Assembly (NCBI GenBank): GCA_040754335.1
Contig: JBFMCV010000005.1
Span: 124,001-188,000, forward strand
Source of the DNA: Thermodesulfobacteriota bacterium
GTDB taxonomy: Bacteria; Desulfobacterota_D; UBA1144; Nemesobacterales; UBA2774
Direction of reading: 5' to 3'
Length of the DNA: 64,000 nucleotides
Shown: one piece after another, positions 1 to 64,000 of the stretch
How positions within the stretch are numbered: the first letter of the stretch is position 1
Layout of the letters: every line of letters starts with the position of its first letter
Made by a program: the position numbers and the translations under genes
Notes under the pieces: generated by a model
What the model was told of the DNA's origin: nothing
What the model saw: the letters and a program-made list of their open reading frames with translations, nothing else
Database searches by the model: none

Positions 1-1
1 T

Positions 2-715
2 GAAGTTAAAATCGAGCCCGTCCCTAACTCTCCCGCAATCCCCGGCGCGAAAGCAAGATTCTCGTCCATTAAGGACGGCGACCTGCTCGAAAACCCCGAC
101 GTCTCGGTCGTAGTCGATGTGGAGAACTTCGAGCTCGGGGTACAGACGAATACAGTGCGGGCAATGGAAATCATGAACTCCCCGCAGGGGCAGCATGCCC
201 ACATCATACTGGACAACGACCCGTATCTGGCGGATTACGAATCGGGGAAACCATTTGAAATAGGCGTGCTCGAGGAAGGCCCGCATACGCTCGTCGTTTT
301 TCCGAGCCGATCCTATCACGAGAGCGTAAAATCCCCCGAGGCCGCGGACATAGTCAACTTCTACGTCGGGAAGAAGGAAGGGGAGTTCATGCTCGACAAG
401 TCAAAGCCGGCGATCATCTTCAGCAGGCCCAAGGGTAAATACGAGGGACCGGACGCCGATAAGGTCATGCTCGATTTTTATCTGTACAACGTCGAGCTCG
501 GCCCTGACGGGTACAAGGCGAAATACACCATCAGGAAAAAGGATCCGTCGGGAGAAGTCACGTCGATAATTCTTACAGAATGGGCTCCTGCCTATGTGTC
601 CGGCCTCACCACCGGAGACTACGCCGTAAAGCTTGAGCTCCTGGACAAGGACGGGAACGCCGTACCGGGCGCGTTCAACAGCACGGAGCGGGAGATAAGC
701 GTCTTCAGGAAATGA
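2..715 (+). CDS. Unknown protein, 5'-truncated by the window edge
   Basis: The frame is open from the first bases of the window, so the start lies upstream; a GTG at 119 is internal, because the 39 preceding codons read as ordinary protein in the same frame. The visible 237 residues are mostly beta-type and hydrophilic, with a passage around residues 90-110 (LEEGPHTLVVFPSRSYHES) that looks like the 'what happens when you hold/gain' surface-strand pattern of exported immunoglobulin-like or lipoprotein families. No signal peptide can be judged because the N-terminus is missing. No catalytic motif is recognised and I assign no function. The stop TGA is followed by about 190 bp without a gene before rpmB. 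Confidence 0.7.
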   Translation, partial: EVKIEPVPNSPAIPGAKARFSSIKDGDLLENPDVSVVVDVENFELGVQTNTVRAMEIMNSPQGQHAHIILDNDPYLADYESGKPFEIGVLEEGPHTLVVFPSRSYHESVKSPEAADIVNFYVGKKEGEFMLDKSKPAIIFSRPKGKYEGPDADKVMLDFYLYNVELGPDGYKAKYTIRKKDPSGEVTSIILTEWAPAYVSGLTTGDYAVKLELLDKDGNAVPGAFNSTEREISVFRK

Positions 716-908
716 GCCGGCTAGATTAGATATGCAAGCCGGATTCATAGGGAAAAAGGCGATTTGTTACGTAACGTCTTTCAATCATTAACATTATCAA
801 AATCCGATAACGATCCGGCACGACTCATACAAGACCGCCATGGGTTTACAAAATTAAATGTTGTGGAATAATTAATGTTCTTCTGAAAGATAACAAGAGG
901 TGATACCG

Positions 909-1148
909 ATGTCTCAGAAATGCGCAATAACCGGAAAAAGCCCGCTTGTCGGGAATAACGTCTCGCACGCCAACAACAAGGTGAAACGCCGCCAGAACCC
1001 GAACCTCCAGTGGAAGCACATCTTCGTGCCCGAGTTCGGCCGGAACGTCAGGATCAGGGTTTCGACGCGTGCCCTCAGGACAATCAGCAAGAAGGGAATC
1101 TCCGCATTCCTCAAGGACAACGGGCTCACCCTGAAGGACCTCGTTTAG
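909..1148 (+). CDS. rpmB: 50S ribosomal protein L28
   Basis: Structural protein of the large ribosomal subunit, 79 residues, the usual L28 size. The N-terminus MSQKCAITGKSPLVGNNVSH and the following basic RRQNPNL stretch are typical of L28. The ATG at 909 is chosen over the in-frame GTG at 900 because a near-perfect Shine-Dalgarno (AAGAGGTGAT, 895-904) sits just ahead of it and would overlap the GTG start. Only one Cys (residue 5) remains of the zinc-binding set found in C+ L28 forms, so this looks like a zinc-free type. It stands alone rather than beside rpmG; the DUF1232 gene follows on the same strand. Confidence 0.96.
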   Translation: MSQKCAITGKSPLVGNNVSHANNKVKRRQNPNLQWKHIFVPEFGRNVRIRVSTRALRTISKKGISAFLKDNGLTLKDLV

Positions 1149-1201
1149 AACCTTCCAAAACGATACTGGAATTCAAGCCGAATCTGATTATATTAAATCC
1201 C

Positions 1202-1621
1202 ATGCGGGTTTATTCGAAAATCGGAACGGAACAATATATCCTCAAAGCTATCGCGAAGGCGGGGAAACTGCTTAACGACAGGAAAGCCGTCGTAAATCTC
1301 GCAGGCTCCGCAACCGCGAAAATTGAATCCGGCAGCCGCAGGATTGCTTCCATAAAGAGCGACTTGGTTACACTGACCGAGCTACTCAAGGCCTGGATAA
1401 ACGGCGAGTACAGGGAGATACCCTGGTCGACGCTTCTACTGGGAACGGGAGCCGTCATTTACTTCGTAAACCCGCTCGACGCTATACCCGACATATTGCC
1501 GGCAACGGGGCTTTTGGACGACGCGAGCGTGATAGGGTTCGTGCTGGCGTCGGCGAAGAACGACATTGAGAAGTTCAGGAAATATAAGACCGGCGCGGCG
1601 CTCTCCGGCGCTTCCGATTAA
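1202..1621 (+). CDS. DUF1232 (YkvA-like) membrane-associated protein
   Basis: 139-residue protein carrying the DUF1232 signature near residues 75-115: a hydrophobic segment followed by YFVNPLDAIPDILPATGLLDD. Families with this motif are small membrane-associated proteins of unknown biochemical role. The frame is open much further upstream through rpmB, but the ATG at 1202 is the first start that leaves rpmB free, 53 bp after its stop; no clear ribosome-binding site is seen. The N-terminal 70 residues are amphipathic and helical. Probably cotranscribed with rpmB. Confidence 0.85.
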   Translation: MRVYSKIGTEQYILKAIAKAGKLLNDRKAVVNLAGSATAKIESGSRRIASIKSDLVTLTELLKAWINGEYREIPWSTLLLGTGAVIYFVNPLDAIPDILPATGLLDDASVIGFVLASAKNDIEKFRKYKTGAALSGASD

Positions 1622-1659
1622 TTCACGCAAGACAAGCGGACGGCGATTCCTCTGTCCCT

Positions 1660-3615
1660 CTAACCTTCCAGGTGCTCGAACTGCTCCTTGAGGTTGTGGA
1701 CTACATTCGGGTCGGCGAGTGTCGTAGTATCGCCGAGGACGGCCCCTTCGGCGATGTTCTTGAGGAGACGCCTCATTATCTTTCCGCTCCTCGTCTTCGG
1801 AAGCTCGGCTGTAAATATTATCTCGTCCGGCTTCGCAATCGCCCCTATCTTCTTGGCGACGTGGTTTCTCAATTCTTCAGTAATGCCGTCATGATGCCTC
1901 GCGCTCTTCTTTAGCGTCGTGAATGCGACTATGGCCTGCCCCTTGAGCTCGTCGTGCCTGCCGATGACGGCGGCCTCGGCGACCGAGTGATGGTCGACGA
2001 GTGCGCTCTCCACCTCCATAGTGCTTATCCTGTGCCCTGCCACGTTCATCACGTCGTCCACGCGCCCGAGTAGCCAGAAGTATCCGTCCTTGTCCCTCTT
2101 GGCACCGTCGCCCGTGAAATAGAGCCCCGGGAACCTGCTCCAGTATTGATCGACGTAGCGTTTGGGATCGCCGTATATAGTTCTCAGCATGGAGGGCCAA
2201 GGATTTCTCAGCACGAGGTACCCCGCCCCTTCCTTGATCGTCTTGCCGCTTTCGTCGACTATGTCGGCCTGAATTCCGGGAAAGGGCTTCGTGGCCGAGC
2301 CCGGTTTTAATTTAGTGATGCCGGGGAGGGGCGTAATGAGTATGGAGCCCGTCTCGGTCTGCCACCACGTATCGACTATCGGACACCTGCTGTTTCCGAT
2401 ATGGACGTAGTACCACATCCACGCCTCCGGGTTTATAGGCTCACCGACGGAACCCAGCAGCCGGAGCGAGCTCAGGTCGTATTTCTTCGGGTATTCCTCG
2501 CCCCACCTCATAAACGCCCTTATCGCCGTTGGGGCGGTGTAAAAGATATTCACACGGTATTTTTCCACTATTGCCCAGAACCTTCCGATGTCGGGATAGT
2601 CGGGCGCGCCCTCGTACATGAGCGAGGTGGCCCCGTTAGCGAGCGGGCCGTAGATTATATAGCTGTGCCCCGTGACCCATCCGATGTCCGCCGTGCACCA
2701 GTATGTGTCCTCTTCTTTCAAGTCGAACACCCATTTCATGGTCGCATAAACCCCGACGAGATAACCGCCCGTCGTGTGCACGATCCCCTTGGGCTTTCCG
2801 GTGGTCCCGCTCGTATAGAGCATGAAGAGCATGTCCTCGCTGTCCATCCTCTCGGGCTCGCAATAAGATTGCGACTTCTCCATGAGCTCGTGCCACCAGA
2901 AGTCCCGTCCTCTTTTCATTTTGATTTCGGCTTTGTCGCCGACCCTTTTCACGACGACGACCTTTTCGATGCTCGGCGTATCCGTAAGCGCGTCGTCGGA
3001 GTTCTTTTTGAGGGGGACTATCCCTCCCCTCCTGTATCCGCCGTCCGACGTGATGAGCACCCTCGCCTTGGAATCGTTTATCCTGTCCCTGAGGCTCTCG
3101 GCGCTGAACCCTCCGAATACTATGCTGTGCGGCGCGCCAATCCGGGCGCACGCGAGCATGGCTATAGCGAGCTCGGGGACCATAGGGAGGTATATCGTAA
3201 CCCTGTCCCCCCTCTTTACTCCGAGATCCTTGAGCACGTTCGCGAACTTGTTCACTTCCCTGTAGAGTTCCTGGTATGTAAGCGTAACGCTCTCCCCCGA
3301 TTCACCCTCCCATATTATCGCAGCCTTGTTCTTCCTCGCCGTGTTTATATGCCTGTCGAGACAGTTGTAGGAGACGTTCAGCTTCCCGCCGACGAACCAC
3401 TTGGCGTGGGGGACCTTCCACTTGAGCACCTTCCTCCATTTCTTGAACCAGTCGAGCTCCTTCGCGAAATTCGCCCAGAACTTCTCCCTGTCGCGGGCGG
3501 CTTTCTTATAAACAGCCTCGCTGTTGACGTTAGCGTTCTTTCTAAGCTTCTTGCCAGGCGTAAATGTGCGGCCTTCGGTAAGCAAATCCTCTATGGTTTT
3601 TTCGGCGTCAGCCAT
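1660..3615 (-). CDS. acs: Acetyl-CoA synthetase (AMP-forming)
   Basis: 651 residues, the standard length of Acs. It activates acetate to acetyl-CoA through acetyl-AMP. The phosphate-binding loop [11 protein letters not shown] is at residues 267-277, the adenylate-forming core follows, and the C-terminal domain ends with [11 protein letters not shown], whose Lys is the catalytic residue that Pat-type enzymes acetylate in homologues. The N-terminal acetyl-CoA synthetase cap domain is present. The start ATG has an AGGGGGG Shine-Dalgarno about 8 bases ahead. It is last in a minus-strand run with the TldD-like gene, separated from it by 191 bp. Confidence 0.97.
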
Positions 3616-3806
3616 TTCGACCCCCCTGAGAGAAATGCGTTAGCAGTAAGATACTCAATACTAACAAAATTCGCCGGGGATTTGAACAGTTATTTTATTC
3701 TTTAAGTCGGAAGGCTTTACTCGTTTCCCGGCCTAACTTTCTTAATCTCCCCCATAACGAGCGGTATCGGCATAAAGCTGCGGCACTGTGGGAGAGAGGA
3801 TTTCAC

Positions 3807-5534
3807 TCATTTCACCGTGTCGAAAGCGGGCGGAGGGAGGAGCGGCGGTTTTTCTTTTTTCGAGGACTCGCGCTGGAACTCCATCTCGGAAACGAGTATG
3901 CTGGGCGCTACCGTCGAAACGGGGATGTACCCGGACTCGGCCCCGCAGAACCCGTTGAAGACCGCGTAGTCGTCCCCGGTCGCGATTATCTTGTTCACGG
4001 TGACTATGGGCGTCCCTACGATCTCGATGTCCCTCACGGGGGTCTCCTCGCCTGTCTCTGGGTCGACCTTATACAGCACGAGCGGAGTGCCCCTGAATGC
4101 CTGGAAGTTATAAGAGGAGGTGTTGGTCTCGCCGCCCCTCATGTTCTTAATAATCAGGCCGAAGGGTTTTTTCTGACGCCTGACCTCCTCGATCAGCAGC
4201 TCCTTCAATCTGTCCTTAGGATATTCTTTCGAGGACTCGATTATCGTGTTGCTCATCCTCGCGACAGGGGACTGACCGTAGGACGCTCTCCCGTGGCCGT
4301 TCGATTTCCGAAACCCTTCTATAGGCGTGCGGGACATCAGGAAATTCTTGAGGACGCCGTTCTCGACTAGCACCGTCCTCTGTCCGGGGACTCCCTGGTC
4401 GTCGAACGGATAATAACCCATGAGGTGCGTCCCGTTAAAGCTCTTCATCGACGGGTCGTCAATGATCGAGAGAAAGCCGGGGATTATCTTTTTCCCGACC
4501 TTGTCCTTGAAGGTCTGTCCCTCATCGTCGTCGATCTGTCTTTCCCCTTCGAGCCTGTGCCCTACCGCTTCGTGAAAAACTACGCCCGCGGCCTCAGGCT
4601 CGAGCAGAGCTGGCACGCTCAGCGGCGGGAGAGCCTCGGCTTTTCTCATTTTGATCGTATCTTCGACCATTTCCCGTATCGTCTTTTTGAGTTCATCCAC
4701 GGGCGGGATATCTTCAGGCGTAACGTAGTAGAGGTTCCTGTAGTTCTCTATGACCTTTCCGTCCTCAGCCCTCGCCGTAACCTCGGCGTCTATGGAGTAA
4801 AGGATTTCGTCCCTTACGTACTGTGTCCCCTCAGTGTTGATGAAATAGACGGTCTCCTTCTGAGCAGTGACTGAAAGGTCCGCATTGAGGAGCTCTTTAT
4901 AATCCTTATATATCGAGGAAATCTCTCTAACGGTCGCTTCCCATTTGCCGGGGTCGAACGTGAGAGCAAGCTCGGGGCCGTAAAAAACATGGGGTTTTTC
5001 TCTGGTAAAGCTGCCGAAATCCTCAGCCTTGACCTCCTGCACGTTTACGGCCTTTTTATTTAGATACTGCGCAAGCGCCTCTTTGTAAGCGTAGTCCGTT
5101 ACCTGCCAGAGGACCGTCCTTATCGCCGCTGGATCGTTATCGAGAGGCACGGACGATGACCCGTCGAACGGGATGCCGCCCCCCGACCTGCCTTTCATGG
5201 AATTATCGAAGCCGTAGTCCCCCACGCGCACATCGACGAAGAGACGCCTTACCCTGCTCCTGTCCGACGAGACGACCGCGCCGTACTTGCCCTCTATGCT
5301 GTAAAATTCATTGTCCTTTATCTGATAGCTGATGAAATAGGGGTCTTCGTAACCCTCGAGCCTGAGTTTTTTCTGCGACCTCTCGAGCTCGTCCTGCATC
5401 GCGCTCAGTACGGCAAGGTCGCTCCTCTGAGCCTGCGGGTCGCCCGGTCCCGACGCTCCAGCAAATGGCGCAGAGACTGCCAATATAAGAACGAGAAACA
5501 CTACGAAGCTGCCGGTTTCGCGAATTTTGCCCAT
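3807..5534 (-). CDS. Exported TldD/PmbA-family metallopeptidase-like protein
   Basis: 575 residues. The zinc motif HEAVGHRLEGE lies at 321-331 and a conserved Cys in NGFCGAESG at 530, matching the His-His-Cys metal set of TldD. Known TldD/TldE (PmbA) pairs are cytosolic and cleave unfolded peptides or process RiPPs and CcdA. This protein instead begins with a convincing signal peptide (hydrophobic residues 9-27, then small residues to an Ala-Ser cleavage region), so it should act outside the cytoplasm, and no TldE partner lies nearby. It is about 100 residues longer than E. coli TldD (481 residues), mostly in the N-terminal part. Exported single TldD homologues occur in several lineages; substrate unknown. 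Confidence 0.88.
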   Translation of the reverse strand: MGKIRETGSFVVFLVLILAVSAPFAGASGPGDPQAQRSDLAVLSAMQDELERSQKKLRLEGYEDPYFISYQIKDNEFYSIEGKYGAVVSSDRSRVRRLFVDVRVGDYGFDNSMKGRSGGGIPFDGSSSVPLDNDPAAIRTVLWQVTDYAYKEALAQYLNKKAVNVQEVKAEDFGSFTREKPHVFYGPELALTFDPGKWEATVREISSIYKDYKELLNADLSVTAQKETVYFINTEGTQYVRDEILYSIDAEVTARAEDGKVIENYRNLYYVTPEDIPPVDELKKTIREMVEDTIKMRKAEALPPLSVPALLEPEAAGVVFHEAVGHRLEGERQIDDDEGQTFKDKVGKKIIPGFLSIIDDPSMKSFNGTHLMGYYPFDDQGVPGQRTVLVENGVLKNFLMSRTPIEGFRKSNGHGRASYGQSPVARMSNTIIESSKEYPKDRLKELLIEEVRRQKKPFGLIIKNMRGGETNTSSYNFQAFRGTPLVLYKVDPETGEETPVRDIEIVGTPIVTVNKIIATGDDYAVFNGFCGAESGYIPVSTVAPSILVSEMEFQRESSKKEKPPLLPPPAFDTVK

Positions 5535-5635
5535 AGAAAAAGATTAGCCACGATATGGAGCCATGTAAAGAATAAATAGGGAGAAACGAGCGGATGTATT
5601 AAACACGCTCATAATACCCCGACCGACGGGACATT

Positions 5636-6436
5636 CTATTTCAGGTACATGAACACAATGAGCACGGCGAGAATCAGGCGGTATATGACGAAGAGCGTGT
5701 AGCTCTCCTTCCTGACGAACCTGAGCAGATATTTTATGGCGAGGAACGCGAAGACAGCGGACGCTATGAAACCCGCAATAAACGGGGCGCTGACGACGTC
5801 CGAGTAAGCGAGGTGACGGGATTCGAATATCCCCGCCCCCGCTATGAGCGGCGCCGCGAGGAGGAACGAGAACCTGGCTGCCTCGTCGCGCCTGAAGTTC
5901 CTGAACATAGCGCCCGTGATCGTGACCCCGGAACGGGAGACGCCGGGGATTATCGCGAGGGCCTGAGAGAGGCCGATGATTATACAGTCCGTGAGATCCA
6001 TGTCCTCGACCGATTTGTCTCTTTTAGAAAACCTGTCGGAAATATAGAGGAGAAGTCCGAAAGCGGAAAGCGTAAAGGCGATAGACAGGGGGTGACGGAG
6101 GACCCCGGCCGCCTGCTCTTCGAAGAGGAATCCGGATAAAGCCCCAGGGATAGTCCCGATCAGCAGGAACATGCCTATTTTACCGCTCGGACGTCCCTCG
6201 AAGCTCCTTTCTGCGACGCTCTTTAAAAAATCTCTTATTATGAGCACCCAGTCCCGCCAGAAATAGAAAAGGATCGCGATAAGGCTCCCGACGTGGAGCG
6301 CCACGTTGAAGGGCAGGCCCTGGTCTTTCCACGAAAAGAACCACGGGAGCAGCGCGAGGTGGGCAGTGCTGCTTATAGGGAAGAACTCCGTTATCCCCTG
6401 GACCGCGCCGAGCACCAATGACTGTATAAAATCCAC
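5636..6436 (-). CDS. uppP: Undecaprenyl-diphosphatase (UppP/BacA)
   Basis: 266-residue polytopic membrane protein that dephosphorylates undecaprenyl pyrophosphate and so recycles the lipid carrier for peptidoglycan and O-antigen synthesis. Both active-site signatures are intact: GITEFFPISSTAHL (residues 14-27) and IIPGVSRSGVT (162-172). Seven to eight membrane segments can be drawn. Its start codon is one base downstream of the uvrA stop on the same strand, so the two genes are almost certainly translated from one transcript. Loss of this activity gives bacitracin sensitivity in known bacteria. Confidence 0.96.
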   Translation of the reverse strand: MDFIQSLVLGAVQGITEFFPISSTAHLALLPWFFSWKDQGLPFNVALHVGSLIAILFYFWRDWVLIIRDFLKSVAERSFEGRPSGKIGMFLLIGTIPGALSGFLFEEQAAGVLRHPLSIAFTLSAFGLLLYISDRFSKRDKSVEDMDLTDCIIIGLSQALAIIPGVSRSGVTITGAMFRNFRRDEAARFSFLLAAPLIAGAGIFESRHLAYSDVVSAPFIAGFIASAVFAFLAIKYLLRFVRKESYTLFVIYRLILAVLIVFMYLK

Positions 6437-6437
6437 T

Positions 6438-9269
6438 TCAGCTCACCCCTCTCCGCCGGGGTGTCTTTCCGCCCAGCACTTCTCCCAGGTAGGCGCCTGT
6501 ATACGACCCGTCCGTCCCTGCCACCTCTTCGGGCGTCCCCTCGGCCACGATACGCCCTCCGTTCTCGCCTCCCTCGGGCCCCATATCTATCACATGGTCG
6601 GCGCATTTGATCACGTCGAGATTGTGCTCGATCACTATGACCGTGTTCCCCATATCGGTGAGCCGCTGAAGGACGTCGAGTAGCTTCCTCACGTCGTCGA
6701 AATGGAGACCTATGGTCGGCTCGTCCAGTATGTAGAGGGTGCTCCCCGTTGAGCGGCGGGCGAGCTCCTTCGAGAGCTTTATGCGCTGGGCCTCGCCGCC
6801 CGAAAGTGTGGTCGCCGGCTGCCCCAGCCTTATGTATTCGAGCCCGACGGCATTCAACACGTCGAGCCTCGATTTTATATGCGGGACGTTCTCGAAAAAC
6901 CGGGCGGCCTCGCTGACGGTCATGTCCAGAACGTCCGCGATGCTCATGTCGTTGTATTTTACTTCTAGAGTCTCGGAGTTATACCTGCTGCCCCCGCACC
7001 TCTCGCACGTCACGTAGACATCGGGCAGGAAATGCATCTCTATCTTCACGACGCCGTGGCCGAGGCAGACGCCGCACCTGCCTTCCCTGACGTTGAAGCT
7101 GAACCTGCCCGGCTTGTATCCCCTGATGTTGGCCTGGGGCAGCATAGAATACAGGTCTCTTATCGGCGCGAATATGCCCGTGTAAGTGGCGGGGTTAGAC
7201 CTCGGGGTCCTTCCGATCGGCGACTGCTCCACGTTGATCACCTTGTCTATATCCCCGATGCCTGAGAGTCTTTCGTATTTCCCGACCTTCTCCTTGCTCC
7301 TGTAGAGCTTGCGCCCCAGGGCGTTATAGAGCGTATCTATGACGAGAGTGCTCTTTCCCGAGCCCGAAACGCCCGTCACGCACGTGAAGACCCCCAGCGG
7401 AAAAGAGACGTCGAAGTATTTCAAATTATGCTCGGACGCCCCTTCTATGGTTATAAAGCCCTTGGGCTTTCTCCGCGACCCTGGCACGGGTATCCCTACC
7501 CTTCCCGAGAGATAGCCTCCGGTGAGAGACTCGCGGTGGCTAATAAGCTCGTGCACATTGCCCTCGGCAACTATCCTTCCGCCCTTCTCCCCCGCCCCAG
7601 GCCCTATATCGACGATGAAATCGGCGCTCCTTATCGTCTCTTCATCGTGCTCGACGACGATGATCGTATTGCCCCCGTCGCGGAGCGATTTGAGCGTATC
7701 TATAAGCCTCCGGTTGTCCCTAGGGTGAAGACCTATCGTGGGCTCGTCGAGCACGTATGTTATGCCCGTCAGCTTCGAGCCCACCTGGGTCGCGAGCCTT
7801 ATCCTCTGGGCCTCGCCGCCCGAGAGCGTGGGGGCCGAGCGGTCGAGCGTGAGGTATCCGAGTCCCACATCGGTTAAAAACGTGAGGCGTGAATTTATCT
7901 CCTTGATGATACGGTCCCCGATTTCCCTTTCCCTCGGCGTGAGATCGATGCCGCGGAAAAACACGATGCAGTTCTCAGACGACATGGTTACGACGTCGTA
8001 TATGGATTTACCGCCGAAGAGTATAGAGAGGGCCTCTTTCCTGAGCCTCGACCCCTTGCAGTCCGGGCACTCTGCAGTCCGCATGAACTGGGCGAGCTTT
8101 TCGCGGACAGGGGGGGAATCGGTCTCCTTGTACCATTCCGTGATTATCCCGGCGACGCCGGCGTATGTATCTTTGTATCTGAGCGAACGACCCCTTCTTT
8201 CCCTCCTGATGGTTATCTCCTCGCCGCCCGAGCCGTGTATGATGATCTTTTTGAATTTCGCGGGCAGCTTCCTGAACGGAACGGAGGTATCGATGCCGTA
8301 ATATTCGGCGACGCCCTCGGTCAATTTTTTGAAGTAATTCGAGTTCCGCCACGGTATTATCGCCCCGTCGTCGATCGAAAGCTCTTCGTCGACGAGGAGC
8401 TCCGGGTCGCAGAACCAGGTCTCCCCCAGACCCTGACAGGTCGGGCAGGAGCCGTAAGGGGAGTTAAACGAAAAGAGGCGCGGTGAGATTTCAGGGTAGC
8501 TCATCCCGCATTCGGGACAGGCGAACTTGTCGCTGAGGCTGAGTGTTATGCCCGAGTCCGTCTCAGCCTTCGCCACTCCGCCCGAGCGCTTTAGCGCCAA
8601 TTTCAGGGACTCGTTTACCCTGCCCTTCACCTCGCCCGGGCGGATGACTACGACGTCCACGAGCAATTCTATGGTGTGCTTTTTCTGCTTGTTGAGCCTG
8701 ATCTCCTCGTCGAGGTCATGGAGCTTCCCGTCTATCCTGACCTTTACAAAGCCCTCCCTCCTGAGCTCTTCGAGCTCCTTTCTGTACTCCCCTTTCCTCC
8801 CCTGCACAATAGGTGAGAAAATCGAGACCTTCTCTCCCTCGCCCAGGCCGGCAACGCGCTCCGTCATCCTTTCGAGGCTCTGTGCGGAGATCTCCACACC
8901 GCAGTCGGGGCAGTAAGGCGTGCCGAGCCGCGCGTAGAGGAGCCTCAAAAAGTCGTATATCTCGGTAATCGTGCCGACAGTGGAGCGCGGGTTCCTCTGA
9001 AACGTCTTCTGGTCGACCGAGATCGAAGGCGACAGCCCTTCTATGGAATCCACGTCGGGCTTCCCGATCTGCTCGACGAACTGCCGGGCGTATGCGGAGA
9101 GAGACTCGATATACCTCCGCTGCCCCTCGGCGAAGAGGGTGTCGAAGGCGAGGGACGATTTCCCCGACCCGCTTATTCCGGTTATGACGACCAGCTTCCT
9201 TCTGGGCAGCTTCAGGGAAATGTCTTTAAGATTGTGCTCTCTCGCACCCGTTATTTTTATGAAGTCCAA
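6438..9269 (-). CDS. uvrA: Excinuclease ABC subunit A
   Basis: DNA damage-recognition ATPase of nucleotide excision repair. I place the start at the TTG at 9269, giving 943 residues against 940 in E. coli, because the protein then begins LDFIKITGAREHNLKDI exactly where family members begin; the open frame continues 52 codons further up into low-complexity and repeat sequence that is not UvrA-like. Two ABC modules are visible: Walker A GISGSGKSS (31-39) and GVSGSGKST in the second half, with LSGGEAQRI signatures in both. Paired CxxC zinc motifs (CPDC, CPEC, CPTC, CPDC, then GRCGVC and CERC) are intact. No good Shine-Dalgarno precedes the TTG. uppP follows directly. Confidence 0.96.
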   Translation of the reverse strand: MDFIKITGAREHNLKDISLKLPRRKLVVITGISGSGKSSLAFDTLFAEGQRRYIESLSAYARQFVEQIGKPDVDSIEGLSPSISVDQKTFQRNPRSTVGTITEIYDFLRLLYARLGTPYCPDCGVEISAQSLERMTERVAGLGEGEKVSIFSPIVQGRKGEYRKELEELRREGFVKVRIDGKLHDLDEEIRLNKQKKHTIELLVDVVVIRPGEVKGRVNESLKLALKRSGGVAKAETDSGITLSLSDKFACPECGMSYPEISPRLFSFNSPYGSCPTCQGLGETWFCDPELLVDEELSIDDGAIIPWRNSNYFKKLTEGVAEYYGIDTSVPFRKLPAKFKKIIIHGSGGEEITIRRERRGRSLRYKDTYAGVAGIITEWYKETDSPPVREKLAQFMRTAECPDCKGSRLRKEALSILFGGKSIYDVVTMSSENCIVFFRGIDLTPREREIGDRIIKEINSRLTFLTDVGLGYLTLDRSAPTLSGGEAQRIRLATQVGSKLTGITYVLDEPTIGLHPRDNRRLIDTLKSLRDGGNTIIVVEHDEETIRSADFIVDIGPGAGEKGGRIVAEGNVHELISHRESLTGGYLSGRVGIPVPGSRRKPKGFITIEGASEHNLKYFDVSFPLGVFTCVTGVSGSGKSTLVIDTLYNALGRKLYRSKEKVGKYERLSGIGDIDKVINVEQSPIGRTPRSNPATYTGIFAPIRDLYSMLPQANIRGYKPGRFSFNVREGRCGVCLGHGVVKIEMHFLPDVYVTCERCGGSRYNSETLEVKYNDMSIADVLDMTVSEAARFFENVPHIKSRLDVLNAVGLEYIRLGQPATTLSGGEAQRIKLSKELARRSTGSTLYILDEPTIGLHFDDVRKLLDVLQRLTDMGNTVIVIEHNLDVIKCADHVIDMGPEGGENGGRIVAEGTPEEVAGTDGSYTGAYLGEVLGGKTPRRRGVS

Positions 9270-9436
9270 AGTGGTTCTAAGTTTACCAGTAATTTGGCGA
9301 TACGAGATACTGTAGATGTCAAGTAATTCGTGGATAAAAGTTGTCCCATTAGAATACATAAAAACCGATATATTCTTCTTCTTTTCTTTCCTGAATTGAA
9401 TCCTGAAAAAGTTCAGGCAAATCAATTGTTATTTTT

Positions 9437-9460
9437 CTTCTTTGTCTTGATACAAAGAAG
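9437..9460. repeat. Hairpin repeat CTTCTTTGT / ACAAAGAAG
   Basis: Perfect 9-bp stem (9437-9445 with 9452-9460) around the 6-base loop CTTGAT, flanked by T-rich and A-rich sequence so that the stem can extend further. Similar T-rich 'CTTTGTCTTGATACAAAG' elements are widespread as intergenic repeats in bacterial genomes; that recollection is from general knowledge, not a search. It could also act as a bidirectional terminator, but no convergent genes end here. Confidence 0.6.
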
Positions 9461-9468
9461 CAAAAATC

Positions 9469-9483
9469 ACACACGTAGTGTGT
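9469..9483. repeat. ACACAC-GTA-GTGTGT palindrome, copy 1
   Basis: Perfect 6-bp inverted repeat with a 3-base centre, followed by CTTATG. A copy at about 25337-25352 has the same arms and the same CTTATG tail, so the unit extends beyond the palindrome. Further copies: 9740-9754 and a variant at 48487-48501. Confidence 0.7.
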
Positions 9484-9565
9484 CTTATGGTTGTTAAGCA
9501 GCTACTGGTGCAGATACAGCAATCGTAGAAATTGAGCAGAAGCGGAGATTAGAGATCGTATGCCA

Positions 9566-9581
9566 GCGGGTGCTCGCCCGC
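9566..9581. repeat. GCGGGTGCTCRCCCGC palindrome, copy 1
   Basis: GCGGG arms around TGCTCG, then CACAGAATCCTGGCTAAA. The second copy at 9759-9774 carries A instead of G at one position, which lengthens the stem to 7 bp, and is followed by the same tail. A third copy lies at 25584-25599. Confidence 0.7.
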
Positions 9582-9660
9582 ACAGAATCCTGGCTAAAAT
9601 ATCTTATCTACGGCTAAAATCTATCAAATCAGCCCGCATGCCTACGAGAGTGATACCCGT

Positions 9661-9694
9661 TCAACCCTTCGACGAGCTCAGGGCGAACGGGTTG
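9661..9694. repeat. CTTCGACGAGCTCAGGGCGAACGG-type repeat
   Basis: REP-like element whose reverse complement reads GTTCGCCCTGAGCTCGTCGA..., a form I recognise as a very common dispersed intergenic repeat in environmental bacterial genomes. Partly matching relatives in this window: 20872-20895, 25424-25449, the CTCAGGGCGAACGGGTT tail near 20965, and 48288-48356. Confidence 0.65.
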
Positions 9695-9739
9695 GGCTTC
9701 GTTGCCGGATTAACCAGAGGAGTTGGAAAGAATATTAAA

Positions 9740-9774
9740 ACACACTATGTGTGTGCCTGCGGGTGCTCACCCGC
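9740..9774. repeat. Tandem ACACAC palindrome plus GCGGGTG palindrome
   Basis: Two different families abut: ACACAC-TAT-GTGTGT (9740-9754) and the perfect 7-bp palindrome GCGGGTG-CT-CACCCGC (9759-9774), then CGCACAGAATCCTGGCTAAA as in copy 1 of the second family. The close packing suggests that the elements move or insert next to one another. Confidence 0.7.
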
Positions 9775-9882
9775 CGCACAGAATCCTGGCTAAACTTACG
9801 AACTTCGACACGCTACCCTCCTTCGCTAATCCCCCGACGGCTCATAGACTTTGGGCGACCTTGCCGGATAGTCCGGAACGAA

Positions 9883-10959
9883 TTACGCGAAAGATTTAAT
9901 CTCGTCTACCTTTTTCTTGTCCAGTCTTTGAACGACTGCCTTCAGAAGCTTGACCGTGTTATCGAAGTCGTTCCTGTGAATTATCGCGTTATGGCTGTGA
10001 ATGTGACGCGTTGGGACTCCGAGCACCACGGTCGGCACGCCGTTCTTATGGAGGTGTATGACGGAGCCGTCGGTCGCTCCCCCTTCCATAGTCGTGAATT
10101 GGAGCGGTATCTTCGATTTTTTCGCCGTATCCACGACGAGGTCTCTTAACTTCAGGTTAGGTATCATTCGCGAGTCGTAGAGTAGGAGCGACGGCCCTCC
10201 GTTCAGCTTCGTAGCCGACTCGTCGGGCTTTATGCCGGGGACGTCGCCCGCTATGTCGGATTCGAGTATTATCGCGACATCAGGGCTTACCATCTCGACG
10301 CTCGTGCTCGCGCCCCTGACTCCGACCTCCTCCTGGACAGTGGCCACACCGAAGAGCGTATTGGGAAGGCTTCCCGCGGGGAGTGTCTCGAGCGCCTTGA
10401 TTACGACGGCGCAACCGACACGGTCATCGAACGCTTTGGACATGTATGTCCTGGGATTGGCAAGAATGGAGAATTCGCTCACGGGCACAATCGGGTCGCC
10501 CACCCGCACGCCCGCCTTCTCGACCTCTTTTTCCGAGGTGGAGCCGATGTCTATATACATATTCTTTCTCTGAAGGAGCTTGGTGCGCTCCTCCTGAGAG
10601 AGGAGATGAGGGGGCTTAGCCCCAATGACCCCGAGGACGTCCCCTTTATGGGTTTTCAGCACCACGCGCTGGCCTAAAAGCACATGGTCCCACCAGCCCC
10701 CGAGCGTGGTGAACCTGATAAAACCGTCTGACGATACGTGCTTCACCATGAAGCCGATCTCGTCCATGTGTCCAGCAAGCATTACTCTGGGCTCGGCAGA
10801 CCTTCCGGGCTTTTTACAAATGAGGCTCCCCATGTTGTCCTTGCTGATAGCGCCCAGGGGCTTCAGATATTTCCTTAGGACCTCGCGAATATCCGTTTCA
10901 TAGCCCGGTACGCCGTGGGACTCGGTCAATTCCTTGAGAAGTATCTCGGTCTTATCCAT
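9883..10959 (-). CDS. M42-family aminopeptidase (FrvX/YsdC/TET-like)
   Basis: 358-residue cytosolic dinuclear metallo-aminopeptidase of MEROPS family M42; relatives form tetrahedral dodecamers and trim peptides. Metal-site motifs are all present in order: GHMDEIG (His64, Asp66), FDDRVG (177-182, bridging Asp), QEEVGVRGA (catalytic and binding Glu at 210-211), SDIAGD (about 234-239) and TRHIHSHN near 317-324. The start ATG is the first in frame. It ends directly in the repeat cluster and has a divergent neighbour 153 bp upstream. Substrate specificity (glutamyl, leucyl or lysyl) cannot be told from sequence alone. Confidence 0.93.
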   Translation of the reverse strand: MDKTEILLKELTESHGVPGYETDIREVLRKYLKPLGAISKDNMGSLICKKPGRSAEPRVMLAGHMDEIGFMVKHVSSDGFIRFTTLGGWWDHVLLGQRVVLKTHKGDVLGVIGAKPPHLLSQEERTKLLQRKNMYIDIGSTSEKEVEKAGVRVGDPIVPVSEFSILANPRTYMSKAFDDRVGCAVVIKALETLPAGSLPNTLFGVATVQEEVGVRGASTSVEMVSPDVAIILESDIAGDVPGIKPDESATKLNGGPSLLLYDSRMIPNLKLRDLVVDTAKKSKIPLQFTTMEGGATDGSVIHLHKNGVPTVVLGVPTRHIHSHNAIIHRNDFDNTVKLLKAVVQRLDKKKVDEIKSFA

Positions 10960-11112
10960 TCGGTTCGCTCCCTTTGAGAAATATTTACAGATAGTTTAAT
11001 GATTTCAGTACGGATAGATAAGAATTATCACCGTTCCGGCCGTTCCCTGTCAACAGGAATGGCACCGTGCTTGCAAATCACCCCTTTGAAAGTACACTAA
11101 AATTTAAGTTTT

Positions 11113-12078
11113 ATGATAGAGTTCGACAAGGGGATCCACTTAAGGGGAACAAGCCTGTGGTTCGATTCCGAAAAGAAGGCGAAATTTTCCTTCATATCGA
11201 GCGCAAATATCGGAAGATTCGCCCCGTCCGAAAAAGTCATCGCCACACCGGAGACGTTGAGGCTCATTGAAAAAAAGATCAGGAAATCGGTCGCCCTGGC
11301 CTGCCCTTACAACAGGCCTTTCACGATCGGGAGCGCCCAGGCCGAGCTCATGCCGTCAGGGTACATGCTCGGAGCGGCACAGATAGAGATAAAGACGGCG
11401 GGCAGGTCGATCCTGTATACGGGGGACATCGGCATGAGACAATCGCTCACCGCAGAGCCGATTCGGATAAAAAGGTGTCCGATAGTTATCCTGAAGTGCA
11501 CAAAAGGTTCACCGGAATATGAATCCCCTCCGGCTGAGGACGTGATAAGGTCGCTTTCGGAATTCATAGACCGCTCGCTCTCGTCAGGGGCTGTCCCCGT
11601 GCTCCTCGCGGAAACACCGGGCGCGGCCGAGGAGCTGGTCAAGGCTCTAGGGGATGCGGGATACAGGCTCGGCGTCCACAGATCCATATACGGAGCCGTC
11701 AAGATATACGAGGAATTCGGCGTCACGTTCCAAAACTGCGAGCTGTTCGGACCTAAGAAGACAGAAGGGGCGGTCATCGTGTTCCCCCTTAACAAGGGTT
11801 CGAAAGAAATCGACGACATACGCGATAAAAAAGTCGGTGTGGTCACCGATGCGGCGCAGGACGAAATATCCTCTATAAAAAACTCGTGCAGGGCGGACGA
11901 GGTCTTTCCGCTCGGCAATCGGGCAGGCTACCGCGACCTCATCAGGTTCGTCGAATCCGTCGGCCCGGAAAAGGTCTTCCTGATAGGCGCTCACAGCGGA
12001 GGCTTCGCCCGTACGCTGCAAAAAAGAGGGTTCGAAGCCGTGCCGCTCGAAAAGCCCACACAGTTAAGACTATTTTAG
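11113..12078 (+). CDS. Degenerate metallo-beta-lactamase-fold protein (DNA ligase-associated exonuclease-like)
   Basis: 321 residues whose layout follows the MBL/beta-CASP 'ligase-associated exonuclease' family: an LWFDS strand, then VIATPET, then a GxxLGxAQ loop, YTGD, and a C-terminal Rossmann-like beta-CASP part. The metal ligands are nearly all gone. The HxHxDH motif is replaced by FISSANIGRF (27-36), the His of GHxLGSAQ by Tyr (GYMLGAAQ, 83-90), and the ETTYG motif by KCTKG (128-132); only the Asp of YTGD (105) survives. It is full length with no frameshift, so it looks like a maintained pseudoenzyme. yjbQ follows 10 bp later, probably in one operon. Confidence 0.75.
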   Translation: MIEFDKGIHLRGTSLWFDSEKKAKFSFISSANIGRFAPSEKVIATPETLRLIEKKIRKSVALACPYNRPFTIGSAQAELMPSGYMLGAAQIEIKTAGRSILYTGDIGMRQSLTAEPIRIKRCPIVILKCTKGSPEYESPPAEDVIRSLSEFIDRSLSSGAVPVLLAETPGAAEELVKALGDAGYRLGVHRSIYGAVKIYEEFGVTFQNCELFGPKKTEGAVIVFPLNKGSKEIDDIRDKKVGVVTDAAQDEISSIKNSCRADEVFPLGNRAGYRDLIRFVESVGPEKVFLIGAHSGGFARTLQKRGFEAVPLEKPTQLRLF

Positions 12079-12088
12079 GAGGCGCTAT

Positions 12089-12508
12089 ATGGCCGTGATA
12101 ACGAAGGGCATAAGGCTCCGCACGAAGGGAGAGACGGACCTCATAGATATAACTGACGAGGTCGGGGAGGGAGTGAGGGAGTCGGGGATATCTTCAGGCA
12201 TAGTGACCGTGTTCATACCGGGATCCACGGCCGGGGTGACTACGATCGAATACGAAGGCGGAGCGATACAGGATTTCAGGGATGCTATCGAAAGGATAGC
12301 CCCCAGGAACATCCGCTATCACCACGACGCGAGGTGGGGGGACGGGAACGGCTTTTCGCACGTGAGGGCAGCTCTTCAAGGTGCATCCCTCACGGTTCCT
12401 TTTTCCTCGTCGGAGCTCCTCCTCGGCACGTGGCAGCAGATAATAGTGGTCGATTTCGACAACAGGCCCCGCACGAGGGACGTCATTCTTCAGATAATCG
12501 GGGAATAG
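12089..12508 (+). CDS. yjbQ: YjbQ/UPF0047 family (secondary thiamine-phosphate synthase-like)
   Basis: 139 residues, the normal size of this family. Members have weak thiamine-phosphate synthase activity in vitro; their true role is uncertain. Conserved features visible are FIPGSTAGVTTIEYE (about 49-63) and a His-containing stretch with NGFSHVRAALQG near 95-106, where the active-site His lies, followed by GTWQQIIVVDFD. AGGAGG stands 7 bases before the ATG. It follows the MBL-like gene by 10 bp. A hairpin begins at its stop codon. Confidence 0.93.
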   Translation: MAVITKGIRLRTKGETDLIDITDEVGEGVRESGISSGIVTVFIPGSTAGVTTIEYEGGAIQDFRDAIERIAPRNIRYHHDARWGDGNGFSHVRAALQGASLTVPFSSSELLLGTWQQIIVVDFDNRPRTRDVILQIIGE

Positions 12509-12530
12509 AGACGGCCGCGGGGGCCGTCTC
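12508..12530. terminator. Hairpin between convergent yjbQ and npdG
   Basis: Perfect 9-bp stem GAGACGGCC / GGCCGTCTC with a GCGGG loop, placed exactly between two convergent genes. No T-tract follows on either strand, so it is at best a weak or factor-assisted bidirectional terminator. Confidence 0.55.
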
Positions 12531-12538
12531 CATAAGTC

Positions 12539-13198
12539 TCAAACGAACTTTACAGAAAAATGCTGGGGTTTATACCTCACGTTCAGGTTGACTATGAGGG
12601 GCGTCATCGACTCTATCATCGAGGACACCTCTAAAGAACCGGCATCCAGAACGCGGAGGTTGGGCATGTCCTCGGTCAGCTTCTTCACGACTTCCTTGGC
12701 CCCGTCGTCGTCTCCGCATATAACCACGTCGTAATCGAGCGTCCTGTCTATTTCGCTCAATTCCGTTGCCGGCAGGTTGTGATAGGCGGATACGAGCTTC
12801 GCGGTATCGGGCAGGGCTTCCTTGATCTCGAGCGCCGAGGACCCCTGGGCCGGGGGGTTGAACAGGAACGTTTTTCCCTCCCGCTTCATCGAAACAACAG
12901 GCGAAACGACGACCTGATTGGTAAAACTGTCCCTTATCTGGCTCACGGTCGCAGCCGCATGCTCGGGAGGTATGCTTATTATTACCACTTCCGCCTGCCT
13001 TGCCGCCTCCGCGTTCGGCATTCCGTGAATTTTGGGCTCTACACCCAGGGCCTTTAGTTTCTCTATGTATTCAGCGGCGATTCCCTTAGCCTTCTCGTCG
13101 CTCCTGGATCCTATGAATATCTCGTGCCCGGCTTTCGACCACCTGAGCACGAGCCCCTCGGCGATATCGCCTGTGCCGCCTAAAAGTGCTATTTTCAT
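12539..13198 (-). CDS. npdG: F420H2:NADP+ oxidoreductase (NADPH-dependent F420 reductase)
   Basis: 219 residues. The N-terminal Rossmann motif LLGGTGDIAEGLVLRWSKAG (5-24) followed by GSRSDEKA is typical of NpdG/Fno, which move hydride between NADPH and coenzyme F420. The later GDDDGAKEVV and VLDAGSLEVSSMIESMTPL stretches also follow the family. The enzyme is cytosolic and would supply reduced F420 to the LLM oxidoreductases in this window (22.9-25.1 and 52.8 kb). The gene is alone on its strand segment and convergent with yjbQ. The hydride partner cannot be proved from sequence. Confidence 0.88.
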   Translation of the reverse strand: MKIALLGGTGDIAEGLVLRWSKAGHEIFIGSRSDEKAKGIAAEYIEKLKALGVEPKIHGMPNAEAARQAEVVIISIPPEHAAATVSQIRDSFTNQVVVSPVVSMKREGKTFLFNPPAQGSSALEIKEALPDTAKLVSAYHNLPATELSEIDRTLDYDVVICGDDDGAKEVVKKLTEDMPNLRVLDAGSLEVSSMIESMTPLIVNLNVRYKPQHFSVKFV

Positions 13199-13325
13199 TT
13201 TCCGTCTCCCTTTTATAAGCTGACTTTATTTTAACAAAATAGAGATTCTAGTAAAGGGAAAGCGCGGTAGGGCAATCCCCTCGCGACTTTTTGACAATTC
13301 GGGACCGCTCTTACTTCCGAAGCGG

Positions 13326-13850
13326 TCAGAACTTCTTTTTGAAGTATAGGAAGAGGGAGAAGCTCTCCGGGTTGAAAAAGTGGTCGTCGGTCTCGAGATC
13401 CGCGTCGTGGACGGCGACGAAAGGAACGAGACCCCCGTAAAAAATCGTTTCTTTCGATTGAAACTGATCGTAATTCAGTTTGCCCTCTTCAATAAAGGCT
13501 ATCCGCGAATTAGGCAGGAACGGATTTTCATCACTCAACTCCTCCGAGACTTCAGGTTGAGTATCCGGAGAGTCGTTTTTTTCAATCGCAGCCAGCTGAA
13601 ACGTGCTATCGGGCCTGCAGAGGTTTCTCGCAGTATCGTACGAGACCTCGTCCGGCTTGCCGGGAGAGGAGTCCATCACCTCCTTTTCGAGGAGCGTACC
13701 CCTTATAGAATTATTATCTATGAAAGTGTAGTTGTAGCAGGACTGTTCGGTTCTCAAACCGAGAGAATCATCGGAATCTTCGGCGCCATGAGAGGCGGCT
13801 ACCGAAGCGAAGAACATGAGCAACGTAATTAGCGAAACCGTGAGCCTCAC
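13326..13850 (-). CDS. Small exported protein of unknown function
   Basis: 174 residues starting at a GTG with GAGG about 10 bases upstream. The first 22 residues form a signal peptide (MRLTVSLITLLMFFASVAAS, cleavage near SHGAE). The mature part is acidic (EDSDDSLGLRTEQ) and ends with hydrophobic, aromatic residues FSLFLYFKKKF, a pattern that resembles the closing beta-strand of an outer-membrane protein but is much too short to claim it. It has two Cys residues, near 38 and 78. No family recognised. There is a 131-bp gap to the alpha/beta hydrolase gene upstream. Confidence 0.65.
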   Translation of the reverse strand: MRLTVSLITLLMFFASVAASHGAEDSDDSLGLRTEQSCYNYTFIDNNSIRGTLLEKEVMDSSPGKPDEVSYDTARNLCRPDSTFQLAAIEKNDSPDTQPEVSEELSDENPFLPNSRIAFIEEGKLNYDQFQSKETIFYGGLVPFVAVHDADLETDDHFFNPESFSLFLYFKKKF

Positions 13851-13981
13851 CCTAACCTACCTCAATCCCTGAAAATTATAATCAATAGGGACAGTTAAGC
13901 GTGCCCCTATAATTTAATATAAATAGTGAGAGGCGCATTTTCAATAGATGAATTTAGGAGGGCTCTGGATTCAAGGGACCG

Positions 13982-14761
13982 CTAAGGCTCTACGGACATT
14001 AAGAAACCGGTCAATATTTCGTTGAATTCCAGGGGTCTTTCGAGCATCATGAAGTGCCCCGAGCCGTTTATGACGTGATATGACGAACCGCGGATCGAGC
14101 TGTTGAGATACTCCCCGTATTTGGTCGGCGTCAGGATATCGAGGTCCGCCGAGATGACGCACACGGGTCTCGTTATCTCGTGCACCCTGTCCATGATGTC
14201 GAACTCGTCGCACGCGACAAGGTCCCAGTAGCAGACCTCGGACGACGTCCCGAGGAGGTCTTTTCTGAATTTTTCCTTGAGCTCTGCGGGCGAATCCGGG
14301 GCGAACATCCTCCCGGGCGCTACGTCGCAGAACGCCTTATAGTCATTTTTTACGGTCTTCAGTGTTTCAGCGGATACGCGCATCCTTGCGCCCGTGCCGG
14401 CGAGGACGGAGGCCCGTATCTTTTCAGGGTGGTCGAGGGCAAAAACCATCGCTACGGCGCCGCCCATAGAGTGGCCGACCGGAATGAGGTCGCTCAAGCC
14501 GAGCGCGGTTGTGAACTCGTCGATAAACCCCTTGTAGCTCTCGATATCCCTGTAACCCGTCCCCTCTGATGCACCGTGGCCCGGAAGGTCGGGTGCAATT
14601 ACGTTATACCGGGGATCGTCCTTGAGAAGCTCAAGCTGGGGCTTCCATGTGGCGATTCGCTGGCCCGCGCCGTGGATAAGAAGCACAGTCGGGCGTGCGG
14701 GGTCGGTAACATCACCCTCAATGTAATTTATCCTGTTTCCGCCTATAGTGATTTCCGGCAT
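13982..14761 (-). CDS. Alpha/beta-hydrolase
   Basis: 259 residues with the complete alpha/beta-hydrolase layout: oxyanion-hole HGAGQ near residue 30, nucleophile elbow GHSMGG (Ser at about 97), acid Asp in ISADLDILTP, and catalytic His in GSGHFMMLERP near the C-terminus. There is no signal peptide, so it is cytosolic. The sequence is closest in style to the esterase/BioH/MhpC group, but the substrate cannot be stated. It lies 31 bp downstream of the yggU gene on the same strand and may be the tail of the maf-yggS-proC operon. Confidence 0.9.
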   Translation of the reverse strand: MPEITIGGNRINYIEGDVTDPARPTVLLIHGAGQRIATWKPQLELLKDDPRYNVIAPDLPGHGASEGTGYRDIESYKGFIDEFTTALGLSDLIPVGHSMGGAVAMVFALDHPEKIRASVLAGTGARMRVSAETLKTVKNDYKAFCDVAPGRMFAPDSPAELKEKFRKDLLGTSSEVCYWDLVACDEFDIMDRVHEITRPVCVISADLDILTPTKYGEYLNSSIRGSSYHVINGSGHFMMLERPLEFNEILTGFLMSVEP

Positions 14762-14792
14762 GACGGCCTCCGATAGAAGGGCTCAGGCGATC

Positions 14793-15077
14793 CTATGTAT
14801 CGCCGAATTTCGAAACGAGCAGGTCATAATCTTCCTTGCCTATACCAGATATTCTAATCGTTTTTAGTCTCGAGGAGTGTCCTTTTATTATATCGACATT
14901 CGATTTCGGGACTCCGAACGCCTTTGAAATGACCTCTATCAGCCGCTCGTTCGCTTTTCCTTCGACAGGAGGAGCAGATATCCTGACTTTCAGCCTCCCG
15001 TCATGAATACCCGCTATCTCGTCGCGGGACGATTTAGGCTGGACCTGGACCGTGAACGTTAGAGGAGGTTCTTTCAT
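14793..15077 (-). CDS. yggU: DUF167 (YggU/UPF0235) protein
   Basis: 94 residues with the DUF167 core: VQVQPKSSRDEIAG, LKVRISAPPVEGKANERLIE and GHSSRLKTIRISG. Biochemical role is unknown. It is in the conserved gene order yggS-proC-yggT-yggU found across many bacteria, 8 bp after yggT, so it is very likely cotranscribed with it. Confidence 0.93.
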   Translation of the reverse strand: MKEPPLTFTVQVQPKSSRDEIAGIHDGRLKVRISAPPVEGKANERLIEVISKAFGVPKSNVDIIKGHSSRLKTIRISGIGKEDYDLLVSKFGDT

Positions 15078-15085
15078 GAGACAGT

Positions 15086-15394
15086 TTACGGCATGCCCGC
15101 TTTCAAACGAATACCGTAATCGATTATGGACTGGACCAGGACCTGGTCGATAAAAAACAGAGCAATCATCACAATTATCGGTGAAAAATCTATACCGCTG
15201 ACTATAGGCATCAACCTTCTCACATACCTCAGCACTGGCTCCGTGGCCATATATAGGAACCTCACAATCGGATTATAGGGGTCAGGACTTACCCATGAGA
15301 TTATGGCCCTGGCGACTACGATAAAGATATATATGTTTATTATGTAGTGAAGGGCCTGGCCTATGCCTATCACGAGGTTTGCGACGATAAACAT
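15086..15394 (-). CDS. yggT: YggT-family membrane protein
   Basis: 102 residues with one YggT unit, two to three membrane segments and the motif ISWVSPDPYNPIVRFLYMATEP. E. coli YggT has two such units; single-unit forms are normal outside gammaproteobacteria. YggT homologues have been linked to osmotic or division phenotypes, but the mechanism is not settled. The start codon overlaps the proC stop by one base (TAATG), implying translational coupling. Confidence 0.93.
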   Translation of the reverse strand: MFIVANLVIGIGQALHYIINIYIFIVVARAIISWVSPDPYNPIVRFLYMATEPVLRYVRRLMPIVSGIDFSPIIVMIALFFIDQVLVQSIIDYGIRLKAGMP

Positions 15395-16209
15395 TATTTA
15401 TCCTCCCTGGATAACTGCCTCGAACGGTTGGTTGCCGCCTCGACGGCGGATATGACGTTAGCCCTGAACCCGCCCGCCTCGAGCTTGTGTATGCCCTCTA
15501 TGGTCGTACCGCCCGGCGAGGAGACCTTATCCTTGAGCACAGCCGGGTGGGACATTTCCTCTATTATCATTTTTGCAGTGCCGTAGACTGTCTGCGCCGC
15601 GAGTCTCAACGCAGCATCGCGAGGAAGCCCCATCTTTACGCCGCCGTCCGAGAGCGCCTCTATGAACATCGATACGAATGCGGGGCCGCTCCCACTGAGG
15701 CCGGTAACTGTGTCGAGGAGCTTCTCGTCTTCGACTATGTAGGCGATACCGACCGATTCGAATATCTTCTTTACACGCTCCCTCTCCTCGTCGCTCAGAC
15801 TGGGGCTGCAGTATAGAGCAGCGGCCCCGGCGAGGACGAGCGCGGGAGTGTTGGGCATGACGCGGACTATTTTCGCTTTCTTTTTGAGAACACCGGATAT
15901 CAGAGAGACCGGTATGCCGGCCGCGATCGAAACTAGCATCTTCTGCGCAGTAATCTTCGCTTTTATCTCATTCACCACTTTCCGGACAGTATTGGGCTTT
16001 ACGGAGAGGACGACGAGCTCGGATTTGGCCACGAGGTCTTTATTGTCGTGAGTCACTGTGACGCCGTACGCGGATTTCAGATGGTCGAGCCTTTTCTTAA
16101 CGTTATCGCTTACGATAATGTCGCTCTTCTTATACACGCCTGACGCTATGAGGCCCTTGATCAGTGCCTCCGCCATGTTCCCGCCGCCTATGAAACCTAT
16201 CTTCGCCAT
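15394..16209 (-). CDS. proC: Pyrroline-5-carboxylate reductase
   Basis: 271 residues. It catalyses the last step of proline synthesis with NAD(P)H. The nucleotide-binding GFIGGGNMAEALIKG is at residues 5-19, VMPNTPALV is near 125-133, and the C-terminal dimerisation signature SPGGTTIEGIHKLEAGGFR is intact. It sits in the yggS-proC-yggT-yggU block, and its stop overlaps the yggT start. Confidence 0.96.
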   Translation of the reverse strand: MAKIGFIGGGNMAEALIKGLIASGVYKKSDIIVSDNVKKRLDHLKSAYGVTVTHDNKDLVAKSELVVLSVKPNTVRKVVNEIKAKITAQKMLVSIAAGIPVSLISGVLKKKAKIVRVMPNTPALVLAGAAALYCSPSLSDEERERVKKIFESVGIAYIVEDEKLLDTVTGLSGSGPAFVSMFIEALSDGGVKMGLPRDAALRLAAQTVYGTAKMIIEEMSHPAVLKDKVSSPGGTTIEGIHKLEAGGFRANVISAVEAATNRSRQLSREDK

Positions 16210-16231
16210 ATTATTTTCTGCATCCTGTGTA

Positions 16232-16921
16232 TTATTGCCTCGGCCCGAAAATCGCCGAGCCTACCCTGACTATCGTGGCGCCTTCCTCGATCGCGGCCTC
16301 GAAATCGCCGCTCATTCCCATCGAAAGCTCCCTCAGTCCCGGATACGAGACGCCGAGCCTGCCGCTGAGCTCCCTGAGCGTCCGGAAATAGGGCCGGGCG
16401 CGTTCGGGATCGTCGAAATAAGGGGGCATAGTCATAAGCCCGCGGACTTCGATCGAGGGAAATTCACCGAGACTTTTTAGAAAACCCTCCGCGTCCTCCT
16501 TTTTCACTCCGCCCTTCGTCTCCTCGCCGTCCGTATCGACCTCTATCAGCACCGGCACACTGACTCCAAGAACCGAGGCCTTCTTCTCGATCTCGCGGGC
16601 GACGGTGAGTGAATCGAGGGACTGTATCAAACCGACTTCGCCTACCAGGTACTTAACCTTATTCTTCTGAAGCCGCCCTATGAAGTGCCACTCGACGCTC
16701 TCGGCGACCGTCCTTTCGATTATCTCCTTCTTGAGCCTGAATTCCTGCGCGTAATTCTCGCCGAATGTCAGGTGGCCGGCCCTCACGGCCTCGAGTATGC
16801 GCTCGGGCTCCACCCCTTTCGTGACGGCGACGAGCTTTATCCCGCTTGCGTCCCTGCCGGCTCTCGCCGCTGCTCTTTCTATCCTATCCTTAACGGACCT
16901 GAGACTGCCTGCTACATCCAT
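16232..16921 (-). CDS. yggS: PLP homeostasis protein YggS (PLPBP/PROSC)
   Basis: 229 residues, single-domain alanine-racemase-like TIM barrel. The PLP-binding Lys is in LVAVTKGVEP (about residue 35), HFIGRLQKNK is at about 98-107, and the phosphate-binding C-terminus has LSMGMSGDFEAAIEEGATIVR. Members bind PLP without a known catalytic reaction and control PLP and amino-acid balance. It is 22 bp ahead of proC and 13 bp behind maf. Confidence 0.95.
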   Translation of the reverse strand: MDVAGSLRSVKDRIERAAARAGRDASGIKLVAVTKGVEPERILEAVRAGHLTFGENYAQEFRLKKEIIERTVAESVEWHFIGRLQKNKVKYLVGEVGLIQSLDSLTVAREIEKKASVLGVSVPVLIEVDTDGEETKGGVKKEDAEGFLKSLGEFPSIEVRGLMTMPPYFDDPERARPYFRTLRELSGRLGVSYPGLRELSMGMSGDFEAAIEEGATIVRVGSAIFGPRQ

Positions 16922-16934
16922 CCTACGAGATCAA

Positions 16935-17510
16935 CTAAACGATTTCCAGTTTTTTCAACGCTGCGAGAAGCTCCGTTACGGGGAGGCCGACGACGTTCGA
17001 ATACGAGCCCTCGATGCCGCTCACGAGGAAAGAGCCTATCCCCTGAATGCCGTAGGATCCGGCCTTGTCCATAGGCTCTCCGGTCTTAATGTAACCTTCT
17101 ATTTCGGAAGCCGCAAGGGGTTTTACCCGCACCCTTGTATCGACGACTTCCGAGTGAAGCACCTCATTTTTAGGCCTTACGATCGAAAATGCCGTATATA
17201 CGTGGTGCTCTTTTCCCGAGAGCTTCCGGAGCATCGAGGAAGCCTCGTCGCGGTCTCCGGGCTTGCCGAGTATCTCGCCGTCCACGACGACTATAGTATC
17301 GGCTCCTATGACGACGATGCCGTTTCCCAGGTCCCGCGATACGGACGACGCTTTTTCGAGAGAGACCCTTAGCGCGAACTCTTCCGGAGTCTCATTTCCC
17401 GAGGCAATCTCGTGCGAAGACGGGGGCATCACCTCGAACTCGAGACCGAGCGCAGCCAGAAGCTCTTTCCGCCGTGGCGAGGAGGAGGCCAGGATGATTT
17501 TATAAGTCAT
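16935..17510 (-). CDS. maf: Maf-family nucleotide pyrophosphatase
   Basis: 191 residues. The N-terminal ASSSPRRKELLAALGLEF and central GADTIVVVDGEILGKP motifs identify the Maf/HAM1-like fold. Family members hydrolyse dTTP/UTP or modified nucleotides to monophosphates. The FAL/AL differences that separate YhdE and YceF subtypes cannot be settled here, although IQGIGSFLVSGIEGSYSNVVGLP fits the dTTP/UTP type. It is the first gene of the tight minus-strand block with yggS and proC. Confidence 0.94.
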   Translation of the reverse strand: MTYKIILASSSPRRKELLAALGLEFEVMPPSSHEIASGNETPEEFALRVSLEKASSVSRDLGNGIVVIGADTIVVVDGEILGKPGDRDEASSMLRKLSGKEHHVYTAFSIVRPKNEVLHSEVVDTRVRVKPLAASEIEGYIKTGEPMDKAGSYGIQGIGSFLVSGIEGSYSNVVGLPVTELLAALKKLEIV

Positions 17511-17541
17511 ATATTGCGACTGCAGGGCGCGTTTCCAACGA

Positions 17542-18117
17542 TCAATAATAATTCAGGTCGCTGTCTATCCAGTATTTCTCGCCGCCGACGTTCGTGCGGA
17601 GTGCGATACCCTGCTTGGTAAGCTGATAAATGACGATGTCGGATTCGAATGGCACATTACCGCTAGCTGCCGAACCCTGTGTTTTGGATTTCAACACAGC
17701 ATCGCCCTGAACTCCGAAATCCCACCCGCTGCTGATAAACTGCCTCATCACCGCAGGGTTATTGAAGATTATCAGCTCCCTGAAATCGGTAAGCGCCACA
17801 CCGAGGCCGACTCCTCCCCCGGCCATCCTCATGAATGTAGTTTTTCCGTTCGAATTGTCTGTCACCACCCCGTATCCGTTCCCCGAGCCGAGTATGAGGA
17901 GCTGGGTATTGATATTGCTGAAAACGCCGTATCCGGCCGAATTTTTGACCAGGTCCTCCATGTAAGGGCTTTTTTGATAGATCTCCGCGAGGGTATTATC
18001 CCTCATCTGGAGTATGTAAGCCCTCTGGGATACGGGGGTGTTGCCCTTGGGCTTAGCGCACCCGAAAAAAGCAAAAGCGGTAAGCAGTACCGAAAAAAGA
18101 AGCAAACTTATTCTCAT
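17542..18117 (-). CDS. SYLF/YSC84-domain lipoprotein
   Basis: 191 residues. I choose the ATG at 18117 because GAGGAGA lies just ahead of it; the frame opens 12 codons further up without such a site. The N-terminus is a lipoprotein signal with lipobox FFGC (Cys20). The SYLF (lipid-binding, YSC84-like) domain follows, with NSAGYGVFSNINTQLLILGSGNGYGV, GGGVGLGVALTDFRELIIF and FGVQGDAV. Eukaryotic SYLF proteins bind phosphoinositides; bacterial forms are envelope lipoproteins of unknown role. It lies 31 bp upstream of maf. Confidence 0.88.
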   Translation of the reverse strand: MRISLLLFSVLLTAFAFFGCAKPKGNTPVSQRAYILQMRDNTLAEIYQKSPYMEDLVKNSAGYGVFSNINTQLLILGSGNGYGVVTDNSNGKTTFMRMAGGGVGLGVALTDFRELIIFNNPAVMRQFISSGWDFGVQGDAVLKSKTQGSAASGNVPFESDIVIYQLTKQGIALRTNVGGEKYWIDSDLNYY

Positions 18118-18326
18118 AACATATCTCCTCATACGGGAATTTTGATTACTCATAACACTAAACCGTGTTCTCGAATTATTTATTTTAACTTATTCCCACC
18201 CACTCCATAACGGTTAAAATTCGATGCGCCGCTGTCAGGTCTTATTATATCACGGACACTGGCAATGACTGAAAAAGGCACATATAATGTCTTCTTTCCG
18301 TAACGCGTCAGCCAATTTCGGTCTCG

Positions 18327-19712
18327 ATGTACAATCACGCAATGAATTCCGGGAAAAAGAGCGGAATCGTAATTCTTACTTCGGCCATAGCCGCCCTCGC
18401 CGGCCTGCTGCTGGGTTATGACACGGGGTCGATAAGCGGGGCGCTGGGGTTTATATCGGACGAGTTCCGCCTTGACACGGTGGGGAAAGGCAGCGTCGTC
18501 TCGATTGTGCTCATTGGCGGGATAATCGGGGCGTTCATTAACGGCGTATTCGCAGACAGGCTCGGGAGAAAGTTGACCGTGCAGGGGGCGGCGCTCCTCT
18601 TCATCGCGGGAGCTGCGGGGTCGGCGTTATCACCCTCGGCAGGCGCGCTTCTCGTTTCGAGGTTCATACTCGGACTCGCGCTCGGTGCGGTTTCCGCTTC
18701 CGCACCACTCTACATCGCCGAGATTTCCCCAGCCTCAGGCAGAGGGAGGCTGGTGACGTATTTTCAGCTCGCGATCACAATAGGCATCCTGCTCGGCTAT
18801 TTCATCGACAGGTCGCTTACAGTATCCGGGGACTGGAGGTTCATGCTCGGGACGAGCGTGATTCCGGCAACAGTATTGCTCTCCGGAATGTTCATACTCC
18901 CCCCGAGCCCCAGGTGGCTGATAAAAATGGGGCGAGAGGAGGCGGCGAGAAAAACGCTCCTCAAAATCAGCGGCGGGGACGAGGCGCTGACCGATTCGGA
19001 ATTGAACGATATTCGGCACGTGCTATCCATGGAAACGAACGGAGGTTTCGCGTATATGCTCAGGCCGCCCGTAAGCCGCGCGCTCGTTACGGGGGTCGGG
19101 CTTTTCCTCATACAGCAGTTCGTCGGGATAAACACAGTGATGTATTACGCGCCTTCCCTGTTCAGGGAAGCGGGAATGGAATCGCACGATAGCGCCATCC
19201 TTGCGACGGTGAGCGTCGGCGTCATGAACGTGCTCGCGACTTTCATCGCCGTATGGCTCATAGACAAGGCGGGGCGGAAGCCGCTCCTCTATGCGGGCCT
19301 CACGGGGATGCTCGTTTCGTTAACGGCGATAGGAGGCGTGTTCGCGCTAGGGGGGTCGGGCGGCGGACTCGAGACCGGTAAAGCGACCGTGATCACCGTC
19401 TGGATTTACATAGCATGCTTCGCTTTCTCATTGGGTCCTGTCCCCTGGATCATAATGACGGAAATATTCCCCCTCAACGTAAGGGGCAGGGCCGTGAGCA
19501 TCGCTACGATGTCGAGCTGGGGGGCCAATCTAATAGTCTCGTTCTCTTTTCTGCCGCTATTAGAAGCGGCCGGGGCGGCGTATACCTACTGGCTATACGC
19601 GCTAGTGAGCCTTCTCGGGATAGTATTTGTATGGAGGCTGGTGCCGGAAACGAAGGGCCTGTCACTCGAAGAGATAGAGGAAAGATTGCTGGCTGGAAAA
19701 AGGCGGTTTTGA
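18327..19712 (+). CDS. MFS sugar porter (XylE/GalP/GLUT-like)
   Basis: 461 residues, 12 membrane segments. Sugar-porter signatures are all visible: LLLGYDTGSISGAL in TM1, DRLGRK after TM2, a PPSPRWLIKMGR variant of the PESPRW loop, QQFVGINTVMYYAP in TM7 (sugar-contacting QQ), GRKPLL, and PETKGLSLEEIEE at the end. Probably a proton-coupled monosaccharide uptake system. The frame allows starts at 18327 or 18342 (MNSGKKSG); neither has a strong Shine-Dalgarno. It ends 22 bp from a convergent gene. Confidence 0.94.
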   Translation: MYNHAMNSGKKSGIVILTSAIAALAGLLLGYDTGSISGALGFISDEFRLDTVGKGSVVSIVLIGGIIGAFINGVFADRLGRKLTVQGAALLFIAGAAGSALSPSAGALLVSRFILGLALGAVSASAPLYIAEISPASGRGRLVTYFQLAITIGILLGYFIDRSLTVSGDWRFMLGTSVIPATVLLSGMFILPPSPRWLIKMGREEAARKTLLKISGGDEALTDSELNDIRHVLSMETNGGFAYMLRPPVSRALVTGVGLFLIQQFVGINTVMYYAPSLFREAGMESHDSAILATVSVGVMNVLATFIAVWLIDKAGRKPLLYAGLTGMLVSLTAIGGVFALGGSGGGLETGKATVITVWIYIACFAFSLGPVPWIIMTEIFPLNVRGRAVSIATMSSWGANLIVSFSFLPLLEAAGAAYTYWLYALVSLLGIVFVWRLVPETKGLSLEEIEERLLAGKRRF

Positions 19713-19734
19713 CAGCGGGGAAATATATACAACG

Positions 19735-20118
19735 TCAGCCCTTTCCGTCTATCTCCTGGAAGACCTCTTTGGCGAGCCTGAGACCGTTCAGCGTAGCGGG
19801 AAAACCGGCGTAGACAAGGACCTGAATGAGCACTTCGACGACCTCTTCCCGCGTGCAGCCGCAGTTGAGCGCGCCTTTTATATGAATCTTCAACTGGTTG
19901 GGCGCAGTCCCTATGGCGGCAAGAGCTGCTACCGCCGTGATCTCGCGTGATTTCATGTCGAGACCGGGCCTCGACGATATCTCGCCGAAGACGAATTCCA
20001 TCATGTACCGCACCATGTCGGGGGCTATGTCGCCAAGGCTCTCGGCAGTCCTCTTCGAGGCGCCCGGCGAAATCTCTTCGAGTTTCTCAACTCCCCGCTT
20101 ATATTTATCTTCGGACAT
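19735..20118 (-). CDS. Carboxymuconolactone decarboxylase-family protein
   Basis: 127 residues, all-helical CMD fold. The conserved HIKGALNCGCTREEVVEVL (about 79-97) and the REITAVAALAA helix match the PcaC-like subgroup, which lacks the AhpD CxxC thiol pair. No other protocatechuate-pathway gene is nearby, so the actual reaction is open; the divergent ABM gene 115 bp away may be a functional partner. Stop codon close to the end of the sugar porter. Confidence 0.9.
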   Translation of the reverse strand: MSEDKYKRGVEKLEEISPGASKRTAESLGDIAPDMVRYMMEFVFGEISSRPGLDMKSREITAVAALAAIGTAPNQLKIHIKGALNCGCTREEVVEVLIQVLVYAGFPATLNGLRLAKEVFQEIDGKG

Positions 20119-20232
20119 TATATCTCTCCCTGACCCTTAACAACGCACCTTATTGCCTCTCCGGTCAAGCTTGAAAACGGCCCCGACCAAGCCTATACTA
20201 CGGTTTTTCGCCGAGTTTGTAAAGGGGGATAA

Positions 20233-20535
20233 ATGCTCATACTCATAGCGAAGTTCAGGACCAAACCGGAGCGCAGGAAGGAGATGACGGATATGTCGAG
20301 AGGGATGCTAGGGCCGTCGAGGAGCGAGGACGGTTGCATCCTCTACGAATTCCTCCAGGACCCGTTCGATCCGGATTCGTTCACGTTTTATGAAAAGTGG
20401 AGGAGCAGGCGGGACCTCGACCTGCATTTCGAGATGCCGCACTTCAAGGAATTCGAGAAAAAATTCCCGGAGCTCATAGAAGGACCCGAGAGCGTCGTCG
20501 CGTACGAGGTCTCGGGGGAGGAGAGGATTGCGTGA
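20233..20535 (+). CDS. ABM-domain (YgiN-like) monooxygenase family protein
   Basis: 100 residues forming one antibiotic-biosynthesis-monooxygenase (dimeric alpha/beta barrel) domain, with ILIAKFRTKPERRKEM at the start and a central GCILYEFLQDP...FTFYEKW pattern. Members range from quinol monooxygenases to heme-degrading enzymes; no heme-ligand or active-site pattern allows a choice. An AAGGGGGATAA ribosome-binding site precedes the ATG. It is divergent from the CMD-family gene. Confidence 0.88.
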   Translation: MLILIAKFRTKPERRKEMTDMSRGMLGPSRSEDGCILYEFLQDPFDPDSFTFYEKWRSRRDLDLHFEMPHFKEFEKKFPELIEGPESVVAYEVSGEERIA

Positions 20536-20601
20536 ACTCCGAGCCTTTACGAGCGAGCAGGAATTAGGGGGATTTAAAAGGAAAAGAAAAATCCCTCCCG
20601 A

Positions 20602-20621
20602 CCTCCCTTTACAAAGGGAGG
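20602..20621. repeat. CCTCCCTTT / AAAGGGAGG hairpin
   Basis: Perfect 9-bp stem with a two-base loop, preceded by AAAATCCCTCCCGA and followed by AATGAAA. Sister elements with the order AAATCC(C)...CCCTCCTT(T)...AAGGAGGGAATTAAAG are at 20708-20728 and 22704-22724. Confidence 0.75.
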
Positions 20622-20644
20622 AATGAAATGCAAAGAAGGACGAG

Positions 20645-20674
20645 ATTGCCGCGGCTCCTTCGGAGCCTCGCAAT
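20645..20674. repeat. ATTGC-GGCTCC-TTC-GGAGCC-GCAAT repeat
   Basis: Imperfect long palindrome with inner 6-bp and outer 5-bp arms, followed by GACAG. The pattern 'GTCATTGCGAGGCTCC...' on the other strand is a common REP-like element in proteobacterial-type genomes (general knowledge). Confidence 0.7.
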
Positions 20675-20747
20675 GACAGAACAAACAAAAAGAAAAATCC
20701 TCCCCTGCCCTCCTTTTTCTAAGGAGGGAATTAAAGAAAAAAACGAG

Positions 20748-20768
20748 ATGCTGAAACGAGTTCAGCAT
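20748..20768. repeat. ATGCTGAA / TTCAGCAT hairpin
   Basis: Perfect 8-bp inverted repeat with loop ACGAG, followed by GACA, the same trailer as the neighbouring GGCTCC element and the ATTCCCGA element at 22654-22678. Confidence 0.75.
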
Positions 20769-21039
20769 GACAAAGACAGATTTCTCGCGCTGCTCGAAAT
20801 GACAGAACTATGATGTACCCCCCTCACCCTAGCCCTCTCCCACAAAGGGGGAGAGGGAGGAAAAGAACCGTGCTTCGACTAGCTCAGCACGAACGTGTTT
20901 GCTGGTTGCGTTATTAAGCAGCGGAAATACGGAGGGAACGGGTACGAGCGCAGGTTGTGCGCCTCAGGGCGAACGGGTTGAGAGGAGAGATTGAGCGGGA
21001 TTGGACATTAAAGTCCCGGCGCTTTATGATTAACTACCC

Positions 21040-22653
21040 ATGTTTAGGATTGCCGCCGTTATCTTCACAGCCGTTCTGCTAATCACCGGATGCGGGAATA
21101 ACAACCAGTCGATCGATATAACACAAAAAGACACTCTCAACGTGAACCTGGGGAACGAGCCTCCGACGCTCGACTGGTCGCTCGCGACTGACAGCACGTC
21201 CGTCAATATCATCAACAACATAATGGAGGGGCTCACGAAGTTCGGAGAGGACTTCACGCCCGAGCCCGAGCTCGCCGAGAGCTGGGAGGTGAGCGAAGAC
21301 GGGAAGACGTATACATTTAAAATCAGGGAAGGGGTGAAGTGGACCGACGGGAAACCGCTCACGGCGGGCGACTTCGAATACTCCTGGAAGAGGGTGCTTA
21401 ACCCGGAGACGGGGGGCGACTACGCGTACTCGCTATACGACGTGGAGAACGCCGAGGAATACAACACGGGAAAGATAACTGACCCGGACAAGGTGGGCGT
21501 GAAGGCGCTCGATGACAGGACCCTCAATGTGAGGCTCAAGAGGCCGGCCGCCTACTTCCCGAGCATGCTCGCATTCATAACGACATTCCCCCAGAGAAAG
21601 GACGTCATAGAAAAGCACGGGCTCGAGTGGACTGAGCCTGAGAATATAGTCACGCTCGGCCCTTATGCGCTCACGTCGTGGAGGCACCACGACAACATAG
21701 TCCTCACGGAATACCCCGGATATTGGGGGGAGAAGCCCAGGGTCAAAAGGGTGAAGCTGATAATGAACGAGAACCCGTCCTCGGCGCTCGCGCAGTACGA
21801 GAGCGGGGAGCTCGATTACGCCGACAGCAAGAGCATACCGCCTCTCGAAGTGCCGAGGCTGCGGGACCTGCCCGATTTCACGGCTACGCTCCAGTTCAGG
21901 GTCAATTACATCGCGTTTAACGTGGAGAAGCCGCCATTCGACAACCCGCTCGTCAGGAAGGCGTTCGCCGCATCCATAGACAGGAACAGCCTAGTGGGCC
22001 TGATACAGGGCGCGGGCGTTACGACGACGTCCTGGATACCCAAGAACATGCTCGGATACAACCCGGATATAGGAATAGAGTTTAACCCGGAGCAGGCGAG
22101 AAAATGGCTGGCCGAAGCGGGATACCCGGACGGGAAGGGTTTCCCGAAGGTCACGTTCCTCTGGCCCGACGTGAGCAACAACAGGGTGATAGCGGAAGCG
22201 CTCCAGAGCATGTGGAAGGAGTATCTCGGGATCGAGGTCGAGCTAATGAACCAGGAGTGGAAGGTGTACCTGAGCACGATAAACACGGACCCGCCCGAGA
22301 TACACAGGGCCGGCTGGGGAGCGGACTTCCCTGACCCCCACAACTTCATGTCTATATTCACGTGCATTTCCGGAAACAACAGGACGAGGTGGTGCAACAG
22401 GGAGTACGATGCGCTCGTCGAGAAGGCTGCCGAAGAGCCCGAGCCGGGGAAGAGGAAGGAGATATACGACCAGGCGCAAAAGATCCTACTCGAAACAGAC
22501 GCGCCCGTCGCGCCTTTCTATATATCGAACCAGCAGAACATGATAAAGCCTTACGTGATGGGGCTTAAGCCGAACCCGCTCGACCACATCATATATAAGT
22601 ACGTGTATTTTGAGGATGGCGTGGTGAAGGATGGGAAGGAAGCGGCGGAGTAG
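21040..22653 (+). CDS. oppA: Oligopeptide-type ABC transporter substrate-binding lipoprotein
   Basis: 537 residues, SBP_bac_5 family. The N-terminus is a lipoprotein signal with LITGC (Cys18), so the mature protein is membrane-anchored in the periplasm. Family motifs include LNVNLGNEPPTLDWS, ESWEVSEDGKTYTFKIREGVKW and GDFEYSWKRVLNPETG; this order is typical of OppA/MppA. It binds short peptides, possibly murein peptides. Unusually, no permease or ATPase gene is next to it: it stands alone between two repeat clusters, so it must share a transporter encoded elsewhere. Confidence 0.92.
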   Translation: MFRIAAVIFTAVLLITGCGNNNQSIDITQKDTLNVNLGNEPPTLDWSLATDSTSVNIINNIMEGLTKFGEDFTPEPELAESWEVSEDGKTYTFKIREGVKWTDGKPLTAGDFEYSWKRVLNPETGGDYAYSLYDVENAEEYNTGKITDPDKVGVKALDDRTLNVRLKRPAAYFPSMLAFITTFPQRKDVIEKHGLEWTEPENIVTLGPYALTSWRHHDNIVLTEYPGYWGEKPRVKRVKLIMNENPSSALAQYESGELDYADSKSIPPLEVPRLRDLPDFTATLQFRVNYIAFNVEKPPFDNPLVRKAFAASIDRNSLVGLIQGAGVTTTSWIPKNMLGYNPDIGIEFNPEQARKWLAEAGYPDGKGFPKVTFLWPDVSNNRVIAEALQSMWKEYLGIEVELMNQEWKVYLSTINTDPPEIHRAGWGADFPDPHNFMSIFTCISGNNRTRWCNREYDALVEKAAEEPEPGKRKEIYDQAQKILLETDAPVAPFYISNQQNMIKPYVMGLKPNPLDHIIYKYVYFEDGVVKDGKEAAE

Positions 22654-22678
22654 ATTCCCGATAAAAGCGTTCGGGAAT
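22654..22678. repeat. ATTCCCGA / TCGGGAAT hairpin
   Basis: Perfect 8-bp inverted repeat with a 9-base loop, starting directly after the oppA stop codon and followed by GACAG. It may serve as the transcript end for oppA, but there is no T-run; membership of the repeat set is the better explanation. Confidence 0.7.
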
Positions 22679-22703
22679 GACAGAAGGAGAAAATCCACCC
22701 TTA

Positions 22704-22851
22704 CCCTCCTTTATGAAAGGAGGGAATTAAAGATGAAAGATTAGTTTCTGAATCGAGTCTGAAATAGCGGAATTGGTGTAAGGTACACCCCCACCCAGAT
22801 CCCGGATCGGAGTCCGGGACAGGCCCTCCCCCCTCCTGTTGAGGGGGAGGG
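22704..22851. repeat. Repeat cluster C: CCCTCCTTT hairpin, TCCCGGA hairpin and CCCTCCCCC hairpin
   Basis: Three elements in 150 bp: CCCTCCTTT-ATG-AAAGGAGGG (22704-22724), TCCCGGA/TCCGGGA (22800-22819), and CCCTCCCCC/GGGGGAGGG (22824-22851). The second and third form one composite unit starting ACCCCCACCCA; a diverged copy of the composite, with CCCTGAA/TTCAGGG in place of TCCCGGA/TCCGGGA, lies near 48168-48235. The convergent ends of oppA and an LLM gene flank the cluster. Confidence 0.75.
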
Positions 22852-22897
22852 AATTTTAAAAAGGCTGAAAGAGCAGAGGATGCAGGAAAGTAAATGG

Positions 22898-23950
22898 TCA
22901 GCCTTTGAAGTAGGGGATGATGTCCTTTGCGTATGTCTTGAGCGCCTTTTCGGGGTCGGGGCTGAATCTGTAGAAAAGGACGAAGTGCCTTACGCCCTTG
23001 CTTATGTATTTCTCTATCTTTTTGATGCAGTCCTTCGCCGACCCGGTTATCGTGAAGTCGATTATAGCTTCCCTGGGGAAGAACTGGCCTATCTGCCTGA
23101 ACTTCTGCCTCCCGGCTTCGTCCTGCGGGATGACGTTGAAGTAGTTGAGGCCGTGGTATTCCTCGGGGATATTCACGTCGTATCCCGCTTTCTTTAGCTG
23201 GTCCTGCATGACGAGGACGTATTTGAAGGGCTCGAGCGTCTTGTATGCCTCGTCCTCGTTCTTGCCGAGTGAAGTGAACACCCAGAGCGCCGGGTCTATA
23301 TCTTTCATCTTGCGTCCGGCTTCCTTTGCGCTCTCCTTTATCACGCCCAGATATTCGGCGTAGAGCTTGGGGTTCAAGTCTATCGGGAGCCATCCGTCGC
23401 CTAATTCACCGACGAGCCTGAGTCCCTTGGGGGTGTGCGTCGCTATGTACATAGGTATGCGGTTCCTCTTGTAGGGCTTCACCTGCAAAAACGCGTCCTT
23501 AAGCTCGAAGAACTCACCCTTGTAATCGACAGGGCCGTCGGCAGCCCAGAGTTTCTGCATCACCTGCATAGATTCCCGGAGCCTCGTGAGGGGCTTGTTC
23601 CATTTGATGCCGTAAGCGTCCAGGTTCATTGACTCGCCCACGCCCAGAGTGAGGGTGACTCGACCCTTGGAGAGGTGGTCTATAGATGCCAATCTCTGAG
23701 CGAACACGGCGGGGTGCATCCTGTGGGGGTCGGAGACAGTGCCGAGGCTTATATTCTTCGTCATCATCGCGGCCGCGGTCGCAATCGTCCAGGCCTCGTG
23801 CGCTTCGGTGGGGGAGACGAAGACCACGTGGTCGGGATACCAGACGGTATCGAATCCGAGCTTGTCCGCCATTACTGAGAACTTGAGAAGCCCGTCCAGA
23901 TCGGCCCCAGGCATGGGGGCGGAGAGCCCGAACCTTATATCTTTAGCCAT
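22898..23950 (-). CDS. LLM-class (F420- or flavin-dependent) oxidoreductase, MER-like
   Basis: 350 residues starting at MAKDIRFGLSAP; a frame extension of 59 codons upstream is not family-like and a weak AGGTGC ribosome-binding site stands before this ATG. Luciferase-like TIM barrel: GFDTVWYPDHVVFVSP (about 33-48), RMHPAVFAQRLASIDHLSKGR and LTLGVGESMNLDAYG. The GE/GESMN motif after the fifth strand and the overall pattern are most like F420-dependent glucose-6-phosphate dehydrogenase and methylene-tetrahydromethanopterin reductase relatives. With npdG in the same window, F420 is the likely cofactor, but FMN cannot be excluded. Divergent from the next LLM gene. Confidence 0.88.
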   Translation of the reverse strand: MAKDIRFGLSAPMPGADLDGLLKFSVMADKLGFDTVWYPDHVVFVSPTEAHEAWTIATAAAMMTKNISLGTVSDPHRMHPAVFAQRLASIDHLSKGRVTLTLGVGESMNLDAYGIKWNKPLTRLRESMQVMQKLWAADGPVDYKGEFFELKDAFLQVKPYKRNRIPMYIATHTPKGLRLVGELGDGWLPIDLNPKLYAEYLGVIKESAKEAGRKMKDIDPALWVFTSLGKNEDEAYKTLEPFKYVLVMQDQLKKAGYDVNIPEEYHGLNYFNVIPQDEAGRQKFRQIGQFFPREAIIDFTITGSAKDCIKKIEKYISKGVRHFVLFYRFSPDPEKALKTYAKDIIPYFKG

Positions 23951-24127
23951 TTTTTTTTGCACCTCGCAGTGGATTGTAAAACTCATTATAAACCGAAGCG
24001 CGGGAAAAAAACAAGGCTTCGTTTGCACGAGCCGGAGCAAGCGGAAAATAAACGGGCCCGGGATGGATTTCGAAGAACGGCGGATGTTATAATAAGCCCG
24101 AAATATCCGGCTTGAGGAGGAAAGCAT

Positions 24128-25150
24128 ATGAAATTCGGCGTCGGGCTATTCGGGATGCAGACTCATCAGGAGCTTCCGTACACACACCCGCAGATATACA
24201 AGAACACGCTCGAGCAGGTAAAGCTCGCCGAGAAGGTGAATTTCGAATCCGCGTGGATATCCGAGCACCATTTTCTCGACGACGGGTACTGCCCTTCCCC
24301 CGCGGTGACGGCGGCGGCGATGGCGGCGGTCACGTCCAGGATAAGAATAGGCTCTGCGGGTATCATACTCCCCCTCCACAACCCGCTGAAGGTGGCGGAG
24401 GACGCGGCGGTGGTCGACAACATATCGGACGGGAGGTTCGACCTCGGCGTCGTGCTCGGATACAGGAAGGAGGAGTATGAGGGTATGGGGGTGCCCATGA
24501 AGCAAAGGCCCTCGCGAATGGACGAGGGGATAGAGGTGCTTGAGAAGGCGCTCACGGGGGAGAAATTCAGCTACGAGGGGAGGAGGTACAGGTTCGAGAA
24601 CGCGAAGCTCACGCCGAGGCCAGTGCAGAACCCGATTCCGTTATACGTAGGCGCTTTCGAGGAGCCCGCGATAAGAAGGGCTGGGAGGTTCGGATACCCG
24701 CTGCTCATAGGCCCCGGAAGGACAGTTGAAATGGTGAGGGACACGCTCGGGTTCTATAACGACGAGGCGAAGAAGCACGGAAGAGACCCGGATAGGGCTG
24801 AGCACATACTACTGAGAGAGACGTTCGTATCCCCCGGCCGGAGGAATGCGGTCGAAGGGGGGAACAAGTATATAATCAGCATGTATAAGTTCTACTTCTC
24901 GCTCGGCGTGAAGATGTTCGTCCGGGGGAAGCAGCTCACCGGGTTGGACGACCCGATGTTCAAGCACCTCGCCGAAGACAGGTTCATAATCGGGACGCCC
25001 GAAGACTGCGTCGAGGAGATAAGAAAGTACAGGGACGAGCTCGGGATCAGGTACATAGTCTGCCGGATGGTGTTCCCCCAGGCCCCGCACGAGGTCATTT
25101 CAGGGCTGATAAAGACGTTCGGGAGGAAGGTCATACCGAATGTCGGGTGA
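24128..25150 (+). CDS. LLM-class flavin-/F420-dependent oxidoreductase
   Basis: 340 residues of bacterial luciferase-like fold: ESAWISEHHFLDDGYCPSP (about 39-57), GSAGIILPLHNPLKVAEDAAVVD and LGVVLGYRKEEYEGMG. The EHHFLDDGYCPSP variant is shared with the gene at 52753, so the two are paralogues of one subfamily, distinct from the gene at 22898. GAGGAGGAAAG lies just before the ATG. It is divergently arranged with the LLM gene at 22898-23950; the 177-bp space between them must hold both promoters, but no clear -10/-35 pair stands out. Substrate unknown. Confidence 0.88.
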   Translation: MKFGVGLFGMQTHQELPYTHPQIYKNTLEQVKLAEKVNFESAWISEHHFLDDGYCPSPAVTAAAMAAVTSRIRIGSAGIILPLHNPLKVAEDAAVVDNISDGRFDLGVVLGYRKEEYEGMGVPMKQRPSRMDEGIEVLEKALTGEKFSYEGRRYRFENAKLTPRPVQNPIPLYVGAFEEPAIRRAGRFGYPLLIGPGRTVEMVRDTLGFYNDEAKKHGRDPDRAEHILLRETFVSPGRRNAVEGGNKYIISMYKFYFSLGVKMFVRGKQLTGLDDPMFKHLAEDRFIIGTPEDCVEEIRKYRDELGIRYIVCRMVFPQAPHEVISGLIKTFGRKVIPNVG

Positions 25151-25785
25151 GAAAAGGGGGAGCGCGATGTCCGCGTGTCATCCATTGCAGGTGTCAAGCA
25201 ATTCGGAGATAAAAGATGATGGAGAGGACAGCATTATATTTTGTGACAGCAATGTATCGTTGGCTGCCCTCATCTTTCTTAAAGACTTGGAATACATAAA
25301 GAAGGCAAAATATGTTTTTCTTCTTTTCCTCGATGAAAACACACATAGTGTGTCTTATGAGAAAGATCACGCACTTAGTGTTTAAAAGTACGAGTGAGAA
25401 TTGTGGCTGAACATACGCACTTCGATCCTTCGACTTCGCTCAGGACAGGCGCGCAATTAAGTATCGGCTCCATTGCTTGACTAAAACTGAGAAGCGACAG
25501 AGAGATCATATACGAGTGCAGGTTCTGCGCCTCAGTGCGAACGGGTTTAGTTGAGCAGAGTAGGAGATGAGGATCTCATGCCCGCGGGTGCTCACCCGCC
25601 GCCAATTCTGTAATGTCGGGAAAGATAAATCCCGCGCTATTACCTGTCACCCAGGAGAATTTTAACTCTCAATAATTTAACACTTACAATCCATGTCAGC
25701 ATTACGCTCAATCGACCGCACTTGAATTCTCATTGACGGATAGTTATGATGTTCATGAATTAAAGCTCTTTTGAAAATTTATAGG
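25151..25785. repeat. Repeat cluster D upstream of the cobalamin riboswitch
   Basis: About 630 bp with no credible gene. Elements: ACACACATAGTGTGTCTTATG (25337-25357; arms ACACA/TGTGT, same tail as at 9469), a GCACTTAGTGT relative (25371-25381), CCTTCGACTTCGCTCAGGACAGG (25427-25449), TACGAGTGCAGGTTCTGCGCCTCAGTGCGAACGGG near 25519-25554 (sister copy at 20942-20977) and GCGGGTG-CT-CACCCGC (25584-25599). The final 150 bp before the riboswitch are AT-rich and should contain the promoter of the B12 operon; no unambiguous hexamer pair is visible. Confidence 0.7.
25584..25599. repeat. GCGGGTG-CT-CACCCGC palindrome, copy 3
   Basis: Perfect 7-bp inverted repeat identical to 9759-9774, again preceded by a TGCC/CTGC context and followed by CGC. 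Its trailing sequence (CAATTCTG) differs from that of the two copies at 9.6-9.8 kb. Confidence 0.75.
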
Positions 25786-25949
25786 TATAAGGTGCTTTCA
25801 GCTTAAAAGGGAAGTCCGGTGTGAATCCGGCGCAGCCCGCTCGCTGCTGTGAGTAGTCCTTAAAGTCCCCCGCAAGATGCCACTGGAGCAATCGCTCCGG
25901 GAAGGCGCGGGAGAGTCCAGAGGCTACGAGCCAGAATATCTGCCTTATA
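25786..25949 (+). promoter_or_regulatory. Cobalamin (adenosylcobalamin-type) riboswitch
   Basis: Sequence and order match the B12 riboswitch: GGTGCTTTCAGC opening, AAAAGGGAAG, the core CCGGTGTGAATCCGGCGCAG, GCTGTGAG, GCCACTGG, CGGGAAGGCGCGGG, and a B12-box-like AGCCAGAATATCTGCC at the end. Closing stem P1 pairs TATAAGG (25786-25792) with CCTTATA (25943-25949). It precedes a TonB-dependent receptor and a complete B12 ABC uptake set, which is the standard regulatory target: B12 binding should lower expression. Confidence 0.93.
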
Positions 25950-25956
25950 ACTGTGA

Positions 25957-25987
25957 ATTTACTTTTCTTCGGGGGGAGAAAGTAAAT
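25957..25987 (+). promoter_or_regulatory. Hairpin after the riboswitch (expression platform candidate)
   Basis: ATTTACTTT (25957-25965) pairs perfectly with AAAGTAAAT (25979-25987); inner bases can extend the stem. There is no T-tract after it, so it is unlikely to be an intrinsic terminator. It may be the anti-sequestering or connecting element of the switch. Confidence 0.5.
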
Positions 25988-26007
25988 GGATTTGAAATCC
26001 AGTCTGC

Positions 26008-26036
26008 CTCCCGGCTGCCGCTCGGCTGACCGGGGG
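26008..26036 (+). promoter_or_regulatory. Probable Shine-Dalgarno-sequestering hairpin
   Basis: CTCCCGG (26008-26014) can pair with CCGGGGG (26030-26036), which contains the only G-rich Shine-Dalgarno candidate ahead of the receptor gene. This would allow translational control by the upstream cobalamin aptamer. Pairing was drawn by eye and includes one G-U pair. Confidence 0.5.
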
Positions 26037-26041
26037 TGCCA

Positions 26042-27922
26042 GTGATAAAAATTTTCTTATCGGCTCTTCTGTTAATCTTCTCCGTAACCGCATCGGCTCA
26101 GGAAGAGAAGGGGGAGACCCTCGAAGAGGTAGTCGTCGAGGACACTCCCATAGAGCCGCCACTCGATTACCCGTCGGCCTTTTCGACAGTAATAGACCTC
26201 GAAGACTTTCAGGGCGAGTACAGCACCGCTTCCGAAATCCTCTCATTCTCTCCGGGCGTCGTCGTACGCGATTACGGAGGGTTCGGACAGTTAAAGACAA
26301 TGTCCATCAGGGGCTCGTCTAACGACCAGGTTGTGATACTGCTAGACGGCGTGAGGCTCAACAGCCCTATCGGCGGCGGGGTGGACCTTTCCACGATACC
26401 CGTCAATTACGTGGACAGGTTCGAGATAATAAGGGGCGGGGCTTCGGCGCTGGCGGGGACGGACGCGATAGGGGGCGTGGTCAACATCGTTACGAAAAAA
26501 CCGGACAAGCCCTTCACGTTCGGCTCTGTCACGTACGGCTCCTACGAGACTTTCGGATTTAACGCGTCGAGAGCGCAGAAAATCGGAAACTTGAGCTACC
26601 TCGTCTCCTTCACGCACGCGCAGAGCAAGGGGGATTTCAAGTTCAAATCGGTGAACGACCTCATACTCACACGTATAAACAACGAGTTCCACTCCGAAAG
26701 CCTCCTCGTCAAAGGCGCTTACGATGCTGGGAACGGCTGGGAGATCGAGGCTCTCAACGAGTTCTTCTACGATGACAGGGGCGTCCCCGGGTTGGGAGAA
26801 TTCCAGCAGCCCGACGCGAATCAGAAAGATTTAAGAAACCTCACGAGCATAAACATATCCAAGGAGCAGTTCATAAGGCCCGACATGGACCTCGACGTGC
26901 TCATATTCAACAGGTTCGACGACCTCAAATTCAAAAACCCGGAGCCGACCGTCGGTCTTCCTATCGATACGCTCAGCAAAACGTATTCATTCGGCATAAA
27001 CCCTCAGCTCACGTGGTTCGCACCTTATAATCAAGTTTTTACGTTCGCGACGGAGCTCAGGGAAGACATCCTGGAAAGCAACGATTTCGGCGACCCCGAC
27101 AGGTTCACGTTCAGCCTGTTCGCGTCCGACGAAATAAACCTGTTAAATGACATGGTTGTTATCAATCCCATCATACGGTACGACCTCTGGAGCACGAGAC
27201 AGGAGGAGACGACGACGGATTCGGGCATCTCGGCCAGGCTCGGAGTGATAGTCACGCCGCTCGATTACCTGTCGTTCAAGGCGAACGCCGGACGCTCGTA
27301 CAGGGCCCCGAGCTTCGGCGAGCTATTCTTTCCGAACGAGGGGTTCATAAGGGGGAACCCCGACCTGAAGCCCGAGACCGCCTACGATTTCGACGTGGGC
27401 TTAATACTTTCGCACCCGCGCGGCGCGCTCGAGGTCACGTACTTCAGGAGCCACATAGACGACCTCATACTTTTCGTCTTCATAAGCGCGCAGACAATCG
27501 AGCCCCAGAACGTCGGTAACGTGGACGAGCAGGGTATAGAGACGAGCCTCGTGCTCAGGCCGTTTAAGTATTTCGAGCTCTTTGCGGGCTACACGTTCCT
27601 CGACGGAGAGATAAACGAGACGGGGGCGCAGCTCCCGGGAAGGCCCAGGAACAAGTTCGACCTAAGAGCGGTGCTCGACTTCAATTACCTCTCGCTCTTC
27701 TGGGAGACACACTACGTCGACAGGATACCTGTAAGCGCATTCCCCGATTCGAAGACGACCCCCGCCCGGACGACTTACGACATAGGCGCAAAAGCTGAGT
27801 GGAAGCAGTTCTTCGTCACGTTCGAGATAAAGAACCTTCTCAATAACCTCGACGTGAGGGACGCCCTCGACTTCCCTCTGCCGGGGAGGACATATTTCGC
27901 AACGGCGGGAGTGAATTTCTGA
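26042..27922 (+). CDS. btuB: TonB-dependent outer-membrane receptor, BtuB-like
   Basis: 626 residues from the GTG at 26042, whose GGGGG ribosome-binding site is 5 bases away; an in-frame GTG at 26036 is possible but lies inside that site. Signal peptide to about residue 18 (LSALLLIFSVTASAQ), then a TonB-box-like LEEVVVED, a plug domain (SFSPGVVVRDYGGFG, MSIRGSSNDQVVILLDGVRLN, IRGGASALAGTDAIGGVVNIVTKK) and a 22-strand barrel that ends in FATAGVNF with terminal Phe. Length and plug fit BtuB. The riboswitch and the downstream BtuFDC genes indicate that it imports cobalamin or a cobamide. Confidence 0.93.
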   Translation: MIKIFLSALLLIFSVTASAQEEKGETLEEVVVEDTPIEPPLDYPSAFSTVIDLEDFQGEYSTASEILSFSPGVVVRDYGGFGQLKTMSIRGSSNDQVVILLDGVRLNSPIGGGVDLSTIPVNYVDRFEIIRGGASALAGTDAIGGVVNIVTKKPDKPFTFGSVTYGSYETFGFNASRAQKIGNLSYLVSFTHAQSKGDFKFKSVNDLILTRINNEFHSESLLVKGAYDAGNGWEIEALNEFFYDDRGVPGLGEFQQPDANQKDLRNLTSINISKEQFIRPDMDLDVLIFNRFDDLKFKNPEPTVGLPIDTLSKTYSFGINPQLTWFAPYNQVFTFATELREDILESNDFGDPDRFTFSLFASDEINLLNDMVVINPIIRYDLWSTRQEETTTDSGISARLGVIVTPLDYLSFKANAGRSYRAPSFGELFFPNEGFIRGNPDLKPETAYDFDVGLILSHPRGALEVTYFRSHIDDLILFVFISAQTIEPQNVGNVDEQGIETSLVLRPFKYFELFAGYTFLDGEINETGAQLPGRPRNKFDLRAVLDFNYLSLFWETHYVDRIPVSAFPDSKTTPARTTYDIGAKAEWKQFFVTFEIKNLLNNLDVRDALDFPLPGRTYFATAGVNF

Positions 27923-27968
27923 ATGATTAAACAAGAAAAAAGAACCATCTTTACAGGAGGGATTTGAA

Positions 27969-29468
27969 ATGAAGACATTATTTTCAGTTCTACTTTTAGT
28001 TATGACCTGTCTTGTGATAACGGCGTGTGAGGAAACAAGCGGGGGCGGAGGGTTCGTTCCGACCGGCGCCATACTCGCGGTCGCCGAGAAACCGGGTGCC
28101 GAAGAGACTATAAAAGTCGGCGGGCTTCCGGGCGCAGTGCCTCCGGGGAGCCTGGTCGAGGTGACTAACCTCGATACGGACGAGACAGAGACAACGACCG
28201 GGAACCCGGACGGGAGCTTCGACCCTACTTTTACGGGTAGCACAGACGACGAGTTCAACGTGCTAGTGACCGACGAGGGCGAGGTCGTGGAAGATATCGT
28301 CATCGGCGTTACGCTGCTCTCGGAATCGGTCGAGGAAAACCTGGCCCCTCTGGGCAGCGTTCCCGCAGACATAGAGATAAGGGGCAACAGGGCATACGTC
28401 GTAAACGGGTTCTCGGACAATATCCAGGTATTCGATCTGAGCCAGGACCCGCCTGACCTGATAGGCACCATCGTTGTGCCGCCGGGGTCGAACCCGATAG
28501 ACATGGCGTTCGTCGACGATACTCACGCCTACGTTGCGAACAACATAGGGCAGAGCGTCGCGCGCGTCAACGTCAACACGCGTATCTGCGAGGTGCTGAT
28601 AGTGAAAGCGGGGCAGGGAGGAGCTACCGCGCCCTGCCAGAGCGTTATCACCGTCGCGGGAACGCCTTTCGAGGAGCCTGTCGGGGTAGCTGTGACCAAC
28701 GGAAGGGTGTACGTCACCAACAATAACCTCGACGAGAATTTCAATCCGATGGGAAACGGATTCATCTCCGTCCTGAACTCTACGAACAGCCAGTTCATTA
28801 CTACGATCCCGGCCTCGGGCGTAAACACGACGAGCATGGCCGTCATTGGAAACACGATCTATGCCATGAATAACGGGGCCGTGCTTTTCGATCCCGATAC
28901 CAATGAATTTACGTGCGATTTCGATTTCCAGCCCTCGATCGATCTCATCAACTCGCAGACGAACGTTCTGTTCGATAATATCGCCATACCGCTCAGCCCC
29001 GAGAATCCGACCGTCTGTCTCCCGAACCCGCTCGTCGCGACTCCCGACGGGAGGTTCGGCTATACGGGACTGGGACTCGTAGGCGCGCTGCTGAAAGTGG
29101 ACCTGATTTCAGGGGATGTTGTCAACGGCACGGACGACCCTATCGTTATTACAGACCTCGATTCACTCAACCTCACGGCTGACATTGCCATAAGGGACGA
29201 TCTTCTCTTCACGACGCTTTTTCTTACCGACCAGATAGCGGTAGTCGATACAGACACCGACGAAGTGAACCCGTTCCCGTACATAGCGCCGTTCCCCGCG
29301 GGCATAAGGGCGTTCGACCCCGGCTCGAACTTCTTCGACGGGGTGCAGTCGCTCGCGATAAGGCCCGGGACGCCGGGCGTGAACTTTTCGGGGCCCGATA
29401 TTTTCTTCATCACCGGCATAAGCGAGCAGCTGGGCTCTGTCGACTCGACCCTGGGCTTGCTCGAGTAA
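27969..29468 (+). CDS. Beta-propeller lipoprotein of the B12 operon (BtuG-like candidate)
   Basis: 499 residues. Lipoprotein signal with ITAC (Cys20), then a GGGG linker and a short domain to about residue 115, then repeated propeller blades of YncE type: ADIEIRGNRAYVVNGFSDNI, DMAFVDDTHAYVANNIGQSV, GVAVTNGRVYVTNNNLDE, SMAVIGNTIYAMNNG, VATPDGRFGYTG and ADIAIRDDLLFTTLFLTDQI. In Bacteroides, BtuG is a surface propeller lipoprotein that caps BtuB and binds B12 extremely tightly. This protein has the same fold class, anchor and position between btuB and btuF, but homology to BtuG is inferred, not shown. AGGAGGGA precedes the ATG. Four Cys residues beyond the anchor may form disulfides. Confidence 0.85.
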   Translation: MKTLFSVLLLVMTCLVITACEETSGGGGFVPTGAILAVAEKPGAEETIKVGGLPGAVPPGSLVEVTNLDTDETETTTGNPDGSFDPTFTGSTDDEFNVLVTDEGEVVEDIVIGVTLLSESVEENLAPLGSVPADIEIRGNRAYVVNGFSDNIQVFDLSQDPPDLIGTIVVPPGSNPIDMAFVDDTHAYVANNIGQSVARVNVNTRICEVLIVKAGQGGATAPCQSVITVAGTPFEEPVGVAVTNGRVYVTNNNLDENFNPMGNGFISVLNSTNSQFITTIPASGVNTTSMAVIGNTIYAMNNGAVLFDPDTNEFTCDFDFQPSIDLINSQTNVLFDNIAIPLSPENPTVCLPNPLVATPDGRFGYTGLGLVGALLKVDLISGDVVNGTDDPIVITDLDSLNLTADIAIRDDLLFTTLFLTDQIAVVDTDTDEVNPFPYIAPFPAGIRAFDPGSNFFDGVQSLAIRPGTPGVNFSGPDIFFITGISEQLGSVDSTLGLLE

Positions 29469-29565
29469 AGGCGTTTGCATATACGGAGAAAGCGGTAATG
29501 ATAATCTGCCGGGGGAGGGGACGTGAAGTCCTCTCCCCGAAACCGTACGAGGGAGGCGTAGACAA

Positions 29566-30513
29566 ATGCGCATATGCTCATTCCTTCCGAGCACGACCGA
29601 GATACTTTACGGGCTCGGCCTGGGCGAGAGCGTGACGGGCGTGACTCACGAATGCGATTATCCGCCCGAAGCGAGGGAGAAGAAGAGGGTCATATTGAGC
29701 TTTATAGACCCCGGGAAACTGTCGAGCCGCGAAATAGACGAGCTCGTGAGCCGGAACGCCGCACAGGGAAAAAGCACGTACCTCATAGACAGGGACGCCC
29801 TCAGGGAAGCCGACCCCGACCTCATACTGACGCAGGAGCTATGCCAGGTGTGCGCAGTATCGGGGAACGAGGTTACGGAGGCGGTGGAGGCGCTCGGGAG
29901 GAATCCGGAGATCATCTCGCTCGAGCCGAGGACGCTCGGCGAGATAATGGATACCATACTCGTCATAGGCGAAGCGACGGGTACGGGGGAAAGGGCGCGC
30001 GAGGTCACGGAAAAGCTCACGCAGAGGATAGAGAGGGTGAAGTCGCTCACGGGAGACGTAAGGGACCGCCCCAGGATCTTCTGCCTCGAATGGCTCGACC
30101 CGCCCTACGCCGCGGGACACTGGGTGCCGGAAATGGTCGAGATCGCCGGCGGACAACCCGGCATCGTCAAAGCTGGAGAGCCGTCTTTCAGGGTCACGTG
30201 GAAGGATATAGCGGACTTCGCCCCCCAGATGCTTTTCATAATGCCGTGCGGATACGACATAGAAAAAACCATGGGCGAGATCGAAACACTCACGACACAC
30301 GACGAGTGGTTTTCTCTCCCTTCGACGGGCAAGGGGGAGATCTACGTATTCGACGCGAACTCCTATTTCAGCAGGCCGGGGCCGAGAGTCGTCGACGGGC
30401 TCGAGATAATGGCGAAGACCATACACCCCGAGCTCATGAAAGGCTACGAGCCTCCGCCGGATTCGGTCGTCAACCTGAGGAACTACATGCAGTTCGAATT
30501 ATTCCTGGGATAG
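29566..30513 (+). CDS. BtuF-like cobalamin-binding protein without signal peptide
   Basis: 315 residues of the helical-backbone metal-receptor fold (BtuF/FecB family): ICSFLPSTTEILYGLGLGESVTGVTHECDYP at the start and DLILTQELCQVCAV with a CxxC pair (Cys93, Cys96). The first residue is already within the first strand of the fold and there is no hydrophobic leader, so the protein should stay in the cytoplasm. This HECDYP/LCxVC subfamily is commonly leaderless. It may receive imported cobamide or act with an adenosyltransferase; that is a guess. The 97 bp gap from the propeller gene contains GGGAGG before the ATG. Confidence 0.88.
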   Translation: MRICSFLPSTTEILYGLGLGESVTGVTHECDYPPEAREKKRVILSFIDPGKLSSREIDELVSRNAAQGKSTYLIDRDALREADPDLILTQELCQVCAVSGNEVTEAVEALGRNPEIISLEPRTLGEIMDTILVIGEATGTGERAREVTEKLTQRIERVKSLTGDVRDRPRIFCLEWLDPPYAAGHWVPEMVEIAGGQPGIVKAGEPSFRVTWKDIADFAPQMLFIMPCGYDIEKTMGEIETLTTHDEWFSLPSTGKGEIYVFDANSYFSRPGPRVVDGLEIMAKTIHPELMKGYEPPPDSVVNLRNYMQFELFLG

Positions 30514-30515
30514 AA

Positions 30516-31397
30516 ATGATCAAGAAAATTTTATTAAGATTTATCATACCCGCGGTACTGGCAGCATCGTTTCAGAGCGCCCATTCAGGCGAGGGGCCCG
30601 AGCGCATAGTCTCACTCTCGCCTAACCTGACGCACATCATATACGCTCTCGGGGAGCTCGACAGGGTGGTAGGCGTGACGCTTTACTCGGACTTCCCCCC
30701 TCAAGCAAGTGAGCTGCCCAATGTCGGGGGCTGGATAAACCCTAATTACGAGGCGATATTGGCGCTCAGGCCCGACCTCGTCATACTCATGAAGGACCAG
30801 GACACAATATTCGGGGCGAAGCTGAGGGAGCTCGGCTTGAAAACCCTCGTCACGGACAGCAACGATTCGGTCAGCGATATAATGAAAACTATCTTATACC
30901 TCGGTGATGTATTGGGCAAGGAGGCGGAAGCTCGAAAAATCGTCTCGGATATGGAATCGGCGCTTGATAAAATCGGGCGGAGGACGGAGGGGGCGCCGAA
31001 GAAGAAGGTGCTCCTCGTCGTCGGGAGGAACCCGGGGACGCTCGAGGACATCTACGTCATAGGAAGGAACAACTATATAAACGAGCTTATAGGGATAGCC
31101 GGAGGGGTGAACGCGGTAGAGAACACGAGGCTCTCGATAAAAATAACGAAAGAGGCGATTCTCACGCTCGACCCCGACGTCATCATCGAGATAAACCACG
31201 AGAAGCTCGACAAAGAGAAAGAAATCCTCGGCACATGGAGCACGCTCAGCCAGTCGAGGGCGGTGAAGGACGGGGAGGTCTATATACTGCCGAGCACCGT
31301 GGTACTGCATCCGAGCCAGACGATCGTAGAGGGCACCCAAGTGCTTACGGAAGTGCTCCACCCGGAGCTCAAGGATACGTATGGAACCGGTAATTGA
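30516..31397 (+). CDS. btuF: Periplasmic cobalamin-binding protein
   Basis: 293 residues from the ATG at 30516, two bases after the stop of the preceding gene. It has a normal Sec signal peptide (KKILLRFIIPAVLAASFQSAHSGE) and the BtuF fold: ERIVSLSPNLTHIIYALGELDRVVGVT, LPNVGGWINPNYEAILALRPDLVI, DSNDSVSDIMKTILYLG and an IIEINHEK C-lobe strand. It delivers substrate to the BtuC2D2 importer encoded next. Its last 17 bases overlap the start of btuD, so translation is coupled. Confidence 0.92.
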   Translation: MIKKILLRFIIPAVLAASFQSAHSGEGPERIVSLSPNLTHIIYALGELDRVVGVTLYSDFPPQASELPNVGGWINPNYEAILALRPDLVILMKDQDTIFGAKLRELGLKTLVTDSNDSVSDIMKTILYLGDVLGKEAEARKIVSDMESALDKIGRRTEGAPKKKVLLVVGRNPGTLEDIYVIGRNNYINELIGIAGGVNAVENTRLSIKITKEAILTLDPDVIIEINHEKLDKEKEILGTWSTLSQSRAVKDGEVYILPSTVVLHPSQTIVEGTQVLTEVLHPELKDTYGTGN

Positions 31398-32154
31398 GTG
31401 CAGCCGTGTCTCCTTCTCGTACGGATCGGGAGAGATACTGAGAGATATTAACCTCCGTTTCGCGGGGGGAAAGATGCTCGGCGTACTGGGCGCGAACGGG
31501 GCGGGCAAATCTACTCTGCTTAAAATACTCACAGGCATACTCAGGGCGCAAACGGGGAGCGTTCTGTTCAACGGCAAACCCCTCCCTGGCTACGACAGGA
31601 GGGAGATCGCAAAGCGAATAGCCTACATCCCGCAGGACCCTGTTTTCGCGTTCCCGTTCACGGTCTCGGAAGTGATACTCATGGGCAGGGCGCCTTACAT
31701 AGGCAGGTTCGAATTCGAAAGGGAGATGGACCTCGAAGCGGCGGAGAGGGCGATGGATACGGTCGGAATCTCTCATCTAAGGGACAGGCTCATCACGGAG
31801 ACGTCCTCGGGGGAAAGGCAGCTCTCGTCCATAGCGAGGGCGCTCGTGCAGGAGCCCCGGGTGATGATACTCGACGAGCCCGCGACGTTTCTCGACATAA
31901 GGCACAGGAACGAGATCATGAGCCTCCTCCGGAAGCTCAAGGAAGAGCGCGGGATACTGATCATCGCGGCAACGCACGACATATTCACTGCGCTCTTTTA
32001 TTTCGACGAGATAATAATGATCAAGAACGGGAGCGTATTCGCGGAGGGCCCCGTAGACGCCGTGATAAACAGGGAGAACCTGAGCTCGCTCTACGGTATA
32101 GACGTCACTGTCAGGAAGGAAGGCGGAAAGGTCTTCATATACCCCGGAGATTGA
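31381..32154 (+). CDS. btuD: Cobalamin ABC transporter ATP-binding protein
   Basis: 257 residues, FecE/BtuD type. Walker A GANGAGKST is at about 38-46, the Q-loop in YIPQDP near 85, a signature loop reading SSGERQL instead of the usual LSGGE, Walker B VMILDEPATFLD and the switch His in AATHDIF. Pairs with the FecCD permease encoded next. The ATG is inside the last codons of btuF. Confidence 0.95.
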   Translation: MEPVIECSRVSFSYGSGEILRDINLRFAGGKMLGVLGANGAGKSTLLKILTGILRAQTGSVLFNGKPLPGYDRREIAKRIAYIPQDPVFAFPFTVSEVILMGRAPYIGRFEFEREMDLEAAERAMDTVGISHLRDRLITETSSGERQLSSIARALVQEPRVMILDEPATFLDIRHRNEIMSLLRKLKEERGILIIAATHDIFTALFYFDEIIMIKNGSVFAEGPVDAVINRENLSSLYGIDVTVRKEGGKVFIYPGD

Positions 32155-32184
32155 TCGGGGGAGAAACAATCAGGCTCACTAACG

Positions 32185-33192
32185 GTGAATATGGCCGCAA
32201 AGAAAAAATTCATTATCGCGCTAAGCCTCTTGCTCCTTCTCTGGGTCGTCACGGCAGCCGTGAGCGTGCTGTCGGGAACTTACGAGAAGAGCATCATCGG
32301 CGCGCTATTCAGCGGAGACGAGCTCGCGGGCACGATCTTTTACAAGATAAGGATACCGAGGGTGCTGATGGCGACAGTAGCCGGAGGAACGCTCGCGATA
32401 TGCGGCGCCGCGCTACAGGCCCTCTTCAGGAACCCCCTCGCTTCGCCCTTCACGCTCGGCATATCGGGCGGAGCCTCCCTTGGAGCGCTCATAGGGATAA
32501 GGCTGGGACTCGCTGCCGGCATTCTGGGTTTTTCCATGGTTACTGTCCTTGCGTTCCTCTTTTCGCTCCTGACAATGCTGTTCGTTTACTCGGTCTCCAA
32601 GGTGGGAGGGGTGGTAGCCACGGGACGCCTGCTGCTCGCGGGAGTCGTAATGAATTTCCTCTACTCGGCATTCGTCCTGTTCATACAGTTCTTTTCCAAC
32701 TTCACGGAGTCGCTCCAGACAATGAGGTGGATAATGGGCAGCCTCGACGTGGTGGGGTTCGACGAGGTATGGAAGACGCTCGTATTCGTGATGCCGGGAT
32801 GCGCGATACTGCTGTCGATAACGAAGGACATGAACCTCTTCGGCCTGGGGGACGACGTCGCGTCTTCGCTCGGTGTGAACGTAAAGAAATTGCAGAACCT
32901 TATCTATTTCGCGACTTCGCTTTCGGCCGGGGCCGTAATATCCGTGACGGGACCGATAGGCTTCGTAGGACTGGTGATTCCTCACATACTGAGAATGATC
33001 CTCGGGGTGGACAACAGGATCATACTCCCCTGCTCGTTCCTCCTCGGAGCGTCTTTCCTGACGGCCGCGGATACGGTCTCGAGGACTCTTATATCACCGG
33101 TCGAGATACCGGTGGGAATAATTACAGCCTCTCTTGGCGGCGTATTCTTTCTCTGGCTGCTTATAAAGTCAAAGAAAGAGGTTATCGTTTAG
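32185..33192 (+). CDS. btuC: Cobalamin ABC transporter permease (FecCD family)
   Basis: 335 residues with about ten membrane segments. FecCD landmarks: YKIRIPRVLMATVAGGTLAICGAALQALFRNPLASPFTLGISGGASLGAL, and later GDDVASSLGVN, FVGLVIPHILRMILG and PVEIPVGIITASLGGVFFLWLL. Start GTG followed by AAT ATG; the two possible starts differ by two codons. 30 bp after btuD. Last gene of the B12 locus; no terminator hairpin is evident behind it. Confidence 0.95.
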   Translation: MNMAAKKKFIIALSLLLLLWVVTAAVSVLSGTYEKSIIGALFSGDELAGTIFYKIRIPRVLMATVAGGTLAICGAALQALFRNPLASPFTLGISGGASLGALIGIRLGLAAGILGFSMVTVLAFLFSLLTMLFVYSVSKVGGVVATGRLLLAGVVMNFLYSAFVLFIQFFSNFTESLQTMRWIMGSLDVVGFDEVWKTLVFVMPGCAILLSITKDMNLFGLGDDVASSLGVNVKKLQNLIYFATSLSAGAVISVTGPIGFVGLVIPHILRMILGVDNRIILPCSFLLGASFLTAADTVSRTLISPVEIPVGIITASLGGVFFLWLLIKSKKEVIV

Positions 33193-33261
33193 ACGTTCAA
33201 TCCTTTATTTCAGAGGCGATTAATTAAAACGACGGGAGATAAACGCCCCGCTGAGTTCCAA

Positions 33262-33507
33262 TCAACTGCCCGGAGCCTTGAAGGGATCGACCTCTCCCGA
33301 GGGCTGAGAAGGGGGCGCGGGAGACCCTCCGGTCTCCGGTGCAACCGCTGATTTAAAAGGATCGGCACCGCCGGATGGAGCGGATGGAGCGGGGGGAGCC
33401 TGCGGCGGCGGCGGGGCCGCGCTGGCTGCCGCAGCCTGACTCCCCTGCGGCTGCATAAACCGCCATATTACAAAGGCCAAACCTACTATAATCAATGTCC
33501 ACATCAT
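33262..33507 (-). CDS. Small single-pass membrane protein with Pro/Ala-rich tail
   Basis: 81 residues from the ATG at 33507, chosen because GGAGG stands 10 bases ahead (33518-33522 on the complement). Residues 1-18 (MMWTLIIVGLAFVIWRFM) are one membrane helix; the rest is low-complexity, rich in Pro, Ala, Gly and Ser, with two ADPFK/VDPFK repeats (DPFKSAVAPETGG and DPFKAPGS). Likely an inner-membrane anchor with a flexible tail. No family recognised. A shorter copy of its first 22 codons lies directly upstream. Confidence 0.7.
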   Translation of the reverse strand: MMWTLIIVGLAFVIWRFMQPQGSQAAAASAAPPPPQAPPAPSAPSGGADPFKSAVAPETGGSPAPPSQPSGEVDPFKAPGS

Positions 33508-33676
33508 TTCTAAATTTCCTCCGTAGAGAATATTCAGTCTCAAAAAGCAATCATAAAACCGGCACCCTCGGAATGAATGCCTCTCCAGTCTATGACTGAG
33601 GCTGCATGAACTTCCATATTACAAAGGCCAAACCTACTATAATCAATGTCCACATCATCTCCGGGTTTCCTCCTTT
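33436..33676. repeat. Tandem duplication of a 5' gene segment
   Basis: Two near-identical segments of about 80 bp, near 33438-33524 and 33600-33676, both contain (on the minus strand) GGAGG, a 10-base spacer, ATGATGTGG and the following helix codons through CAGCC. The run CCATATTACAAAGGCCAAAC and the next 28 bases are the same in both. Only the spacer and the codon for residue 16 (Arg versus Lys) and later codons differ. Confidence 0.85.
33590..33658 (-). CDS. 22-residue membrane microprotein, copy of the neighbour's N-terminus
   Basis: Reading from the ATG at 33658 to TAG at 33592-33590 gives MMWTLIIVGLAFVIWKFM plus QPQS. It keeps its own GGAGG site at the same 10-base spacing as the larger gene, and a conservative Arg-to-Lys change, while the sequence past residue 21 is unrelated. 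Whether it is a functional microprotein or a remnant of duplication is not settled; conservation of the helix and start region favours expression. Confidence 0.55.
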   Translation of the reverse strand: MMWTLIIVGLAFVIWKFMQPQS

Positions 33677-33950
33677 ATTTAATATTCAGTTCAAGTAATG
33701 CGGCAGCAGTGCATAATCCTATGGCGGAACGCGCACGCCGCTTCATTAATATTTTTGAAATTCACCCCTGACGGAAAACCGCCTGCTACTTTGATACTAA
33801 TAAATTTGACATGCCCGTGTCAAGCTAAAATATTCTGCAGGGGAGGATTAGAGGTTTCCTTCGGTCGATAACACCGGGAATCGTCACGGACTGGCTAATT
33901 TTCCCGCATACAGCAATATTATAGTGATATCGGGACAACCGGAGGCAGGC

Positions 33951-34418
33951 TTGTTATCAATTCTCCTAAGGCCGTTTATGAATAAAAACAGCAGTATCAG
34001 GGATTGGCCCGAATTTCATCCCGATACGGAGCTCTCTCTATCGCTTATAGATTCGGGGTGCCTTTTCGTGCTGATGGACGGTAAAACCGCCCTTGTGATA
34101 AAAGGAAGCACGGAGGAGATTCGGTTAATGAAAGAATTTCAGGCTATTACGCTCGATTTCGAGCTCATCGAAAGGCCCGAGTTCCCTTCGCTTGCGTTTT
34201 ACCCGAGTCTCGAAACGAAGAGCGGGAGGCCGTTCAGGTTCGAATATTTCTTCAGCACGGAGTCCGGGGATGAAATGAACGTCCTCAGAAAAATGTGTGA
34301 AGATAAGCGCTTCGACATTATTTTATACGGTTCCGCACCCGAATTAGTTATACGCGCGGAGATTCCGGAGGGACAAGCCCGCGACTTGAGGGCGATATTG
34401 ACGAAGGCAGGCGGTTAG
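33951..34418 (+). CDS. Protein of unknown function
   Basis: About 155 residues from the TTG at 33951, which has GGAGG five bases ahead (33941-33945); an in-frame GTG at 33924 has none. It reads as a soluble alpha/beta protein: LSLSLIDSGCLFVLMDGKTALVIKG, FELIERPEFPSLAFYPSLET and FRFEYFFSTESGDEMNVLRKMCEDKRFDIILYG. No signal peptide, no membrane helix, two Cys. fabH follows 62 bp later on the same strand. No function assigned. Confidence 0.7.
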   Translation: MLSILLRPFMNKNSSIRDWPEFHPDTELSLSLIDSGCLFVLMDGKTALVIKGSTEEIRLMKEFQAITLDFELIERPEFPSLAFYPSLETKSGRPFRFEYFFSTESGDEMNVLRKMCEDKRFDIILYGSAPELVIRAEIPEGQARDLRAILTKAGG

Positions 34419-34480
34419 TTTGACAAATATGCCGATTACCTGATACTATTCCCCTCAACCGTTTAAGGAGAAATATAAAG

Positions 34481-35458
34481 TTGAGTTTTGTTAGGTTCTT
34501 AGGAACCGGTTCGTCAGCGCCCGAGAAAATATTGTCCAATTTCGATCTGGAAAAGATCGTCGATACCACTGACGAGTGGATCCAGACAAGGACCGGAATA
34601 AGGGAAAGAAGGATAGCCGAACCGGACGTGGCTACGTCCGATATCGCTTATGAGGCATCGCTCAAGGCCCTCGAGAGCTCGGGTGTGGACGCACGGGACC
34701 TGGACGGGATAATCGTCGGGACCGTCACGCCCGACTACCTGTTTCCCTCGACGGCTTGTATACTCCAGAGCCGTCTCGGCGCTAAAAAAGCGTTTGCGTT
34801 CGACCTCCTCGCCGGATGCTCGGGATTTCTGTACGCGCTACAGGCCGGGAAGGGAATAATAGGCTGCGGGGACGCGAAAAAGCTTCTCATCATCGGCGCG
34901 GAGACGCTTTCCAAGATAATGGACATGGAGGACAGGACCACATGCATCCTCTTCGGGGACGGAGCTGGAGCAGCCGTCATTTCGGCGTCGGATGCGCCGG
35001 GAATCATGTCGACCTGCCTCGGGGCGAACGGGGACGACTGGGAGCTGCTATGCATGCCGGGAGGGGGATCGCGCATACCGCCGAGCGAGGAGAGCATAAG
35101 GAGCAGGGCTCACTTCCTGAAGATGAAGGGGAAAGAGGTATTTAAAGAGGCCGTAAAGGCTATCGAGTCTTCTTCACTCGAAGCGATAAGAAGGGCCGAC
35201 ATCACGCCCGGGGAGATAGACCTCTTCATACCCCACCAGGCGAATTACAGGATACTGGAAGCGGTAAGGAAGCGCGTGGGGCTTCCCGAAGAGAAGGTTT
35301 TCAGCAACCTGGACAGGTACGGAAACACGTCCTCCGCATCCGTCCCGCTCGCGCTCGACGAAGCGGTGAGGTCGGGAAGGATAAAGGAAGGGGATACGAT
35401 ACTCATATCCGTGTTCGGCGCGGGCTTCACGTGGGGCGCTGCAGTCGTGAGATGGTGA
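34481..35458 (+). CDS. fabH: 3-oxoacyl-ACP synthase III (KAS III)
   Basis: 325 residues; starts at TTG with AAGGAG upstream. It condenses acetyl-CoA with malonyl-ACP to start fatty-acid synthesis. Family motifs in order: GTGSSAPEKILSNFDLEK, DEWIQTRTGIRERRIAE, active-site Cys in DLLAGCSGFLYAL (about 113), catalytic His in FIPHQANYRILEAV (about 250) and Asn in RYGNTSSASVPLAL (about 280). Catalytic triad Cys-His-Asn complete. It is away from other fab genes. Confidence 0.95.
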   Translation: MSFVRFLGTGSSAPEKILSNFDLEKIVDTTDEWIQTRTGIRERRIAEPDVATSDIAYEASLKALESSGVDARDLDGIIVGTVTPDYLFPSTACILQSRLGAKKAFAFDLLAGCSGFLYALQAGKGIIGCGDAKKLLIIGAETLSKIMDMEDRTTCILFGDGAGAAVISASDAPGIMSTCLGANGDDWELLCMPGGGSRIPPSEESIRSRAHFLKMKGKEVFKEAVKAIESSSLEAIRRADITPGEIDLFIPHQANYRILEAVRKRVGLPEEKVFSNLDRYGNTSSASVPLALDEAVRSGRIKEGDTILISVFGAGFTWGAAVVRW

Positions 35459-35595
35459 GCGCAGCCGCAGTCCCCGAATAATCCGCCCCATGCCGTGAAT
35501 GCAGTCCCCGCGAGATTTTGTCAGTTCGATTTTTCCTGCGTAAAATTAAGAGCCTACCTGTACCCGGTTCCTTTCCCCACAGGAGATGAAGAGCC

Positions 35596-36471
35596 ATAAT
35601 CAGCCAGATAATTGACGTAGTCCTCCCTGTATTCCTGATCGCGCTCGCGGGCTATTTCTTCGGCAAATGGAGAAAGATAGACCTCACCCCGATCAACGAC
35701 TTCGTGATATACCTCGCCACTCCGGCCCTCATAATATCATCGCTATCCAGGGACACCATAGAGATATTCCTTGCGGGAAAGGTGTTCGTCTCGGTCTGCA
35801 TCATAATCGGCGTTTCGCTCGTTATATGCCTAGGGATAATAAGGGCGCTCAAACTGCCGGTCAAGGTCTATCTGCCCCCGGCGCTCTTCGCGAATACCGG
35901 GAACATGGGCCTTCCGCTGGTGCTGTTCGCATTCGGCGAGGCCGGGTTCAACGTGGCGATACTCTACATGGTCTCGACCACTATACTCCACTATACGCTC
36001 GGGATACTGATACTGAATTACGACGAAAGCCCGTTCGAGATATTCAGGCTCCCGCTCGTTTACTCGGCCATAGCGGGGGTGCTGCTGAGCGTCTCGGGGT
36101 GGGAGATGCCGACCTCGGTGTTCAGGGCATTCGATCTGCTCGGAGAGGCGAGCATACCGACGATGATATTCGCGCTCGGATACAAATTATCCGAGGTTGC
36201 ACTCACGGACGTGAACAAGTCGTTCCTGGTGGGGAGCATGAGGATATTCTTCGGGGTCGTTCTGGGCATTCTGACCGTATCCATATTCAAGCTCGACGGC
36301 GTTGCGTCCAAGGTAGTGATACTCCAGTCGGCGATGCCTCCCGCGATATTCAATTTCGTTCTCGCCGAGAAATACAATCAGGATTCCGAGAGGGTGGCGT
36401 CGATCATTCTCGCGGGGACCCTGATCTCGGTCATCACAACGCCCGTTATCATCGCGTTTCTTTTGAACTGA
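35596..36471 (+). CDS. AEC-family (auxin efflux carrier-like) permease with no canonical start codon
   Basis: Ten-helix AEC transporter. The protein must begin near IISQIIDVVLPVFLIALAGYFFGKW, because this is the family's first helix, yet the frame from the upstream TGA (35587-35589) contains no ATG, GTG or TTG before GTG 35704, which would remove that helix. An AGGAG site (35581-35585) stands 10 bases before the ATA at 35596, so ATA, or the next ATC, may be the true start; a sequence error is the alternative. Later features include LPPALFANTGNMGLPLVLFAFGE, the crossover region typical of the family. Substrate unknown, likely an organic acid. Confidence 0.8.
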   Translation: MISQIIDVVLPVFLIALAGYFFGKWRKIDLTPINDFVIYLATPALIISSLSRDTIEIFLAGKVFVSVCIIIGVSLVICLGIIRALKLPVKVYLPPALFANTGNMGLPLVLFAFGEAGFNVAILYMVSTTILHYTLGILILNYDESPFEIFRLPLVYSAIAGVLLSVSGWEMPTSVFRAFDLLGEASIPTMIFALGYKLSEVALTDVNKSFLVGSMRIFFGVVLGILTVSIFKLDGVASKVVILQSAMPPAIFNFVLAEKYNQDSERVASIILAGTLISVITTPVIIAFLLN

Positions 36472-36482
36472 CCGCATACCCG

Positions 36483-37463
36483 CTATCTGCCGCCGAGGCA
36501 TTCGACCTTTATTATGGGCACGTCGAATACGTGGTATTCGGAATCGTAGATGAAGCCCCTGCCATCTTCGACATAGGAAACGCTCTCCTGCTGGGGAAGA
36601 GACATTAATTTTATTACGCTGTAGTCCTTGTCCCTGACAAGCCTATCGGCGGGCTTAAGCCCTGACGCGGAGAGGTCGGTATCGAACTCGTACGCGTCCT
36701 CGTAAGTGAGCACGAGGAAGGTCTTGCCGGAGGGCGCTATGTCGAACGACGTAACCACGCCTCCGAACGGGGAGCCGGATCCGTTGAGACGTGGAAGGTC
36801 GAGCTCGCCTGCGTATTCGAGCTTCAGCACTCCGTCACCCGCGTTTTCCCAGCTCTCTTTTTCTATTTTAAAGAGCTTTGCCGGGTAGGACTCCATTTTA
36901 TCGAGGTCTTCCTCCTTCGTGAATATGTAAATATCGCCGTTCGGATGGACGGCCATGCCCTCGGCGTTATGAGGACGGTCGGGATATTCGAGCTTCAGTA
37001 TTTTGAGCGGAGCGTAGGAGCGTCCGTAATCCTGAAGCTCCTCAATTATAATTATGCGGACGAACTTTCTTCTTTCGTTGTTGTCTCCGATGTCAGCGAT
37101 GAAAAAACAGGTTTTCCCCGAGAAGCAGGGGCCGAGGGAGGCGTCCTCGAAGTCGGACCCCAGGGCGTTAAAGCCCTCTATCCTGACGGCTTTGGCGTTG
37201 CCGCCACTCATTTCACTTATGTAAAAGTAGGGGCCGCTCCCGGAATCGTTTACGTGGTAGAGCCTGCCCGGAAACTTCCCGGAGACGGCGATGCCGCTCG
37301 CTTCGTCTATCTGGAGATAGTCGAGAGCGCCCGCTTTTTCCCCTTCCCCCCACTTTTTGCAAAGACCCGCGCGTCCCTCGGATGCTGCCGATACGAGCAT
37401 GATCGCAGTAAGAACAATCGCCGCGGCGCCGGCCGACAGCCTTGCTGTTAAATGATGCGTCAT
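36483..37463 (-). CDS. Exported beta-propeller-like protein of unknown function
   Basis: 326 residues with a signal peptide (residues 1-32, cleaved near EGRAG). The mature part follows a secreted propeller pattern: LQIDEASGIAVSGKFPGRLYHVNDSGSGPYFYI, GSDFEDASLGPCFSGKTCFFIADIGDNNERR and AEGMAVHPNGDIYIFTKEE. The E-D-GP...IADIGDN motif is shared with secreted proteins annotated as hypothetical in other phyla. Four Cys suggest disulfides. Convergent with the AEC permease, 11 bp apart, and divergent from aroA. Enzymatic role unknown. Confidence 0.82.
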   Translation of the reverse strand: MTHHLTARLSAGAAAIVLTAIMLVSAASEGRAGLCKKWGEGEKAGALDYLQIDEASGIAVSGKFPGRLYHVNDSGSGPYFYISEMSGGNAKAVRIEGFNALGSDFEDASLGPCFSGKTCFFIADIGDNNERRKFVRIIIIEELQDYGRSYAPLKILKLEYPDRPHNAEGMAVHPNGDIYIFTKEEDLDKMESYPAKLFKIEKESWENAGDGVLKLEYAGELDLPRLNGSGSPFGGVVTSFDIAPSGKTFLVLTYEDAYEFDTDLSASGLKPADRLVRDKDYSVIKLMSLPQQESVSYVEDGRGFIYDSEYHVFDVPIIKVECLGGR

Positions 37464-37566
37464 CGATGACTCCCCGGTCTCAATAATTGCTGTACAATTT
37501 TACCTCAGCTATTTATCAGGCAAAATTACTTTTTAACGTACTGTCGTATATCGTTATCAGAGAGCC

Positions 37567-38850
37567 ATGGCCGTAGAAAAGATCAAAGGAAACGCGAAAC
37601 CCTTAATCGGCGAGCTGACCCCGCCCGGGGACAAGTCGGTCTCGCACAGGTCGCTCATAATAGGGTCTCTCGCCGGAGGTATAACCGGGGTGAGCGGGTT
37701 CCTCAACTGCGAGGACACTATCTCCACGGCGAACGCGATGAGGAAACTGGGCGTCGATATCGACATAAACGGCAGCGACGTAAAGATAGCCGGGAAGGGG
37801 CTTTCAGGCCTGAGCGAGCCCGGAGACGTCATCGACGCGGGGAACTCCGGCACGACTACGAGGCTGTTAACGGGACTATTGAGCGCGCAGGGGTTTTTCA
37901 CGGCCGTCACCGGAGACAAATACCTGAGGGCGAGGCCCATGAAAAGGGTAGTCGACCCCCTGAGAATGATGGGAGCAAGGATTACAGGCAGGGAGGGGGG
38001 CAACAAGCTGCCTATAGCGATCGATGGGGGCGCCCTGAAGGGCATATCGTATAAACTCCCGGTAGCGAGCGCGCAGGTGAAATCCGCCCTCTTGCTTGCG
38101 GGACTCTATGCGGAAGGGGAAACCGAGGTCATCGAGCCCGAGCCCACGAGGGACCATACGGAAAGGATGCTTTCTCACTTCGGCGTGAAACTGAATAAGA
38201 ACGGGAACAGCGTCAAGATAACCAGACAAGGGGAATTCACGGGACGCGATATATCAGTTCCCGCCGACATGTCTTCGGCTGCGTTCTTCATAGTCGGGGC
38301 GCTCATCAACCCCGGCTCGGAGCTTCTGATAAGGAACGTCGGCGTAAACCCGCTCAGGACGGGCGTAATCGACGTGCTAAGGCGTATGGGCGGGAATATT
38401 GAAATAACGGGCGAGAGGGAGGTTTCGGGTGAGCCGGTGGGGGACATACTCGTAAAGTCGGGAGGTCTTCACGCCACCGTAATAGATGGGGATATGATAC
38501 CGAAGGCAATAGACGAGCTCCCGGTGATAGCGGCAGCGGCATGCTTTGCCGAGGGCGAGACTGTGATCAGGGACGCGAGAGAGCTGAGGGTAAAGGAAAC
38601 GGACAGGATAAAGGCGATGACGGCCGAGCTCAGGAAGCTAGGCGCCAGCGTGACAGAATCCGAGGACGGGATGTCGATAGCGGGCGGGTCGAAGTTAAAA
38701 GGAGCAAAGTGCTCCAGCTGGGGCGACCACAGGATCGCGATGGCGATAGCCGTTGCCGCAACCCGGGCGAGCGGAGCGACAGAGATCGACGGCGCCGAGT
38801 GCGTTTCCGTGTCGTTCCCAGGCTTTTTCGACGCGCTCAGGCGGCTTTGA
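37567..38850 (+). CDS. aroA: 3-phosphoshikimate 1-carboxyvinyltransferase (EPSP synthase)
   Basis: 427 residues, the usual size. Sixth step of the shikimate pathway. Motifs: PPGDKSVSHRSLIIGSLAGG (substrate-binding Lys and Ser), GNSGTTTRLLTGLLSAQGFFTAVTGDKYLRARPM, and the C-terminal DHRIAMAIAVAA. The GNSGTTxR stretch fits class II (glyphosate-tolerant-like) EPSP synthases rather than the E. coli GNAGTAMR form; this is a family inference. First gene of the aroA-cmk-rpsA-sppA run, an order also seen in proteobacteria. Confidence 0.96.
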   Translation: MAVEKIKGNAKPLIGELTPPGDKSVSHRSLIIGSLAGGITGVSGFLNCEDTISTANAMRKLGVDIDINGSDVKIAGKGLSGLSEPGDVIDAGNSGTTTRLLTGLLSAQGFFTAVTGDKYLRARPMKRVVDPLRMMGARITGREGGNKLPIAIDGGALKGISYKLPVASAQVKSALLLAGLYAEGETEVIEPEPTRDHTERMLSHFGVKLNKNGNSVKITRQGEFTGRDISVPADMSSAAFFIVGALINPGSELLIRNVGVNPLRTGVIDVLRRMGGNIEITGEREVSGEPVGDILVKSGGLHATVIDGDMIPKAIDELPVIAAAACFAEGETVIRDARELRVKETDRIKAMTAELRKLGASVTESEDGMSIAGGSKLKGAKCSSWGDHRIAMAIAVAATRASGATEIDGAECVSVSFPGFFDALRRL

Positions 38851-38917
38851 ATAAATAATTTTGTTATAACAGGCAGTTATATGATAATCGCCTTTCCAAC
38901 TAACTATAAGTACTGAC

Positions 38918-39574
38918 ATGATAATAACGATAGACGGCCCGTCGGGCGTAGGGAAAAGCACCGTATCGAAATCGGTCGCGCGAAGACTCGGCTTCACGTA
39001 TCTGGATACCGGTGCGATGTACAGGGCGGTCGCGCTCCGGGTCAAGCGTGATTCGATAGATATAGACGACGAAAAGGGGTTCGAATCACTCCTTAATAAT
39101 ACGGAAATCGGTTTCGCCAGGAACGAAAACGGCGAACTCGTCATAATGCTTAACAAGGAAGACGTCACCGACCAGATAAGGACGCCCGAGGTCTCGAAGC
39201 TGTCGTCGGACGTCGCGACCAAGAGGGCTGTGAGAATAAAGCTCGTACACCTGCAGCGGGAAATGGGGAAAACCGGCAATATAGTAGCCGAAGGAAGGGA
39301 CATGGGGACTTACGTATTCCCCGACGCCCCGTTCAAGTTTTACCTGGACGCTTCCCTCGAAGTAAGGGCGCGGAGAAGGTGGAACCAGCTCGCGCAGTCA
39401 GGCAGCGTCGCCGACATAGAAAGCGTGAAAAACGAAATAATAAGGAGGGACGCGCAGGACATGGAGCGCTCGGAGTCTCCCTTGCGTCCCGCCGTTAATG
39501 CGGTCATAATAGATACGGCAAATCTGTCGCCTGATGAAGTCACGGACAGGATTATCAAAGAAGTTCAAGGTTAG
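38918..39574 (+). CDS. cmk: Cytidylate kinase
   Basis: 218 residues. Phosphorylates CMP and dCMP. P-loop IDGPSGVGKSTVSKSVA at the N-terminus, YLDTGAMYRAVAL, VAEGRDMGTYVFPDA and the CMP-specific insert are all present. It follows aroA by 67 bp and precedes rpsA by 89 bp, the common cmk-rpsA pairing. Confidence 0.96.
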   Translation: MIITIDGPSGVGKSTVSKSVARRLGFTYLDTGAMYRAVALRVKRDSIDIDDEKGFESLLNNTEIGFARNENGELVIMLNKEDVTDQIRTPEVSKLSSDVATKRAVRIKLVHLQREMGKTGNIVAEGRDMGTYVFPDAPFKFYLDASLEVRARRRWNQLAQSGSVADIESVKNEIIRRDAQDMERSESPLRPAVNAVIIDTANLSPDEVTDRIIKEVQG

Positions 39575-39663
39575 TAAAAGTTTTTAACGCTACCTAATTC
39601 TACTTCCTAAAATGAAATCAAACAGTTAGTTTTAATAGATATATAAGATAAGAAGGAAGGTCT

Positions 39664-41352
39664 ATGGCAGAAGAAAAAGATTTCGCGGAATTGGTTGATG
39701 AAAGCATGAACGTGCCGGACAAAGGGAAGCTCTTTAAGGGGCTCGTCGTCCGCGTAGACGGGGACGATGTATTCATAGATTTCGGCTCGAAATCGGAGGG
39801 AGTGGTCCCTGTCCGGGAATTTTACAATAAAAGCGGAATACCGGACGTAAACGTCGGGGATGAAGTCGAGGTTATGTTCGACAGCTGGGCAAACGAGGGA
39901 CTGCCGAGGCTTTCCAGGATAAAGGCGGAACAGATAAAGGAAAACAAGCGAATACAGGAGCACTTCGATAAGGGCGAGCTCATAAAGGCAAGAATCACGC
40001 AGAAGGTTAAGGGCGGGGTCATCGCCGATATAGGGGATAAGATCGAGATAAGGGCTTTTATACCCGGCTCTCAGATCGACATATCGCCCAGGCAGGACCT
40101 CGACAGCCTTATCGGGGAGACGATAGAGGCGAGGATCATAAAGCTCGCCGGGAACGACATCGTGCTTTCGAGGAGGGTCTACCTAGAAGAGGAGAGGGAG
40201 GTCCTTAAAAAGGAAACCCTTTCCAGGATAGAGGCAGGCAAGGAGATGTCGGGAAAAGTCGTCAACATAATCAACCAGGGCGCATTCGTCGACCTGGGCG
40301 GAGTCGAGGGCTTCGTACCTGTAAGCGAGCTCACGTGGGGAAGAGTCGGACACCCTGGCGACGTACTTTCGAGAGACCAGGTGATAAAAGTGAAGGTACT
40401 CAAGATAGATGAGGGGAATAAAATAACCCTGAGCTTGAAGGACACCACACCAGACCCGTGGGCGGCGGTGAAGGAAAAATACAGACCGGGTACGCACATC
40501 AAGGGAAAAGCCGTCTCGATAACTGATTTCGGGGTGTTTGTGGAACTGGAGCCCGGCGTCGAAGGCCTCGTTCACATCTCCGAGATCACATGGACGAAAA
40601 GGTTCCGCCACCCGAAAGAGATCGTGCAGGCCGGAAGCGCCGTTGAAGCGGTCGTCCTCGACGTAGACAGCGGGAACAGGCGTATATCACTCAGCCTGAA
40701 GCAGATAGAGCCGAGTCCATGGCAGATTTTCAAGGAGAAAAATCCTTCCGGATCGAGGATAAAAGGCGTAATCAAGAACGTTACGGACAAGGGTATCTTC
40801 GTCGAAGTGGACGAGAATATAGTCGGGCTCGTGAGGCCGGACAATATCTCCTGGAAAGGAAGGGTTAACCCGGAGGAATCCTTCGAGAAAGGGAGCGAAA
40901 TTGAGGTAGTGGTGCTCAACGTGGACGACAGGAATCAGAGGATCGGTCTCGGTCTCAAGCAGCTTGCGGCCGATCCATGGGAAGAAGTCCAGAAAAAGTA
41001 TAAAACCGGCCAAACACCCGTAACGGGGAAGGTCAAGGACATCAAAGAAAGCGGAATAGTTGTCGAGCTCGAAGAAGGCATAGAAGGATACATCAAAGCG
41101 AACGAGCTAAGTCAGGAGAAAGGGCAGAGGGACGCGACTAAAAGCTTCAGCGTCGGAGACGAAATTACGGCACTTGTGACGGGGTTCGATAAAAGGAAGC
41201 GGCAGATTAACCTCAGTAAAAGAAAATACGACGACTGGCAGGAGAAGGAAAGGGTATCGAATTTCATGTCGTCCCAGGGGGAGCCGACGGTCAAGCTGGG
41301 AGACGTGCTCAGGGATAAGCTCAAGCAGATCAATAACGACGAGGTGATCTGA
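39664..41352 (+). CDS. rpsA: 30S ribosomal protein S1
   Basis: 562 residues with six S1 (OB-fold) repeats at about 20-90, 105-175, 190-260, 277-345, 362-430 and 445-520; typical for long S1. Repeats 3 to 5 share the GAFVDLGGVEGFVPVSELTW style of sequence. S1 binds mRNA to the 30S subunit for initiation. AAGGAAGG precedes the ATG. No IspH (LytB) fusion, which some related lineages have. The final codons contain GAGGTGATC, which acts as ribosome-binding site for sppA. Confidence 0.95.
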   Translation: MAEEKDFAELVDESMNVPDKGKLFKGLVVRVDGDDVFIDFGSKSEGVVPVREFYNKSGIPDVNVGDEVEVMFDSWANEGLPRLSRIKAEQIKENKRIQEHFDKGELIKARITQKVKGGVIADIGDKIEIRAFIPGSQIDISPRQDLDSLIGETIEARIIKLAGNDIVLSRRVYLEEEREVLKKETLSRIEAGKEMSGKVVNIINQGAFVDLGGVEGFVPVSELTWGRVGHPGDVLSRDQVIKVKVLKIDEGNKITLSLKDTTPDPWAAVKEKYRPGTHIKGKAVSITDFGVFVELEPGVEGLVHISEITWTKRFRHPKEIVQAGSAVEAVVLDVDSGNRRISLSLKQIEPSPWQIFKEKNPSGSRIKGVIKNVTDKGIFVEVDENIVGLVRPDNISWKGRVNPEESFEKGSEIEVVVLNVDDRNQRIGLGLKQLAADPWEEVQKKYKTGQTPVTGKVKDIKESGIVVELEEGIEGYIKANELSQEKGQRDATKSFSVGDEITALVTGFDKRKRQINLSKRKYDDWQEKERVSNFMSSQGEPTVKLGDVLRDKLKQINNDEVI

Positions 41353-41354
41353 GG

Positions 41355-42236
41355 GTGCGGAACGTATTCGTCGTGGTGGCGGTGCTCGTCCTGCTCTTTT
41401 TCACGTTCATTGCAGGGCTGGGCTGCGGTCTTCTCATGTCGGGCGGCGACGGGTTATCGAGCGCAGACAGGGTCGCGGTGCTCAAGGTCGAGGATATCAT
41501 TCTCGACGACCAGGTATACATAGACAGTCTGGATAAGATCAAAGAAGATAAAAAGGTAAAAGCGGTAGTCGTCAGGATCGAATCCCCTGGCGGGGCCGTA
41601 GGGCCTTCACAGGAAATCTACAGCGAGCTGAAGAAGCTCAGGAACGACATGCCGGTCATTGCGAGCATAGGGAACGTCGGCGCTTCCGGGGGCTATTACA
41701 TAGCTTGCGCAGCGGAGAAGATCTTCGCTAACCCCGGGACGATAACGGGGAGCATAGGCGTCGTCGCCGAGTTCGCGAACTATGAAAAGCTCCTCGAATG
41801 GGCAAGGGTGGACGTGGAAGTGATAAAGAGCGGTAAATATAAGGACGTAGGCTCCCCGTACAGGGAAATGACCCCTGAGGACCGGGAATACATGCAGGGA
41901 TTGATAGACAACGTCTACTCCCAGTTCAAGTCGGCTGTCGCCGAATCGAGGGGACTCGGGCCAACGGAAGTCGATAAAATCGCAGACGGGAAGATATTCA
42001 CCGGGGAGCAGGCGAAGAAGCTCAGGCTCATCGACGAGACGGGCACTATAAACGACGCCATAGACCTCGCGGCGAATATGGCCGGGATAAAGGGAAAACC
42101 AGACCTCGTCTATTACCCGAAAAAGAAATCCCAGTTCCTCGAACTCCTGGAATCGAGGCTCGACATACCCGGCATCACGAGCATGCCTTCCAAATACAGC
42201 TTTGGACTTTTCTATCTGGTTGATATAATTAACTGA
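41355..42236 (+). CDS. sppA: Signal peptide peptidase SppA (short form)
   Basis: 293 residues; one N-terminal membrane helix, then a single S49 protease domain. The nucleophile Ser is in GNVGASGGYYIAC (about 115), the general-base Lys in IKSGKYKDVGSPYREMT (about 160). It degrades cleaved signal peptides in the membrane. Starts with GTG two bases after the rpsA stop; the Shine-Dalgarno GAGGTGATC is inside the end of rpsA, so expression is coupled. The order rpsA-sppA is common. Confidence 0.94.
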   Translation: MRNVFVVVAVLVLLFFTFIAGLGCGLLMSGGDGLSSADRVAVLKVEDIILDDQVYIDSLDKIKEDKKVKAVVVRIESPGGAVGPSQEIYSELKKLRNDMPVIASIGNVGASGGYYIACAAEKIFANPGTITGSIGVVAEFANYEKLLEWARVDVEVIKSGKYKDVGSPYREMTPEDREYMQGLIDNVYSQFKSAVAESRGLGPTEVDKIADGKIFTGEQAKKLRLIDETGTINDAIDLAANMAGIKGKPDLVYYPKKKSQFLELLESRLDIPGITSMPSKYSFGLFYLVDIIN

Positions 42237-42238
42237 TT

Positions 42239-42724
42239 ATGAAAGTGCTCTGGGCGCCCTGGAGGCTCAAATACATAATCGGGGATAAGGAAGAGGGCTG
42301 TATATTTTGTAAAAAGCCCAAAGAAGGGAATGACAAAGATAATCTCATATTATATACTGGTGAGACCAGCTTCATTATAATGAACCGTTACCCCTACTCG
42401 AACGGGCATCTTATGACAGTCCCATACAAACACACGAATAATTTCTCGGATCTCACCCGGGAAGAAAAGCTCGAGCTGATGGACCTCACCGCAAAATGCA
42501 TCGAAATACTTCAAGTCATAAAGCCCGAGGGGTTCAATATCGGAATGAACCTCGGCAAAACGGGCGGGGCAGGCATCGACGACCATCTCCATTTCCACAT
42601 CGTCCCGAGATGGAGCGGGGACACTAATTTCATGCCTGTAATCGGAGACGTGCGGGTTATGCCCGAATACCTCGAAGACACTTACGAGACGCTAAGCAAG
42701 CATTTAAAATCTTTAGAGAGGTGA
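42239..42724 (+). CDS. HIT-family hydrolase (AP4A-phosphorylase-like)
   Basis: 161 residues. The histidine triad reads HLHFHIVPRW (about 117-126) and a zinc-like CIFCKKP is at residues 20-26. N-terminus LWAPWRLKYI is typical of the bacterial/archaeal HIT group related to diadenosine-polyphosphate hydrolases. Two bases after sppA; its final codons form the ribosome-binding site GAGGTGA for the next gene. Confidence 0.93.
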   Translation: MKVLWAPWRLKYIIGDKEEGCIFCKKPKEGNDKDNLILYTGETSFIIMNRYPYSNGHLMTVPYKHTNNFSDLTREEKLELMDLTAKCIEILQVIKPEGFNIGMNLGKTGGAGIDDHLHFHIVPRWSGDTNFMPVIGDVRVMPEYLEDTYETLSKHLKSLER

Positions 42725-42728
42725 CGAG

Positions 42729-43118
42729 ATGAGATATATAAAAGTCCTGTTCATAATATTGATAATACTCTTCTTCGCAATCCTGTATACACAGAACATG
42801 GAAATGTTCACGCGTGAAGTCACGCTTGGGCTCGACCTCAAATTTTACAAAATAGGGCCTTATTTGACTATGAACGTCGTAATAATACTAACGGCTTTTG
42901 CGGCGGGAGCAGTCGTAGCCGTCATCTTCGGCGCGCTGCAGTCAATCAGCGCGGGCGGGGAGTCGAAAGAAAAATCGAGGCGCATCCGGGAGCTCGAAGC
43001 GAGGAACAGAGAGCTCATGGACGAAAGGCAGAGGGAGGAAAAACTGAAAAAGGCGGAAACTTCTCCTTTCGCTCCGCCTTCCGTCGTTGACGAAAGCGGG
43101 ACTTCGCAAAGCAAGTGA
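42729..43118 (+). CDS. lapA: LapA-family (DUF1049) membrane protein
   Basis: 129 residues with two membrane helices (about 5-22 and 48-68) and a charged coiled-coil tail (KEKSRRIRELEARNRELMDERQREEKLKK). In E. coli LapA and LapB regulate LPS synthesis, but no LapB is present here, so the gene symbol reflects domain similarity only. Starts 5 bp after the HIT gene; probably cotranscribed. Confidence 0.82.
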   Translation: MRYIKVLFIILIILFFAILYTQNMEMFTREVTLGLDLKFYKIGPYLTMNVVIILTAFAAGAVVAVIFGALQSISAGGESKEKSRRIRELEARNRELMDERQREEKLKKAETSPFAPPSVVDESGTSQSK

Positions 43119-43179
43119 GAGAGGTTTGCCCGCGGAGCATGCTGTCCTTCGGAATTACGATCATTTACACTTAACCAAT

Positions 43180-44109
43180 ATGAGAAACGCAGGAAAACCA
43201 AGCTGGATAAAGGCCCAGCTGCCCAGGGGCCCCAATTACACCCATCTCAAAAACCTGATGAGGACGCTCAACCTCCATACCGTATGCGAAGAGGCAAAGT
43301 GTCCTAACATCGGGGAGTGCTGGGGCGCGGGGACGCTCACGTTCATGATAATGGGGGATACGTGCACGAGGAGCTGCGGGTTCTGCCACGTGAAAACGGG
43401 GAGAGGCGGAGAGCTCGACTGGAACGAGCCTGAAAGAGTGGCAGAGGCAGTGAAGGACCTCACGCGGAATAACGCCTACATTACACACATAGTGATCACG
43501 TCCGTAAACCGCGACGACAGGAACTACGAGAGCGCACGCATATTCGCCGAGACCATAAGGAGAGTGAGAGCCGAGAACCCGTCTGTGAAGATAGAGGTGC
43601 TTATACCCGATTTCAAGGGGGACTCGAGCGCGCTCGGCGAAGTCTTGAACGCCGGGCCCGACGTGCTGAACCACAACATCGAGACCGTGCCGAGGCTATA
43701 CCGCTTGCCGCAGTTGACGCCTTCGGGAATAAGGAGGTCGGTAAGGCCCCAGGCGAATTACGACTGGTCGCTCAAAGTACTTTCTGAAAGCAAGGAGCGC
43801 GGGCAGGAAGGCATGCTCACAAAGTCGGGCATAATGGTCGGACTCGGCGAGGAGATGGACGAGGTCGTGGAGACGCTCGGGGACTTGAAGAAAGCCGGAT
43901 GCGATATAGTGACTATAGGCCAGTACCTCCAGCCCACGAACGATCACCTGCCTGTATCGAAGTTCTATCATCCGATGGAGTTCGAGTCGCTCAAGACCTA
44001 CGGCGAGAACGTGATAGGGATACCGCACGTCGAGGCGGGCCCGTTAGTCAGAAGCTCCTACCACGCGGAGAAGCAGGTGCTTAAAATGGCCGCGCATTCG
44101 CTCTCCTGA
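43180..44109 (+). CDS. lipA: Lipoyl synthase
   Basis: 309 residues from the ATG at 43180 (MRNAGKPSWIKAQLPRG); an upstream TTG frame overlapping lapA is not family-like. Radical-SAM enzyme inserting two sulfurs into the octanoyl chain. Auxiliary cluster motif CEEAKCPNIGECW and radical-SAM CTRSCGFCHVKTGR are intact, and the C-terminal RSSYHAEKQ Ser, the last auxiliary ligand, is present. No lipB is adjacent. Confidence 0.96.
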   Translation: MRNAGKPSWIKAQLPRGPNYTHLKNLMRTLNLHTVCEEAKCPNIGECWGAGTLTFMIMGDTCTRSCGFCHVKTGRGGELDWNEPERVAEAVKDLTRNNAYITHIVITSVNRDDRNYESARIFAETIRRVRAENPSVKIEVLIPDFKGDSSALGEVLNAGPDVLNHNIETVPRLYRLPQLTPSGIRRSVRPQANYDWSLKVLSESKERGQEGMLTKSGIMVGLGEEMDEVVETLGDLKKAGCDIVTIGQYLQPTNDHLPVSKFYHPMEFESLKTYGENVIGIPHVEAGPLVRSSYHAEKQVLKMAAHSLS

Positions 44110-44201
44110 AAAAATACCAAAGCAATACCCAACTGCTAACCCTTCGGATTCTATCCCGTTTCTTCTTGATAAATCCCGAAAAGCATATAAATTCATAGCT
44201 C

Positions 44202-45413
44202 ATGAAATACGTGATACTGCAGGGCGACGGGATGCCGGACCACCCTCTGCCGGAGCTGGGCGGGAAGACACCGCTCGAAGCCGCGAGGACGCCCAACCTC
44301 GACAGGATAGCGAAGTCCGCGATCAAATTCGGCATGGTGAAGACGATCCCAGACAACCTTCCGCCCGGAAGCGACGTCGGGAACCTCACCGTCCTCGGAT
44401 ATAACCCAAACCTCTATTACACGGGCAGGTCGCCGCTCGAAGCCGCGAGCATAGGCGTCCCCCTCAAAGACGGAGACGTCACGCTCAGGTGCAACCTCGT
44501 TACTCTCGCTCCGGGGAGCGGGGGCCTCATAATGGAGGATTACAGCTCCGGCCATATCTCTACCGAAGAGGCGCGCGCGATGATACTCGATCTCAAAAAG
44601 GAGCTCGACGAGAAGAACCTGACTTTTTTCCCCGGAGTGAGCTACAGGCACCTCCTCGTATGGTCGGGCGGGAACATGGACATACACACGACCCCGCCGC
44701 ACGACATATCGGGCAAGGGGATCGACGCTTACATACCCTCGGGAGACGGGACAGAGAAGCTCAACGAGTTGATAGAGCGGTCGAGGGCGATACTGAAAGA
44801 CCACCCGGTGAACAAGAAGAGGATAGCCGAAGGTAAGAACCCGGCCACGAGCATATGGCTCTGGGGCCAGGGGGTCGCGCCCGATATGCCGTCCTTCGAG
44901 GAGCTCTACGGGCTCACGGGCTCCGTTATTTCGGCTGTAGATCTCGTGAAGGGGATCGGGCACTACGCGAAGCTCAGGGTGATAGACGTCCCCGGCGCGA
45001 CCGGATACCTCGATACGAACTACGAGGGCAAGGTCGACTACGCTCTCGACTCACTCGAAGAAGTAGACCTCACGATGATACACATAGAATCGACGGATGA
45101 GACGGGACACGTGGGGAAGGCCGAGCTCAAGATACAGGCGATAGAGGACTTCGACGGGCGCGTCGTGGGACGCGTGCTCGAAGGGATAAAGAGGTTTGGG
45201 GACTATAAGATACTCGTCATGTCGGACCACCCTACGCCGATCGATTTAAGGACTCACGTGAATGAGCCCGTTCCCTTCGCCATATACAGCTCGGAGGACG
45301 AGAGCGTAAAAAACGACTCCTACGTTTACACGGAAAAATCCGCGAGCACTTCTCCTGTGTTCATATCCGAAGGGTGGAGGCTGCTCGGGATGCTGGTGGG
45401 GAGAGAGATTTAA
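44202..45413 (+). CDS. apgM: Cofactor-independent phosphoglycerate mutase, archaeal type
   Basis: 403 residues. Alkaline-phosphatase-superfamily enzyme interconverting 3- and 2-phosphoglycerate in a metal-dependent way. Metal-site motifs LQGDGMPDHP, GSDVGNLTVLGYNP (with a Ser or Thr nucleophile region near 62-65), HIESTDETGHVGK and VMSDHPTPIDLRTHVNEPVPFA are complete. ApgM is the type common in archaea and some bacteria, different from GpmI. A strong terminator follows 38 bp after the stop. Confidence 0.93.
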   Translation: MKYVILQGDGMPDHPLPELGGKTPLEAARTPNLDRIAKSAIKFGMVKTIPDNLPPGSDVGNLTVLGYNPNLYYTGRSPLEAASIGVPLKDGDVTLRCNLVTLAPGSGGLIMEDYSSGHISTEEARAMILDLKKELDEKNLTFFPGVSYRHLLVWSGGNMDIHTTPPHDISGKGIDAYIPSGDGTEKLNELIERSRAILKDHPVNKKRIAEGKNPATSIWLWGQGVAPDMPSFEELYGLTGSVISAVDLVKGIGHYAKLRVIDVPGATGYLDTNYEGKVDYALDSLEEVDLTMIHIESTDETGHVGKAELKIQAIEDFDGRVVGRVLEGIKRFGDYKILVMSDHPTPIDLRTHVNEPVPFAIYSSEDESVKNDSYVYTEKSASTSPVFISEGWRLLGMLVGREI

Positions 45414-45450
45414 AATTATCCAAAAAAACCTGCGTGCTTATTACCGAAAA

Positions 45451-45480
45451 CCCCTCCGGGTAGAAACCCGGAGGGGCTTT
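45451..45480 (+). terminator. Rho-independent terminator after apgM
   Basis: CCCCTCCGGGT-AGAA-ACCCGGAGGGG: a perfect 11-bp GC-rich stem with a GAAA-like loop, then CTTT. The upstream AAAA also gives a T-run on the minus strand, so it can end the convergent lipoprotein gene from the other side. Confidence 0.92.
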
Positions 45481-45489
45481 CAGGATTAA

Positions 45490-45924
45490 TTATACTTTCC
45501 CTGTAAATACAACCGCAGTCCCCTCGCAAACCGGCGCCTTAACAGTGTACTCGAGCCTCGTGCGGAACTTGCTAGTCGGGTCTAGCCTGTAAAATGTCTT
45601 CTCCTGATAGTCCGCATGCGCCTTAACCACGGCATCCGCTCCCGCTCCGCTCGCGACCTGACGGAGCTTATCAAAACACTGTTCTTCGCTGGCATACTGA
45701 TCACCCGATGCTTTCACTATGCCGATCCGCTCATAAGGCCTATCAATATCGCTCTTTGTAAGCAATACCTTCTGAACCTCTGATTTCGGGGGATAAATGT
45801 CGGCGCCGAGCCCGACGAACTCACCTTGCGTTCGTGCACATGCCGCAAGATATAAGGGAATCAGCAGTACGGTTATAACCGCGATCCCAACAATTAATTT
45901 TTTTGCATTGTTATATTTTCTCAT
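45490..45924 (-). CDS. Small lipoprotein of unknown function
   Basis: 144 residues from the ATG at 45924, which has AAAGGAGATATC ahead; 12 codons upstream are open but not supported. Lipoprotein signal with LAAC (Cys29). The mature part has YERIGIVKASG and EEQCFDKLRQVASGAGADAVVKAHADY, a pattern seen in small outer-membrane sensor-like lipoproteins such as RcsF or DUF4156 families, with a second Cys pair. Homology to RcsF is only a suggestion. Convergent with apgM. Confidence 0.78.
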   Translation of the reverse strand: MRKYNNAKKLIVGIAVITVLLIPLYLAACARTQGEFVGLGADIYPPKSEVQKVLLTKSDIDRPYERIGIVKASGDQYASEEQCFDKLRQVASGAGADAVVKAHADYQEKTFYRLDPTSKFRTRLEYTVKAPVCEGTAVVFTGKV

Positions 45925-46070
45925 TTCTCGATATCTCCTTTGTTTATTTTTTAATGCCACGAAAAAGACTCCCTTGCCGAATGCCTCTGCTTCGAAAAGC
46001 GATATTGATACACGGATTGTGATGTTATTAATAAGCTAGATCGTTAAGCAGAGGAAGGCGGCGGAAGGAA

Positions 46071-46457
46071 TTATAGTAAAAAGGAAGAATTAGCTAGGTA
46101 TAACTCAAGCGGCTCGTTATTCTTCTTTATATCAAGGTTTGATCGAAAACCTGAAACCTTATTGATTACCAAAATCGGCGTATTAACTATCGTCGAGGAC
46201 AAGATTATATTCTTCTGATCAATGTCGTGATTATAGGTAGCATTGGTAAGTGCGAAATGGCAGATACATGCTCCATGCTTTGATGAATCGTCATTTTTGG
46301 GAGTATGTACCGTCGATTCGGTATCTGAAACCCCATCCGAACGGTTCGCATGGCAACTGGCTTTATTTGAGTAAGTCTGAGAGCGGGATATGCCTTCTCC
46401 CAAGCCCGTATAGCAGAGAATAACACTAAAAGCCAGCAAGAGATTTATGTATCTCAT
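46071..46457 (-). CDS. Small exported Cys/His-containing protein of unknown function
   Basis: 128 residues with an N-terminal signal peptide (MRYINLLLAFSVILCYTGLG). The mature part has KASCHANRS and KHGACICHFALTNATYNH, giving a possible metal-binding set of three Cys and several His, then a plain C-terminal segment. The gene is AT-rich compared with its neighbours. It is divergent from the TPR gene. The HGACICHF pattern resembles small secreted metal-related proteins found near heavy-metal genes, but no such genes are here. No function assigned. Confidence 0.6.
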   Translation of the reverse strand: MRYINLLLAFSVILCYTGLGEGISRSQTYSNKASCHANRSDGVSDTESTVHTPKNDDSSKHGACICHFALTNATYNHDIDQKNIILSSTIVNTPILVINKVSGFRSNLDIKKNNEPLELYLANSSFLL

Positions 46458-46564
46458 ATGCCCTCAATAAAAAGGTTAGCTCTCCTGAATTTCAAAGTCA
46501 ATCGGGTTTAAACAGGTGAAAAATCTGAATAACATTCGGGCAAGCCGTGCACGTTTTTTGAGCA

Positions 46565-46586
46565 ATTAAAGGCGGGGGCCTTTAAT
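46565..46586. promoter_or_regulatory. ATTAAAGGC-GGGG-GCCTTTAAT palindrome
   Basis: Perfect 9-bp inverted repeat with a four-G centre, in the 226-bp space between two divergent genes. It could be an operator or hairpin. A second pair, CTCCCT/AGGGAG (about 46637-46652), with outer arms CAAAT..CTCCC / GGGGAGGTTTG, lies just before the TPR gene. Confidence 0.4.
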
Positions 46587-46683
46587 AAAATTCAACAATA
46601 TCGGGGGACTAAAACTTGGCATATCATTTGCAAATCTCCCTTAGTAGGGAGAGGGGAGGTTTGTTGGCGCAGGAGGGACAGAT

Positions 46684-47862
46684 ATGAGAATTCAGATAAT
46701 TAGAAGTTTGATCTTTGGCGGGATTCTTGCTTTTATTTTTGTGTTTCACACCATCCCGGGGAATGCATACTCATCCGATAAAACTCTTAATGACTCGACC
46801 GATAACACGGCCGAGAAATCCTCTGCATACGAATACTTCACGCAAGGAAGAAACGTTTATTTGCTCTCAACTCCTGAAGGATATGAAGCTTCAGTAAACT
46901 GGTATAAAAAGGCGATTGCTGCAGATGAGAAATATGCATCTGCATATGCGGGACTCGGAGAGTCGTACGCATTCTGGGGAGGCTCGAAAGGGCAGAACGG
47001 GGACCAAGACTATGAGGTTCTTTATAATCAGTCACTAAACTACAGCGTGAAGGCTGTCGAATTAGCGCCAAACCTGGGCCACTCTCACCGCGCACTGGCC
47101 ACAAGCTACTATGCCCTGGGTAGATTTGAAGAGGCCGAGAGAGAGGCACTGCGGGCAATAAATATGGACCCTAATGACGCCGAGGCGTATTTTATTGCCT
47201 GGAAAGCAGAGGGTGAGAATCCCGAGAGCGTCTACATTAGAAAGGCTCTCGACATAAACCCGAATTTGCTCATGGCTCATAACGATCTCGGAGCCGCATA
47301 CATGGCGAGCGGTGACTACGATAAGGCTATTTATCACTTGACGCGTACGGCCGAGCTCAATCCTGACAGCGCGCTCGTACATAACAACCTCGGACACGCT
47401 TTAGAAAAGACAGGAAAAACAGAAGACGCGATAAAGGAATACAAAAAAGCTATAGACATTGATCCGAATAATGATCTTACACACAGTAATCTTGCGACTG
47501 TATTAGTGAGTAAAGGAGAAATGGGGAAAGCTACCAATGAATACAAAAAAGCAGTCGAAATCAATCCAAACAGCGCTCTATTCCATTACAATCTCGGTAC
47601 CGCTCTGTTACTTGGCGGAAAAATTGAAGAGGGAATTACGGAGCTTAAAAGGACCATCGAAATTAACCCGCACTTCGGGGAGGCATACACTAACCTCGGC
47701 CGCGCTTTGATGGAAGTAGGCAAGACTGATGAAGCAATAGATGCATTGAGAAAAGCTATTGAGATAAATCCAGACGATGAACTTGCACATCGACACCTTT
47801 CACGCGTTTCCGGAGAAGCCTGCAATACGGAAAACACTTCAAGTTATCGAGCTCATTATTGA
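46684..47862 (+). CDS. Exported TPR-repeat protein
   Basis: 392 residues. Signal peptide about 1-28 (SLIFGGILAFIFVFHTIPGNAYS). Then about eight tetratricopeptide repeats of the pattern NLGxALxxxGKxxEAIxxxKKAIEINPN, evenly spaced from about residue 170 to the end; the first 150 residues have more divergent repeats. TPR arrays bind other proteins; partner unknown. AGGAGGG precedes the ATG. The gene is richer in AT than its neighbours and uses more AAA/GAA/ATT codons, so it may be acquired. Confidence 0.9.
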   Translation: MRIQIIRSLIFGGILAFIFVFHTIPGNAYSSDKTLNDSTDNTAEKSSAYEYFTQGRNVYLLSTPEGYEASVNWYKKAIAADEKYASAYAGLGESYAFWGGSKGQNGDQDYEVLYNQSLNYSVKAVELAPNLGHSHRALATSYYALGRFEEAEREALRAINMDPNDAEAYFIAWKAEGENPESVYIRKALDINPNLLMAHNDLGAAYMASGDYDKAIYHLTRTAELNPDSALVHNNLGHALEKTGKTEDAIKEYKKAIDIDPNNDLTHSNLATVLVSKGEMGKATNEYKKAVEINPNSALFHYNLGTALLLGGKIEEGITELKRTIEINPHFGEAYTNLGRALMEVGKTDEAIDALRKAIEINPDDELAHRHLSRVSGEACNTENTSSYRAHY

Positions 47863-48484
47863 CTATAGTCTCACTGGAAACTAATGGGCATGCCTAGAAG
47901 GTGCCACTCACCTTTTCCCTCTCCAGGCGGGGGAAATCAATGGAATCGCGGCTGGCCTGTCCTGAACCATGTCCTGAATTTATTTCAGGATCTATTCAGG
48001 AAAGCCGCTCCTACGGTTCGTATAAATCCAAAATACCGGATTCCCGATTTGTTTTGGCTTGTGCTGCAAGATACTGGGAGAATGAAGTATATTTGCAATC
48101 AGTCCGGGGCGACCGATTGCGCGCTTGCTTGCAATCGTTATTCGGAAATGACAAGAAGATTAAGGTAAACCCCCACCCAACCCTGAAACAAGTTCAGGGC
48201 AGGCCCTCCCCCTTTAGAATGGAGGAGGGAAATGAAATAGCGGACGAACGGGCGGCGGGTCGCCGCGGACGTATGGGAGTACAACTCGTTCGACCCTTCG
48301 ACAGGCTCCCGTCTACGCTAAAGCTTCGCAGACTACCGGGGCGAACCGGTCGGGTTACACCACAGTTATATTGTGGCGTTACACGAGAATCGTAGAACAC
48401 ACCATGCGTGCTTAGACAAGCTCAGCACAAACGGGTGGGGTTAAATTGTCGGCCGGTTTTTAAATGCTGGCTGGAGTCATAGAA
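47863..48484. repeat. Repeat cluster E between the TPR gene and mazG
   Basis: 620 bp without a credible gene. Elements: GTCCTGAA..TTCAGGATC (47969-47989) and a half-copy TATTCAGG; the composite ACCCCCACCCAACCCTGAA...TTCAGGG...CCCTCCCCC (48168-48235), cognate to 22784-22851; CGTTCGACCCTTCGACAGGCTCC and GGGGCGAACCGGTCGGGTT (48288-48356); and GTGCTTAGACAAGCTCAGCACAAACGGG (48409-48436), cognate to 20870-20895. A degraded ORF-like frame across 47901-48395 is composed of these repeats and is not called as a gene. Confidence 0.7.
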
Positions 48485-49261
48485 TCACACATTGCGTGTG
48501 TCGCGTTTTACTTCATTCCAGAGCTCGTCCATTTCGGAAAGCGAAAGCTCGGAGAGCTCTTTGCCGCGGGCTTCGGCTTTGTCTTCTATCCTTCCGAACC
48601 TCTCGATGAAGCTGTCTATCGCCTTGTGCGCGGCCCCCTCGGCGTCTATATTGAGATGCCTCCCGAGGTTGACGAGTGAGAAGACGAGGTCCCCCCATTC
48701 CTTCTCGATCGCGGCGGAGTCGCCCCTCTTCATCTCTTCCTCGAGCTCTGACAGCTCCTCCCTCACCTTTGCAATCACCTCGCCGGCGCCGCTCCAGTCG
48801 AATCCCACCTGGGACGCCTTCTCGCCCACCCTTTGCGCCCTGAGCAGCGACGGCATCGTGCGGGGAATGTGAAGGAGCCTCCTCTTCCTCGATTTCTCCT
48901 TGAGCTTCTGGGAATGCCACCTCTTTACCGCCTCTTCGGCGTTTGCGGCCCTTTCCTCGCCGAACACGTGCGGGTGCCGCCTCACGAGCTTGTTATGAAG
49001 CTGGTCGATAACGTCGTATACGCCGAAATCCCCGTTCTCTTCGGCGATCTGGGACGCGAACAGCACCTCGTACAAGAGGTCGCCGAGCTCCTCGGCGAGC
49101 TCGTCCCTGTCCCGGGATTCGATCGCCTGGACGACCTCATAAGCTTCCTCGATTATATAAGATTTCAGTGTGTCGAGGGTCTGCTCCCTGTCCCAGGGAC
49201 AGCCCTCTGGGCTCCTGAGATGGATGGATAAATTTACCAAATCCTCAAAAGACTTCTTCAT
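48485..49261 (-). CDS. mazG: Nucleoside triphosphate pyrophosphohydrolase MazG
   Basis: 258 residues from the ATG at 49261 (AAAGGAGAA ahead); longer upstream frame rejected. Two MazG domains: the first with EEAYEVVQAIESRDRDELAEELGDLLYEVLF (metal-binding ExxE...ExxD), the second with VREELSELEEEMKRG and EWGDLVFSLVNLGRH. Hydrolyses NTPs and lowers ppGpp-related signals in known bacteria. Its last five codons (DTRNV) and stop are spelled by an ACACACGCAATGTGTGA palindrome, a member of the ACACAC/GTGTGT repeat family. Confidence 0.94.
   Translation of the reverse strand: MKKSFEDLVNLSIHLRSPEGCPWDREQTLDTLKSYIIEEAYEVVQAIESRDRDELAEELGDLLYEVLFASQIAEENGDFGVYDVIDQLHNKLVRRHPHVFGEERAANAEEAVKRWHSQKLKEKSRKRRLLHIPRTMPSLLRAQRVGEKASQVGFDWSGAGEVIAKVREELSELEEEMKRGDSAAIEKEWGDLVFSLVNLGRHLNIDAEGAAHKAIDSFIERFGRIEDKAEARGKELSELSLSEMDELWNEVKRDTRNV
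48487..48501. repeat. CACACATTGCGTGTG palindrome at the mazG stop codon
   Basis: CACAC-ATTGC-GTGTG, an imperfect-centre relative of ACACAC-GTA-GTGTGT (9469) and ACACAC-TAT-GTGTGT (9740). It overlaps the last codons of mazG. A less exact relative, ACACACCATGCGTGCTTAG, is at 48399-48417. Confidence 0.6.
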
Positions 49262-49383
49262 AAATTCTCCTTTTTGATACATAATTGAAATGAGCCGATT
49301 TAAGAGAAGCGATAACACTAAAATTAAACTGTTTCATATTTACATTTATAGCGAGTATTATTGCTGTAAATACAAAATTTCCA

Positions 49384-49974
49384 ATGATCGGTAAAACGGG
49401 CAACGCAAAAGGGTCGATAATAATCAATGCGAAAGAGTACATCATAAACTCTTACGGCGAGAGCGCATGGAGAAAGATTATAAACAATTTACCCGACACG
49501 GATAGAATGGTTTTAGAAAACGAAATCGTGACGACGGAATGGTATCCCGCACCTCTTTTGAACCGCCTGCTGAACACATACGACGTGCTGTACGGGAAAG
49601 GCGACTTTTTATCGATCATACCGATAGCCGAATATATCGCGAATAAGGATCTCGGGCCTATGATCGAAGCCCTCGTAAATCTGAAAAAACCGTCAGTCGT
49701 TCTGAAAAGCGCGCCTTCGCTCTGGAGCAGGTATTTCGACAGCGGTCTTATGGAACTGGAGTTGCTGGATGATGAAAAAAATTTCTCCGTGCTCTATCTC
49801 GATGAAATAGCCGACGAAAACAGAGCCTCGGGAGTTGCCGTATGCAATTTTGCCGTGCCCGAATGGTTCAAGACCGGACTGACCATGGCCGGGGCGAACA
49901 AGGCGGAAATTGTCCATACAGGGTGCCGGTATAAAAACGATGCAATATGCAGGTTCGAGGTATGGTGGGATTAG
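49384..49974 (+). CDS. DUF2378 (TIGR02265-like) protein
   Basis: 196 residues, no signal peptide or membrane helix. The pattern KGSIIINAKEYIINSYGESAWRKIINNLP, VTTEWYPAPLLNRLLNTYD, YGKGDFLSIIPIAEYIANKDLG and GCRYKNDAICRFEVWWD follows the DUF2378 family, which is expanded as paralogues in Myxococcus and relatives and is related to heme-NO-binding/V4R-type sensor folds. Function unknown. AT-rich 120 bp upstream separates it from the divergent mazG start. Confidence 0.82.
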   Translation: MIGKTGNAKGSIIINAKEYIINSYGESAWRKIINNLPDTDRMVLENEIVTTEWYPAPLLNRLLNTYDVLYGKGDFLSIIPIAEYIANKDLGPMIEALVNLKKPSVVLKSAPSLWSRYFDSGLMELELLDDEKNFSVLYLDEIADENRASGVAVCNFAVPEWFKTGLTMAGANKAEIVHTGCRYKNDAICRFEVWWD

Positions 49975-50001
49975 CTTTAGACTCGCGGAGGACGGTGAAA
50001 A

Positions 50002-51135
50002 CTAAGCTTTCGCTATCAGATTCTTCGGATACCTTGTGAGATTCGTGCAGCCGTTCTTCTCAACAACGACCACGTCTTCGATCCTGACGCCGCCCGTTTT
50101 CTCGTAATAAAGCCCGGGCTCCACGGTCACCACATTCCCCGCCTCGAGTACCTCGTCTCCGAGACTTATCCGGGGCGGCTCGTGGATCTCGAGTCCGAGG
50201 CCGTGTCCTGTCGAATGTATGAAGCCCTGTGCCCTGCCTCCCTTCGCGGACGTTTCGAACCCGCGGCTCCTGAAATAGTCGACTACGGCGGAGTGTACGT
50301 CTTTTACCCTGACGCCCGCCTTTATCATTCCTATCGCGAGCTTCTGGCCCCTGAGCACCGTATCGTACATCCTGACGAGCTCGGGCGAGGGCTCTCCTCT
50401 TACGACAGTCCTCGTCATGTCGCCGAAGTAGCCGCTCGTCTGAGACCTGGGGAAGATGTCGATGACGACGGGCTTGTCCGCGTAAATCGGGCCTTCTCCC
50501 CTGTGATGGGGCATGGCCGAATGAGCCCCGCACGCGACGATCGTGTGAGAAGCGGTGAGACCCTTCCTCGAAAGCCCGGCGTTTATCTCGCCCTTCACGC
50601 TTTCCGAAGTGAGGAGGGCGCCCTCGAGATAGAGCTTCCCCTTCCGGACCTCGGATGCGGCGATCATCTTTATCGCGAGGTCCATCGCCCTTACAGTCTC
50701 TTTCATCGCGTTCTTAATCAACCCGACCTCGCGTGGCGTCTTCCTGAGCCTCTCCTTGAAGAACGGCTCCTCGTCGCTCGGTATGACCGTGTATCCGCGC
50801 TCTCTCAGCCCGTCCGCATATTTCAGGGAGAAGCGTCCGGGGACTATGACTTTTTTTATCTTCAAGTCTTTGAGCAGAAGGTCGGCGACGTCGAGGAGCC
50901 TCAGCTTTTTCACATTAGCCGCGAGAAGCCTTCTCTGAAGGTCAGATAAAGAGACGACCCTGTCGACTGTCGCCTCTTTCCTGCCCCTTTCTATCTCGAG
51001 GTCGCTCAGCACGAGCATCTTCTTCCCTTTATGCTCGATGTAGATCACCGGGTCGGGAACGAAAAAGCCCGTCCTGTAATAAAGGTCGGCGTTCTCCTCG
51101 CTCGTGTCGATTATGAGGCAGGCACCCTTTTTCAT
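50002..51135 (-). CDS. M24-family metallopeptidase (Xaa-Pro aminopeptidase-like)
   Basis: 377 residues from the ATG at 51135; a TTG frame start 7 codons upstream is less likely. N-terminal creatinase-like domain to about residue 140, then the pita-bread catalytic domain. Metal ligands: the Asp pair in [23 protein letters not shown], His in [15 protein letters not shown], Glu in VTVEPGLYY and Glu in [10 protein letters not shown]. Removes N-terminal residues before proline or acts as dipeptidase. Convergent with the DUF2378 gene. Confidence 0.93.
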
Positions 51136-51302
51136 TGAATTGACACTATACCTCAAGGCCGATCCATATCAAGTGAAAACAGGCCCGGCCGGCGCAGGGA
51201 ACATCCTCCCGCATAGTGCAGGACGGATTATTACAATCTAACGGCAGTGTGTATAATTATTTGCGGCGGCAGGGGGGATAAATAGAAAATATTAAGAGGG
51301 CT

Positions 51303-51767
51303 ATGATGAGCAACAAAAATGCGGCATTGGTAACTGCGATTCTCCTGATGATTTACCTTATAACGGCGGGCGGGAAATTCACTCGCGCACAGAACGGAGA
51401 TACGGCGAAGACGGTCTCTCTCGACCAGATCTGCGAGCTCTACCTCGATTACCCCATGTCCGCAGACGACATCTATCACGACAAGACCGTGAAGACAACG
51501 GTCGAGGTCTCGGGCGTGAGGAAGATACCGTTGATGTGCGCAGGCTTCCCCGAAGGGAGCTTTACCATGGAAATCGTCACCAAGCACGGCCCCGTACTCG
51601 AATGTTACTGCAACCCGCCTCTCTACAAAAGCGTTCTCGACAGCACCCCCCGTGGGAGCAGTCTCACGGTCACGGGCACCTACAAGTCCATGTCGGGATC
51701 GTTCTCCGAGAGCTACAGCGAGGAGGAGCAGTGCAAGGTGACGATGCATAACTGCAGCTTCAAGTGA
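51303..51767 (+). CDS. Exported OB-fold (tRNA_anti-like) protein
   Basis: 154 residues. Signal peptide about 1-29 (AALVTAILLMIYLITAGGKFTRAQ). The mature part follows the tRNA_anti-like OB-fold: QICELYLDYPMSADDIYHDKTVKTTVEVSGV, FTMEIVTKHGPVLECYCNPP, and GSSLTVTGTYKSMSG. Four to five Cys residues are expected to pair. Such OB folds in exported proteins bind unknown ligands. A TATAAT-like -10 at 51252-51257 lies ahead, with only a weak -35. Its stop overlaps the next start. Confidence 0.72.
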   Translation: MMSNKNAALVTAILLMIYLITAGGKFTRAQNGDTAKTVSLDQICELYLDYPMSADDIYHDKTVKTTVEVSGVRKIPLMCAGFPEGSFTMEIVTKHGPVLECYCNPPLYKSVLDSTPRGSSLTVTGTYKSMSGSFSESYSEEEQCKVTMHNCSFK

Positions 51768-52255
51768 CGATGCAGACGGCGCTTAAATTCATCTATATCC
51801 TGTCGCTCAGCTTCTGGATAGGGAGCATGTTTTTCTTTTCGTTCTTCGCCGCCCCGAGCATTTTCAAGGTGCTCCCTAGGGAGACGGCGGGGAACGTCGT
51901 CTCGGATATATTCCCGAAATACTACCTCGTCGCGTATATATGCGGCGGGGCGGCGGTCGTTACAACCGTACTGCTCAGGGTGATATATGAGCGCGGGGGC
52001 GGAATATCGTTCGGGGTCAGGCTGGGTGCGCTTCTGATCATGCTGGCGCTTGCCGTGTACGCTGGGGAGGTATTAAGGCCGAACGCGGTCGAAGCGAGGG
52101 CGGAGATGAGGAGCCTGACGGAGACATCACCTAATTACCCGGCAGCACACGAAAAATTCAGGAACCTCCACGCCCGCTCGGCGATAATAAACTCCGCCGT
52201 CTTCATCCTGGGGATTGCCATATTGTTTGTCGATGCATATACTAATAGAGAATAG
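51764..52255 (+). CDS. DUF4149 membrane protein
   Basis: 163 residues, four membrane helices. Opening KFIYILSLSFWIGSMFFFSFFAAPSIFKVLPRE is the DUF4149/TMEM205-like signature, with FPKYYLVAYICGG next and a closing helix near 143-158. Function unknown. GTG start overlaps the previous stop by four bases (GTGA); ATG at 51770 is the alternative start two codons later. Confidence 0.88.
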   Translation: MTMQTALKFIYILSLSFWIGSMFFFSFFAAPSIFKVLPRETAGNVVSDIFPKYYLVAYICGGAAVVTTVLLRVIYERGGGISFGVRLGALLIMLALAVYAGEVLRPNAVEARAEMRSLTETSPNYPAAHEKFRNLHARSAIINSAVFILGIAILFVDAYTNRE

Positions 52256-52286
52256 GGCTTCAATTCAAACAGGGAGGCGGTAATTA

Positions 52287-52610
52287 ATGTTTACAGTAAC
52301 TGAAAAAGCTGCTGAAGAGATAAAGAAGCTATTGTCGGAAGAGAACATACCGAACGCTGTTTTGAGGGTCAGGGTCGTACCGGGCGGATGCTCGGGTTTT
52401 TCCTATGAGATGGGATTCGACGACGAGACCGAGGATTCCGACCAGCTGTTCGAAAACGGCGGCGTAAAAGTCGCAATCGACGAGCTCAGCTTTCCTTATC
52501 TCCAGGGCGCGGTACTTGATTACAAGGACGGGCTTAACGGTACGGGATTTTCCATCAATAACCCCAACGCGAAGGGTTCATGCGGGTGCGGGCAGTCCTT
52601 TAACGCTTAA
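52287..52610 (+). CDS. erpA: HesB/IscA-type iron-sulfur cluster insertion protein (ErpA-like)
   Basis: 107 residues, the normal size of A-type carriers. The three cluster-binding Cys are in VVPGGCSGFSYEMGF (Cys35) and GSCGCGQSF (Cys101 and 103). It transfers [4Fe-4S] or [2Fe-2S] clusters to client enzymes; lipoyl synthase and NuoI in this window are plausible clients. GGGAGGCGG precedes the ATG. ErpA versus IscA cannot be separated with confidence; it is not in an isc or suf operon. Confidence 0.92.
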   Translation: MFTVTEKAAEEIKKLLSEENIPNAVLRVRVVPGGCSGFSYEMGFDDETEDSDQLFENGGVKVAIDELSFPYLQGAVLDYKDGLNGTGFSINNPNAKGSCGCGQSFNA

Positions 52611-52631
52611 GAATAAACCACAAAATTAAAG

Positions 52632-52672
52632 GGCCGGAGCTTACGCAGGGTAATTCCGGCCTTTTTCTTTTT
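52632..52672 (+). terminator. Rho-independent terminator after erpA
   Basis: GGCCGGA (52632-52638) pairs with TCCGGCC (52655-52661) around a 16-base loop, followed by TTTTTCTTTTT. Placed 22 bp after the erpA stop. Confidence 0.8.
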
Positions 52673-52752
52673 AAATCTTATTAAAAGAAGACCTTTCAGG
52701 TTATAATAATCCGGTCGTACTTTCCACAAAAAAATAAAGGGGGGATTCCGCT

Positions 52753-53778
52753 ATGAAATTCGGAGTAGGCTACTACAGCCTTCAATCGCCGCCGTTCAAG
52801 CCGAGACCGCACAGAGAGCTATATGCCGAGATGCTTGAAGAAATCAGCATGGCCGACCAGATGGGCTTCGACTCGGCGTGGCTGACGGAGCACCATTTCC
52901 TGAACGACGGCTATTGCCCGTCCCTCCTTGTCACCGCCGCTGCCATCGCTGCCAGGACCAAAAACGTGCGCATCGGAACGGGCGTCCTTCTCATGCCGCT
53001 CCACGACCCGGTACGGGTGGCGGAAGACGCCGCTGTCGTCGACCTCATATCGGGGGGCAGGCTTATACTCGGCCTCGGCCTCGGGTACAGGCCCGAGGAG
53101 TTCGAGGGGTTCGGGAGATCGCTCAGCGAGAGAAGGGGACGCATGGAGGAAAGTATCGAGATACTGAACAGGAGCTGGGGGGACGGCCCCTTTGATTTCG
53201 AAGGAAACTATTACAATCTCGAAAACGTGAACGTAACTCCCAAGCCCGTGCAGAGGCCCATCCCCATCTGGATAGGAGCGTTTACAGAGCCCGCCATAAG
53301 GAGGGCTGCACGGATAGGGGCTCCTCTCTACGTGCCCGCGATAGGAATAATACCGATCGTGAAATACCTCTTCGATATGCACGGCAGGCTTCTCAAAGAG
53401 TACGGAAGGGACCCCGGAGACTTCGAAAAACCCCTCGTCAGGGAAGTCTACATATCCGATCAGAAGAGCGACAAAATCTGGGACAAAATAAAAGAAAACG
53501 TTACGTATACGGCCAAGGGGTATGCGTCCTGGGGCTCCATGGTGGACAGGGAAGGGAACCTGCTTTCCGATCCGGACGACCCGGTCCTTTACGGTATTGC
53601 CAGAGATCAATCGATAATCGGCACTCCCGAAGAATGCACGGAGACGATAAGTCGCTACATGGACGAGCTGCCCGTCGACAACCTCATATGCCGCTTCAAA
53701 TTCCCCGGAATCAGCCACGGGGAAGCCGTGAGGTCCATGAAATTGTTCGTTGAGAAGGTGCTGCCCGCAGTTTCGTGA
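52753..53778 (+). CDS. LLM-class flavin-/F420-dependent oxidoreductase
   Basis: 341 residues of luciferase-like fold and close in style to the gene at 24128: DSAWLTEHHFLNDGYCPSLLVTAA, GTGVLLMPLHDPVRVAEDAAVVD and LGLGLGYRPEEFEGFG. The matching EHHFLxDGYCPS core and C-terminal GTPEECTETISRYMDEL show a paralogous pair. GGGGGG ahead of the ATG. A TATAAT at 52702-52707 may be its -10. Substrate unknown; F420 use is inferred from npdG. Confidence 0.88.
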   Translation: MKFGVGYYSLQSPPFKPRPHRELYAEMLEEISMADQMGFDSAWLTEHHFLNDGYCPSLLVTAAAIAARTKNVRIGTGVLLMPLHDPVRVAEDAAVVDLISGGRLILGLGLGYRPEEFEGFGRSLSERRGRMEESIEILNRSWGDGPFDFEGNYYNLENVNVTPKPVQRPIPIWIGAFTEPAIRRAARIGAPLYVPAIGIIPIVKYLFDMHGRLLKEYGRDPGDFEKPLVREVYISDQKSDKIWDKIKENVTYTAKGYASWGSMVDREGNLLSDPDDPVLYGIARDQSIIGTPEECTETISRYMDELPVDNLICRFKFPGISHGEAVRSMKLFVEKVLPAVS

Positions 53779-53947
53779 GCGGGGTCGAATGCGGAAAAGA
53801 CAAACACTTGCCTCAAGATACGGCATCGATCGACATTTATCGCTTCCGTCGAGCCTTGTATCCAACCGGCTTGTCTATGGTTATAATATCTCCCTTTCAA
53901 GCGCAATAACGGGTAAATTGTTTCATTATTCACGGAGAACGATATAA

Positions 53948-55765
53948 ATGAGCCGTCCTTCGAAGCTGACGTCGATTCACGAGCAGTCGAGATCATACAA
54001 CAAGATAAAATCGAAAGACATAATCGATAACATCTACAGGGACTTCGTCCCTTACTACGATATACCGGATTTTCCCATGCTGATATCAGCGCCCTCGGGC
54101 GCGGTCATAGAGATAGTGGACGACCCCGCCGTAATCGTGGGAACGGCGGTGCTGAATAAGACGAACAGAAAGGTAGCCGTGATAGCGCAGCAAATGCCGT
54201 CGAGCGATGCGGAAAGAGCCAGGCTCAATTACGGGCTCGTGAAAGCGGACGGATACGCCCTGTCGTACAACATGATGAGCTATGCCGAGGATAACGGTCT
54301 CATGCTCCATACATATATCGACACAATAGGCGGCGACCCCTTCGAATATTCCGCCGGGAAGCTCCAGTCGTGGCTCATATCCAACTGCCAGGCAAAGATG
54401 ATATCCCTCAGGACAAAATCTATATCCACGGTCATTGGCAGCGGTGGCAGCGGTGGCGCAATAGCTTTACAGCTCGCGCACAAGAGGTATATGCTTTCCC
54501 GCGCCGAATACTCTGTTATTACCGCAGAAGGCTGCTCGGCCATCCTTTTCAGGAGCGCCGATAAGATAGAGGAGGCCCTAGAGGTCCTCCAGCCCACTTC
54601 CGACTTCATGCTCAAATACGGTATAGTGGATAAAGTCATAAAGGAGCCCTCGCTCGACGGCTCGGATTACAAGAGGAAGGTATTGATCAACATCGAGAAG
54701 ACGATTCTGGCAGGGACGGAAGAGCTGGAAAAATCCGATATAAGGTACCTGCACAACGACCTGGTGAAGAGGATACAGGAGTGCGGAGAGGTGGAAAAAA
54801 GGGAGCACACGTACCATGCCATCACGAGGAGGATCAAGAGCTGGCTCCCGCACTATTCTTTCTCGCGGACCGCGACACCCGAAGTCTCCCATATGCAGAT
54901 CGCGCTTTACGGGGCCGAGCCCCACTTCTGCAACGACGAAAAGGACCAGGACGGAAAAATAGTGAGGGCGGGTTGCCGCAAGCACTTCGCCAAGGAGGAG
55001 TTCCAGAAAAACTACTACGCATGTCCTTACTGCGAGAAGCCTAACCCGTTAGGCTCCCATGACTATATAGACCTCCTCCTCAACACCGATTCCTTCCACG
55101 AGCTCCATGCCGACCTCAGCGTCGACGATATCGATTCGAGGTTCAATTTCCACGACTACAGCGATACGCGCAGGAAGAACGCAGCCCGTATCGATTCGAA
55201 GGATTCGCTCGTAGTAGGGTACGGGGAGATATTCGATCTGCCTGCCGCCGTCGCCGTGAGCGAATTCAGGTTCATGGGCGGCTCCATGGGTGCGGTCTTC
55301 GGTGAAAAAATGAAGCTCATAGCGAACTACGCGATAAGGGAAAACCTGCCTCTAATATGCGTCACAGCCTCGGGAGGGGCCAGGATGCAGGAGGGGACGG
55401 TTGCCCTTTATCAAATGGCGAAGACTATCTCGGCGATATTGAGCCTGAAAGAGGCGGGACTGCCGTTCATCTCCGTCCTCGGCCACCCGACCACAGGGGG
55501 GGCGCTGGCCAGCTATGCCGTCCAGGGGGACTTCATCATTGCGGAGAAGAAGGCGACTGTCGCATTCGCCGGCGACAGGGTGGTGAAGCTGACGAGCGGC
55601 GGAAGAGGGGTTGAGCCGAACACGATGACCTCGGAGTTCTTCTCGAAGAGGGGCGGCATACACCTCGTGACCGAGCGGAGCCAGCTGAAATCCTCTATCG
55701 CGGGCGTACTGAGACTCACCCCCTGGCACAATAAGGAAAAGAGCGGTCAATCGCAGGCAGACTGA
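53948..55765 (+). CDS. accAD: Fused acetyl-CoA carboxylase carboxyltransferase (AccA-AccD, alpha first)
   Basis: 605 residues combining both carboxyltransferase subunits. The N-terminal half is AccA-like: VADDPAVIVGTAVL-type strand, GLVKADGYALSYNMM, IDTIGGDPFEYS, IGSGGSGGAIALQL (163-176) and YSVITAEGCSAILF. The C-terminal half from about 320 is AccD-like, with a Zn-finger region having FCND..GCRKH..CPYC (degenerate spacing), FMGGSMGAVFGEKMK, TASGGARMQEGTVALYQMAK and HPTTGGALASYA. Fusions are known as AccDA in other phyla, mostly beta first; here the order is alpha-beta. It needs AccB and AccC encoded elsewhere. Makes malonyl-CoA. Confidence 0.85.
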   Translation: MSRPSKLTSIHEQSRSYNKIKSKDIIDNIYRDFVPYYDIPDFPMLISAPSGAVIEIVDDPAVIVGTAVLNKTNRKVAVIAQQMPSSDAERARLNYGLVKADGYALSYNMMSYAEDNGLMLHTYIDTIGGDPFEYSAGKLQSWLISNCQAKMISLRTKSISTVIGSGGSGGAIALQLAHKRYMLSRAEYSVITAEGCSAILFRSADKIEEALEVLQPTSDFMLKYGIVDKVIKEPSLDGSDYKRKVLINIEKTILAGTEELEKSDIRYLHNDLVKRIQECGEVEKREHTYHAITRRIKSWLPHYSFSRTATPEVSHMQIALYGAEPHFCNDEKDQDGKIVRAGCRKHFAKEEFQKNYYACPYCEKPNPLGSHDYIDLLLNTDSFHELHADLSVDDIDSRFNFHDYSDTRRKNAARIDSKDSLVVGYGEIFDLPAAVAVSEFRFMGGSMGAVFGEKMKLIANYAIRENLPLICVTASGGARMQEGTVALYQMAKTISAILSLKEAGLPFISVLGHPTTGGALASYAVQGDFIIAEKKATVAFAGDRVVKLTSGGRGVEPNTMTSEFFSKRGGIHLVTERSQLKSSIAGVLRLTPWHNKEKSGQSQAD

Positions 55766-55845
55766 GCTTGAGCGCGCCAATATGGTGATAATGAGCCGCC
55801 GGCATTCGCTGTGCACATTCCCGGCATATTCGATATTATAAATAT

Positions 55846-57726
55846 ATGAAAAGCGACACCGTGACGGAAAACAGGAGTAACGGTAAAAGGGCCGTGATAA
55901 TAGGCGCCGGGCCGGCGGGGCTCACGGCGGCTTACGAGCTCGCAAAAGCGGGAATAGAATCGACGGTCATCGAAAAAGACGGCGTCGTCGGTGGGCTCGC
56001 CAGAACTGTCAATTACCGGGGCTATCGTTTCGATATAGGGGGACACCGCTTTTTCACAAAGGTGCGCGCCGTCGAAAGCATGTGGCAAGAGGTACTGGGG
56101 CAGGATTTTCTCAAAAGAGAAAGGCTTTCGCGTATATACTACAACAACAGGTTTTTTTATTACCCTTTCCGCCTCAGGAACGCGCTATTCGGATTAGGAG
56201 TCTGGAACAGCATGCTTATCGCGGCAAGCTACCTCAAATCCCAGCTGCTGCCCGAGCTGCCCGAGGACACGTTCGATAAATGGGTCTCGAACCGCTTCGG
56301 AAGGCGTCTTTACAGCCTCTTTTTCAAGACCTATACGGAAAAGGTATGGGGTATGCCGTGCAGCGAGATAAGCGCCGAATGGGCGGCCCAGAGGATTAAG
56401 GGTCTCTCCCTTATGCAGGCTATCAAAAACGCCCTCCTTAAAAATAACAGCACCGGGAAGAAAGAGGTCATCAAAACCCTGATTGACAGCTTCGATTACC
56501 CGAGGCTCGGGCCCGGAATGATGTGGGAGGCCGTAGCCGACAAGATCACGCGGGACGGGAGCGAGGTGCTCCTTAATTCGGACGTCAAAAAAATCCACGT
56601 CGTAAGCGGAAGGGTGGAGAAAATCGAAATCAGCGAAAACGGCAAAGAGAGATTCCTTTACGGTACCGATTTCATAAGCAGCATCCCGATAAGGGAGCTC
56701 GTACAGAAGCTCGAGCCCGCGCCGCCTGAGCACGTTATCAACGCCGCAGCCGGTCTCAACTACAGGGACTTCCTTACTGTTTCCCTCGTGATCCGGCAGC
56801 CGGACGTATTTCCCGACAACTGGATATATATACATGAGCCCGGCGTAAAGCTGGGGAGGATACAGAACTTCAAGAACTGGAGCGTGGACATGGTGCCCGA
56901 CCCGGAGAAAACATGTCTCGGGCTGGAATATTTCTGCTTCGAAGGCGACGGGCTCTGGTCTATGAGCGACCGTGAGCTGATAGAGCTCGGAAAGGAGGAG
57001 CTCGAGAAGTTAAACCTCGTGAACGCATCTCTCGTCGAGGACGGCTCAGTCGTCAGGATGCCCAAGGCTTATCCCGTTTACGACGCCGGCTACCGAGAGT
57101 CGCTCAGGACCATACGCGAATACCTGGCCGGCATCACCAACCTCCAGCTCGTAGGACGCAACGGCATGCATAAGTACAACAATCAGGACCATTCCATGCT
57201 GACCGCGATGCTCGCCGCTAGGAATATCCTCGGGGCCGACTACGACCTCTGGAAAGTAAACGCGGAGGAGGAATACCACGAGGAGCTGAGAGACGCCGGA
57301 GAAGGGGATCTTTACGAATTCCGGGAGCTCGCCGTGACGCAGCCGTACGTGCCGGAGCCTATAGCCGCAAGGAGCTCGGCGCTTGATCAGGCGATCATAA
57401 GGGCGTTCGCGCGCCTGGACAAGTTCGCCTTCGCCGTTTCCGTAGGCACGGTGTCCGGGCTTGCCGTCTTTCTCGCTACAATCATTCTCATACTGAAAGG
57501 AGGTCAAGTCGTGGGCCCTACCCTCAACCTCCTCAGCCATTATTTCGCCGGTTACTCGGTAAGCGTCGAAGGCGCTCTCGTCGGATTCGGGTACGCCTTC
57601 TTCTGGGGTTTTATAACAGGTTGGCTGTTCGCGTACTTAAGAAACTTCCTGACGGGTCTTTATATCTTCAGGATAATCAAGGAGAGAGATTACTCGACCT
57701 TCAAGAACTTTATCGATTATATTTAA
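55846..57726 (+). CDS. FAD-dependent oxidoreductase with C-terminal membrane module
   Basis: 626 residues. N-terminal FAD fold VIIGAGPAGLTAAYELAKAG (13-32), then GGLARTVNYRGYRFDIGGHRFFTKV, the UDP-galactopyranose mutase/protoporphyrinogen oxidase-like layout, and GMHKYNNQDHSMLTAMLAA near the FAD at about 440. The C-terminal 100 residues carry two membrane helices (about 535-555 and 583-603) with GPTLNLLSHYFAGYSVSVEGALVGFGY. That tail matches the next small gene, so it is a fused module. Neighbours (exporter, GT2) suggest a sugar-nucleotide or lipid-glycan role. Confidence 0.85.
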   Translation: MKSDTVTENRSNGKRAVIIGAGPAGLTAAYELAKAGIESTVIEKDGVVGGLARTVNYRGYRFDIGGHRFFTKVRAVESMWQEVLGQDFLKRERLSRIYYNNRFFYYPFRLRNALFGLGVWNSMLIAASYLKSQLLPELPEDTFDKWVSNRFGRRLYSLFFKTYTEKVWGMPCSEISAEWAAQRIKGLSLMQAIKNALLKNNSTGKKEVIKTLIDSFDYPRLGPGMMWEAVADKITRDGSEVLLNSDVKKIHVVSGRVEKIEISENGKERFLYGTDFISSIPIRELVQKLEPAPPEHVINAAAGLNYRDFLTVSLVIRQPDVFPDNWIYIHEPGVKLGRIQNFKNWSVDMVPDPEKTCLGLEYFCFEGDGLWSMSDRELIELGKEELEKLNLVNASLVEDGSVVRMPKAYPVYDAGYRESLRTIREYLAGITNLQLVGRNGMHKYNNQDHSMLTAMLAARNILGADYDLWKVNAEEEYHEELRDAGEGDLYEFRELAVTQPYVPEPIAARSSALDQAIIRAFARLDKFAFAVSVGTVSGLAVFLATIILILKGGQVVGPTLNLLSHYFAGYSVSVEGALVGFGYAFFWGFITGWLFAYLRNFLTGLYIFRIIKERDYSTFKNFIDYI

Positions 57727-57737
57727 CGGCGTCTGAT

Positions 57738-58067
57738 ATGAATAACGGCAGAGAGGAAGAGAAACTGCTTCAGGCAGTGGCGATACTTAACGCGAAGGTG
57801 CTGGGATTGATCCTCGGCATCATACTGGGGCTCGTCATATTCATAGCCACGAACTGGCTCGTGCTCAAAGGACCCCAGCCAGGCCCCTCGGGACAATATG
57901 TCCTGGGCCCTCATCTCCAGCTCCTGAGCCAGTTTTTTATAGGCTACAGGGTATCGTTCCTCGGAAGCATCATCGGGTTTATATACGGATTCGCAGCCGG
58001 CACGATATGCGGTGCCCTTATAGGATGGATATATAACCGTATCGCGCTCTTGAGGCAAAAGTGCTAA
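57738..58067 (+). CDS. Small membrane protein homologous to the preceding protein's tail
   Basis: 109 residues, two membrane helices (about 19-41 and 79-101). The loop GPHLQLLSQFFIGYRVSFLGSIIGFIYGFAAG aligns with GPTLNLLSHYFAGYSVSVEGALVGFGYAFFWG of the FAD oxidoreductase. Both share a conserved GPxLxLLSxxFxGYxVSxxGxxxGFxY core. It likely forms the same membrane module, perhaps as a hetero-partner. 11 bp after the oxidoreductase; no known family recognised. Confidence 0.8.
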   Translation: MNNGREEEKLLQAVAILNAKVLGLILGIILGLVIFIATNWLVLKGPQPGPSGQYVLGPHLQLLSQFFIGYRVSFLGSIIGFIYGFAAGTICGALIGWIYNRIALLRQKC

Positions 58068-58197
58068 CGGCGCTTCATCAGTCACCTGACGGAAACGATC
58101 CGCTCCAAGCCCTCCGAAAACTGGTAAAATTCTTAGAATTTTGAGTAAAATATCATCTCATCCGCGTTAAAGATATCCGCAGGGGAGATATGCAAAA

Positions 58198-59994
58198 TTG
58201 ACGGATCAAAGAAGGCTCAAAAAGAAATTCGTGCTCGGCTTGCTGAGTCCGTATAAAAAATACATCGCCCTGCTCATGGTATTGTCGTTTTTTGCGGCCG
58301 CTTTGGACGGAATTTCCATCGGCATGCTGGTCCCGCTTCTAAGCGGCATCCAGCAGATAAAAAATTACAGCCAGCTCCCGGAAGTCCTGCAGTCGGTGAT
58401 CAAAATCTTCTCCGGTTACACGATAGAAAAACAGATACTCCTCTCCCTCATACTGGTGGTGCTGGCGCTGGTGCTGAAAAATCTCGTATCGGCCGTTTAT
58501 TACTACCTCACATACTGGCTCACCGCGAGATTGAGCGAAAATCTCAGGCTGCGAATAACGGAAACGCTTATGGCCGTCGGCATCGGGTTCTACAACAACA
58601 AAAAAACAGGCGAGCTCGTCGAAAACATTATATATAACACCATACTCACCGAGGAGATGATCAGAAAAACGAGCGAGATGATCAACAACGTATTGTCCTT
58701 CATTCTGCTGCTCGCCCTCCTCGTCATTTTCTCATGGAAGCTTACGGCGGTTACTATAGTGCTTTCCGCAATCATCGCGTTCGGCGTTTCCATATACATC
58801 AAAAAAATATCCTTCTACGGACTCAAGCTCATCGACAGCGGAAGGGAGCTTACGGCATCGCTTCAGGAGAACCTGACCGGCATCTACGTCATAAAATCGT
58901 TCACAAAGGAAAAAGAACAGACGCTAAAGCTGAAAGCCCAGATCGAAAAGCACGCGGTCAATCAGCTGAATCTAAACTTTTCGACGTTCATGGTCCACGT
59001 AGTTACCGAGGCGCTTGGGGTCATTGCAATAGCCGTACTGTTCCTCATTGCGATCAAGGGCTCGGATATGGATTACAGGCTCGTTCTTACGCAGATGCTG
59101 CCCTTCATATATATACTCGCACGCATCATCCCGGTGATCAAACAGATAAACCAGGCGAGAGGGGTCGTGGTAAGCAGGCTCCCGGCATTAGACGCCGTCT
59201 ACGACCTCGCAAAGCTCGACAACAAGCCCGTACTCAGGGACGGCGACAAGGTTTATTCAGGCCTCAAGAGGGGCATCAGGTTCGAGTCCGTCACGTTCTC
59301 ATACGGCGAAGGAGAAAAAGCGGCTCTGACCGACGCAGGTTTTTATATACCGAAGGGCAAAACGACCGCGATCGTAGGCAAATCGGGGGCGGGCAAGTCC
59401 ACGATAATCAACCTGCTGCTGAGGTTCTACGACCCGCAGAGAGGAGACATATTTATAGACGACGAACCCCTCAGAAACTTAAAGGTCGAATCGTACCGCC
59501 GCCATATAGGCATAGTCAGCCAGGATACGTTCATATTCAACGACACGGTCAGGAACAACATCGCTTTCGGTCTCACAGGCGAGCCGTCGGACGAGATAAT
59601 CGTCGACGCCGCGAAGAGAGCGGGCGCCGACGAATTCATATCCGGGCTGCAGCAGGGCTACGACACTATACTGGGAGAAAGGGGCATCAGGCTCTCGGGG
59701 GGCGAGCGCCAGAGGATATCGATCGCGAGGGCAATATTGAAAAACCCGGAGATACTCATCCTGGACGAAGCGACCAGCTCTCTCGATACGCGTACCGAGG
59801 AGCTCATCCACCAGGCGATCACCGACCTCAGCAGGAACAGGACGGTCGTGATAATCGCCCACAGGCTTTCGACGATAAAGAACGCGGACCAGCTGATAGT
59901 GCTGAGGGACGGCAGGGTATCGGAGACGGGGTCTGAAACGGAGCTGATGGAGAAGAGAGGCGAATACTACGAGCTCGCCACCTCGGGCAAATGA
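58198..59994 (+). CDS. MsbA-type ABC exporter (half-transporter)
   Basis: 598 residues, six-helix permease domain (about 1-320) fused to an ABC ATPase. Walker A GKSGAGKST, Q-loop GIVSQDTFIFNDT, signature LSGGERQRIS, Walker B ILILDEATSSLD and switch His in IIAHRLS. TTG start with AGGGGAG 10 bases ahead. Likely exports a lipid-linked glycan or lipid, judging from its GT2 and FAD-enzyme neighbours. The 130-bp space to the preceding gene holds no other gene. Confidence 0.92.
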   Translation: MTDQRRLKKKFVLGLLSPYKKYIALLMVLSFFAAALDGISIGMLVPLLSGIQQIKNYSQLPEVLQSVIKIFSGYTIEKQILLSLILVVLALVLKNLVSAVYYYLTYWLTARLSENLRLRITETLMAVGIGFYNNKKTGELVENIIYNTILTEEMIRKTSEMINNVLSFILLLALLVIFSWKLTAVTIVLSAIIAFGVSIYIKKISFYGLKLIDSGRELTASLQENLTGIYVIKSFTKEKEQTLKLKAQIEKHAVNQLNLNFSTFMVHVVTEALGVIAIAVLFLIAIKGSDMDYRLVLTQMLPFIYILARIIPVIKQINQARGVVVSRLPALDAVYDLAKLDNKPVLRDGDKVYSGLKRGIRFESVTFSYGEGEKAALTDAGFYIPKGKTTAIVGKSGAGKSTIINLLLRFYDPQRGDIFIDDEPLRNLKVESYRRHIGIVSQDTFIFNDTVRNNIAFGLTGEPSDEIIVDAAKRAGADEFISGLQQGYDTILGERGIRLSGGERQRISIARAILKNPEILILDEATSSLDTRTEELIHQAITDLSRNRTVVIIAHRLSTIKNADQLIVLRDGRVSETGSETELMEKRGEYYELATSGK

Positions 59995-60051
59995 CCGCGA
60001 AACAATGAGCCCGGGGACAAGGTAGTCGTAGTTAATATTAAACGGCGAAAC

Positions 60052-61068
60052 ATGAATTCGGCGAATCCTTTTATCTCGGTGATAATCCCCGTGCACAACG
60101 GCAGCGGATATATCGATCAGTGTCTCGGGGCGCTCGGAAAGTCCCGGTACAGGTCCTTTGAAACGATTGTCGTCGACGACGCATCGACCGATAACACCCG
60201 GGAATTATGCAGGGAACTCGGCGTTACGGTTATCGTGCTCGATCGGCAGTCGGGACCGGCGGCGGCGCGGAACGAGGGAGCGAAGAGGGCGTCGGGGGAA
60301 ATAGTCCTGTTCATAGATGCTGACGTAGTCGTGACCGAGAATACGCTCGGGCAGTTCGCGGAGCTTTTCGCAGACGACCCCGGCATATCCGCCGCCTTCG
60401 GGTCATACGACGACAGCCCCAGCGCCCCCGATTTCATTTCACAGTACAGGAACCTGCTCCACCACTTCGTACACCAGAGGTCGTCAGGAGACGCGTGGAC
60501 GTTCTGGGCCGGATGCGGCGCCGTGAGGCGGAGCGTATTTTCGGAGTTCGGCGGGTTCGATGAGAAGAGGTTCCAACTCCCTTCGATCGAGGATATAGAG
60601 CTCGGCTACAGGCTGAAGGACAAAGGCTATAGAATAGCGCTCGACAAGAATATCCAGGTAAAGCACTTGAAACACTGGCAGTTGCTCTCGGTAGTCAGGA
60701 CCGACATTTTCAACCGCGCCGTGCCGTGGTCGAATCTGATACTCGAAACAAAAACGATGCCCAGGGATATGAACCTCAGCATCCGTGACAGGGTCAGCAC
60801 CGCCCTCACCGGATTACTGTTCATTAGCACGATCATACTCGTACTGGACGTTATCGGTATTTTCCGCGCGGTGCTGTTAGCCAGGATCGCCCTGTTTGCG
60901 CTGATTATCTCGGCAGCGCTCCTCATACTCAACAAGGACCTTTACGGATTTTTTCTTAAAAAGAGGGGGCTCGGATTCACCCTCCTCGCTATACCGATGC
61001 ACCTTTTTTATTACCTCTACTCAGGCGCATCATTCGCCATATGCTGGATAAAAAAGAAGATTTCCTGA
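60052..61068 (+). CDS. Family 2 glycosyltransferase with C-terminal membrane helices
   Basis: 338 residues. GT-A domain with ISVIIPVHNGSGYIDQCL, IVVDDASTDNT and the metal/nucleotide site IDADVVVTENT (about 88-98), FGGFDEKRFQLPSIEDIELGYRLKD as acceptor-region motif (catalytic ED near 183). Two or three membrane helices near 255-330. Probably adds a sugar to an envelope glycan or polyprenyl lipid. 57 bp after the exporter gene; last plus-strand gene of this block. Confidence 0.9.
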   Translation: MNSANPFISVIIPVHNGSGYIDQCLGALGKSRYRSFETIVVDDASTDNTRELCRELGVTVIVLDRQSGPAAARNEGAKRASGEIVLFIDADVVVTENTLGQFAELFADDPGISAAFGSYDDSPSAPDFISQYRNLLHHFVHQRSSGDAWTFWAGCGAVRRSVFSEFGGFDEKRFQLPSIEDIELGYRLKDKGYRIALDKNIQVKHLKHWQLLSVVRTDIFNRAVPWSNLILETKTMPRDMNLSIRDRVSTALTGLLFISTIILVLDVIGIFRAVLLARIALFALIISAALLILNKDLYGFFLKKRGLGFTLLAIPMHLFYYLYSGASFAICWIKKKIS

Positions 61069-61092
61069 AAAATTTAGGGGGGAGCTGAAAAT

Positions 61093-61689
61093 TCAGGACC
61101 GGGAGGAAGTATAGGTACCGGTGAGCTTTTTTACGTTCTCCACTTCTTCGGGCTTATCCAGTATCTCGCCCTTGCCCATCTCGTACAGGAAGTTGGCGTT
61201 GTCCCTGGGGGCGTGGCTCCTCACGTTGGGATCGAAGAAGACCTCTTTCGTGTGCACGAGCCCTGCCCTGTTGTATGAAGCGAGCTCGTACTTCATGCCC
61301 ATCCTGAGGGCGTCGCAGGGGCACGCCTCGACGCAGAAGCCGCAGAATACGCACCTCATGAAGTCGATGTTATAGACCTTCGGCCTACGCTCAATACCGT
61401 AATCGTCAGCAGGCTCGGCCACGATCGATATCGCCTGAGTAGGGCACGCGACCTCGCAGAGCTTGCACGCTACGCATCTAATCTCGCCGTCATCGTCAGC
61501 GGGCATCACGTGGATGCCCCTGTACCTGGGAGGGAGCTCCTTTACCTCTTCCGGGTACTGTACCGTAATGGGCTTAAAATGTATAAGATGCTTGAGCGTG
61601 ATAACAAGCCCCCCGATGATCTGCGGGAGGTAGAGCTTCTCGTACCACGTAAGCTCCGGATGTTTCAGCACTTTTATCTCTATCGCCAT
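61093..61689 (-). CDS. nuoI: NADH-quinone oxidoreductase subunit I (NuoI-like ferredoxin)
   Basis: 198 residues. Two 4Fe-4S motifs, CVACKLCEVACPTQAIS and CVFCGFCVEACPCDALR, and a NuoI N-terminus (ITLKHLIHFKPITVQYPEEVKELPPRYRG). The IxxxP and YDIGIER-like linker YGIERRPKVYNIDFMRC also fits. Complex I subunit I carries clusters N6a and N6b. No other nuo gene is adjacent, so it is isolated; the strict NuoI sequence favours a genuine complex I subunit encoded apart from the rest. Confidence 0.9.
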   Translation of the reverse strand: MAIEIKVLKHPELTWYEKLYLPQIIGGLVITLKHLIHFKPITVQYPEEVKELPPRYRGIHVMPADDDGEIRCVACKLCEVACPTQAISIVAEPADDYGIERRPKVYNIDFMRCVFCGFCVEACPCDALRMGMKYELASYNRAGLVHTKEVFFDPNVRSHAPRDNANFLYEMGKGEILDKPEEVENVKKLTGTYTSSRS

Positions 61690-61767
61690 GCACGCCTTCC
61701 TGTCCTTGCCTGCATATAACTTATAACATAAATCGGCGGTTTTTAAAGCCGCGCCCGGAGGAGGACG

Positions 61768-63552
61768 TCAATCGGCGAGCTCCTTCCTGAGCCTCGAATA
61801 GACGACGAGGCCGGATACGAGCGAGACGGCTATCATCAGAGCCCCCGTAAGAAACGAGCCCAGAAGGACTTTTCCAATGCCGGTCATGCCGAACAGAACA
61901 CAGGAAACGCCGAGCACCCAGTTTATGATTACGGGAGAGAAACCGGGCCTTTCGATACCGGGGTTTAATTCGCTTACGGGCTTCCAGAAGCCCCACGGGC
62001 GTACCCTCCTGTAAAACCCGGACAGGGTCTCAATAGGCTCGGGGCTCGTTACAAACGTGACAAGGACCCACGTAAGCACGGAAACCGGGATAACCAGAAC
62101 CTGGTGCCTGAGCTCGAGCGGGATGCCTTTCGACCTCGTATATACGACTATTACTAAAATGGCGAGAAGGGAGGACGCAAGCGCGGATATCTCGGACCAC
62201 GCGTTTATCCTCCACCAGAACCACCTCAGAACGAGCACGAGCCCTATTCCGGCGCTCATCGCCCAGAGGAATATCCACGCCTTCCCTATGTTGGTAATGT
62301 GGAACGCAAAATAGCCGGCCAGAAGGGTCAACCCGAGCGTGCAGACCCTCGAGACGAATATGTAGTGCTTCTCGGGAGCCGCTTTATAAATAAACCGCCT
62401 GTATACGTCGTTCATGAGATAAGAGGCGCCCCAGTTGAGCTGCGTCGACAGCGTCGACATAAAAGCGGCGAGGAAGCTCACGAAGAGGAGGCCCTTCAAG
62501 CCCGGGCCGAGGAAGTCCCTGATCACGACTATGTACATGGCCTCGTTGTCCCCCTTCGCCGCGTCGGCCCCGGAATAGATCAGAAGGGAAGCGAGCGCGA
62601 CCAGCACCCACGGCCAGAAGCGTATTATATAGTGGTTCACCGCGAACCATGCCGTTCCCGCGACCGAGTGCCTCTCGTTCTTTGCGGAGCACATCCTCTG
62701 AATGAAATACCCCCCGCCGTCCGCGTTGTGGGAAGACCACCAGATGACGGTGACGTAAACGAGAAAGGTAAAAAAACTCGACGAGAAGAAACCGCCGCTT
62801 ACCGGTTCGCCTCCGGAGGGGGTCATGATGAACGATATATGCTTTTCGTCGATGCCGCCCAACTTTTCTATAAATCCCGAAAACCCGCCTATCTCGGGCG
62901 ACCCTATGACCACCCAGGCGAGTACGATCGTGCCGAAGAGCGCTATGAAATACTGGAGGAAGTCCGTGAGCGCCACCCCCCAAATTCCCGACATCATCGT
63001 GTAGAAAAAGGCTATCGATATGCATATCACTATTGCGGCCGTGGTTTCGACGCCGAAGAATATTTTCAGGACCTTCGCCATCGCGCTTATGACCCAGCCC
63101 ATCACTATGAAGTTGAAGAGGGTCGCGAAATAACAGGCCTTGAACCCCCTGAGAAAAGCCGCCGGTCTGCCGCTGTATCTTATCTCTATTAGCTCGTTGT
63201 CGGTGATCACCTCGGCCCTTCTCCAGAGCCTCGCGAATACGAGGACAATGAAGACGTGGCTGAAGACGTAGTTCCACCAGAACCAGTTCTTCCAAATCCC
63301 TTCCGTCCTGACCCATCCCGTTACGGCCAAAGGCGTATCGGCCGCGAAAGTGGTTGCGACCATGGACGTGCCCAGGAGCCACCAGGACATGTTCCTGTCG
63401 GATACGAAGTAGGAGGACATGCTCCCGCTCGCCCTCTTCGTGAAATAAACCCCGACGACAAGGGACACGAGCAGGTACGCAGCGACGATACACCAGTCGA
63501 GCGGGCTAAGGTACGAGAGTGCTGAATCGAGTGCTCCACCCATGGACGGCAT
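61768..63552 (-). CDS. Sodium:solute symporter (SSS family)
   Basis: 594 residues, 13-14 membrane helices. Begins with DWCIVAAYLLVSLVVGVYFTKRASGS, then GTSMVATTFAADTPLAVTGWV (TM2, family signature), and later FMSTLSTQLNWGASYLMNDVYRRF, the conserved sodium-binding TM8 region. Probably imports an organic solute with Na+. An unusually long C-terminal cytosolic/membrane part follows TM11. 79 bp ahead of nuoI and 36 bp behind the GH3 gene; all three are minus strand. Confidence 0.93.
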   Translation of the reverse strand: MPSMGGALDSALSYLSPLDWCIVAAYLLVSLVVGVYFTKRASGSMSSYFVSDRNMSWWLLGTSMVATTFAADTPLAVTGWVRTEGIWKNWFWWNYVFSHVFIVLVFARLWRRAEVITDNELIEIRYSGRPAAFLRGFKACYFATLFNFIVMGWVISAMAKVLKIFFGVETTAAIVICISIAFFYTMMSGIWGVALTDFLQYFIALFGTIVLAWVVIGSPEIGGFSGFIEKLGGIDEKHISFIMTPSGGEPVSGGFFSSSFFTFLVYVTVIWWSSHNADGGGYFIQRMCSAKNERHSVAGTAWFAVNHYIIRFWPWVLVALASLLIYSGADAAKGDNEAMYIVVIRDFLGPGLKGLLFVSFLAAFMSTLSTQLNWGASYLMNDVYRRFIYKAAPEKHYIFVSRVCTLGLTLLAGYFAFHITNIGKAWIFLWAMSAGIGLVLVLRWFWWRINAWSEISALASSLLAILVIVVYTRSKGIPLELRHQVLVIPVSVLTWVLVTFVTSPEPIETLSGFYRRVRPWGFWKPVSELNPGIERPGFSPVIINWVLGVSCVLFGMTGIGKVLLGSFLTGALMIAVSLVSGLVVYSRLRKELAD

Positions 63553-63587
63553 AATCTACCTGATACGGGCACTGCGTGATAGTAAGC

Positions 63588-64000
63588 CTAGAACCCGGTA
63601 TCGACGGGCATTCTCCCTCTCGCCTCTAAATCCCCGAGAAGCACGCGGGCGGCAGAGGACTGGCATTCGCTCATGGAATCGAAGGCGCAGATGACCGTAT
63701 CGAATCTATCGAACCCGCGCACTACGTAGGGCGAGCCTAAGGATATGAGGGCCTTATCCGCGGGAAGCGCAGCTATTTCATCCAATGCGCTCCTGAAGAA
63801 TTCGGGCAGCGCAGACTGCTTTTTCCACGCCCCTACAGTGGTGTAGATGAGGCATATGAGGGCGTCGTACTCCCTTGACCGCGCGATTAATTCATCCAGC
63901 TGTGTGGTATATGTTACATGGACAGCTTTAAAATCTATTCCCGCACTGCCTAAGGATTCCGTGAAAGGGCCCGCGATGTCCCCGTCCGATCGGGTCACGT
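63588..64000 (-). CDS. Glycoside hydrolase family 3 enzyme, C-terminal part (5' end outside window)
   Basis: About 137 residues, open to the window edge at 64000, so the start is missing; the GTG at 63998 is probably internal. The visible part resembles the GH3 C-terminal domain of beta-N-acetylglucosaminidases (NagZ-like longer forms): YDALICLIYTTVGAWKKQ, LISLGSPYVVRGFDRFDTVICAFDSMSECQSSAARVLLGDLEARGRMPV. The catalytic TIM barrel would lie beyond the edge. A role in murein or chitin recycling is inferred. Same strand as the symporter. Confidence 0.75.
   Translation of the reverse strand, partial: VTRSDGDIAGPFTESLGSAGIDFKAVHVTYTTQLDELIARSREYDALICLIYTTVGAWKKQSALPEFFRSALDEIAALPADKALISLGSPYVVRGFDRFDTVICAFDSMSECQSSAARVLLGDLEARGRMPVDTGF

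Follow-up and report, generated by a model that had tools for sequence, protein, structure and literature searches.

The gene at 27969..29468 on the forward strand of the window, by which we mean the whole stretch of 64,000 nucleotides that was analysed, encodes a propeller lipoprotein that we consider likely to act as a BtuG-like lid at the cell surface, in partnership with the BtuB-like receptor that the operon also encodes. This reading is based on the riboswitch that heads the operon, the operon itself, the lipobox, a model that combines an Ig-like domain with a propeller, and strict pairing of the gene with one btuB clade. The source genome is that of a Candidatus Dadabacteria organism (assembly of 3.26 Mb), and the named relatives closest to it are MAGs of Candidatus Dadabacteria, L049 at 83% identity being an example.

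A cobalamin operon and its propeller lipoprotein

The operon, all on the forward strand, opens with a full-length cobalamin riboswitch aptamer (RF00174) at 25773..25961, which scores 111.6 bits in Rfam (E 4e-27). The preliminary description had recognised the aptamer, but let the operon begin slightly late, at 25786. The receptor gene lies at 26042..27922 (626 aa, GTG start, Plug and TonB_dep_Rec domains). Its best NCBIfam model is that of the B12 receptor, TIGR01779, at 183.7 bits and below the equivalog cut-off of 599.7 bits, and its closest PDB sequence is E. coli BtuB (1e-27), with Bacteroides BtuB lower down (8bmx_C, 3.5e-20); we call it BtuB-like because of this PDB similarity together with the gene context. 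Between the propeller gene and btuF2 stands a strong hairpin at 29511..29538 (stem GGGGAGGGGAC/GTCCTCTCCCC, folding z -4.1), and the same gap contains hairpins in six of seven relatives tested; any role that we might give it would be conjectural. Downstream follow btuF2 at 29566..30513, a BtuF-fold protein without a signal peptide as annotated (Peripla_BP_2, Pfam E 4e-15); btuF at 30516..31397, a periplasmic corrinoid-binding protein with a signal peptide (Peripla_BP_2, E 3.4e-38); the ABC ATPase gene btuD at 31381..32154 (ABC_tran, E 7.5e-33, a corrinoid ABC ATPase model being among the best); and the permease gene btuC at 32185..33192 (FecCD, E 7.4e-84), whose best NCBIfam models are two BtuC models, below cut-off. 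The gene content originally proposed, from riboswitch to BtuC with two BtuF-fold proteins, is thus upheld by Rfam, Pfam and NCBIfam.

The propeller lipoprotein (499 aa) has a lipoprotein signal peptide (lipobox ITA-C20) with a lipid cysteine that is invariant across the alignment, and the mature protein begins CEETSGGGG, a Gly-rich linker following the cysteine. An AlphaFold2 model made with 24 natural sequences (pLDDT 90.6, pTM 0.88) contains a beta-rich N-terminal domain at mature residues of about 16-97 and, from about residue 98, a propeller of about 28 strands, taken as seven four-stranded blades, a number read off the strand list and not from coordinates. The proposed propeller is therefore supported by a confident model whose best Foldseek matches are propellers, whereas the additional N-terminal domain had been overlooked. 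We name this domain Ig-like because its counterparts in relatives match CarboxypepD_reg and Big_6 weakly in Pfam. Among 19 aligned sequences, four cysteines of the propeller (207, 223, 316 and 350) are invariant and presumably form disulfides, and the family has a last-blade loop of the form PFPYIxPFPAGIRA...FDGVQ. Foldseek matched BtuG and YncE alike (YncE 7seu, TMt 0.79), and we rejected fold comparison as evidence for BtuG, since YncE and designed propellers score equally well. Searches with the single sequence were empty or below cut-off (phmmer against the PDB gave no match; the Pfam matches YNCE, at 16.2 bits, NHL and Lactonase all stayed below cut-off), and therefore only profiles were informative. 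For the window protein, the Pfam model DUF5074 (PF16819) gave no match at E values up to 1 and none over the curated cut-off; weak matches occur in 4 of 19 family members. The DUF5074 matches in the source genome fall in a single other gene of YVTN type, in two stretches of its 382-aa frame, and not in the propeller gene.

How might the lipoprotein contribute to corrinoid uptake? We envision that low B12 would relieve the riboswitch and allow expression of the operon, that the acidic propeller, tethered by its lipid, linker and Ig-like stalk, would capture corrinoids outside the cell, and that it would hand them over to the BtuB-like barrel for TonB-driven passage and subsequent import by BtuF and BtuCD. 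The net charge of the mature lipoprotein is -53, compared with -19 for BtuG2 (most of the chain) and mostly -4 to -27 for generic YVTN propellers of the phylum. Such strong acidity would fit B12 binding, short of proving it; in Bacteroides BtuG2, an acidic face is described as attracting B12 (PMC10404256). The organism itself is likely a corrinoid scavenger: its genome encodes five B12-binding domains and yields no match over cut-off to CbiF/CobM, which as a single enzyme family provides a weak test of auxotrophy. Among the genomes of the phylum, CbiF/CobM exceeds the cut-off only in G019 and G023, and both are devoid of riboswitch, btuB match and propeller.

Relationship to BtuG

Two origins of the family are conceivable: descent from a common ancestor with BtuG, or the separate adoption of an ordinary Dadabacteria YVTN propeller as a B12 lid. 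The latter is a rival on ancestry only, because the mechanism would be shared, and we regard it as unlikely while taking it seriously. Evidence against it comes from the specificity of the family profile. Searched against the whole PDB, this profile retrieves BtuG chains first (8ptf/8ptd at 3.6e-8, 8blw at 3.6e-7), and YncE and 1L0Q are absent from its matches up to E 5, whereas a control profile of YVTN propellers places BtuG below 1L0Q, hydrazine synthase and YncE. We also searched 296 genomes of the phylum of an Ignavibacteriae relative introduced below (L072), presumably Bacteroidota. The family profile matched in 40 of them, and at its top places a cobalamin riboswitch was nearby in 16 of 20 and a btuB-like receptor as well in 15 of 20, the fetched places being taken nearly in rank order with one place in G307 passed over. 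A profile of ordinary Dadabacteria YVTN propellers matched in 166 of the same genomes, but the 18 top places fetched for this profile were all without a cobalamin riboswitch. The fetched stretches differ in length (about 8 kb for the control, 14 kb for the family), but this should not explain the difference, because at B12 loci no more than about 3 kb separates the switch from the propeller. The profile search called for by the preliminary description thus favours BtuG over generic YVTN propellers.

A pattern-based scan of 84,980 species, at one genome per species, recovered five relatives outside Dadabacteria (L068-L072): two Neomarinimicrobiota records and one close match (L068-L070), one member of Zixibacteria (L071) and one of Ignavibacteriae (L072). 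Each of the five directly follows a btuB-like gene, and L071 and L072 have a cobalamin riboswitch in addition. All of them share with the Dadabacteria family the motif N(S/D)NIQ(V/I)FD...NPxx(M/I)xF, which likewise speaks against separate recruitment. The suggested occurrence beyond Bacteroidota holds. Two further comparisons point the same way, but are not independent, because both use an alignment of B12-locus propellers that had been assembled by means of the family profile: hhalign places the family closer to B12-locus propellers (1.6e-31) than to generic ones (1.1e-15), and the reciprocal search returns the propeller as best or near-best match in most genomes that carry it (8.7e-23 against 4.3e-16 for the next gene in the source genome).

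Other observations are more easily accommodated by separate recruitment. An HMM of Bacteroides thetaiotaomicron BtuG1 (a fragment), BtuG2 and BtuG3 scores generic Dadabacteria YVTN propellers, decoys picked for high scores, as high as the family, and was rejected as a discriminator. In the tree, the Dadabacteria family, the B12-locus propellers of other phyla (FCB) and generic propellers are separate, but without a supported order of branching (81/24), and the Dadabacteria branch is long. An earlier tree with noisier rows (91/92) was set aside and is not relied upon, because support fell to the present values with the cleaner set. The pocket residues named for BtuG2 in PMC10404256 are Trp194, Tyr239, Trp272, Tyr316 and Tyr335. 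Trp194, Trp272, Tyr316 and Tyr335 are not conserved in the family, in an alignment that is uncertain at such depth, while an aromatic residue is kept at Tyr239, being Phe in most members; these residues mostly differ in the other B12-locus relatives too, again except for the aromatic at 239. The extra Ig-like domain also sets the family apart. In view of the BtuG HMM, the tree and the pocket residues, we do not call the family BtuG. Nevertheless, profile specificity leans towards a distant relationship, and a very distant kinship with BtuG is probable.

Pairing with one btuB clade and the site of action

Within the phylum, the propeller is present in 24 of 58 species (one genome each). Wherever the contig reaches, it is located directly behind one btuB clade, clade A (52% or more identity to the receptor encoded in the window), without exception. 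The cobalamin riboswitch precedes btuB, and the order riboswitch-btuB-propeller is kept, in every fetched relative whose contig extends that far; btuF2 comes next in the fetched loci, once beyond a 3-kb gap (L042), and is found downstream even at loci where the same search detected no btuF/D/C. Apparent deviations coincide with contig ends: in G002 and G030 a clade A btuB without propeller is cut by the contig end, and in G001, G005, G015, G017 and G025 a propeller without a full btuB match sits at one. Homologues widely scattered away from B12 genes would have told against the original proposal; instead, all Dadabacteria copies and the five outside relatives adjoin a btuB-like gene or end at a contig edge. 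In genomes without the propeller, a different TonB receptor (23-28% identical) follows the riboswitch, or there is no riboswitch match; in a family of small genomes (f8), this other receptor takes the same position and is followed by btuF2, a roughly 150-aa protein and a FabH-like gene. Receptor and propeller thus seem to be gained and lost together, which is the strongest argument from within the phylum that the propeller serves the receptor. A bolder scenario is that the Dadabacteria lid evolved independently of BtuG from a YVTN propeller and an Ig-like stalk, that lidded receptors arose more than once, and that a lidded and an unlidded outer-membrane module are swapped at one locus within the phylum; we put it forward as a speculation that is more likely wrong than right.

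On which side of the outer membrane does the propeller act? Instead of a lid, it might be a periplasm-facing relay that receives corrinoid at BtuB and delivers it to BtuF. Consistent with a relay, propeller and btuF share an operon, and the residue at +2 after the lipid cysteine is acidic in 15 of 19 family members (CEETS in the window protein). In E. coli, Asp at +2 causes inner-membrane retention, and Asp or Glu could mean the same here if an E. coli-like rule applied in Dadabacteria. Acidic residues at this place might equally recall the lipoprotein export signal of Bacteroidetes, if such a rule held here; in a sample from part of the source genome, about 17 credible lipoproteins include 4 that are acidic at +2. 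However, three B12-locus cousins (L071, L170 and L179) have no evident lipobox and carry at their C-terminus a sorting domain for type IX secretion (Pfam 44.1, 40.8 and 31.7 bits; NCBIfam TIGR04183 above cut-off), which marks them for export to the surface; because of these tails, a surface location is also favoured for the Dadabacteria propeller. Moreover, the propeller is absent where the other receptor type is present, although btuF2 remains, and it occurs at loci without btuF/D/C detected nearby. Finally, BtuG of Bacteroides is described as surface-exposed (PMC6143338). A relay is accordingly improbable in our view. Least probable of all is that the propeller is a bystander gene, or that its service to the receptor is of another kind (assembly, gating or a non-B12 ligand). 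In favour of this, B12 binding is a prediction and generic YVTN propellers are common in Dadabacteria genomes; against it, strict pairing with one btuB clade spans several families of the phylum and btuB-propeller pairs recur in other phyla.

Proposed lids of B12 receptors in a wider context

Wexler et al., who ran BlastP at 1e-10 on 313 gut genomes, described BtuG as exclusive to Bacteroidetes (PMC6143338), and the open-licence literature that mentions BtuG, judged mostly by titles and abstracts, contained no report of it elsewhere. Our findings suggest that B12 lids may be far more widespread than described: the same locus logic of B12 switch, BtuB and propeller is found in Dadabacteria, and in Neomarinimicrobiota, Zixibacteria and Ignavibacteriae too, at some loci without the switch. 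If this is true, lidded B12 receptors would be a general answer to corrinoid scarcity. A practical corollary is that the family offers divergent candidates for corrinoid-binding reagents; B. thetaiotaomicron BtuG2 has already been used for stripping corrinoids from soil extract (PMC11287211). Related species with and without a lid at the same locus also constitute a natural test.

How does the family compare with known systems? BtuG is a seven-bladed propeller that binds cobalamin in the femtomolar range and forms a stable BtuBG complex. Closest to the family are BtuG1, BtuG2 and BtuG3 of Bacteroides thetaiotaomicron (PDB 3DSM, 8BMX, 8OKV, 8P97 and 8BLW; PMC6143338, PMC10404256), with which the Dadabacteria protein shares its nature as an acidic lipoprotein propeller beside btuB, the cobalamin riboswitch, and acidic residues soon after the lipid cysteine. 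Unlike BtuG, the Dadabacteria family belongs to a different phylum, possesses an Ig-like N-terminal domain, four invariant propeller cysteines and the last-blade loop, and has no conserved BtuG2 pocket residues. Its cousins at L068-L072 and most of those in presumed Bacteroidota (L168-L187) likewise adjoin btuB-like genes, most of them with a cobalamin riboswitch; in contrast to the Dadabacteria family, they have no Ig-like domain, and L071, L170 and L179 carry a T9SS tail and are not lipoproteins. E. coli YncE and the archaeal YVTN surface-layer propeller 1L0Q have the same fold as the Dadabacteria propeller. A further parallel is XusB, the lipoprotein of the XusAB iron-piracy system of Bacteroides. 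XusAB is portrayed in PMC13142918 as a TonB receptor with a surface lipoprotein partner for siderophore-iron; compared on this description, XusB resembles the putative Dadabacteria lid as a lipoprotein partner of a TonB receptor, and differs in its substrate. On balance, the family is probably a BtuG-like lid outside Bacteroidota, and not BtuG in the strict sense.

Organization of the operon and its flanks

The gap between the propeller gene and btuF2 harbors a strong hairpin (within 29469-29565; folding z -4.1), and hairpins of variable sequence occupy this gap in six of the seven relatives tested, the seventh, L036, having none there. Conceivably, the hairpin may set apart the mRNA level of the outer-membrane pair, i.e., the btuB-like receptor and the propeller, from that of the remaining operon genes.

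In some order-mates, of family f4, the inner-membrane genes are preceded by their own, separate cobalamin riboswitch. Such elements lie upstream of inner-membrane genes in the stretch L044 (at 7771-7961) and upstream of btuF-btuD-btuC in L121 and L124. The stretch L170, which comes from a single genome inferred to be of Bacteroidota, has two propellers in tandem behind a cobalamin riboswitch (5631-8074); a btuB-like gene was undetected in this stretch.

Two luciferase-like monooxygenase genes (22898-25150) precede the operon, and in most relatives the second of them (24128-25150) lies shortly before the riboswitch. Similar genes also flank a different receptor in L111-L114.

B12 synthesis and the role of btuF2

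Within the phylum, the synthesis enzyme family CbiF exceeded the cut-off only in two f5 genomes, G019 and G023. Because neither riboswitch, btuB nor propeller was found in these genomes, B12 synthesis and uptake look mutually exclusive in the phylum.

The btuF2 product (29566-30513) has a BtuF fold and an ELCQVC motif and, as annotated, is devoid of a signal peptide. Since btuF2 is retained in L042, L043 and the small-genome loci L115-L120, with btuF, btuD and btuC undetected nearby, it may be something other than a BtuCD partner.

A second linker-bearing lipoprotein

Elsewhere in the window's own genome, a further lipoprotein (L203, 16131-17114) begins CDDGGGGG and seems to carry, C-terminal to this linker, a beta domain like that of the propeller protein. 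A glycine linker followed by an Ig-like stalk may thus be a common lipoprotein architecture in this genome.
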